Shown piece after piece: positions 1 to 44,639 of a stretch of DNA of 44,639 nt. This DNA comes from Methylococcaceae bacterium. Its GTDB lineage: Bacteria; Pseudomonadota; Gammaproteobacteria; Methylococcales; Methylomonadaceae. The stretch is from the NCBI GenBank assembly GCA_900299045.1, contig OMIH01000100.1:1-44639 (forward strand). Direction: 5' to 3'. The notes beneath the pieces are model-generated. The model was given only the letters and a program-made list of their open reading frames with translations, searched no databases and was not told the origin of the DNA. The first letter of the stretch is position 1. Each line of letters begins with the position of its first letter. A program made the translations under genes and the position numbers.

Positions 1-951
1 ACAAAAATAGCTTTAGGTGTTGCAGCAACGTTATTCGCATTCAACGCATCAGCTGACGAACACGCAGCAGCGCATCACCATCACCATGCTGCAAAACACG
101 CAGCACACGTTGAAACAGTTGAAACACACACTTCTTCTTTTTCACACACTAATACTAATACAAGCAATGCAAAAGTTGACGCGTTAGAAGCACAACTTCA
201 AGCAATGCAATCTGAAATTCGTGGCTTAAAAGCAGCGGCTAATCATCACGCAGTTGACCCTGATACAGCGAAAGTTCAAGAGTTAGATCAGTGGATGAAC
301 AGCGTCAAACATGAAGGTCATCACGGTAAAGAAGAGAAAGACAACATGGTATTCTTCCGTGGCGGTTACGGACGTAACAATGAAGCACGTGGTGGCACTG
401 TAGATCCTACAAATGCTAGCGGTACAGGCGGTTTGTTAAATGGGTCAATTGGCGATCAAGACGCATGGTATATTGGCGCAGGCTTTGATTTCAACATCAA
501 TGACAATTTATTTGGCATGATGAATGGTACTGAAGTTTTAGGCGAATTAATGTTCGATTACAAACAGCTAGGCGAAAGAAAACTTAACGGTTTAACTGCA
601 CCAGTTACTGCGATTGTAACTGACGGCAAAGTTCCTGGAGCAGTAAATTCAGAAACAGCAACAGTTAACGCATTAACTTTAGCCGCTTCACCAAAAATCA
701 AATTCTTCAAAGGCAGCAATTTCCGTCCTTGGTTAATTCCAGCTGGTCTTGAAATCACAGTTATCAGCCCACCATCTGATGCGATTACCGTTCTTAACCC
801 AGGCATGATGTTTGGCGCGGGTGCGGATTACAAAATCTGGAAAGACATCTACGCAGGTGCTGACGTACGTTACCACCACTCTTTTGACAATATGGACGGT
901 GTAAACCCTGACGGTGTAACAGCTGGTGGTTATTTAGGTTTAGGTTTCTAA
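1..951 (+). CDS. Outer-membrane beta-barrel protein, partial (5' end upstream of window); signal-peptide-like start, His-rich segment, short coiled coil, barrel ending in ..GLGF
   Basis: The reading frame is open from base 1 (TKIALGVAATLFAFNASADEHAAAHHHHHAAKHAAHVETVETH...), continuous with the 205..951 ORF. Hydrophobic A-rich leader, then ALEAQLQAMQSEI coiled coil, terminal Phe typical of OMPs. Confidence 0.75.
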   Translation, partial: TKIALGVAATLFAFNASADEHAAAHHHHHAAKHAAHVETVETHTSSFSHTNTNTSNAKVDALEAQLQAMQSEIRGLKAAANHHAVDPDTAKVQELDQWMNSVKHEGHHGKEEKDNMVFFRGGYGRNNEARGGTVDPTNASGTGGLLNGSIGDQDAWYIGAGFDFNINDNLFGMMNGTEVLGELMFDYKQLGERKLNGLTAPVTAIVTDGKVPGAVNSETATVNALTLAASPKIKFFKGSNFRPWLIPAGLEITVISPPSDAITVLNPGMMFGAGADYKIWKDIYAGADVRYHHSFDNMDGVNPDGVTAGGYLGLGF

Positions 952-975
952 GCGTCGCTTAAAACCCATCTAAAC

Positions 976-1007
976 AAAAAAGAGAGCGTCACTGCTCTCT
1001 TTTTTTT
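976..1007 (+). terminator. Rho-independent terminator after the OMP gene
   Basis: agagagc-gtcact-gctctct perfect stem flanked by A-run and T8 tract. Confidence 0.85.
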
Positions 1008-1133
1008 GCCTAAAATTTATCCCGTCACATAGCGTTAATATAAAAACAGTAAACTAATCATCTATCTTGATTTTTTGATCAACCTGCCGATAAGAAAGGT
1101 GTGATTTTTATTTTAATGTAAGGAATTTTCACA

Positions 1134-1328
1134 ATGAATTTTGAAACGTATTTTAGTATGTTCAATTTAGCCATCGATGAAGAGCATTGCGCGAGTTTGA
1201 CACCTTCTTTTTGCCCTGAAATTATTGCTTTACTTAATTCACAACGTAGTGCAAAACGTAGCGTGAATCATGTAACGCATTTAGTACGTGATTACGGTTT
1301 TGATGAACACGTGCAAGGTTTAGCATAA
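1134..1328 (+). CDS. Small hypothetical protein (64 aa), directly abutting the Rieske gene
   Basis: ORF preceded by taaggaatttt; stop TAA immediately followed by ATG of next gene (taaATG). Confidence 0.6.
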   Translation: MNFETYFSMFNLAIDEEHCASLTPSFCPEIIALLNSQRSAKRSVNHVTHLVRDYGFDEHVQGLA

Positions 1329-1646
1329 ATGTCGACATGGATTTCTGTTTGTTCGATAGATGAATTAGAAAATGGTCAGCACCGTGTCGTTGAACTTGAC
1401 GACACGGATGTACTTGTTTTTAAACTTGACGATCAATTTTACGCCATTGAAGATGTGTGTTCGCACGATGGCGGTAAGATTGGCGGTGGAATGTGTGAGA
1501 ATGGCGAAATTATTTGCCCTCGTCATGGCGCTCGATTCTGTATTAAAACAGGTGAAGTGAAATCCCCTCCTGCATACGAAGGAGTGGAATGCTATGCTGT
1601 GCGTATTGAAAACAGAACTGTTCAAATTCAAAATCACCGCGATTAA
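1329..1646 (+). CDS. Rieske [2Fe-2S] ferredoxin-like protein
   Basis: Motifs CSHDGG and CPRHGARF (C-x-H ... C-x2-H Rieske cluster ligands), about 105 aa single domain. Confidence 0.9.
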   Translation: MSTWISVCSIDELENGQHRVVELDDTDVLVFKLDDQFYAIEDVCSHDGGKIGGGMCENGEIICPRHGARFCIKTGEVKSPPAYEGVECYAVRIENRTVQIQNHRD

Positions 1647-1735
1647 ATTCCCTATTAAGTTATCTTTTTTCAGACAAAAAGCATTTAAGCCTTTATCATA
1701 TTCACTCGTTTATTTGAAAATTTAAAGGTTTAAAC

Positions 1736-2221
1736 ATGCAAATTAGCAACAATACTGCCGTTTCCATTCATTACACACTCACAAACGAAGCTGGCGAAGT
1801 TATTGACAGTTCAATTAAAAGTGGTGAGCCATTGGTTTATTTACACGGTCAAGCCAATATTATTTCTGGTTTAGAGCGTGCATTACATGGCAGACAAGTT
1901 GGCGATAAGTTTACGGCTCACATCCCTGCCTCTGACGCATACGGTCTTGTTTTTGAAGATCGCGTACAAGTGATTTCTCGTCAAATGTTTGATGGTATTG
2001 ACCACATTGAAGTCGGTATGCAATTTCACGCTGACGTGAGCGAAGGTCCAGGCATTGTTACTGTCGTCGCTGTAGATGGTGATAATATCACTATTGATGG
2101 CAACCATCCTCTAGCCGGTATGCCGTTGACATTTCAAATTGAAGTGATTGATATTCGCCCTGCTTCGGCAGAAGAAATTGAACATGGTCATATTCATGGC
2201 GCTGGCGGACACCACCATTAG
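1736..2221 (+). CDS. slyD: FKBP-type peptidyl-prolyl isomerase SlyD
   Basis: YTLTNEAGEVIDSS...PLVYLHGQANIISGLERAL...GDKFTAHIPASDAYG, IF-domain, His-containing C-terminal tail EHGHIHGAGGHHH. Confidence 0.9.
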   Translation: MQISNNTAVSIHYTLTNEAGEVIDSSIKSGEPLVYLHGQANIISGLERALHGRQVGDKFTAHIPASDAYGLVFEDRVQVISRQMFDGIDHIEVGMQFHADVSEGPGIVTVVAVDGDNITIDGNHPLAGMPLTFQIEVIDIRPASAEEIEHGHIHGAGGHHH

Positions 2222-2246
2222 TCGTTAATTTTTAGGAGTAGTGTTT

Positions 2247-3029
2247 ATGGCTTTTATGCAAGGCAAACGGGTATTGATTGTTGGCTTAATTAGCAATCGT
2301 TCAATTGCATGGGGAATTGCGCAAGCAATGCACCGTGAAGGCGCAGAGCTTGCTTTTACTTATCAAAATGAAAAACTCAAAGATCGTGTTATTACGATGG
2401 CCGCTGAACTAGGCTCGTCAATTGCCATTGAATGCGATGTGAGCAGTGATGAGCAAATTAATCACGTTTTCAGCGAATTAGGCAAGCAGTGGGACGGTTT
2501 AGATTGCATCGTCCATTCAGTGGCTTTTGCGCCACGCGAAGCGCTTGATGGTGACTATGTAGAGGCGACTACTCGCGAAAATTTCCGAATTGCACACGAT
2601 ATTAGCTCGTATAGCTTTACAGCACTTGCCAAGGCAGGTCGCTCAATGATGGCGGGACGCAATGGCTCTTTATTGACGTTGAGTTATTTAGGTGCTGAAC
2701 GTGCTATCCCCAATTACAACGTGATGGGCGTAGCAAAAGCCAGTTTAGAAGCCAATGTGCGCTATATGGCGGTGTCTTTAGGCGCAGAAGGAACACGCGT
2801 TAATGCGATTTCAGCGGGACCCATTAGAACCCTTGCAGCGTCAGGAATCAATGATTTTAAAGCAATGCTCAGTAAAGCAGCCGATGCCGCGCCACTGAAA
2901 AAGAATGTAACCATTGAGGAAGTAGGCAACGCTGCGGCTTTTTTGTGTTCAGATTTAGCATCAGGCATTACAGGTGAATTAATGTACGTTGATTGTGGCT
3001 ATAACATTATGGGATTAGCGGCCGTTTAA
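2247..3029 (+). CDS. fabI: Enoyl-[acyl-carrier-protein] reductase (NADH)
   Basis: [13 protein letters not shown] cofactor motif, [49 protein letters not shown] 8 nt upstream of ATG 2247 favours this start over the GTG at 2241. Confidence 0.95.
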
Positions 3030-3061
3030 CCACGTTTTCATCTTTGCGCGATATATTTCAT

Positions 3062-3098
3062 AAAACGGTGATATCTAAACAGTATCGCCGTTTTTTTT
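3062..3098 (+). terminator. Rho-independent terminator after fabI
   Basis: aaaacggtgata ... tatcgccgtttt stem (one G.U) followed by T8. Confidence 0.85.
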
Positions 3099-3122
3099 AT
3101 CCCCTTTTTACTTGGAAATGCT

Positions 3123-4313
3123 ATGTCAACGCTTATTGTTAACGTCGGAAGTACATCAGTTAAAACACAATTATTCGATAACGACCTTCAGCTCAAAGCA
3201 GAGTTAAATGCCGATTACGGTGCAAAAGACGGATTGAACATGTCGGGGATATCACTTCACAATACCCCTTTTTCACATAAAGATTCCACTATCCATCATG
3301 CAGAAGCGACGCTTGCCTTTTTATTTGACACTTGGCAAGGCTGGTTAAATGCGCAGGAAATCACGCTTTGTGCCATTGGGCATCGTGTTGTACATGGGGG
3401 AGCAAACTTGCGGTCTATCACAACAATCACACACGCCGTTTTAGAAACCATTAAAACATTAGATAACTACGCGCCACTGCACAATCCGCTCAATCGCCTA
3501 GGCATTGAGATGGCGGGGCGTTTTTTTATGAATGTGATTCAATATGCGGTGTTTGATACGGCATTTCATCGTAACATTCCCGTGTATGCGGGTCGCTACG
3601 CCATTGCAGAAAACTTATCTGACCATGTCGACTTTTATCGTTACGGTTTTCACGGCATTTCCTGCCAACATAGTGTCAATACGGCTGCGCAACTGCTTAA
3701 TCAATCGCACGAAAATCTAAATTTAATTATTTTACATTTAGGTGGTGGTGCGAGTGCAACAGCGGTAAAAAATGGCATCAGTGTAGATACATCAATGGGA
3801 TTTTCACCAACTGAAGGTCTTATTATGGCGAGTCGCTGCGGTGATATTGATCCAATGATTGCCGTCACTTTAGCGCAAGAAGGAAAAACTATTGAAGATA
3901 TCAATCAATTACTCAATAAACAAAGTGGTCTGAAAGGTCTTTGTGGTGAAAGTGATATGCGCACCATCTTAGAGCAAGCCGTGCAAGGTGATCGAGTGAG
4001 TGAACTTGCGTTAAGCCTTTTTTGTTATCGAATTCAAAAATATATTGGCGCATATTTTGCTGTATTAAATGGTAACGTGGATGCCCTTATTTTTACAGGC
4101 GGCATTGGCGAAAATTCCCCCGATATTCGTCAACGTATTTTGCACAATATGGATGGACTGGGATTGGTATTAGATAAACATCTCAATCATCAACAACGAC
4201 AAGGTCACAGTTTTGATGCAAGCGCAACCAATAGCCGTTCGCGCATTTTGCTCATTCACGCTCAAGAAGAACGTGAAATCGCAAAACAAATCCGCGCATT
4301 TATCACCAATTAA
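3123..4313 (+). CDS. ackA: Acetate kinase (acetate/propionate kinase family)
   Basis: VNVGSTSVK, GHRVVHGG, APLHNPLN, FDTAFH, YGFHGIS, DTSMGFSPTEG, FTGGIGENS, QEERxIA. Confidence 0.93.
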   Translation: MSTLIVNVGSTSVKTQLFDNDLQLKAELNADYGAKDGLNMSGISLHNTPFSHKDSTIHHAEATLAFLFDTWQGWLNAQEITLCAIGHRVVHGGANLRSITTITHAVLETIKTLDNYAPLHNPLNRLGIEMAGRFFMNVIQYAVFDTAFHRNIPVYAGRYAIAENLSDHVDFYRYGFHGISCQHSVNTAAQLLNQSHENLNLIILHLGGGASATAVKNGISVDTSMGFSPTEGLIMASRCGDIDPMIAVTLAQEGKTIEDINQLLNKQSGLKGLCGESDMRTILEQAVQGDRVSELALSLFCYRIQKYIGAYFAVLNGNVDALIFTGGIGENSPDIRQRILHNMDGLGLVLDKHLNHQQRQGHSFDASATNSRSRILLIHAQEEREIAKQIRAFITN

Positions 4314-6715
4314 AAATTCGTCGGCAATTCATCGTCTATCGCATTATTAGGGGGCGCATAGGTATCATTACCTAATTCAGGCGGCACATAAAAGCCACTG
4401 CTACTACTGCCGCCACAACTAGCCGTTGCTTTGGGTTGTGAACCGGTAATATAAGGGTAGCTATGTGCGCTACTACCGCCACAACTACCGTTTACTAGCT
4501 GCCCTGTCATCGCATCCACATTAACCATCGTAATATTATCAGGTGGAATTAAATTGACGGGTTGCGTAGAAATTTGCTTCATTAGCGATAACCACACAGG
4601 TAGCGCCCCTGTCGCCCCAGTTAATCCAGCAGGTTTATTATCGTCGCGCCCAACCCACACAACGGATAAGTAGTCACCAGAATATCCCGCAAACCAGCTA
4701 TCTTTCGCATCATTTGTGGTGCCCGTCTTCCCCACTAAGCCATAATTTTTAGGAAAAACATTATAGGCAGCATGCCCAGTGCCTTCTGTCATCACTTCTT
4801 GAAGCATCGTATTTAAAATATAAGTAACAGCGGGATCAATGGCTTGTTTCACCACGAATGGATAACTTTGCAGACGCTTTCCATCTGACGCCACAACAGC
4901 ACGAATAGCTTTTAGACGCATCAAAAAACCATCACCTGCCAGTGTTTGATAGACTTGCGTAACATCTAAAGGCGTGAGTTGGGCTGAACCAAGTAAAAAC
5001 GAAGGGAAATGTTCAACATCTCGTGTCACGCCCATTTCTCTAAGTGTATCAATGACATTATCAACACCTACATCCATCCCAATACGAACCGTCGCCAGAT
5101 TGTAAGAATGCGCAAGTGCCTTATGCAAACTCACCATGCCGTGTTCACGATGATCATAGTTTTTTGGTGTCCACGGTGCACTGCCTTTATTTGGAACAAC
5201 AATTTCGCTATCACTCACCATCGAGCTAATGGTGTATTTTTCAGGGTTGTTAAGCGCGGTTAAATAGATGACAGGCTTAATGAGCGAACCAATTGGACGT
5301 ATCGCATCTAACGCACGATTAAAGCCTGATGACACGACCTCACGCCCACTCGTCAATGCCGCAATCTCACCACTATCACGACGCGTTACCACAGCGGCAG
5401 CTTCCAATTCACTTGTATTGGGTAGCTTTTCGAGCTGGGCGAGTTGTGTTTTGACTGTTTTTTCCAGTGTATCTTGAACATGAGTGTCAATGGTCGTAAA
5501 GATACTCAACCCTTCTGAGGTTAAATCTTCTTCTCGATATTCTTGTGTTAGCTGACGTTTTACTAAATCCATAAAATAGGGATAACGATTCGCTGAACGG
5601 TGCGCATTCGCCATAACGCCTAAAGGCTTGGCTTTTGCATCATTCGCTTGTTTAGTTGAAATGAGCTCTGCAGAAGCCATTTCCTCCAAAATCAAATTAC
5701 GACGCTGTGTAGCACGATCCGCCACGCGACGTGGATCGTAATAAGACGGTCCACGCACTAGTGCAACCAAGGACACTAATTGGTGCAGCGGCAAATCTTT
5801 GAGTGTACTGTTGAAATAAAATTCACTCGCTAAACCAAATCCATGAACGGCACTGTTTCCATCCTGCCCTAAATAAATTTCATTCAAATAGGCTTCTAAA
5901 ATTTCATCTTTACTGTAGCGATATTCCAAAATTAACGCCATTAGCGCTTCGTTAACTTTTCGCGTTAAACTCCGCTCAGAAGTTAAATAAAAATTTTTCA
6001 CTAGCTGTTGCGTGATGGTACTCCCTCCTTGAACCATTCCCCCAGCACGAATATTAGCAAGCATAGCGCGTGCAATGCCTCGCGGAGATAATCCAAAGTG
6101 ATGATAAAAGTCACGATCTTCTGAGGCGAGTAACGCGTCAATTAACGCCTTAGGCGTTTCTGAAAGCTTAATCAACACGCGATCTTCTTTGATATTGGGA
6201 TATAAATTTCCAATTTGCGCGGGATCCATACGCAGTAAGGCAACGTCTTGCGATTTCTGATTTAAATCGACAATGTTGACGAGAGTTGAGTCTGTAAACG
6301 TTAATCGAAATAATCCGCTATCTTGTGGTTGATCCCAAAAATCAAAATGACGTGTTTTGACTGTAATTTGCTGTGCACGTTTTACATAAGTGCCTTCAGC
6401 AATTAAATTACTATCTTGGCGATAATGCAATGTTTGGAGCAATTCCTCAAATTTGGAGGCACTCATGCTATAACCTGCATAAAGCTCAACGGGACTTGCA
6501 TAAACGCGAGCAGGAATTGCCCAGCGTTTTCCTTCGAATTGTTTGCGGACACTATGATCTAATACCCCTACATATCCAAACAAGAAAAAGCCGCCCACTC
6601 CCAATGCAATCGTAAAAAAACTGGTAAACCAAGGAAAGCCTCTTTTCTTTTTTCTGCTGCGTTGACGTGGTGATTGGTCGTAACGCGAACCACTTGTTCT
6701 CTTTCTTTCTGCCAT
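4310..6715 (-). CDS. mrcB: Bifunctional penicillin-binding protein 1B (transglycosylase/transpeptidase)
   Basis: N-terminal basic stretch plus TM, GT51 motifs EDRDFYHHFGLSPRGIARAM / GGSTITQQLVKNFYL, transpeptidase SYNLATVRIG and VGKTGTTNDAKDSWFAGYSG. Confidence 0.93.
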   Translation of the reverse strand: MAERKRTSGSRYDQSPRQRSRKKKRGFPWFTSFFTIALGVGGFFLFGYVGVLDHSVRKQFEGKRWAIPARVYASPVELYAGYSMSASKFEELLQTLHYRQDSNLIAEGTYVKRAQQITVKTRHFDFWDQPQDSGLFRLTFTDSTLVNIVDLNQKSQDVALLRMDPAQIGNLYPNIKEDRVLIKLSETPKALIDALLASEDRDFYHHFGLSPRGIARAMLANIRAGGMVQGGSTITQQLVKNFYLTSERSLTRKVNEALMALILEYRYSKDEILEAYLNEIYLGQDGNSAVHGFGLASEFYFNSTLKDLPLHQLVSLVALVRGPSYYDPRRVADRATQRRNLILEEMASAELISTKQANDAKAKPLGVMANAHRSANRYPYFMDLVKRQLTQEYREEDLTSEGLSIFTTIDTHVQDTLEKTVKTQLAQLEKLPNTSELEAAAVVTRRDSGEIAALTSGREVVSSGFNRALDAIRPIGSLIKPVIYLTALNNPEKYTISSMVSDSEIVVPNKGSAPWTPKNYDHREHGMVSLHKALAHSYNLATVRIGMDVGVDNVIDTLREMGVTRDVEHFPSFLLGSAQLTPLDVTQVYQTLAGDGFLMRLKAIRAVVASDGKRLQSYPFVVKQAIDPAVTYILNTMLQEVMTEGTGHAAYNVFPKNYGLVGKTGTTNDAKDSWFAGYSGDYLSVVWVGRDDNKPAGLTGATGALPVWLSLMKQISTQPVNLIPPDNITMVNVDAMTGQLVNGSCGGSSAHSYPYITGSQPKATASCGGSSSSGFYVPPELGNDTYAPPNNAIDDELPTNF

Positions 6716-6865
6716 GATGAAATACGAATGTTAAAGATAGCTAATCATAGCATTGCACTGCCTTTGCTACCACATACCCTCGTAAAAACTGGTAATTGTT
6801 AGTGAAGAAAAGTGTAAATTTCAGTAAAATTCCCGCTTTATCTCTTTTATGACTGTTATTTACTT

Positions 6866-8233
6866 ATGAAAATACTAATTCTAGGCGCTGGCTCAACGGG
6901 TGCGTCTGTTGCAGAGGCGCTTGCGAGTGAAGAAAATGATATTGTTGTCGTTGATTTTAAAGTAGATTTACTCGAAGCCCTCAAAGAACGTTTTGATATT
7001 GCCACAGTGGCGGGAAATGCCGCTCATCCCAGCATATTAGAACAAGCCGGTATTAGTAACATGGATATGGTGATTGCGGTAACAGATCGAGATGAAACCA
7101 ATATGCTAGCTTGCTTAATTATCAACGCGCTTTACAGCAAACCGCGCACTATCGCGCGTGTTCGCGCTATTGACTATCTCAAACACCCTAAACTCTTTAG
7201 CTCAAAAGGCATTCCCGTTGACATCGTAATTAGTCCAGAGCAAATTGTGATGCAATCCATTCGTAATTTGATTGAATTTCCAGGTGTTCTACAAGTGTCT
7301 GAATTTGCAAACGGATTAGTACGTTTATTTTCCGTTAAAGTCGTCGCTAATGGGGATTTAACAGGTAAAAAAATCAAAACCCTCAAAGAACGCTTTGTTA
7401 GCGGAAAAACGCGTGTCGTTGCTATTTTTAGACAAGGTTTACCGCTTGGCGTCAACGGTGATGCCACTATTGAAACCGGTGACGAAGTCTTTTTTGTTGC
7501 GCCACGCAAAGAAGTTCGACGGGTATTGGAAGAATTAGGTAAATTAGAAGAGCCAATTAAACGCATTATCATCGCAGGGGGGGGGCATGTTGGAAAACGT
7601 CTTGCCCTTGCATTAGAAGATAAATATCAAGTCAAAATTATTGAACATGACGTAAATCGCGCTAAAAAAATCGCTAATGATTTAGACAAAACGGTGGTAC
7701 TACTTGGTGATTGTGCTGATGAAAAATTGTTGCTTGATGAGTCTATTGAAAATACCGATTTGTTCTGCGCTATTACTGATAATGATGGTGTCAATATTAT
7801 TTCCGCCTCGCTTGCAAAAAGCTTAGGAGCGCGAAAAACAATTTGCCTTCTCAATCATGCCTCTTATACAAAATTAGTTCACGGTACAAGCATCGACGCG
7901 GTGATTTTACCTAATCAAGAAACCTTAGGTAGTATTTTAAAACATGTGCGCAGTGGGGATGTTGCACAAGTGATTTCACTTTGTGGTGGGACGGCTGAAG
8001 CCATTGAAGCCATTGCGCATCATAACGGACGTGAGGATTCGGTTGTGGGCAAACAAGTCGATTCCGTAAAATTTCCACCGGGAATTGTCATGGGCGCATT
8101 AATTCGCAATAACGAAGTTATCGCGGTACATCATGATACGATTTTTAAAGAAGATGATCATGTCATCATGTTTGCGATGAATAAAAAACTCATCCCTCAC
8201 ATTGAAAAATCTTTTCAACCAATTAGCATTTAA
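6866..8233 (+). CDS. trkA: Trk potassium transporter peripheral NAD-binding subunit TrkA
   Basis: Two Rossmann/RCK repeats: ILGAGSTGASVAEAL and IIAGGGHVGKRLALAL, with paired TrkA-C regions. Confidence 0.95.
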   Translation: MKILILGAGSTGASVAEALASEENDIVVVDFKVDLLEALKERFDIATVAGNAAHPSILEQAGISNMDMVIAVTDRDETNMLACLIINALYSKPRTIARVRAIDYLKHPKLFSSKGIPVDIVISPEQIVMQSIRNLIEFPGVLQVSEFANGLVRLFSVKVVANGDLTGKKIKTLKERFVSGKTRVVAIFRQGLPLGVNGDATIETGDEVFFVAPRKEVRRVLEELGKLEEPIKRIIIAGGGHVGKRLALALEDKYQVKIIEHDVNRAKKIANDLDKTVVLLGDCADEKLLLDESIENTDLFCAITDNDGVNIISASLAKSLGARKTICLLNHASYTKLVHGTSIDAVILPNQETLGSILKHVRSGDVAQVISLCGGTAEAIEAIAHHNGREDSVVGKQVDSVKFPPGIVMGALIRNNEVIAVHHDTIFKEDDHVIMFAMNKKLIPHIEKSFQPISI

Positions 8234-8242
8234 GGAACGTTG

Positions 8243-9700
8243 ATGGGTTCTCTATTTACGCTTGTTCATGTTCTTGGGTTAGTGGCGTTAGGATTTAGTG
8301 GACTAATGACAAGTTGCTTGCTTACCTCATATATTAACGATGATGGCGCAACTCAAGCCTTTTGGGATTCAACCATGATTGCGTTGGGACTTGGCACCTT
8401 CATGTTTTTGTCCACGTTTAACACGCAAAAAAAATTATCCAGACAAGCTGGCTTTTTACTTGTCGCCATGACATGGTCACTGAGTCCTATGTTATGTACG
8501 CTTCCCCTACTCTTTGCTTTTCCCCATTTAAGTGTTGTGGATGCGTATTTTGAAACGATGTCTGCGCTGACCACAACAGGCGCTACGGTATTGGCCGGTC
8601 TTGATAACTATCCGATGTCCATTAACCTATGGCGTAGTGAATTGAATTGGATTGCAGGCATGGGGATTATTATTTTTGCTGTCGCCATCTTACCGATTTT
8701 AGGTATCGGTGGAATGCAACTCTATAAAGCTGAAACGCCCGGCTCTGTCAAAGAATCCGACTTACCACCACGCATTGCACAAACAGCAAAAGCCTTATGG
8801 TTAGTCTATGCAGGTATTACAGCCGCTTGCATTTTATCGCTGAAGTTTGCAGGCATGGGTTGGTTTGATGCTATTTGCCATGCGTTTTCTGCGATGAGTT
8901 TGGGGGGGATGTCAACACATGATAATAGTGTTGGTTTTTTTGATTCTATCCCTATTGAAGTGGTGTTAACCATTTTTCAACTCATTGCTGCCATCAACTT
9001 CGCTACGCACTTTATTGCACTAAAAAAAATGTCATTTAAACCTTATTTAGGTGATATGGAAGCCTTAAGTTTTCTCACTTTAGTGCTCAGTAGCTGCCTT
9101 TTCACAGCAGGTGTTTTACAATACGAGGGTGTCTACCCTGATTATTTAACGGCTTTACGTCACGCGTCATTTAACCTTGTCACCATCGCTACTGACTCTG
9201 GATTTGCCAGCCAAGATTTTAATCAGTGGCCCATTTTTGTGCCTATTTGGATGTTATTTTTGAGTTGTTTATCCGCGTCATCGGGGTCAACGGGTGGGGG
9301 TATTCGCATGATTCGTACCATTATCTTAATTAAACAAGCTCGCCTTGAAATGTTTAAATTTATCCATCCCTTCGCCATTCGCCCAATGAAAATTGGTGGC
9401 TCGGTCATTAGTAATAACATTATTACCTCTGTGATGGGATTTATTTTTCTTTATTTCATTTGTATTGTTATTTTGATTTTTGCGCTTTTATTAACAGGGC
9501 TAGACTTTCTCACTTCTTTTTCAGCTATCATTGCCTGTTTCAACAATGCAGGTCCAGGGTTAAATTTAGTGGGTCCCGCTTCAAACTATTCGGTTTTAAG
9601 TGATCCACAAACAATGATTTGTACCTTTGCCATGCTACTTGGACGAGTTCAAATTTTCTCCATTGTCATTCTATTTGTTCCTGAATTTTGGCGAAAATAA
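8243..9700 (+). CDS. trkH: Trk potassium transporter membrane subunit (TrkH/TrkG family)
   Basis: Polytopic; TTTGATVL selectivity-filter loop, SAMSLGGMST, SGSTGGGIRM, CFNNAGPGLNLVGP. ATG 8243 preferred to TTG 8240; 9 bp after trkA stop. Confidence 0.95.
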   Translation: MGSLFTLVHVLGLVALGFSGLMTSCLLTSYINDDGATQAFWDSTMIALGLGTFMFLSTFNTQKKLSRQAGFLLVAMTWSLSPMLCTLPLLFAFPHLSVVDAYFETMSALTTTGATVLAGLDNYPMSINLWRSELNWIAGMGIIIFAVAILPILGIGGMQLYKAETPGSVKESDLPPRIAQTAKALWLVYAGITAACILSLKFAGMGWFDAICHAFSAMSLGGMSTHDNSVGFFDSIPIEVVLTIFQLIAAINFATHFIALKKMSFKPYLGDMEALSFLTLVLSSCLFTAGVLQYEGVYPDYLTALRHASFNLVTIATDSGFASQDFNQWPIFVPIWMLFLSCLSASSGSTGGGIRMIRTIILIKQARLEMFKFIHPFAIRPMKIGGSVISNNIITSVMGFIFLYFICIVILIFALLLTGLDFLTSFSAIIACFNNAGPGLNLVGPASNYSVLSDPQTMICTFAMLLGRVQIFSIVILFVPEFWRK

Positions 9701-9722
9701 TTCAATTACTTTACAGCGTTAA

Positions 9723-10577
9723 ATGGAAAAATTTATGCAAGAACACGATTGTCTAAGACGATTTTTATTTGAAGAACACGGAATTCGAGGCGTGTGGGTA
9801 CAACTTACCGATAGTTGGCAAGCGGCAAAACAACATCAAAAACAACCCGATATTGCGCTCAATACATTAGGTCAAGCACTGGCGGCAACGGCAATGCTGT
9901 CAACTACCGTCAAATTTGAAGGTGCAATGGTACTGCAAGCACAAAGCGATGGCGCGATTTCAACGTTCGTTGCGCAAACGAGCAATCAAGGTAAAATTCG
10001 CGGCATTGTTAAAACACGCGCGGCTATTCACAGTCACTCACTAAAAGAACTGTTCGGGCAAGGTCAGCTCGTTATCAGTATTGATACGGGCAATGGCAGA
10101 CCTTATCAAGGCATTGTACCGCTGCAAGGTGATCATTTAGCGCAAGCCTTGCAAGCTTATTTTGAACAATCTGAGCAGCTGAAAACGCGCTTGTGGCTAT
10201 TTTCAAATGACACTCACGTTGCCGGTCTTCTCCTTCAAGCACTTCCTTCGCATGAAAATACCACCGATGCGTGGGATACGCTCGAAATGTTTGTGAATAC
10301 AATGACGGAAAAGGAAATTTTCAGTTTAGATTGCCATGAATTATTGCATCGTTTATTTCATGAAGAAAATGTGCGTTTATTTCACTCTCAGCCACTCGCA
10401 TTTGAGTGTTCCTGTTCGCGCGAGCGTATTGAAAAAACGTTACGCTCAATGGGCGAGGAAGAGCTATATTCTATTCTCGATGAACAAGGAAAAATTGAAG
10501 TCACCTGTGAATTTTGCAGTGAAATGCAACTATTTAACCGTCAAGATGTCGATACATTATTATTAGCTGTTCATTAA
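9723..10577 (+). CDS. hslO: Redox-regulated chaperone Hsp33
   Basis: C-terminal zinc motif CSCSRERIEKTLRSMGEEEL...VTCEFC (CxC...CxxC). Confidence 0.94.
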   Translation: MEKFMQEHDCLRRFLFEEHGIRGVWVQLTDSWQAAKQHQKQPDIALNTLGQALAATAMLSTTVKFEGAMVLQAQSDGAISTFVAQTSNQGKIRGIVKTRAAIHSHSLKELFGQGQLVISIDTGNGRPYQGIVPLQGDHLAQALQAYFEQSEQLKTRLWLFSNDTHVAGLLLQALPSHENTTDAWDTLEMFVNTMTEKEIFSLDCHELLHRLFHEENVRLFHSQPLAFECSCSRERIEKTLRSMGEEELYSILDEQGKIEVTCEFCSEMQLFNRQDVDTLLLAVH

Positions 10578-10644
10578 GGTTGATTTTTTTTGAACAATTC
10601 GCGCTACAATGGCGCAGTTTAGACCGTCACATTAGGAGAATGCT

Positions 10645-11028
10645 ATGTCACAACAGGTACATCATTGCCCCGCATTAAGCGAAACCGACATTGAACATCG
10701 ACTCAACGCAGAGCTACCGCATTGGGTTTATGAAAAAGGATGGATTCGCCGAAAAATAAAAACGAGCGGATGGAAATCGACGTTGATGGTGGTCAATACC
10801 ATTGGACACTTAGCTGAAAAAGCATGGCATCATCCTGATTTAACGGTGTCGTACGCGTTTGTCATTGTAAAACTCGTCACACATGACGCCAAAGGCGTGA
10901 CAGAGAAAGATTTTGCATTAGCGAAAAAAATTGAAGAAGTGGTTATGTGGGATGCGGCGCACGATTCGCAAGGACTCTTTGAAGGGACTCCCGATGACCC
11001 TCGTTTTAAATACATTAAAAAAGATTAG
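10645..11028 (+). CDS. Pterin-4a-carbinolamine dehydratase-like protein (C1-cluster associated)
   Basis: AEKAWHHPDLTVSYAFVIVKLVTHDAKGVTEKDFALAKKIE matches the HHPxxxxxYxxVxxxLxTHxxxGxTxxDxxLAxxI signature; AGGAG upstream. Confidence 0.85.
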   Translation: MSQQVHHCPALSETDIEHRLNAELPHWVYEKGWIRRKIKTSGWKSTLMVVNTIGHLAEKAWHHPDLTVSYAFVIVKLVTHDAKGVTEKDFALAKKIEEVVMWDAAHDSQGLFEGTPDDPRFKYIKKD

Positions 11029-11036
11029 GCGGTTTC

Positions 11037-12308
11037 ATGACTGAAATAAGAGAAGTTCCCAGTCCATTTTGTGGTATTGGTACAGATGATTTAACAATAG
11101 ACGTAAATGGTCAACAGGTAAAAGTATTGTCAAATGGCTGTGCGGTGAATACTCTCGCATTTGAACATCCTATTACAGACACAAAACCTCGTATTGATGG
11201 CAAAGAAGTCAGTTTAGATGAGGCAGTCGCGCGGGCGGCTACTTTATTGAAACATACTCATTTTCCTGTCATTGCCGGCTGTGCAACCGATGTTAACGGT
11301 ATGCGTGGTCTACTTGCTTTAGCGGATCGCACGGGCGCTGTTGTGGATAATGCTAATTTTAATAATGCGCGTAAAAATATTTTGGCACTGCAAGATACTG
11401 GCTGGATGAATACCACGCTTGCCGAAGTTAAAAATCGCTGCGACGTTTTAGTTATTGTTGGTACTGATTTAGAAGGTTTCGCACCGCGTTTTTTTGAAAA
11501 ATATCTCTGGAATGAGGCGATGTTTTTAGACAATACCAGCGAGCGAGATATTATCTATTTGGGAACGAAACCCTCTGGCACAGCGTCAACCTCGCCATCG
11601 GGAAAAACAGCACAGGTGTTTGAATGCGAAACTCAAAACTTACCTGACGTTGTTGCCGTTTTACGCGCTCTAGTCAAAGGACAGCAAATTCAAGCTACCT
11701 CTGTTGCGGGAATTTTAGTTAGCGATTTAGCTGCTATCGCGCAAAAACTTAAAGACGCAAAGTATGGTGTTATTACATGGGCGGCGGGTGCACTGAATTA
11801 TTCACACGCAGAATTGACCATTCAAACGCTTTGCGAAATGATTAAAAATTTAAACGAAACAACACGTTGCTCAGGTTTTCCATTAGGTGGCAAAGAAGGT
11901 GATCAAACAGCTAATCAAGTGTGTGGTTGGACATCGGGTTACGCTGCACGCGTAAGTTTTGCAAAAGGTTATCCCGTGTATGACCCATTTTTACTCGATA
12001 CACACACATTACTTGAAAATGGTGAAGCTGATGCGTTAGTTTGGGTGCAAGCGTTTAACGCCAGCGCTACCCCGCCTAAAACTAATCTACCGACAATTGT
12101 TGTTGCACGTTCGGGTATGATTTTTGAAAAAGAGCCTGATGTGTTTATCCCTGTTGGGACACCTGGTATTGACCATGCCGGACACGCTTATCGACTTGAT
12201 AATGTCGTAGCGATTCGATTGAAAAAATGTCGTGATTCAAATTTACCCAGCACAGCAACCGTTTTAAATGCGATTGAGAAAAATTTACGCGAGGAAGTAG
12301 TATGTTAA
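11037..12308 (+). CDS. fhcB: Formyltransferase/hydrolase complex subunit FhcB (formylmethanofuran dehydrogenase subunit B homologue)
   Basis: SPFCGIGTDDLTIDVNGQQVKVLSNGCA N-terminus; GCATDVNGMRGLLALADRTGAVVDN; FPLGGKEGDQTANQVCGWTSGY; position upstream of and overlapping fhcA. Confidence 0.9.
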   Translation: MTEIREVPSPFCGIGTDDLTIDVNGQQVKVLSNGCAVNTLAFEHPITDTKPRIDGKEVSLDEAVARAATLLKHTHFPVIAGCATDVNGMRGLLALADRTGAVVDNANFNNARKNILALQDTGWMNTTLAEVKNRCDVLVIVGTDLEGFAPRFFEKYLWNEAMFLDNTSERDIIYLGTKPSGTASTSPSGKTAQVFECETQNLPDVVAVLRALVKGQQIQATSVAGILVSDLAAIAQKLKDAKYGVITWAAGALNYSHAELTIQTLCEMIKNLNETTRCSGFPLGGKEGDQTANQVCGWTSGYAARVSFAKGYPVYDPFLLDTHTLLENGEADALVWVQAFNASATPPKTNLPTIVVARSGMIFEKEPDVFIPVGTPGIDHAGHAYRLDNVVAIRLKKCRDSNLPSTATVLNAIEKNLREEVVC

Positions 12309-13966
12309 TTAAATTAACTGGCGGTACTGTTTATGATCCAGCGAGTGGTGTTGACGGTAAAAAACAAGACATTTACATTCAAAATGGCAAAATTATCAAC
12401 AAGCCCAGCGGTGAGTTTCAAATTGATAAAGAATACGATTTAAAAGGCAAAGTGGTCATGTCCGGTGCCATTGATATGCACACACACATCGGTGGCGGAA
12501 AAGGAAATATTGCACGCACACTCCTTCCCGAAGATCATCGACTTGACCCGGTTGCTGGCACTCATCTTTGCCGCTCAGGGTGTGGTCATGTTGCGCCAAG
12601 TACATTTATTACAGGATACCGCTACGCTGAAATGGGTTATACCGCAGGATTTGAACCCGCAGTACTGCCAATTAACGCGCGTCAAGCGCACATGGAAATG
12701 GGTGACATTCCCATTCTCGATAAAGGTGGCTATGTCATGCTTGGCAGTGACGATTATTTATTGCGTATGCTCACCGCCAAAAAAGATCAAAAAGCTATTA
12801 ATGATTATGTTGCATGGACAATGAACGCCGCAAAAGCCATTGGCGTTAAAGTTGTTAATCCCGGCGGTATTAATGCGTTTAAATTTAATCAACGCAAACT
12901 CGATTTAGACGAGCAAAATAGCCATTATGGCGTCACGCCACGCGATATCTTGCAGGTACTCGCCACAGCGGTAAAAGAAATTGGCGTGTCGCATCCTCTG
13001 CACGTTCACGGTTGTAATTTAGGCGTTCCGGGCAATATTGAAACCACCCTCGATACAATTCAAGGGATTGGTGGATTGCCTATGCACTTAACACATATTC
13101 AATTTCACAGCTACGGCACTGAAGGGGATTTCAAATTTTCATCTGGTGCTGCGCGAATTGCGGAAGCGGTCAATAAACATAAAAATATTACCATTGATGT
13201 TGGGCAAATTTTATTTGGTCAAACCGTGACCGCATCAGGCGATAATATGCGCCAACACGCTAATAACAAATTTGCAAGCCCTGCAAAATGGGTCACGATG
13301 GACATTGAATGTGATGCTGGCTGTGGTGTTGTGCCATTCAAATACAAAGACCAAAATTTTGTTAATGCGCTGCAATGGGCGATTGGACTGGAAACCTTTT
13401 TGCTAGTGGATGATCCATGGCGAATTTTCTTAACCACCGATCATCCAAACGGTGCGCCATTTACCAGTTACCCACATTTGATTCGATTGCTGATGGATAG
13501 AACATTTAGAAATGACGTTCTCTCAACAATTCATCCCGAAGCGCAGAAAATGACGACGCTTGCCTCAATTGAACGTGAATATACCTTACAAGAAATTGCC
13601 ATTATGACACGCGCGGGCGCGGCGAAATTAATTGGTCTTGAAAATCGTGGCGGATTGAGCGCGGGTAATTGGGCGGATATTACTGTCTACACGGATAACG
13701 CAGATCGCCAAAAAATGTTTGAAAAACCAGATTATGTATTCAAAGACGGTGAACTGGTGGTGGTTGATGGCAACGTTGTTCATACAAAATGGGGAACAAC
13801 CCATATTGTCAAACCGCACTTTGATGCTGGCGTTGAAAAAGACTTACGCGCCTATTTTGATAAATATCTCACGATGAAACTCGATAACTTTAAAATTAGC
13901 GATGATGAATTTACTGAAGATGGTCGAGGTCATTTAACTACTCATCCACTTAACAACGTGGCATAA
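12302..13966 (+). CDS. fhcA: Formyltransferase/hydrolase complex subunit FhcA (formylmethanofuran dehydrogenase subunit A homologue, amidohydrolase fold)
   Basis: AIDMHTHIGGGKGNIARTLLPEDHR (HxH), NPGGINAFKFNQ, HVHGCNLGVPGNIETTLDTI, HLTHIQFHSYGTEGDFKFSSGAARIAEAVNKH, LTTDHPNGAPFTSYPHLIRLLMD. Overlaps fhcB by 7 nt. Confidence 0.95.
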   Translation: MLIKLTGGTVYDPASGVDGKKQDIYIQNGKIINKPSGEFQIDKEYDLKGKVVMSGAIDMHTHIGGGKGNIARTLLPEDHRLDPVAGTHLCRSGCGHVAPSTFITGYRYAEMGYTAGFEPAVLPINARQAHMEMGDIPILDKGGYVMLGSDDYLLRMLTAKKDQKAINDYVAWTMNAAKAIGVKVVNPGGINAFKFNQRKLDLDEQNSHYGVTPRDILQVLATAVKEIGVSHPLHVHGCNLGVPGNIETTLDTIQGIGGLPMHLTHIQFHSYGTEGDFKFSSGAARIAEAVNKHKNITIDVGQILFGQTVTASGDNMRQHANNKFASPAKWVTMDIECDAGCGVVPFKYKDQNFVNALQWAIGLETFLLVDDPWRIFLTTDHPNGAPFTSYPHLIRLLMDRTFRNDVLSTIHPEAQKMTTLASIEREYTLQEIAIMTRAGAAKLIGLENRGGLSAGNWADITVYTDNADRQKMFEKPDYVFKDGELVVVDGNVVHTKWGTTHIVKPHFDAGVEKDLRAYFDKYLTMKLDNFKISDDEFTEDGRGHLTTHPLNNVA

Positions 13967-13986
13967 CCGCTTTAATCTTCAAAAAG

Positions 13987-14020
13987 AGGCGCATCATTTG
14001 AATATGGTGCGCCTTTATTT
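13987..14020 (+). terminator. Probable Rho-independent terminator after fhcA
   Basis: aggcgcatcat-ttgaat-atggtgcgcct stem (one G.U) followed by ttatttg. Confidence 0.7.
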
Positions 14021-14079
14021 GTTTCAATAAATAAGCAAAATTTTCACTCCTTTACCACGATAATAGATACTCAAATTCC

Positions 14080-17000
14080 ATGAACAAAACCGATTTACTC
14101 AAACAACAACTCGCCGAGCGTATTCTCTTTCTTGACGGCGCCATGGGCACCATGATTCAAAGTTATAAACTCGATGAAAACGATTATCGTGGTGAACGTT
14201 TCTCAAACTGGGATGTCGATTTAAAAGGCAACAACGATTTACTGTCCCTCACGCAGCCTGATATTATCAAAGCCATTCATCGCGCCTATTTTGCCGCAGG
14301 TGCTGATATTGTTGAAACCAACACGTTCAATTCAACAACTATCGCGATGGCGGATTACCAAATGGAATCCCTTGCTTATGAAATGAATGTCGCATCAGCC
14401 AAAATTGCGCGTGAAGTGGCTGATGAATTTGAAACACAACAAAGACCGCGTTTTGTCGCAGGCGTTTTAGGGCCTACCAATCGCACCGCGTCAATGTCGC
14501 CTAATGTCAATGATCCGGGATTTCGTAATATTTTCTTTGATGATTTAGTGGTTGCCTATACTGAGGCAACACAAGGACTCATTGACGGTGGTGCGGATAT
14601 CATCTTAATCGAAACCGTTTTCGATACACTTAATGCAAAAGCGGCTATCTTTGCCGTGGAAAATGTATTTGAATCTATTGGCTACAGTTTGCCCGTTATG
14701 ATTTCAGGGACGATTACTGACGCTTCAGGTCGAACATTGTCAGGGCAAACAGTCGGTGCATTTTGGAATTCACTCAAACACGTTAAACCTATTTCATTTG
14801 GATTTAATTGTGCGTTAGGCGCTACCGAATTACGTCAATATATCGCCGAGCTTTCTAGCATCTGCGATACACACGTTTCAGCGCATCCCAACGCGGGACT
14901 TCCCAATGCGTTTGGTGAATATGACGAAACACCCGAGCAAATGGCGGCTGAAATTGCCGATTGGGCGAATAGTGGTTATTTGAACATTATTGGCGGCTGC
15001 TGTGGCACCTCCCCTGATACTATTAAAGCGATTGTTAGCGCAGTAGAAAAAATAGCGCCTCGGAAATTACCCAATATTGCAAAACACTGTGGACTTTCTG
15101 GTTTAGAGCCGCTCAATATTACCGCTGACAGTTTATTTGTGAACGTAGGTGAGCGTACCAATGTCACAGGCTCTGCTATTTTTAAACGGTTAATTATTAG
15201 TGGTGATTTCGATGCGGCACTTGATGTCGCCAAGCAGCAAGTTGAAAATGGGGCGCAAATTATTGATATTAACATGGATGAGGGAATGCTCGAATCCAAA
15301 GAGGCGATGGTTCGCTTTTTAATGTTGATTGCTTCTGAACCCGATATTGCAAAAGTTCCTATTATGCTTGATTCGTCAAAATGGGATATTTTGGAAGCAG
15401 GTCTTAAATGTATTCAAGGCAAAGGCATTGTTAATTCGATTTCAATTAAAGAAGGCGAAGCAAAATTCATTGAACAAGCCAAATTGGTTCGTCGCTATGG
15501 CGCTGCAGTCATTGTGATGGCGTTTGATGAAGTAGGACAGGCGGATACGCAAGAGCGCAAAATTGAAATTTGCCAACGCGCGTATAACATTTTAACGCAA
15601 CAAGTGGATTTTCCACCCGAAGATATTATTTTTGACCCGAATATTTTTGCTGTCGCCACTGGCATTGATGAGCATAATAATTACGGGGTCGATTTTATTG
15701 AAGCCACGCGTGAAATAAAACGGACTCTCCCCTATGCACTGATTTCTGGTGGTGTATCGAATGTATCGTTTTCATTTCGGGGGAATAATCCAGTGCGTGA
15801 AGCCATTCACGCGGTCTTTTTATATCATGCCATTAAAGCCGGTTTGTCGATGGGCATTGTCAACGCCGGTCAATTAGCGATTTATGAGGATATTCCTCAA
15901 GAGTTGCGTGATGCGGTTGAAAATGTCATCTTGAATCGTCACAGTGGTGATGGAACGGATATCTTGTTATCACTTGCTGAAAAATACCGTGGTGATGGTA
16001 GTGTCGACGTTAAAAAAGAAGATGCGCAGTGGCGACAACTTCCTGTTAATAAACGATTAGAACACGCCTTAGTTAAAGGTATTACCGATTTTATTGACGA
16101 AGATACGGAAGAAGCACGATTGCAAGCAGAACGCCCACTACACGTCATTGAAGGTGCGTTAATGGATGGCATGAACGTCGTTGGTGATTTATTTGGTGCG
16201 GGAAAAATGTTTTTGCCACAAGTCGTCAAATCGGCACGAGTTATGAAAAAAGCGGTAGCCTATCTCATGCCATTTATGGAAGCAGACAAAGCCGCAGGTG
16301 ATAGACAAACAAATGGTAAAATTTTGATGGCTACCGTTAAAGGTGATGTGCATGATATTGGCAAAAATATCGTTGCAGTCGTATTGCAGTGTAATAATTA
16401 CGATGTGATTGATTTAGGTGTGATGGTGCCTGCTGAAAAAATTCTGCAAACAGCTCGCATGGAAAAAGTCGATATTATTGGTCTTAGCGGCTTAATTACA
16501 CCGTCACTTGATGAAATGGTTCATGTTGCAAAAGAAATGCAGCGGCAAGGCTTTACGATACCACTGATGATTGGCGGTGCAACGACATCTCGCGCACATA
16601 CCGCTGTCAAAATCGAACCACATTACGAGGGCGCGGTTATCTATGTGACCGATGCGTCACGCGCTGTTGGCGTGGCGAGTAATTTATTAAGCGGTGAACT
16701 CCGTCATGACTATATTGAAAGTGTCCGCAACGAATACATCGAGGTGCGTGAGCGTCACAAAGGCAAAGAAGCAAAAACGCCACAACATTCGCTTGAAAAT
16801 GCGCGTCAAAATAAATTTGTTTGGGAAAATTACACGCCAGTGAAACCCACGTTTTTGGGCGAAAAAGTCATTGAAAACTTATCGTTGGCAACACTTGAAA
16901 AGTATATTGATTGGACGCCTTTTTTTCAAACGTGGGAAATGGCAGGTAGCTACCCTAAAATTTTATCCGATGCGATTGTGGGTGAAGAAGCACAAAAACT

Positions 17001-17751
17001 TTTCGATGATGCTCAAAGCATGTTACAAACCATTATCTCCGAAAATTGGCTACAAGCGCGTGCGGTGATTGGCTTTTTTCCTGCAAATAGCATTGAAGAT
17101 GATATTGTTTTGTACACAGATGAATCACGCCAAACCGTGCTGGAGATTTTGCCCCATTTGCGCCAACAAAACATCAAAGCACCGGGCAGACCTAATTATT
17201 GCCTAACAGACTTCATCGCTCCAAAAGAAAGCCAAATCTCCGATTATATTGGTGGATTTGCTGTCACCACGGGCATTGGCATCGAAGATAAACTAGCGAA
17301 ATTTGAGAAGGCGCATGACGACTATAGCGCTATTATGCTTAAAGCCCTTGCTGACAGACTTGCTGAAGCGGGCGCTGAGTATTTACATCAACAAGTGCGT
17401 AAAGAGTATTGGGGTTACGCAAGCGATGAGCATTTTGACAATAATGCGTTGATCAGCGAAAAATACCAAGGCATACGACCTGCACCCGGGTACCCAGCAT
17501 GTCCAGATCATACTGAAAAAGAAAAATTATTTAAGCTACTCAATGTCACAAAACATACCCGTATTTCGTTAACGGAAAATTTTGCTATGTACCCTGCATC
17601 GGCGGTTAGTGGCTGGTATTTATCTCATCCAAAAGCGCAATACTTTAACGTAGGAAAAATTGATCAAGCACAACTTGCTGATTATGCTACGCGTAAAAAA
17701 ATGGAAAAGTCGAGTGTTGCCCGTTGGTTAGCGGCGCATTTAACCGATTAG
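14080..17751 (+). CDS. metH: Cobalamin-dependent methionine synthase
   Basis: [29 protein letters not shown] (zinc Cys pair), [30 protein letters not shown] (cobalamin-binding DxHxxG), C-terminal activation domain [15 protein letters not shown]. Confidence 0.98.
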
Positions 17752-18119
17752 TTTATCTGTTTAAGGCGGCGTTGAAGCGACTTCGCTGCCTTTTCACAAT
17801 TCGTAACGGTTTTTTCAATACGCCGACCAAGTGCTAAGGTAATATCAAGACCATCCATCTCGCGTGAACCCGCTTCATTGAGCGATGCGCATGCACTGTG
17901 CATCGCTGCTTCATCTTGTAAAATAGCTTCAGAGGGCTCAGATTCAAGCAACATGACAGCACTTGTCATACTATTTTGTAGTTGAAAAACCTCTTCTACA
18001 TGCTGCTTAAACGCATCAAAAGTTTGATTATCTTCGCCATAAGTACCCAGTAGCACCGTATTGCATCCCGTTGCGCATACAACGCCAGCGATTAACAGAC
18101 TTCTTTTTATAACAATCAT
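17748..18119 (-). CDS. Small putative lipoprotein (123 aa), last gene of the hem cluster
   Basis: Signal-like [19 protein letters not shown] with lipobox-like ATGC; helical remainder; ATG abuts hemY stop. Confidence 0.7.
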
Positions 18120-19370
18120 CTAAACGGCTAAATGTTCAATACGAGTAACTAACGCGTTTGCCGCAAGTTCAAGACCTTCTTTGTAATAGGCGCTTGCTGT
18201 CGTTGCATCATTATGGTCTAAAGCCAAATCACCGAGTAAGCGATAACTTTGCACACTTGGCTCAATTGAAATACTTTGTTTCAAATAACGCATTGCTTTT
18301 GTGTAATCGGATGTTCTTGCACTTAATTTGCCTAAAACCATCAACAAAACAGCATCGTTACCATGACCAATTAACCAACGCTCCGCTACTTCCAATTGCT
18401 GCTGGGGATTAGGTGATTCAATATTACCAAATAAGACAAGTAATGTGTCACTCCAATTAGCCGATAATGCTTTAACCAATTCATCCTCAATAGTTTCCCC
18501 TGCACCGACATCAATAACAGCCGCAAAATAAATAGCCGCCACACCACGCATCACTTTAACTGACAAAGGAATATCGACCCATAAAGCTTGAAGCGCTTGA
18601 AGATTGCGCTCACTGGCTGTTTTTTTGAGTAAATTACTAAACACTTCAATCTCAACTAACTTTAGATCCGCTTCCATTAATACTTTTTGCGTATTGAGCG
18701 CGGGGATGAGTGAGCGGAGCGCATCCCAATCTTCTAATTTTTGATAAGTTTGATGCAATAATCTCAAGATACTGGCATGTGTTGGATTAATAGAATGCAA
18801 TCGCGTCAATGTTTCTAACGCGAGATCAAATTGCTGTCCAGATAAATTCAGTTCAGCTTGTGTTAATCCAACGACTATTTCAGCATCTGCACCGTGTGCC
18901 CCATGCAGCGCGGCATTTTGTAAATACTCATCACGCTTATCAAGCGCACCGCGTGACTGTGCAGCACGCGCCGCTGTTAAATAATGAATAAGCGGTGCAC
19001 CACTGTGTGAGGCGTGTTTGATTAAAATACTTTCAGCGTCTTCCCAATTTCCTTCAGCAGAATCTACCAAGCCTTTAATTAACGCTTGTTGTGAAATAGC
19101 GAGTTTGTTTGTTTCAACGCGTTTTCTAATTTGTTTAGGTAGACGCAATATCCATCCAATTAAACGAAATAAAATATAGAGAATAAAAAAAACAGTCACT
19201 AATGCGCCTAAAAAAACAAATAGCGACGTTTCAACAGACCACTGCTCAATACCAATTAATACATAGCCAGCGCTGTTTAAGTTTGTTAACCATTGACTAC
19301 CATAAAAAATAGCAGAACCCAGCGAACCTAAAATTATTAAAAGAAAAATGGCTTTTTTCATAGGTATCAT
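18120..19370 (-). CDS. hemY: HemY (heme-biosynthesis-associated TPR inner-membrane protein)
   Basis: Two N-terminal TM helices, then TPR-like helical repeats; last of hemCDXY order. Confidence 0.88.
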   Translation of the reverse strand: MIPMKKAIFLLIILGSLGSAIFYGSQWLTNLNSAGYVLIGIEQWSVETSLFVFLGALVTVFFILYILFRLIGWILRLPKQIRKRVETNKLAISQQALIKGLVDSAEGNWEDAESILIKHASHSGAPLIHYLTAARAAQSRGALDKRDEYLQNAALHGAHGADAEIVVGLTQAELNLSGQQFDLALETLTRLHSINPTHASILRLLHQTYQKLEDWDALRSLIPALNTQKVLMEADLKLVEIEVFSNLLKKTASERNLQALQALWVDIPLSVKVMRGVAAIYFAAVIDVGAGETIEDELVKALSANWSDTLLVLFGNIESPNPQQQLEVAERWLIGHGNDAVLLMVLGKLSARTSDYTKAMRYLKQSISIEPSVQSYRLLGDLALDHNDATTASAYYKEGLELAANALVTRIEHLAV

Positions 19371-19376
19371 TTCTTC

Positions 19377-20546
19377 TTAAGGTTGCGCCGGTGCGGCGGA
19401 GGCGGGTGCGTCGTCTGAATTTTTAGACGCTTTAACGGAAGTCGAGCCAGACAGTGCTTTGTCGGTTTCAACACGCAATTTTGTAATATCGCGCAACATT
19501 TTCAATGACAAACTAATATCAGGGAATTGGCTACGAATTTTAACATCGGTGAGTTTAGTCAATGCAGAAGAGAAATGCTCCATTTCCTTCTCTTTCACAA
19601 AATTTTGCGTTAGCCATTTTTGAGCATCATTTAAACTCGCTTGATAAAGGACGTCGTTTTGCTGAACGAGAGCAATTTTGACCATTTCCAGTTTGACACC
19701 TAATTGTTCACGAATAAATTGTGCTTGTTCTGGCGTTAAAATTTCATTAACGTGCTGTTGAACATGGCGAATAGTGACCATACTTTCTAATCGCCCAAGC
19801 AAGCCATCTACATTGTCTTTTTTGGTTTTAACAGGCACCACCTCTACAATGGGTGATTCAACCTCTTTTCCTGCGTAAGGTAATAATAAAACCAATGAAT
19901 GAATTTGTGATTCTAATGTTTGAAGCGTTGCATAAATGCCCACAATATCAGCCGAATTGACCGCACTAATCGCTGCAATATCCTTCGCTAATTGTTCGCG
20001 TACTTTGTACGCAGCGGCATCACCACTTTCACGAAGTCGCTGATCAGCGGCTTCTAACGCTTCGTGGGTCGTATTAACGTCGCCCATAAGCAGTAAACGC
20101 TGATTGGCAACACTGAGTAGATATTCTGCATCTGCAAGTAGCCAATCACCACGCGTTTTGCCAAGTTGGCGTTGAAGTTTTTGAATTTCTTCAAGTAAAT
20201 TTTTATGAATAGTGTCTAATTTTTCATTATGTAATTGAGAAAAATCATTAACCGTATTATTGAAATGTGCTTCTTTATTTGACACATCTGTTTGAACAGT
20301 TGCCAATTGTGATTGAATTGCAGCTAACTGGGCTTGGTAATCGCTAATTTGCTGAGAAACAGCCCCTTTGACTTCACCACCTAAGCCTTCTTGTTTATCA
20401 CGCAATTGCATCAAAAAGGTATATCCAATGCCAGATAGTGCTCCAATCAGTAATAAAATAATCAAGCCAAACCAAAGTCCGCTGCGAGAGTGTCTGACTT
20501 GCTTTATCTCATTGACAGTTTTTTGTTCTTCGATCAATTCGGCCAT
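19377..20546 (-). CDS. hemX: HemX (uroporphyrinogen-III C-methyltransferase-like membrane protein)
   Basis: Single N-terminal TM (GLWFGLIILLLIGALSGIGYTFL), long coiled coil, DWLLADAEYLLSVANQRLLLMGD motif typical of HemX. Confidence 0.9.
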   Translation of the reverse strand: MAELIEEQKTVNEIKQVRHSRSGLWFGLIILLLIGALSGIGYTFLMQLRDKQEGLGGEVKGAVSQQISDYQAQLAAIQSQLATVQTDVSNKEAHFNNTVNDFSQLHNEKLDTIHKNLLEEIQKLQRQLGKTRGDWLLADAEYLLSVANQRLLLMGDVNTTHEALEAADQRLRESGDAAAYKVREQLAKDIAAISAVNSADIVGIYATLQTLESQIHSLVLLLPYAGKEVESPIVEVVPVKTKKDNVDGLLGRLESMVTIRHVQQHVNEILTPEQAQFIREQLGVKLEMVKIALVQQNDVLYQASLNDAQKWLTQNFVKEKEMEHFSSALTKLTDVKIRSQFPDISLSLKMLRDITKLRVETDKALSGSTSVKASKNSDDAPASAAPAQP

Positions 20547-20547
20547 T

Positions 20548-21315
20548 TTATTTTCCGTGTATTATTGTTGTGACTGCTTTAAGGATTGCATCATCTGACG
20601 GTGATTGCGCAATTGATATCCATTGAAAACCAAGTGATTTAGCAATGTCTTTAATGCGTTCACTGATGACAACTAAAGGCAGTTGTTTTAACATGTCATG
20701 TTGCGCGAATGGCAACATAGTCACTAAATTTTGTATCGCATCGCCACTGGTGGCGGTAATTATATTTAACTGTTTTTGTGTAATAAGTTGCACGACATCA
20801 CTGCAATCAATAGCGGGTATCACTCGACGATAAACATGTTGATATTCAACCGTTACACCATACGCTGTTAATGTTTCAAAAAGTGTTTCGCGTCCATTTT
20901 CACCACGCACAATAACGATGTGTTTAGGCATCCTTTTTTGATTGACAAGCAATGCTAACAAAGCTTCGCTATTATAACCCTGCTCGGGCATTAAATCGAC
21001 GCTTACACCCATTGTTATCAATGCGCGTGCTGTTGCTTGACCAATTGCCATGCAAGACGTGGTTCGCAATCGTGCTATTTTAGCATCATCTAACTGTGAA
21101 CAATATAATGTCGCTGCATTTGCACTAGTAAAAATAACACCATCAGCCTGATTCAATTGTCGTTCAACATCCTTAACATCAAGCAATATAGGGAAAATTT
21201 CGAGTGTTGGAAAAGGGATAGGAATGCCATTTTTTTTCGCAATAATTGTACATAAATGTTCAGATTGATGCGCGGGGCGCGTTACTAAAATACGCGCCTG
21301 ATTCAAATCACACAT
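20548..21315 (-). CDS. hemD: Uroporphyrinogen-III synthase
   Basis: ILVTRPAHQSEHLCTII, ADGVIFTSANAA, IVRGENGRETLFETL; overlaps hemC stop by 1 nt. Confidence 0.9.
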   Translation of the reverse strand: MCDLNQARILVTRPAHQSEHLCTIIAKKNGIPIPFPTLEIFPILLDVKDVERQLNQADGVIFTSANAATLYCSQLDDAKIARLRTTSCMAIGQATARALITMGVSVDLMPEQGYNSEALLALLVNQKRMPKHIVIVRGENGRETLFETLTAYGVTVEYQHVYRRVIPAIDCSDVVQLITQKQLNIITATSGDAIQNLVTMLPFAQHDMLKQLPLVVISERIKDIAKSLGFQWISIAQSPSDDAILKAVTTIIHGK

Positions 21316-22241
21316 TAATCCAGTAACGCTTGCAAAATGTCAAAAGCGCCTTGCGCTAGTAAATCCTCCGCAATCGCTTCACCTATAGCAAAAGCATCGC
21401 TAATATGTCCGCGTTTTTCAGCGCGATAAATCACACTCCCATCGGGATTTCCTACCAGTCCACGCATCGATATTTCATCATTGTCAATTTGCGCAAATCC
21501 AGCTATGGGGACTTGGCAGCCGCCATTGAGTTTGGCATTCATCGCACGTTCTGCTGTAACACATATCGCTGTTGACGGGTTATTTAATGCTTTTAAAATT
21601 GTATTCACTTGCAAATCATCACTGCGACACTCAATACCAATCGCACCTTGTCCAATGGCAGGTAAACTGATTTGTGTAGGCAAACACTGCGCAATACGAT
21701 TCTCCATACCAAGGCGTTTCAATCCAGCAGAGGCAAGAATAATCGCATCGTACTCTCCTGCGTCCAATTTCGCTAAACGCGTATTCACATTCCCGCGCAA
21801 TGATAAAATTTCAGCATTTGGAAACATTGCTTTAATTTGACATTGACGACGCAGACTAGAGGTTCCAATACGCGCATTTTCAGGCAACGCATCTAACGAT
21901 GAATAATGATTTGAAACAAACGCATCAGTGGGATCTTCTCGTTCCAAAATCGCCGCTAAATGTAAACCATCTGGAAAAGTTACGGGGACATCTTTCATAG
22001 AATGCACAGCAATATCTGCATGACCTTCAAGCATACCCTGCTCTAATTCTTTGACAAATAACCCTTTGCCACCAATTTTGGCTAATGGCGCATCGAGAAT
22101 TTTATCGCCTCGCGTGACCATTTTGACCAGTTGCGTTTGAGTAGAGGGAAAAAGTGCTTTTATACGTTCAGAAACATACTCAGCTTGCCAAAGCGCTAAA
22201 GGACTTTGACGGGTTGCGATACGAATAATTTGAATAGTCAC
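21315..22241 (-). CDS. hemC: Porphobilinogen deaminase (hydroxymethylbilane synthase)
   Basis: [65 protein letters not shown]. Confidence 0.97.
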
Positions 22242-22378
22242 TGCAATAATTTAGGATAAAAGAGTTAAAATGCGGAAGAGTTTAGCGTAAATCGTGGATT
22301 TCGTCGAAAATTAAACAGCACGAGAAAGAACAATTCGTCATAATTGTCCTTCCCGCCCTGTTTTTAAGATCATAAAAC

Positions 22379-24952
22379 TTAATGTGAAAACACTAACTCA
22401 CCATTTACTTCAGTGACCTTTATCACATCACCTGCCACAAAATGTCCAGCTAAAATAGATTGCGCTAAAGGATTTTCAAGCTGTTGCGCAATAGCGCGTT
22501 TCATTGGACGTGCGCCGTAAATGGGATCAAATCCGGCTTCACCCAATAAATCAAGCGCAGCATCTGAAATCTCAAACCCCATATCACGCTCTTGCAACCG
22601 CTTGCGTAAATAGTCGATTTGAATAGTCGAAATTGCACGCACTTGTTTACGCCCAAGCGAGTGAAAAACGACAGCTTCATCAATTCGATTAATAAATTCT
22701 GGTCGAAATTTTGTCGCTACAATATCCATTACCGCATTTTTCATGACGCTATAAAGTACGTCACCTGATAACGCTTGAATCGTATCTGAACCGATATTGG
22801 ACGTCATTACAATAATGGTATTTTTAAAATCCACTGTCCGTCCTTGTCCATCAGTTAAACGACCATCGTCTAATACTTGTAATAAAATATTAAAGACATC
22901 GGGGTGCGCTTTTTCGATTTCATCCAGCAAAATAACGCTATACGGTTTACGTCGCACTAATTCTGTTAAATAACCGCCCTCTTCATAGCCAACATAACCA
23001 GGAGGTGCACCAATCAAACGCGCCACAGAATGTTTTTCCATAAACTCTGACATATCAATACGCACCATGGCATCGGGCGTATCAAACATAAATTCCGCTA
23101 ACGCTTTGCATAACTCCGTTTTACCAACACCGGTAGGACCTAAAAACAAAAATGAACCATTAGGTCGATTAGGATCCGACAGTCCTGCGCGTGATCGACG
23201 AATAGCGTTGCTCACGGCTTTTAATGCCTCATCTTGCCCAATGACGCGCTGCTTTAAATACGTTTCCATGTGTAGGAGTTTTTCACGCTCTCCTTCGCGC
23301 ATTTTTGACACTGGAATGCCCGTCCATTTAGACACAATCTCAGCGATTTCGTCTTCAGTGACTTTATTACGCAACAGCGTCATTTTCTGTGTATCAAATG
23401 TGGCACTTTGTGCAATTTGCTTTTCTAATTCGGGAATAATGCCATATTGCAATTCAGACATACGCGCTAAATCATTATTGCGCCTCGCTGTTTCAACTTC
23501 TAATCGAGCATGCTCTAATTTTTCTTTAATCGCTGCGCTACCTTGCAGAGCGGATTTCTCTGCTTTCCAAACTTCTTCTAAATCAGAATATTCTTGCTCT
23601 AACGCACTAATTTCTTGTTCAAGAATATGTAACCGTTTTTTAGATGCGGCATCTTTTTCTTTTTTAAGCGCGACTTGTTCAATTTTAAGTTGAATTAAGC
23701 GGCAATGCAGTTTATCCATCATTTCCGGCTTTGAATCAATTTCCATGCGAATGCGACTTGCCGCTTCATCAATTAAATCAATGGCTTTATCGGGCAATTG
23801 ACGATCTGAAATATACCGATAAGAAAGCGCCGCCGCTGCAACAATCGCAGGATCTGTAATATCAACACCATGATGAACTTCGTATTTTTCTTTTAACCCA
23901 CGCAAAATAGCAATCGTATCTTCTACACTAGGCTCGTCGACCAAAACTTTTTGAAAACGACGCTCAAGTGCCGCATCTTTTTCAATGTATTTGCGATACT
24001 CTTCCAAGGTTGTCGCGCCAACACAATGCAAATCACCTCTTGCGAGTGCAGGTTTTAACATATTTCCTGCATCCATTGCGCCATCGGCTTTCCCTGCACC
24101 AACCATGGTATGCAATTCATCAATAAATAAAATGACTTGTCCTTCTTGCTTGGCTAAATCATTTAATACCGCTTTTAAACGCTCTTCAAATTCACCACGA
24201 AATTTTGCCCCTGCAATCAATGCTGCCATATCGAGTGACAAAACCTGTTTGTGTTTCATTCCCTCTGGGACTTCGCCGTTGACAATACGCTGTGCTAAAC
24301 CTTCAACAATGGCACTTTTACCTACACCGGGTTGCCCAATGAGAACAGGATTGTTTTTTGTTCGGCGTTGCAATACTTGAATCGTTCGACGAATTTCATC
24401 GTCACGACCAATAACCGGATCAAGTTTACCTTGCATCGCACGTTGCGTTAAATTCACCGTATATTTAGTTAACGCCTGACGTTGATCTTCTGCATTCGCC
24501 TCATTCACCGTTTCACCTCCACGCAATTTTTCAATTGCGCTTTCAAGTAGCCCTTTATTTATGCCAAATTTTTTGAATGTTTCTGTTAACGAGCATTTTT
24601 CATCCGCAATAGCGAGTAAAAACAATTCACTAGAAATAAATGTATCATTGCGTTTTTGCGCGAGTTTATCGGTCATATTAAGCAAACGATCAAGTTCACT
24701 TGATACACGCACATCGCCACCGGTTCCGCTCACGCTCGCTAAACGATTCACGACAGCAAGCAATTCGACGCGTAAACTAGACACGTTAATACCGCTCTGG
24801 GCAAGCAGTGGCTTAATACTGCCACTTTCTTGATCAATTAACGCTAAAAGTAAATGCACGGGCTCAATGAATTGATGATCTTTTCCCAGCGCTAAACTTT
24901 GCGCACCTGCAATCGCTTCATGAAATGTACTGGTTAATTTATCTGTTCTCAT
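22379..24952 (-). CDS. clpB: ATP-dependent disaggregase ClpB
   Basis: ClpN repeats, Walker [11 protein letters not shown] and [10 protein letters not shown], coiled-coil M domain, [29 protein letters not shown]. Confidence 0.97.
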
Positions 24953-24995
24953 TATTGAATTTCCTTTTAGATTTAAAGAAATGAACTTGTTTCAA

Positions 24996-25023
24996 TAATG
25001 GTGTTCTAAAACCAGAATTCAAG
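24996..25023 (-). promoter_or_regulatory. Putative sigma32 (heat-shock) promoter for clpB
   Basis: On minus strand: CTTGAA - 14 nt - CACCATTA, close to the sigma32 consensus CTTGAA-N(11-16)-CCCCATnT; just upstream of clpB ATG. Confidence 0.55.
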
Positions 25024-25035
25024 TAGGTGAGAACA

Positions 25036-27216
25036 TTACATCACTCTTAGCTTTGTGTAGAGCGTCATTAACCACCGTGAATCATCTGAAAATTTAATCA
25101 ACGCGCGTTCGGTTTTGCCTTCACCTTCAATTTTCAAAATCATACCGACGCCAAAACTTTCATGCTCAACACACTGTCCTTGACGATACAGCCCTCCGCT
25201 TTGCATCTCTTTTGGTAAATTGCTCACTGAAAAATTCGATGATTTTGCCGTAATTGGGCGAGATACTTCCCTTTTTGGACGCACTTCGTCGAGAAGCTCT
25301 ACGGGCAACTCACGCAAAAAACGCGACTTACTCGCTGGCATTTCACGTCCATATAAAAGTCGTTTTTCAGCGTGCGTGATATACAATTTTTCTCGCGCTC
25401 GCGTAATGCCGACGTAACATAAACGCCGCTCTTCTTCTAATTTTCCTGCATCATAAATAGATTGCTGAGAAGGAAACAAACCTTCTTCAACGCCAACCAA
25501 AAATACTAAATGAAACTCCAAGCCTTTGGCTGTATGTAAGGTCATTAGCTGGACACAATCATCAAATTCATCTGCTTGTGATTCTACAGATTCCAAGGCG
25601 GCATGGCTTAAAAATTCAGATAACTCCGATATATCCGCATCGCTATTCACATCCATTTTGAACAAATTGGCGGCATTGACAAGCTCTTTTAAGTTTTCAA
25701 TTTTTTCAGCACTTTTTTCAACTTTATCTTGCGAATAAAACGCCATTAGACCACTGTTTTCAATAGCAAGTTGAACCTTTTCACCTAACGGTAACTCGGC
25801 TGTTTTAACCGCTAATTGGTCAATCAAATCCAAAAAATAAAATAACGCATTCGCAGCACGATTTGGTAATAATTTTTGCTCAATTAATGATTGCGCAGCC
25901 TGCCAAAGTGAGGTTTGCTGCGTATTGGCTAGCTGTCGAATTTCATCAATCGTTTTCAAACCAATGCCGCGCGTTGGCGTATTCACAACACGGTCAAATG
26001 ACGCATCATCGTGACGATTGGCGAGTAATCGCAAATAAGCGAGTGCATTTTTAATTTCAGCACGATCAAAAAAGCGTAGCCCGCCATAAACACGGTAAGG
26101 TGTTTTAGTGAGCATAAGCTGTTCTTCGAATTGACGGGATTGGGCATTTGAGCGATATAAAATCGCGACATCAACGCGTTTATTTCCCGCTTCAACCCAT
26201 GCGCGAATACGCTCAACCACATACTTTGCCTCATCAACATCACTAAATGCCCCGTAAACACTGATTTTTTCACCATCAGGTAAATCCGTCCACAACGCTT
26301 TACCAAGACGACTTTTGTTATTAGCAATGATGTGATTTGCTGCTTTTAATATGACGCCACTCGACCGATAATTTTGTTCTAATTTAATGGTTTGATGCGT
26401 TGGATAGTGATCTTTGAAATGATAAATATTTTCAATTTTTGCCCCTCGCCAACCATAAATAGCTTGGTCATCATCTCCAACCACAAAAATGTTATCACGA
26501 TTAGGACTTAACAAGGTTAACCACGCATATTGCAAATGATTAGTATCTTGAAATTCATCAACATGAATTTGACTAAATCGCTGCTGATATTGTGTGAGTA
26601 TATTTTCATTATCACGAAAAAGTTCATAAACACGTAGTAATAATTCTGAAAAATCCACGACACCTGAACGCTCACAAGCGGCTTCATATTCTTGGTAAAT
26701 GCGTAGAAAACGTCGTGTATTTTTATCTTCATTGCCAACTAAATGAAAACTACGCAACGCGGCATCTTTTTTTTCATTAATAAACCATTGCACTTCTTTT
26801 GCTGGCAGTTCTTTATCGTCAATTTTCAAATCCGCCAGAATGCGTTTAATCAAGCGTTGTTGATCATTTGAGTCAAGCACTTGAAAATCTTTAGGTAAAC
26901 GCGCTTGCTCTGCATGACGACGTAGTAGACGGTGCGCAATACCGTGAAATGTTCCAATCCACATCGAGCTCGCACTACTATCAAGTAAATGCTCAATACG
27001 CCCACGCATTTCATTTGCCGCTTTATTGGTAAACGTGACTGCGAGAATACTTTGTGGCGAAAGTGCATTAACTTGTATTTGCCAAACAATTCGGTGCACT
27101 AAAACACGCGTTTTACCGCTGCCAGCACCAGCTAAAATCAGCATAGCTTGTGAAGGAGCTGTGACGGCTGCGCGTTGCGCATCGTTGAGTGGAGCAATGA
27201 TTGAGGTAATATCCAT
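25036..27216 (-). CDS. uvrD: Superfamily 1 DNA helicase, UvrD type
   Basis: LNDAQRAAVTAPSQAMLILAGAGSGKTRVL, TFTNKAANEMRGRI, DEFQDTN, GDDDQAIYGWRGA, LEQNYRS, VQLMTLHTAKGLEF, ITRARE. Confidence 0.95.
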   Translation of the reverse strand: MDITSIIAPLNDAQRAAVTAPSQAMLILAGAGSGKTRVLVHRIVWQIQVNALSPQSILAVTFTNKAANEMRGRIEHLLDSSASSMWIGTFHGIAHRLLRRHAEQARLPKDFQVLDSNDQQRLIKRILADLKIDDKELPAKEVQWFINEKKDAALRSFHLVGNEDKNTRRFLRIYQEYEAACERSGVVDFSELLLRVYELFRDNENILTQYQQRFSQIHVDEFQDTNHLQYAWLTLLSPNRDNIFVVGDDDQAIYGWRGAKIENIYHFKDHYPTHQTIKLEQNYRSSGVILKAANHIIANNKSRLGKALWTDLPDGEKISVYGAFSDVDEAKYVVERIRAWVEAGNKRVDVAILYRSNAQSRQFEEQLMLTKTPYRVYGGLRFFDRAEIKNALAYLRLLANRHDDASFDRVVNTPTRGIGLKTIDEIRQLANTQQTSLWQAAQSLIEQKLLPNRAANALFYFLDLIDQLAVKTAELPLGEKVQLAIENSGLMAFYSQDKVEKSAEKIENLKELVNAANLFKMDVNSDADISELSEFLSHAALESVESQADEFDDCVQLMTLHTAKGLEFHLVFLVGVEEGLFPSQQSIYDAGKLEEERRLCYVGITRAREKLYITHAEKRLLYGREMPASKSRFLRELPVELLDEVRPKREVSRPITAKSSNFSVSNLPKEMQSGGLYRQGQCVEHESFGVGMILKIEGEGKTERALIKFSDDSRWLMTLYTKLRVM

Positions 27217-27327
27217 AATTTTATCGCTTGCAGATTTTTAACAGCTGTGTATAGTTTGAAGGTAAACACGGTCAATCATTGATGACCTGTTTTCTATGAC
27301 ATTATTATACAGAGAAGGTTTTTTAAA

Positions 27328-27528
27328 ATGAGTTTTGATTATAAACGTTTATGTAAATTCGAATTGAACTTAGACGAAACAAAAAAGAAATATCGCTTAT
27401 ACGCTGGCGCAGCGACGCTTGTCACGTCGCTCATCACCGCAAGCATTCCGCTTTTAGTGATTGGTTTAGTGCTGACAGCAACAGGTTATTCAGGCTGGTG
27501 CCCGCTCTGCTCTGCGCTTGAAAAATAA
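27328..27528 (+). CDS. Small membrane protein, DUF2892 / YgaP-transmembrane-like
   Basis: 66 aa, two hydrophobic segments, C-terminal TGYSGWCPLCSALEK reminiscent of the family; AGAAGG upstream. Confidence 0.7.
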   Translation: MSFDYKRLCKFELNLDETKKKYRLYAGAATLVTSLITASIPLLVIGLVLTATGYSGWCPLCSALEK

Positions 27529-27581
27529 GCGTCTACATTCCCACACGCATTGCATCCAAACAATGACAGTGCGTGTGATAC

Positions 27582-28919
27582 TTGATTTCACTTCATTCCA
27601 ACCCAAACGCTGTGACAACTGTTTACCCTATTCCTGAAAATCATGCACAACGTTTTGTGCTACACAACGAAGTTCACGCTCGCTCATCGTTAATTCTTGG
27701 TTTACCTTTGCGAGCAACTCACTTAGCACTCTCGCGTTCTGCTGATGAAAAATGGCATGAACGTCATCATTTAGAGCAGCTCTGTGCACGATTTGGCGTT
27801 GTAGCACCTGCAATAGATGCCGATCACTTTAGTGCCACGTTCGATTCTTTTCAACTTCGATGGGAACAGCACGGTGAATTTAGTACTTATACATTTTATG
27901 TTCAAGGTGTTGAAGACGAGCCATTTTCATCCCCTGCATTAAAAAAAGTGCCTGTTGATTGGCTAGCCTCTTTGACAGGAAAAATTGTAGTTGCTACCCA
28001 CGCAACGATTCTACCTGCAACGAATAAAGCAAATACCATTGCCAATTTAGCTGATATTTCTCCCTATTTTGCTAATAACCCCATTGTTGGGTCGACTGTC
28101 ACGGGGGGCGCTGCAAATGTTTTTACTGATTTTCGCATTCATGTTGATGGTTTTAGTCGTTTTTTGATTGTTGATCAGAATTTACGGGTTGAGCAAGGAG
28201 CAAGATTGCTTCATCGGTTATTTGAAATAGAAGTCTATCGCGTACTCGCCCTACTCGCTTTTCCTATCGCAAGAAAACTCTATCCTGAGCTCAAAAAGGC
28301 AGACCAGCAACTCTATACAATCACCAATGCGATGACTCAATCCGCAAGGGATGACACAAAACTACTCGATGAACTCACTGCACTAGCAGCAGAAATTGAA
28401 AATCACGTTTCGAGTAATCACCTTCGTTTCGCAGCAGCAGATGCGTATTATAATTTAGTCGAACGACGCCTAATTGACTTGCGAGAAGAGCGTATTCAAG
28501 GCATTCAAACTATCGGGGAATTTATCAATCGTCGTTTAGAGCCTGCGGTCAATACGTGCCGCTCAACGTCAAATCGATTTAAATCACTTTCTGAACGTGT
28601 TGGTAATGCAAGCCAATTACTGCGTACGCGGGTAGACATTATTATTGAAAGGCAAAATCAAAGTCTACTTACCTCAATGAATTTACGCGCAAAAATGCAA
28701 CTGCGCATGCAACAAATGGTTGAAGGTATTTCGATTGTTGCAATTACCTACTATACCGCCAGTTTAATTCGCGCAATGACACAAACACTTCAATCACTGG
28801 GATGGCATGTTGAACCTGAAATTATTGAAGGAGCAAGTATCCCTTTTATTTTAATTGGTATTGGACTGGGTTTTAAACGTGTTCATCATATTATTAAAAC
28901 CACCACAGATGCCTCATAA
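27582..28919 (+). CDS. DUF3422 family membrane-associated protein
   Basis: RFVLHNEVHARS...LALSRSADEKWHERHHLEQLCARFG, RLLHRLFEIEVYRVLALLAFPIAR, C-terminal VEGISIVAITYYTASL helices. First in-frame start is TTG. Confidence 0.85.
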   Translation: MISLHSNPNAVTTVYPIPENHAQRFVLHNEVHARSSLILGLPLRATHLALSRSADEKWHERHHLEQLCARFGVVAPAIDADHFSATFDSFQLRWEQHGEFSTYTFYVQGVEDEPFSSPALKKVPVDWLASLTGKIVVATHATILPATNKANTIANLADISPYFANNPIVGSTVTGGAANVFTDFRIHVDGFSRFLIVDQNLRVEQGARLLHRLFEIEVYRVLALLAFPIARKLYPELKKADQQLYTITNAMTQSARDDTKLLDELTALAAEIENHVSSNHLRFAAADAYYNLVERRLIDLREERIQGIQTIGEFINRRLEPAVNTCRSTSNRFKSLSERVGNASQLLRTRVDIIIERQNQSLLTSMNLRAKMQLRMQQMVEGISIVAITYYTASLIRAMTQTLQSLGWHVEPEIIEGASIPFILIGIGLGFKRVHHIIKTTTDAS

Positions 28920-29061
28920 AAAATGTTAGATGAAAACTTTTTTTCTCCAGCATTGCCCTTATAATGTAAAACAATCAACACAAAAACGAGTCATTCTATT
29001 TTTTATTTTTTTAAAATAGAGCTTTTATCTTTTTCAATTTTATTATTTATCATTCAACTCA

Positions 29062-30204
29062 ATGGCAACTAAAGAAGATTTTTATAAATTACTAAACGTC
29101 GAGCGCAACTCAAGCGACGCTGAAATTAAAAAAAGTTATCGCAGTTTAGCGATGAAACACCACCCTGATCGTAACGTTGATAATCCAGAAGCCGCAGAAG
29201 AAAAGTTTAAACAAATCAAAGAGGCTTACGAAGTTTTATCTGACCCCAAAAAACGGGCGGCTTATGATCAATTTGGTCATGCTGGCGTTGATTCTTCAAT
29301 GGGCGGGCGTGGTGGTGCTGGCGCAGGTGATTTTAGTGATATTTTTGGTGATATTTTTGGTAACAATTTCGGCGATATGTTTGGTCGTCGTGGTGGCGGT
29401 AGTGCGCAAGGTGGGCAACGTGGGTCAGATTTGCGCTACAACCTCGAAATTACCTTAGAGGAAGCGTGCGCGGGAACGGAACAAAAAATTCGCATACCCG
29501 TTTACATCACTTGTGATGATTGCTCTGGTTCGGGTGCAAAAAAAGGCTCTTCTCCTGTTACTTGTACGATGTGCCATGGTCACGGTCAAGTCAGAATGCA
29601 GCAAGGATTTTTTACCGTTCAACAAACTTGTCCAACCTGTCGTGGAGCAGGTAAACAAATTAAAGATCCTTGCGGAAAATGCCATGGGCAAGGACGTGTT
29701 AGGGATGAGAAGACATTATCCGCCAAAATCCCTGCTGGTGTAGATACTGGCGATAGAATACGTCTATCAGGTGAAGGAGAAGCTGGGCAACTCGGTGCTC
29801 CATCTGGTGATTTATACATTGAAATTCATGTTAAAACACATTCAATCTTCAGTCGTGATGGTGCAAATTTATCTTGCGAAGTACCGATTAGTTTTGTAAC
29901 AGCGTGTCTTGGTGGCGAAATTGAAGTTCCCACACTTGATGGAAAAGTGTTATTAAAAATTCCCTCTGAAACACAAACAGGAAAATCATTTCGTTTGCGC
30001 GGCAAAGGCGTAAAACCAGTGCGAGGTGGCTCTGTTGGTGATTTAATTTGCAAAGTTCAAATTGAAACGCCTGTTAACTTAACCGCTGAACAAAAAACAT
30101 TAGTCGAAAGTTTAGGTGAATCACTCTCAAACAGTGGACATCATCACAGTCCACAAGAATCATCATGGCTTGATTCATTGAAACATTTTTTCACTAAAGG
30201 ATAA
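29062..30204 (+). CDS. dnaJ: Chaperone DnaJ
   Basis: J domain with HPD (MKHHPDRN), Gly/Phe region, four CxxCxGxG zinc repeats. Confidence 0.98.
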
Positions 30205-31014
<810 letters not shown>

Positions 31015-31022
31015 AAAGACTA

Positions 31023-31050
31023 AAAAAACGCCTTTCGAAGGCGTTTTTTT
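31023..31050. terminator. Bidirectional Rho-independent terminator between dapB and rplQ
   Basis: aaaaaacgcctt-tcg-aaggcgtttttt, near-perfect palindrome with A-run and T-run on both sides, between convergent operons. Confidence 0.88.
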
Positions 31051-31080
31051 ATAATCAAACTTCGACCTTCAGCGAAAGTA

Positions 31081-31443
31081 CTACTCTGCTCTATCGACAA
31101 GCTCAACATAAGCCATGGGTGCATTATCACCGGCTCTAAATCCGCATTTCATAATACGTAAATAGCCGCCCGCTCTATTCTTATAACGCGGACCTAACTC
31201 GTTAAATAATTTAGTGACCATATCACGATCACGCAAACGAGCAAAAGCTAAACGTCTCTTAGCTACGCTATCTTCTTTAGAGAGTGTAATTAATGGCTCA
31301 GCATAACTTCTCAGCTCTTTTGCTTTGGGCAAAGTAGTTCTAATTAATTCATGTTTAAACAATGAATTTGCCATGTTGCTAAACAGTGCTTTACGGTGAC
31401 TGCCATTGATATTAAGTTGTCTACCGGATTTACGATGTCTCAT
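31081..31443 (-). CDS. rplQ: 50S ribosomal protein L17
   Basis: [28 protein letters not shown]. Confidence 0.98.
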
Positions 31444-31463
31444 AATTAAGAATAACCTAAAAT

Positions 31464-32480
31464 TTAATGTGATATGGGCTGACTGTGTTCAGCTAACCCA
31501 TCGGGTGGCCAGCTATCAAGGCGCATTCCCAAAGACAACCCTTTCAACGCTAGAATATCTTTGATTTCTGTTAAAGATTTTCTACCAAGATTAGGTGTTT
31601 TTAATAATTCAACTTCTGTGCGTTGAATCAAATCGCCGATATAAAAAATATTCTCGGCTTTCAAGCAATTTGCTGAACGCACCGTTAATTCTAAGTCATC
31701 TACAGGGCGCAACAACACAGGATCAATCGTTTCATCTGGAGATGAATATTCCACCCTAGGTTGTTCACTTACTTTCTCAAAATCGACAAACACAGAAAGC
31801 TGATCATGAATAATAGTAGCAGCCAATTTAATCGTCTTTTCAGGGTCAACGGTGCCATTAGTCTCTAAATCGATAATCAATTTATCTAAATTTGTACGCT
31901 GTTCAACGCGAGTACTTTCAACTTGATAAGCAACACGTACAACGGGACTAAATGATGCGTCTAAATGCAACGTGCCTACAGGATAATTTACTTCTGAATG
32001 TAATTTTCTTAAGCTCGCGGGCTCATAGCCTCTACCACGGCTAACTTTGATTTTTACATTCAGCGCCCCTGTCTGCGTTAAATTCGCGATGACCAAATTA
32101 GTATTTAAAATTTGAACACCGGTGGGCGTTTTAATATCGGCTGCAGTAACAACACCAGCTCCACTTTTGTTAAGTGTTAACTCTGCTTCATCTTTATAAT
32201 CATCAATAACGATAGCAAGTTTCTTAAAATTCAACAAAATGTCTATAACGTCTTCGTGAACACCTTCGATAGCCGTATATTCATGCAACACGCCGTCGAT
32301 TTCAACAGAAGTAACAGCACAACCTGGAATTGTTGATAAGAGAACACGTCTTAACGCATTCCCCAAAGAATGTCCAAAACCACGCTCTAAGGGCTCTATA
32401 ACAATCCTTGAGTGATTTGGCGACTCACTTTCAACCTCAACTAACTTAGGTTTAAGTAAATTAGGGATAGAACTAAGCAT
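31464..32480 (-). CDS. rpoA: DNA-directed RNA polymerase subunit alpha
   Basis: [36 protein letters not shown]; alpha-[18 protein letters not shown]. Confidence 0.99.
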
Positions 32481-32501
32481 TTGTATTCCTCGGAACCATC
32501 A

Positions 32502-33122
32502 TTATTTAGAGTAAAGTTCCACAACAAGTTGTTCGTTAATGTCAGTGCCTAAATCAACTCTATCAGGTAAGCTAACAAACGTCCCTATCATTTCTTTTGG
32601 ATTAACACTAACCCAAGCTGGGAAATTGTATTGCTCAGTCACAGCTAGCGCGTCAATAATACGTTGCTGTTTTTTCGCTTTTTCTCTTACAGATAACACA
32701 TCACCTGGTGAAACTTGGTAAGAAGGAACATTAATAAGCGATCCATTAACTTGAATAGATTTATGCGATACAAGTTGACGCGCTTCAGCACGCGTACTCG
32801 CAAATCCCATTCTATAAACAACATTGTCAAGTCTTGATTCAAGCAAATTTAACAAATTCTCACCAGTCGCTCCTTTTTTCATATCAGCTGACTTGTAATA
32901 ATTTCTAAATTGTTTTTCAAGTACACCATAAATACGACGCAAACGCTGTTTAGCACGCAACTGCGTAGCATAATCAGAATTTCTAGCACGCTTGGTGCCG
33001 TGTTGACCTGGTCTTTGATCTAACTTACATTTGTTTTCCAGAGATTTTCCTCTGCTTTTTAAAAATAAATCAGTTCCTTCTCTTCGACTCAACTTACAAG
33101 TAGGTCCTAGATATCTTGCCAT
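32502..33122 (-). CDS. rpsD: 30S ribosomal protein S4
   Basis: [24 protein letters not shown]4 RNA-binding domain. Confidence 0.98.
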
Positions 33123-33144
33123 GATTATTAGTACTCCAGTTCCG

Positions 33145-33531
33145 CTATACGCGGCGTTTTTTAGGTGGACGGCAACCGTTATGCGGAATTGGCGTCACAT
33201 CAATAATATTGTTAATTTTAAAGCCCAGATTATTCAATGAACGTACTGCAGATTCACGACCTGGACCAGGCCCCTTAATTAACACATCAAGATTTTTCAT
33301 ACCATACTCTTGTGCAACAGCGCCTGCTTTTTCAGCAGCAACCTGTGCAGCAAATGGTGTACTTTTTCGTGAACCACGAAACCCTGAGCCACCTGAAGTA
33401 GCCCAAGAAAGCGCATTACCTTTTCTGTCGGTAATAGTTATGATAGTGTTGTTAAATGAAGCATGGACGTGTGCGACACCATCTGCCACTTCTTTTTTTA
33501 TACGTTTTCTTGAACGATTTTGACTAGCCAT
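33145..33531 (-). CDS. rpsK: 30S ribosomal protein S11
   Basis: [49 protein letters not shown]. Confidence 0.98.
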
Positions 33532-33555
33532 TAGTTCAGACTCTTAAAGTAGTGC

Positions 33556-33912
33556 TTATTTTTTAATTGGTTTGCGAGGACCTTTACGAGTACGCGCGTT
33601 CGTTCTTGTGCGCTGACCTCTCAAAGGTAACCCTCTACGATGTCTTATTCCACGGTAACAACCAAGATCCATTAAACGCTTGATATTCATAGAAACTTCT
33701 CGACGAAGATCACCTTCAACCGTCATTTTAGCAATAACGTTGCGAATAGCTTCTAATTTATCTTCAGCTAAATCTTTAATTTTTACCGAAGGCAACACAC
33801 CGACTTCGCTGCAAATATCACTTGCAGTCTTGCGACCTATACCGTAAATCGCAGTCAACGCGATAACAGCATGCTTGTGGTCTGGTACATTTATCCCAGC
33901 AATACGTGCCAT
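33556..33912 (-). CDS. rpsM: 30S ribosomal protein S13
   Basis: [26 protein letters not shown]...[22 protein letters not shown]. Confidence 0.98.
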
Positions 33913-33990
33913 TTAGATACTCCCCTGAGTATGGCTTCTAAAGTTAAGTATATGATTATAACATATCACGATGATTGAGCAATTTTTAAA

Positions 33991-34104
33991 TTACCCTTGG
34001 CGTTGTTTGTGCCTTCCGTCTTCACAAATAACTCTCACAACACCATTTCTTTTTACAACTTTGCATTTTCTGCAAATTACTTTTACAGATGCGCGAACTT
34101 TCAT
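33991..34104 (-). CDS. rpmJ: 50S ribosomal protein L36 (not in the supplied ORF track)
   Basis: Translated by hand from the minus strand: [37 protein letters not shown]; between secY and rpsM as expected. Confidence 0.95.
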
Positions 34105-34158
34105 AGAATCTCCAAGACCCTTCAATAAATATTACGAAACCCAGCCTGGCATTTTGAT

Positions 34159-35481
34159 TTACTTTTTCAAATTAGCTTTTCTCATCAAACCTTCATACTG
34201 TTGAGACATAATATGCGTTTGCATCTGAGATATAAAATCCATGACAACGACAACAATAATCAGAAGTGACGTTCCACCAAAATAAAATGGAACATTCCAG
34301 TACACAATCAAAAACTCAGGCAGCAAACAGACTAGAGTGATGTAAAACGCACCAATCAATGTTAAACGCGTCATCACTTTATCTATATAAAGACTAGTTT
34401 GTATGCCAGGTCTAATACCTGGCAAAAAAGCTCCAGATTTTTTCAAATTTTCAGCTGTTTCTTTTGAATTAAATACCAAGGCGGTATAAAAAAAACAGAA
34501 GAAAACTATTGCTAAAGCATAAAATATTACATAAACCGGCTGACCTGGTGACAATAAGGTAGCGATATCCTGCAACCAACCAAACCCTTCGCTTTTACCA
34601 AACCATCCTGCAATAGTTGCGGGAAATAGAATGATACTTGAAGCAAAGATAGGTGGAATAACACCTGCCATATTCAATTTCAATGGCAAAAAACTGCTTT
34701 GACCACCATACAGTTTACGCCCTTGCTGACGCTTTGGATAGTTTATTAGAATTCGGCGTTGTCCTCTTTCAACAAACACCACTAACATGGTCACTGAAAT
34801 TGAAATTAAAAAAAGTAACACAATAAATGCACTACTCATCTCCCCAGTTCGAACAAGCTCAAACGTACTACCAATGGCTTTTGGTAGTCCAGAAACGATA
34901 CCGGCAAAGATAATCATAGAGATACCATTACCAATCCCACGCTCTGTCACTTGTTCACCTAACCACATCAAAAAAATTGTTCCGGTGACAAGTGTTACGG
35001 TTGTTATAGCAACAAAACTAAAACCAGGATTAAGAACAACAGACAATCCTCCTGCTGTTTGGTTCTGCAACGCCAAAGATATACCTATAGCCTGAAACGT
35101 TGCCAAAACAACGGTGCCATACCTGGTAAACTGAGAAATTTTGCGTCTCCCTAACTCGCCATCCTTTTTTAACTGCTCCATTGAAGGTATAACAACCGTC
35201 ATTAACTGCATGATAATCGACGCAGAAATATACGGCATAATGCCCAGCGCAAATAGGCTTAACCTCATCAAAGCGCCACCCGAAAACATATTGAACATAT
35301 CTAAAATAGAACCGCTCTGCTGCTCAAACATTGCAGCTAGCGCTTTAGGATCAATACCTGGAACTGGAATATGCGCTCCAATGCGATAAACAACAAACGC
35401 TCCTAAAACAAAAAGCAACCTTGCTTTTAACTCAGAGAAGTCGCTTGTTCTATTTGCCATTTGTGCTCTTGATACGCTCAC
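34159..35481 (-). CDS. secY: Protein translocase subunit SecY
   Basis: [46 protein letters not shown] second possible start is Met at 35460 (MANRTSDF). Confidence 0.98.
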
Positions 35482-35916
35482 TTATACCTCGACTTTGCCG
35501 CCAGCAGCTTCAATAGATTCTTTTGCACCTACCGTTACTTTTACACCCTTTACAGTCACAGCTCTCGTTAATTCGCCAGACTTAATTATTCGTGCAGTTT
35601 TAGTAAATACAGGAACGATATTAGCGTCAACCAAAACCTTTAGATCAATAACGTCAAAAGGTAAATTATTTAATTCATTCAAACGAACTTCAGAAGAAAA
35701 TTTAGCTTTATGAGAAGTAAAACCTATTTTAGGTAATCTACGTTGCAAAGGCATCTGACCGCCTTCAAAACCTACTTTATGAAAACCACCGCTACGTGCT
35801 TTTTGCCCTTTGTGACCACGACCGCAGGTTTTACCCATTGTACAGCCTATACCTCGACCTACACGTCTACCTTTTTTACGCGCACCATCAGCTGCTTTAA
35901 TCGTATTTAAAAACAT
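35482..35916 (-). CDS. rplO: 50S ribosomal protein L15
   Basis: [28 protein letters not shown]. Confidence 0.97.
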
Positions 35917-36098
35917 TAAACCTCCTCAACTTTGAGCATATAAGCTACTTTGTTGATCATTCCTCTATTTTCAGGCGTATTCAACACACTAACAGTTTGA
36001 TTGATTTTACGCAAACCTAAACCTTTTAAGCAAGCGCGATGATTAGGCAAACGACCAAAACGACTCTTTGTCATAGTCACATTTAACATATTACTCAT
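35916..36098 (-). CDS. rpmD: 50S ribosomal protein L30
   Basis: [29 protein letters not shown]. Confidence 0.96.
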
Positions 36099-36102
36099 CT
36101 AA

Positions 36103-36609
36103 TTACCTACTGATTTGTTCAACAGATAAACCACGTTTCGCGGCAATTTGGTGAGCATTATGCATACTCGTTAGACCGTTAATCGTAGCGCGAACAACAT
36201 TGATCGGATTATTTGTTCCGATACACTTCGCTAAAACATTATGCACACCATCCAGTTCAAAAACAGCACGCATAGCGCCACCAGCAATAATGCCAGTACC
36301 TTCTGAAGCCGGTTGCATATAAATCTTCGCTGCACCAGTTGTGTTTGTAACAGCGTATTGTAATGTATCGCCTTTCAATTCAACTTTACGCATATTTTTG
36401 CGTGCCTGTTCTAATGACTTTTGAATTGCAATCGGAACCTCGCGCGCTTTACTCACACCATAACCAACGCGACCTTCACCATCACCAACAACAGTCAAAG
36501 CAGTAAAACCAAATACGCGACCACCTTTAACAACTTTAGCAACTCGTCTAACGTTAACTAATTTTTCTTGTAAGCCGTCAGTTGAACCTTGAGCAGGTGC
36601 TGTAGCCAT
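36103..36609 (-). CDS. rpsE: 30S ribosomal protein S5
   Basis: [34 protein letters not shown]. Confidence 0.98.
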
Positions 36610-36618
36610 TGTATTCTC

Positions 36619-36972
36619 CTAAAATTTCAAGCCAGCTTCACGAGCGGCATCGGCTAACGCTTTAACGCAACCGTGGTATTTAAATCCAGAACGGTCAAAA
36701 GCAACCTCTGTCACCCCAACAGCAATCGCTTTCTCCGCAATCACTCTGCCAACAACAGTTGCAGCAGCAATATTATTCTTTCCATTAACAACCGATCTCA
36801 AATCCACTTGATTAGTCGACGCACTTGCTAATGTCACAGTACCATCACCGCTAATAATCTGCGCGTAAATGTGCTGGGATGTCTTGTGAATTGACAATCG
36901 AGTCGCACCTAATTTTTTAATTTGACTACGCAATTTTAACGCACGTTTCATACGAGCTTTTTTCTTATCCAT
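36619..36972 (-). CDS. rplR: 50S ribosomal protein L18
   Basis: [16 protein letters not shown]...[26 protein letters not shown]. Confidence 0.97.
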
Positions 36973-36982
36973 TCACGTCACC

Positions 36983-37516
36983 CTATTTTTTCTTAGCTTC
37001 TTTTCTAGCAACATGCTCGTCAGCGTAACGTACGCCTTTACCTTTATATGGCTCAGGTGGACGATAAGCGCGAATCTTAGCAGCAATTTCACCAATTAAC
37101 TGCTTATCACTACCTCTAAGAATAATTTCAGTTTGACTTGGAGTCTCAACAGAAACACTCGAAGGAATTTGGAAGTCAATAGGATGAGAAAAACCAAGCG
37201 CTAAATTTAAAATATTATCTTTTGCTTGCGCTCTATAACCAACGCCCACGAGCGTCAATTTTTTTTCAAAACCAGCAGATACGCCAGTTATCATGTTATT
37301 AACAATAGCTCTTGCTGTACCAGCTTGAGCTGTTGCATTTTTATCATCACTATCCCATTTTACAGAAATAATATTTTCTGCAATATCTAGGCTGATTAAA
37401 GAATTAAGATTGAAAGATAACTGACCTTTGGCACCTTTTACAGTAAGATTATTTCCATCAATTTTAATATCTACGCCACTTGGAATAGTAACAGGGGCTT
37501 TAGCAATTCTTGACAT
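36983..37516 (-). CDS. rplF: 50S ribosomal protein L6
   Basis: MSRIAKAPVTIPSGVDIKIDGN...GKGVRYADEHVARKEAKKK. Start trimmed from track (37567) to MSRIAKAP. Confidence 0.97.
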   Translation of the reverse strand: MSRIAKAPVTIPSGVDIKIDGNNLTVKGAKGQLSFNLNSLISLDIAENIISVKWDSDDKNATAQAGTARAIVNNMITGVSAGFEKKLTLVGVGYRAQAKDNILNLALGFSHPIDFQIPSSVSVETPSQTEIILRGSDKQLIGEIAAKIRAYRPPEPYKGKGVRYADEHVARKEAKKK

Positions 37517-37529
37517 AACTACGCCTATG

Positions 37530-37925
37530 TTAACAAACAGTGCAAATGATTTCACCACCATGTCCAATAGCGCGAGCAGCTCTATCAGTCATAACCCCAT
37601 TTGAGGTCGATACGATAGCTATGCCCAGTCCACCAAGAACTTTAGGTAATTCATCTTTCGATTTATAAATCCGCAAACCCGGTCTGCTGATTCGCTTAAT
37701 ATTTTCAATAACAGGCGCACCTTTGTAATATTTCAAATCAACAGTCATTTCTGTGTGACTTCCATTAGTTTCGGTGCTAAAGTCTGTAATGTAACCTTCT
37801 TCTTTAAGCACTTTTGCAATAGATACTTTAAGTTTAGATGAAGGTTGTTTTATAAATTTTTTACCAGCAGACTGGCCATTTCTAATGCGTGTCAGCATAT
37901 CCGCTACTGGATCTGTCATACTCAT
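37530..37925 (-). CDS. rpsH: 30S ribosomal protein S8
   Basis: [18 protein letters not shown]...GGEIICTVC. Confidence 0.98.
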
Positions 37926-37957
37926 TGTTTAATTCTCCAAAATTGATCCAACAGAAA

Positions 37958-38263
37958 TTACCAACTCGCCTTAACAACGCCAGGCACATCACCACGCATT
38001 GTTGCTTCGCGCAGTTTATTGCGACTCAAGCCAAATTTGCGATAATAACCATGCGGACGACCGGTTAAATTACAACGATTACGCACCCTCGATGCACTGG
38101 AATCTCTAGGTAATTTTTGAAGTTGCAACTGAGCAGACTCTTTATCTTCAAAGGAAGCGTTTGGATCCCTAATAATTTCTTTCAAAGATTTACGCTTAAC
38201 GTCGTATTTTTTAACTAATTGTTTACGCTTTTCTTCACGCGCAATCATCGATTTTTTTGCCAT
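37958..38263 (-). CDS. rpsN: 30S ribosomal protein S14 (non-zinc C- type)
   Basis: [13 protein letters not shown]...[26 protein letters not shown]. Start trimmed to MAKKS. Confidence 0.97.
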
Positions 38264-38275
38264 GATCAATCACCT

Positions 38276-38815
38276 TTAGTGCTTAAATGGGAAATTAAAC
38301 AACTTCAACAGCGCTAATCCCTCTTCATTGGTTTGAGCTGTAGTCGTAATGGTGATATCCATGCCGCGTAACATATCAATTTTATCGTAATCAATTTCTG
38401 GAAAGATAATTTGCTCTTTTACGCCCATTGAATAATTGCCACGTCCATCAAAACTCTTAGGATTCAATCCTCTAAAATCTCGGATTCGTGGAATTGAAAT
38501 GCTAATTAATCGATCCAAAAACTCGTACATCTTATCACTTCGCAATGTAACCTTACAACCAATTGGCATATCATCACGAATCTTGAATCCAGCAATAGAT
38601 TTCCGTGCTAATGTAATAACGGGTTTTTGACCAGCAATTTTCTCCATGTCGCCAACCGCAAACTGTAATACTTTTTTATCAGCAACAGCACCGCTTACGC
38701 CCATATTTAGGGTAATTTTAGTGATACGTGGCGCTTGCATAACAGATTTATAGCCAAACTGTTCAATTAACGCTGGGCGAATTTTTTCTTTGTATACCGC
38801 TTCTAATCTAGCCAT
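38276..38815 (-). CDS. rplE: 50S ribosomal protein L5
   Basis: [19 protein letters not shown]...[34 protein letters not shown]. Confidence 0.98.
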
Positions 38816-38823
38816 GATTCACC

Positions 38824-39141
38824 TTACGCATCGACAATTTCGTTAGTTGATTTGAAGTATCTAACTTTTTTTCCATCTTCAAGAAATTTAAAGCCAACAC
38901 GATCGGCTTTCTTCGTCACAGGATTATATAAACCTACATTTGAAACTTCAATTGGCATATCTTTAGTCACAAAACCACCCTGTGTTCCATCATTTGGATT
39001 CGGTTTTTGACTCTTTTTTACTTGGTTGATACCTTCAACAAGAATTTTGTTATTTTTTAAAACTTGTGTCACTCGACCGCTTTTGCCTTTATCCTTGCCG
39101 ACGCGAACGATCACTTCATCGCCTGTTTTTATTTTTTGCAT
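38824..39141 (-). CDS. rplX: 50S ribosomal protein L24
   Basis: [28 protein letters not shown] motif. Confidence 0.97.
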
Positions 39142-39158
39142 AATTTTTAGTCCTACCG

Positions 39159-39527
39159 TTATAACACTTCAGGTGCTAATGAAATAATTTTCATAAATTT
39201 TTCACCCCTTAGTTCACGGGTTACAGGTCCAAAAATACGCGTCCCCAAAGGTTGCAGATTGTTATTCAAAATAACAGCAGCATTACCATCAAAACGAATA
39301 ACAGAACCATCAGCGCGACGTACACCCTTACTAGTACGCACAACTAAAGCGTTATACACTTCACCTTTCTTTACCCTTCCACGTGGTATCGCGTCTTTAA
39401 CACTGACTTTAATAATATCGCCAATGCCAGCATAACGCCTGTGCGAACCACCAAGTACTTTGATACACATGACCTTTTTTGCACCGCTATTATCGGCGAC
39501 CTCAAGGTTAGTTTGCATCTGAATCAT
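39159..39527 (-). CDS. rplN: 50S ribosomal protein L14
   Basis: [33 protein letters not shown]. Confidence 0.98.
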
Positions 39528-39565
39528 GATTTATTCCTAAAATTTAAATTTAAGCGTTTAAATGG

Positions 39566-39829
39566 TTATTTATTAGTACGCTCTAAAATTTGTACTAATT
39601 TAAACGTTTTATTTTTAGACATGGGGCGACACGAAGTGATACTTACCACATCACCTTCTTGACAAGTATTTTGCTCATCATATGCCATCATTTTTGTTGA
39701 ACGTTTGATATATTTACCATAAACAGGATGTTTTACAACACGCTCAACCAAAACAGTAATTGTTTTGTCCATTTTATCACTAACAACACGACCTGTAATA
39801 GTCCGTAATTTAGTTGTATCTTCGCTCAT
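39566..39829 (-). CDS. rpsQ: 30S ribosomal protein S17
   Basis: [36 protein letters not shown]. Confidence 0.97.
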
Positions 39830-39830
39830 A

Positions 39831-40028
39831 CTACGCTCTCGCCATCTCGTTTAACACAGTTTGAACGCGAGCAACGTCACGTCGTACTTTTTTCACTTGT
39901 GCCGTTTTTGAAAGTTGTCCAGTACCCTTTTGCATTTGCAGGGTAAAACGCTCACGAGACAAATCAATCAACAAAGCTGACAACTCATCGCGAGACTTTT
40001 GACGTAATTCACTTGCTTTCAATTTCAT
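39831..40028 (-). CDS. rpmC: 50S ribosomal protein L29
   Basis: [39 protein letters not shown]. Start trimmed from track (40166) to MKLKASEL. Confidence 0.96.
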
Positions 40029-40441
40029 TACATTATTGTCCGTACAGTAAATAGTGTTTTCAAAGGCAACTTCGCTGATGCCAGTGTAAAAGCTTCGCGA
40101 GCTAATTCTTCGGAAACACCTTGAATTTCGTATAACATGGTACCAGGGCGAACTTGAGCAACCCAATATTCTACACTACCTTTACCTTTACCCATACGCA
40201 CAGCTAAAGGTTTTTCTGTAATCGGCTTATCTGGGAAAACACGAATCCAAATCTTACCACCACGTTTAACGTGACGAGAGATTGTTCTACGTGCCGCTTC
40301 TATTTGACGTGCTGTTAATCTGCCACGAGTAACCGCTTTAAGGCCAAATTCACCAAAACTAACAGATGAGCCGCGAACAGCTATACCGTTATTCTTGCCT
40401 TTATGTTGCTTACGAAATTTTGTTCTTTTAGGTTGAAGCAT
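40028..40441 (-). CDS. rplP: 50S ribosomal protein L16
   Basis: [36 protein letters not shown]. Confidence 0.98.
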
Positions 40442-40457
40442 TTTTTTCTTCCTTCAA

Positions 40458-41129
40458 CTATTTTTTAGATTCAGAGTTAATAGATGCTTTATGCGCATCA
40501 ATGTCAAACACCTCACCTTTGAATATCCACACCTTAATGCCGATAATTCCATAGGTTGTGTGCGCTTCTGCTGTTGCATAATCGATATCAGCACGCAGTG
40601 TATGCAAGGGGACTCGCCCTTCTCTATACCACTCGCTTCGAGCAATTTCAGCACCGTTTAAACGACCACCAACATTAATTTTAATGCCTTCAGCACCTAA
40701 ACGCATAGTGTTCGTTACAGCACGTTTCATCGCGCGGCGGTACATGATACGCTTTTCGAGCTGTTGTGCAACCCCTTCAGCAACCAGATACGCATCTAAT
40801 TCAGGTTTTCTGATTTCTTCCACGTTTAACTGAACAGGAACGCCAATCATTTTTGCAATATCTTGCTTTAAAACTTCGATATCTTCGCCTTTTTTGCCAA
40901 TGACAATACCAGGACGTGCAGTAAAAATAGTAATCTGCGCATTGTTTGCTGGACGATTAATCTGAATGCGACTTACCGAAGCATGCGCTAATTTCTTTCT
41001 TAAAAATTCTCTGACTTTTAAATCTTGGTGTAAAAAATTCGCATAATCCTTGCTGTTTGCATACCAGCGAGAATTCCAATCTTTAACAATACCAAGTCTT
41101 ATGCCAGTTGGATGTACTTTTTGACCCAT
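40458..41129 (-). CDS. rpsC: 30S ribosomal protein S3
   Basis: [35 protein letters not shown] domain. Confidence 0.98.
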
Positions 41130-41137
41130 GTTATCCC

Positions 41138-41473
41138 CTACTCGCTTTCTGCAACTTTAATAGTGATATGGCAGGTTCTTTTAAGGATATGGTTCGCACG
41201 ACCTTTAGCTCTTGCCTTAAATCTTTTTAGTGTTGCTGCTTCATTTACAAAAACAGTAGACACTCTCAACTCATCAATATCAGCACTTTCATTGTGCTCT
41301 GCATTAGCGATTGCTGATTCTAAAACTTTTTTTACAATAAACGCAGCTTTTTTTGGACTGAACTTCAGAACATTCAATGCTTTTTCGACAGGAAGACCGC
41401 GAATTTGATCGCAAACCAATCTTGCCTTTTGAGCAGACAAAGGTGCATTACTTAATTTTGCTGAAATTTCCAT
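41138..41473 (-). CDS. rplV: 50S ribosomal protein L22
   Basis: [35 protein letters not shown]. Confidence 0.97.
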
Positions 41474-41481
41474 CGTTCATC

Positions 41482-41754
41482 CTACTTAGATTTCTTGTCA
41501 GCCACATGACCTTTATAGGTACGAGTGGGCGCAAACTCGCCTAATTTATGACCCACCATATTCTCTGTAACAAGAACGGGGATGTGTAACTTTCCATTAT
41601 GTACAGCAATGGTCAAGCCCAACATATCAGGAATAATCATTGATCGTCTAGACCATGTTTTAATCGGTTTCCTACTATTGCTTTTTACAGCATCCTCAAC
41701 TTTTTTAAAGAGATGATGATCAATAAAAGGACCTTTTTTAATTGAACGCGGCAC
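41482..41754 (-). CDS. rpsS: 30S ribosomal protein S19
   Basis: [20 protein letters not shown]...[16 protein letters not shown]. Confidence 0.98.
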
Positions 41755-41772
41755 GCTAATTCCTCTCTATTT

Positions 41773-42594
41773 TCACTTACGACGTCTAATAATCATATTA
41801 TCAGTCCGTTTATTCTTTCTTGTTTTGTAGCCTTTCGTAGGCATACCCCAAGGTGATACAGGATGTCTACCACCAGATGTTCTACCCTCACCACCACCGT
41901 GTGGATGATCAACTGGATTCATAACAACGCCTCGAACAGTCGGTCGAATTCCACGCCATCTAGATGCACCTGCCTTACCTAATGAAGCTAAACTATGTTC
42001 AGAATTAGATACTTCACCAATTACCGCATGGCAATCCGCTAACACTTTACGCATCTCGCCAGAACGTAATCTAATGGTTGCATGCACGCCATCACGCGCT
42101 ACCAACTGAACAGAAGTTCCTGCACTTCGAGCAATTTGTGCACCTTTACCTGCTTTCAATTCCACACAATGCACCGTTGTACCAACAGGAATATTACGCA
42201 AAGGCATGCAGTTACCGACTTTAACGGGCACAACTTCAGAAGAAATAATCTCTTGACCTATTTCAAGACCTTTAGGAGCAATAATGTATCGACGCTCACC
42301 ATCTTTATATAGCACCAATGCAATATTTGCAGTCCTATTTGGGTCATACTCTAACCTTTCAACAACGGCAGGAATGTCCAACTTATTTCGCTTAAAATCA
42401 ATTAAGCGATAATGTTGCTTATGACCACCACCAACGTGTCTTGTGGTGATACGTCCGTTATTATTGCGACCACCTGATTTACTCTTTTTTTCTAGCAGAG
42501 CAGCAAAAGGTTTACCTTTATGCAAGGTATCATTTTTTACTCGAACAACAAACCGTGATCCAGGTGAGGTCGGTTTTGACTTTATAATCGCCAT
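41773..42594 (-). CDS. rplB: 50S ribosomal protein L2
   Basis: [31 protein letters not shown]...[25 protein letters not shown]. Confidence 0.99.
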
Positions 42595-42623
42595 GTGTTT
42601 TACCGTTTCCTTTTATCTATCAA

Positions 42624-42923
42624 TTAAGCCGTGGCGAATTCAATATCATGACCAGATTTTAGCTTAACATAGGCTTTTTTCCAATCAGAACGCTGACCTA
42701 ATGAACGCCCGAATCGTTTTTGCTTGCCTTTCACATTCAAAACACGCACAGCATCAACTTCAACGTTAAACATCGCTTCGACGGCACTCTTAACTTGTTT
42801 CTTAGTAGCATTACGCTGCACTTTAAAAACAATTTGCTTGTCTTTTTCAGCAGCAACTGTGCTTTTTTCTGAAATAACAGGCGCTTCTAAAACTCGCGTT
42901 AACTGGTATAAATTTGAACTCAT
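42624..42923 (-). CDS. rplW: 50S ribosomal protein L23
   Basis: [43 protein letters not shown]. Confidence 0.97.
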
Positions 42924-43531
42924 GCCAAACGCTCCTCTAACTGCTGTAACGCACCAGGCGTCACGATAATTTTATCTGCTGCAACTAATAATACAGGATT
43001 TAAATTTGCTGCCTCAACAACTTCAACATAAGGTATGTTTCTTGAGGCTAACGCTAAATTTTTATCTACACTATCAACAATAATCAACGTACGTTTTGAT
43101 TGTATAGCATGCAATTGAGCACTTAACACTTTTGTTTTCGGCGTATTAACCAGAACATCACTACTTATAACCAAGCGCTCTTGACGCAGTAACTCGGACA
43201 AAATAGATCTGATTCCTACGCGGAACATTTTTTTGTTCAACTTTTGGTCATAATTACGCGGTCTTGCCGCAAATGTCACACCACCAGTTCGCCATAACGG
43301 ACTACGTGCAGTACCAGATCGCGCTCGCCCTGTGCCTTTTTGACGCCATGGCTTAATTCCACCACCACTTACATCTGAGCGTGTTTTTTGAGCTTTTGTA
43401 CCAGCACGTGCTCCAGCTAAATAACGTGTAACTAATTGGTGCACAAGTGTCTCATTAAAAATTTGCCCAAACACAACATCGCTTACTTGAACATTTTTTT
43501 CTTGATTTAAAACAGGTATATGCAATCCCAT
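42920..43531 (-). CDS. rplD: 50S ribosomal protein L4
   Basis: [48 protein letters not shown]. Confidence 0.98.
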
Positions 43532-43534
43532 GAC

Positions 43535-44179
43535 TTAACCTTTATTCTGCATTTTACTCGCGGGAGTAATCACTACATCACCGCCTTTAGCGCCTGGCAC
43601 AGACCCTTTAACCAAAATTAAATTTCTTTCTGCATCAATAGCGTGAATTGTTAAGTTTTGAATGGTAGTTGTACTAGCACCTAAATGCCCTGCCATTTTT
43701 TTACCCTTAAAAACTCGACCAGGTGTTTGACACATACCAATTGAGCCTAACACACGATGTGACAACGAGTTACCATGTGTAGCATCTTGCATACTAAAGT
43801 GATGCCTTTTAACACCACCTGCAAAACCTTTACCAATACTCTTACCTTGAACATCAACAACCTGCCCCTCAGAAAAAATACTTAATGGTAATTCACTACC
43901 CAAAGCAAACTCTGCATCATTATCAAGCCTAAACTCCCAAAGACCGCGACCTGCTGAAACATTAGCCGCTGCATAATGACCTGCCATAGCTTTATTTACT
44001 TTAGACGATTTTTTTTCGCCTGCAGCAACCTGAATTGCGCGATACCCATCTACTTCAAGACTTTTAATCTGTGTAACTCTATTGGAATCTATTTGTAAGA
44101 CGGTCACAGGAACAGATGTACCATCCTCACAAAAAATTCTGGTCATACCGCATTTTCGACCAATAAGACCTATTGACAT
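43535..44179 (-). CDS. rplC: 50S ribosomal protein L3
   Basis: [18 protein letters not shown]...[48 protein letters not shown]. Confidence 0.98.
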
Positions 44180-44197
44180 TTGCCAATTCCTCTATTC

Positions 44198-44509
44198 TTA
44201 ATTCAACTTAATTTGAACATCAACACCAGCTGCAAGATCCAATTTCATTAAAGCATCTACTGTTTTATCAGTAGGCTCAACAATATCAAGCAATCTTTTG
44301 TATGTTCTTAATTCGTACTGATCTCTCGCATCTTTATCAACATGAGGTGAAATCAATACCGTAAAACGTTCTTTTTTAGTAGGCAATGGAATAGGCCCTT
44401 TCACTTGAGCGCCCGTTCTTCTTGCTGTTTCTGCTATCTCACTCGCTGATTGATCAATTAATTTATGATCAAATGATTTCAAACGGATTCTGATAGTTTG
44501 ATTAGACAT
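44198..44509 (-). CDS. rpsJ: 30S ribosomal protein S10
   Basis: [47 protein letters not shown]. Confidence 0.99.
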
Positions 44510-44514
44510 AATTT

Positions 44515-44639
44515 TTACTCAATAATCGATGCAACAACGCCGGCACCCACAGTGCGCCCGCCTTCACGAATTGCAAAACGCAACCCTTCTTCCATAGCAA
44601 TAGATGAAATTAATTTCACTTTAACAGAAATGTTATCAC
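44515..44639 (-). CDS. tuf: Elongation factor Tu, C-terminal part only (runs off window end)
   Basis: Minus-strand translation at the edge: [40 protein letters not shown]. Confidence 0.95.

Follow-up and report, generated by a model that had tools for sequence, protein, structure and literature searches.

The genes of a formyltransferase/hydrolase complex are split between two loci throughout a genus of Methylomonadaceae

Background

The closest described relatives of the system studied here are the formyltransferase/hydrolase complex (Fhc) FhcABCD of Methylorubrum extorquens and the formylmethanofuran dehydrogenase FwdABCD of methanogens. In the part of the literature drawn on here (PMC10100899, citing Hemmann et al. 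2019), the scaffold subunit FhcB of Fhc is reported to lack the Mo/W ligand. For the methanotroph Methylomonas denitrificans, the gene order is listed as fhcCDAB (PMC5920175). Operon contiguity is a frequent criterion for the completeness of the Fhc pathway in fragmented methanotroph genomes. Here, we describe a 44,639-nucleotide stretch of DNA (hereafter the window) in which fhcB and fhcA stand without fhcD and fhcC, and compare it with related genomes.

Results

The window carries three intact open reading frames, pcd, fhcB and fhcA (Table 1), with an 8-nt gap between pcd and fhcB and a 7-nt overlap (ATGTTAA) between fhcB and fhcA. A sequence-only reading of the window had described this packing, with hslO upstream and a terminator followed by metH downstream; coordinates, gap and overlap were reproduced, the gene identities were far beyond chance, and the flanks were recovered as a profile match, an open reading frame and a stem-loop. 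Terminator-like hairpins, of which the one behind fhcA is an example, were not enriched in the whole region over shuffled sequence. The remaining scanned genes of the window were housekeeping genes (hem, clpB, uvrD, dnaJ, dapB, rpo/rps/rpl, secY, fabI, ackA and PBP1b), and neither fhcC nor fhcD was found in the open reading frame list or in the scan of the window genes, which agrees with the earlier description of the locus as set among housekeeping genes and lacking both on either side.

Table 1. Coordinates of the fhc genes and flanking features (window positions unless the locus L003, on contig C71, is given)
Feature	Position	Strand	Description
hslO (Hsp33)	9723..10577	+	NF001033, 268 bits; upstream neighbor, outside the complex
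pcd	10645..11028	+	pterin-4a-carbinolamine dehydratase-like, 127 aa; PF01329 (Pterin_4a), 94 bits
fhcB	11037..12308	+	TIGR03129 (formylmethanofuran dehydrogenase subunit B), 366 bits (cut-off 328); aligned to 5t5i_B
fhcA	12302..13966	+	amidohydrolase subunit, predicted formyl-methylofuran hydrolase; TIGR03121 (subunit A), 773 bits (cut-off 393)
intrinsic-terminator-like hairpin	13985..14016	+	13-pair stem, 6-nt loop, T-rich tail; ends the fhc block
metH	14080..17751	+	open reading frame; downstream neighbor
fhcC	L003 9482-10294	-	TIGR03122, 272 bits
fhcD	L003 10291-11190	-	PRK02114, 470 bits

The best PDB match of FhcA was 6s6y_A (E 3e-128), with an end-to-end alignment in which the motifs HTH, GVK, HVH, LTH and TDHPNG, predicted to form a metal-dependent amidohydrolase site, were conserved. 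FhcB differed from FwdB (5t5i_B) in having SPFCGIGTDD for CPFCGTLCDD and NARKN for VCHGP, and has thereby lost the Mo/W-ligand cysteine and two of the four Fe-S cysteines. These substitutions suggest that FhcB carries neither Mo/W nor a complete 4Fe-4S site and that it is the known non-catalytic scaffold of Fhc, which is free of Mo/W (PMC10100899). The same metal-site residues of FwdB were altered, with small variation, in all aligned Methylomonadaceae FhcB proteins (at least 50% identity).

The window is one contig (C100) of an assembly (G000) of 2,097,563 bases in 182 contigs that is 97% complete. The source is a Methylomonadaceae methanotroph. The closest named relatives of its FhcB were uncultured lake metagenome-assembled genomes (MAGs), UBA10906 among them, and the genus is probably UBA10906, a name taken from the FhcB matches. 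The UBA10906 clade comprises methanotrophs whose occurrence in lake waters has been reported (PMC11192741). Elsewhere in the assembly, a single fhcD and a single fhcC lie together on contig C71 with a 4-nt overlap and smpB upstream; all four Fhc subunits are thus encoded, A and B in the window and C and D on C71. The genome-wide search proposed in the sequence-only reading also located mch on C71, about 4 kb from fhcDC, fae on C15, and three Mpt_N (mtdB/mtdA-type) matches on C136 and C79, so that the set for H4MPT-linked formaldehyde oxidation (fae, mtdB-type, mch and fhc) is present in the genome. These genes indicate that the genome has the H4MPT pathway and an unreduced Fhc complex: of the two options offered earlier, H4MPT-type C1 chemistry with a split locus stood, and a reduced complex fell with the finding of fhcC and fhcD. 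The two halves are not adjacent, yet in an assembly of 182 contigs they could lie within tens of kb of each other.

The mch gene of C71 (L003 15177-17222, minus strand) encodes an in-frame fusion of 681 aa in which an ATP-grasp domain precedes methenyl-H4MPT cyclohydrolase, an arrangement also seen in G013:C77, G040:C33, G026:C18, G031:C69 and G039:C68. Among the remaining family members that were examined, the ATP-grasp gene and mch are usually separate, adjacent and in different frames. The ATP-grasp part weakly matched the tyramine-glutamate ligase MfnD and is a candidate methylofuran glutamate ligase of the MyfA/MyfB kind (PMC8141765).

The genus set comprised 18 genomes; all of them contained fhcD, and 17 contained fhcA. 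Enough sequence lay 3' of fhcA in 14 genomes, in none of which fhcA was followed by fhcD, and in all 17 testable genomes smpB was followed by fhcD; the split into fhcBA and fhcDC is fixed genus-wide. The layout is not peculiar to this organism: it proved clade-typical at the genus level, the outcome that the sequence-only reading had named as its own refutation, with similar splits in some other genera, and a one-genome oddity was ruled out by this census. The neighbors of the BA half vary between species of the genus: metH follows fhcA only in the closest relatives of the window (also L267, L268 and L287), and pcd precedes fhcB in about nine genomes, others having no pcd at this spot (in G040 it is located elsewhere) or only a remnant. 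In trees of A+B and of D+C, the genus formed one clade with full support in each; the two trees agreed on this clade only, and their deeper branches were weakly supported and discordant.

Two further rearrangements were seen. At L119 1-2888, and likewise in L274 and G186, pcd appears to be interrupted by about 2.6 kb with an E1-E2 ATPase-type gene, which leaves a C-terminal pcd remnant before fhcB. In one member of the genus, a small coiled-coil (CCDC90-like) open reading frame (L126 7212-7463) lies between fhcB and fhcA.

Outside the genus, 36 Methylomonadaceae fhc regions, which represent most of the 29 genera sampled, were contiguous in the order B-A-D-C in 32 cases, split in three and cut by a contig end in one; among the named loci outside the genus, 51 of 67 were contiguous. 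Splits occurred in G008, G058 and G026 and in the named loci L131, L135, L144, L164, L190 and L191, and arose independently. In Methylomonas and Methyloprofundus loci, pcd heads fhcBADC. No published description of an fhcBA/fhcDC split was found in the literature searched.

The Pcd protein has the catalytic motif EKAWHHPDLTVSYAFVIVKLVTHDAKGVTEKD and a C-terminal tail of about 28 residues. It matches the COG2154/PhhB motif [EDKH]x3H[HN][PCS]x5-6[YWF]x9[HW]x8-15D, which reportedly comes from the work of Naponelli et al. in 2008 on pterin-4a-carbinolamine dehydratases. A pcd relative was found in 58 of 61 family genomes. A biopterin-dependent hydroxylase was found in none of the 61, the window's genome included, and a role of pcd in serving an aromatic amino acid hydroxylase was rejected on this ground. 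Twenty pcd copies outside fhc loci had no neighbor in common, which likewise spoke against a conserved partner other than fhc. In many members of the genus, pcd stays beside fhcBA despite the rearrangement that removed fhcDC.

Two related gene clusters were observed in other genomes. In a sister species, a second FhcA (FhcA2, 51% identical) is encoded in a zinc-starvation-type cluster (L290 1955-10529, G196:C76) together with Zur, ZigA, another COG0523 GTPase, a COG0523 fragment and a ZnuD-like receptor, and with a perfect Zur-box-like palindrome, TGTTATAATATAACA; broken copies occur in L291 (G013) and L292 (G206). FhcA2 retains the metal-site motifs and was not found in the window's genome; it would be a spare of FhcA for zinc limitation, and the parts of a survey of Zur-regulated paralogues drawn on here (PMC2770081) do not name FhcA. 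Several Methylococcales families carry the other cluster, with FwdB bearing the Mo/W-ligand motif VCHGP, FwdA, Ftr and FwdC (L066 8855-16043 in G033; L073, L074, L242, L243, L246-L248 and L250). Divergent to it lies a gene for a 734-736 aa fusion of molybdopterin-binding (FwdD-like), flavodoxin, FAD and NAD(P) domains, and the cluster sometimes directly adjoins fhcBA. It looks like an NAD(P)H-linked, apparently active formylmethanofuran dehydrogenase of aerobic methanotrophs, of which no published description was found in the literature searched.

Discussion

We consider it very probable that the window encodes two of the four subunits of an ordinary bacterial Fhc complex, complete in the genome of this gammaproteobacterial methanotroph, the operon of which was split in the genus ancestor. 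In most other Methylomonadaceae the order fhcB-A-D-C is unbroken and often preceded by pcd, which suggests that an ancestral pcd-fhcB-fhcA-fhcD-fhcC operon came apart at the fhcA-fhcD junction. Since then, fhcBA would have come to lie in various neighborhoods, in some cases with pcd and in others without it, and the DC half would have been kept beside smpB. The simplest history is one break between A and D before the genus radiated and several other breaks elsewhere in the family; we infer the direction of rearrangement. By analogy with M. extorquens, FhcD would transfer the formyl group from H4MPT to methylofuran and FhcA would hydrolyze formyl-methylofuran to formate, with FhcB and FhcC structural and Mo/W presumably no longer bound by FhcB. 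Homology predicts that the complex assembles and is active, in which case proteins from two transcription units must still come together.

Other explanations of the window were weighed against this reading. If Fhc were reduced, FhcA and FhcB alone would oxidize formyl groups without FhcC and FhcD; the window taken by itself fits this idea, but with intact fhcC and fhcD elsewhere in the genome, and fhcD in every genus member searched for it, we give it practically no credence. Equally implausible is an artefact of assembly or binning: the MAG is fragmented, but the separation recurs in every genus genome that could be tested and, within contigs, housekeeping genes or a terminator directly follow fhcA. 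A gain of fhcBA by horizontal transfer, in place of fission of a native operon, is slightly less remote but still very unlikely. The flanking genes of fhcBA differ between species, indicating that the block has moved; however, both FhcA/FhcB and FhcD/FhcC group the genus as a single clade within the family with full support, so that the trees give no support to such a gain, the order and tight spacing of pcd-fhcB-fhcA match the intact operons of relatives, and there is normally one fhcBA copy per genome.

The role of pcd is a separate matter. Its near universality, the absence of the hydroxylase and its retention beside fhcBA after the loss of fhcDC from the locus point to a possible step on H4MPT. 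That pcd is no bystander and acts in an undescribed step, for example by dehydrating 4a-hydroxy-H4MPT formed by oxidation, is a tentative proposal that we regard as rather unlikely. A Moco-related role, as proposed for COG2154 (PMC3223725), is an alternative. The retained link between pcd and fhcBA in genomes without a biopterin hydroxylase offers a testable lead on the function of carbinolamine dehydratase in methanotrophs.

In this genus, a locus with only fhcBA is to be read as a split operon and not as a missing or reduced complex. The window resembles M. extorquens FhcABCD (6s6y) in its FhcA, which aligns over 540 residues, in an FhcB without the Mo/W ligand and in the presence of FhcC and FhcD in the genome, but differs in that the fhc genes occupy two separate loci. 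Alignment of the M. extorquens FhcB chain starts only at residue 55 of the window FhcB, whereas full-length FwdB is matched from its residue 3, and the window FhcB keeps the N-terminal region with two of the four Fe-S cysteines. FwdA and FwdB of methanogen FwdABCD (5t5i) are homologous to FhcA and FhcB, but Fwd is CO2-reducing and the window system would be a formate-releasing hydrolase. With the (pcd-)fhcBADC loci of Methylomonas and Methyloprofundus, the window shares the order of the first three genes and a similar tight spacing, whereas fhcD and fhcC follow directly only in those loci. The window thus presents a known complex in a new, genus-typical layout.
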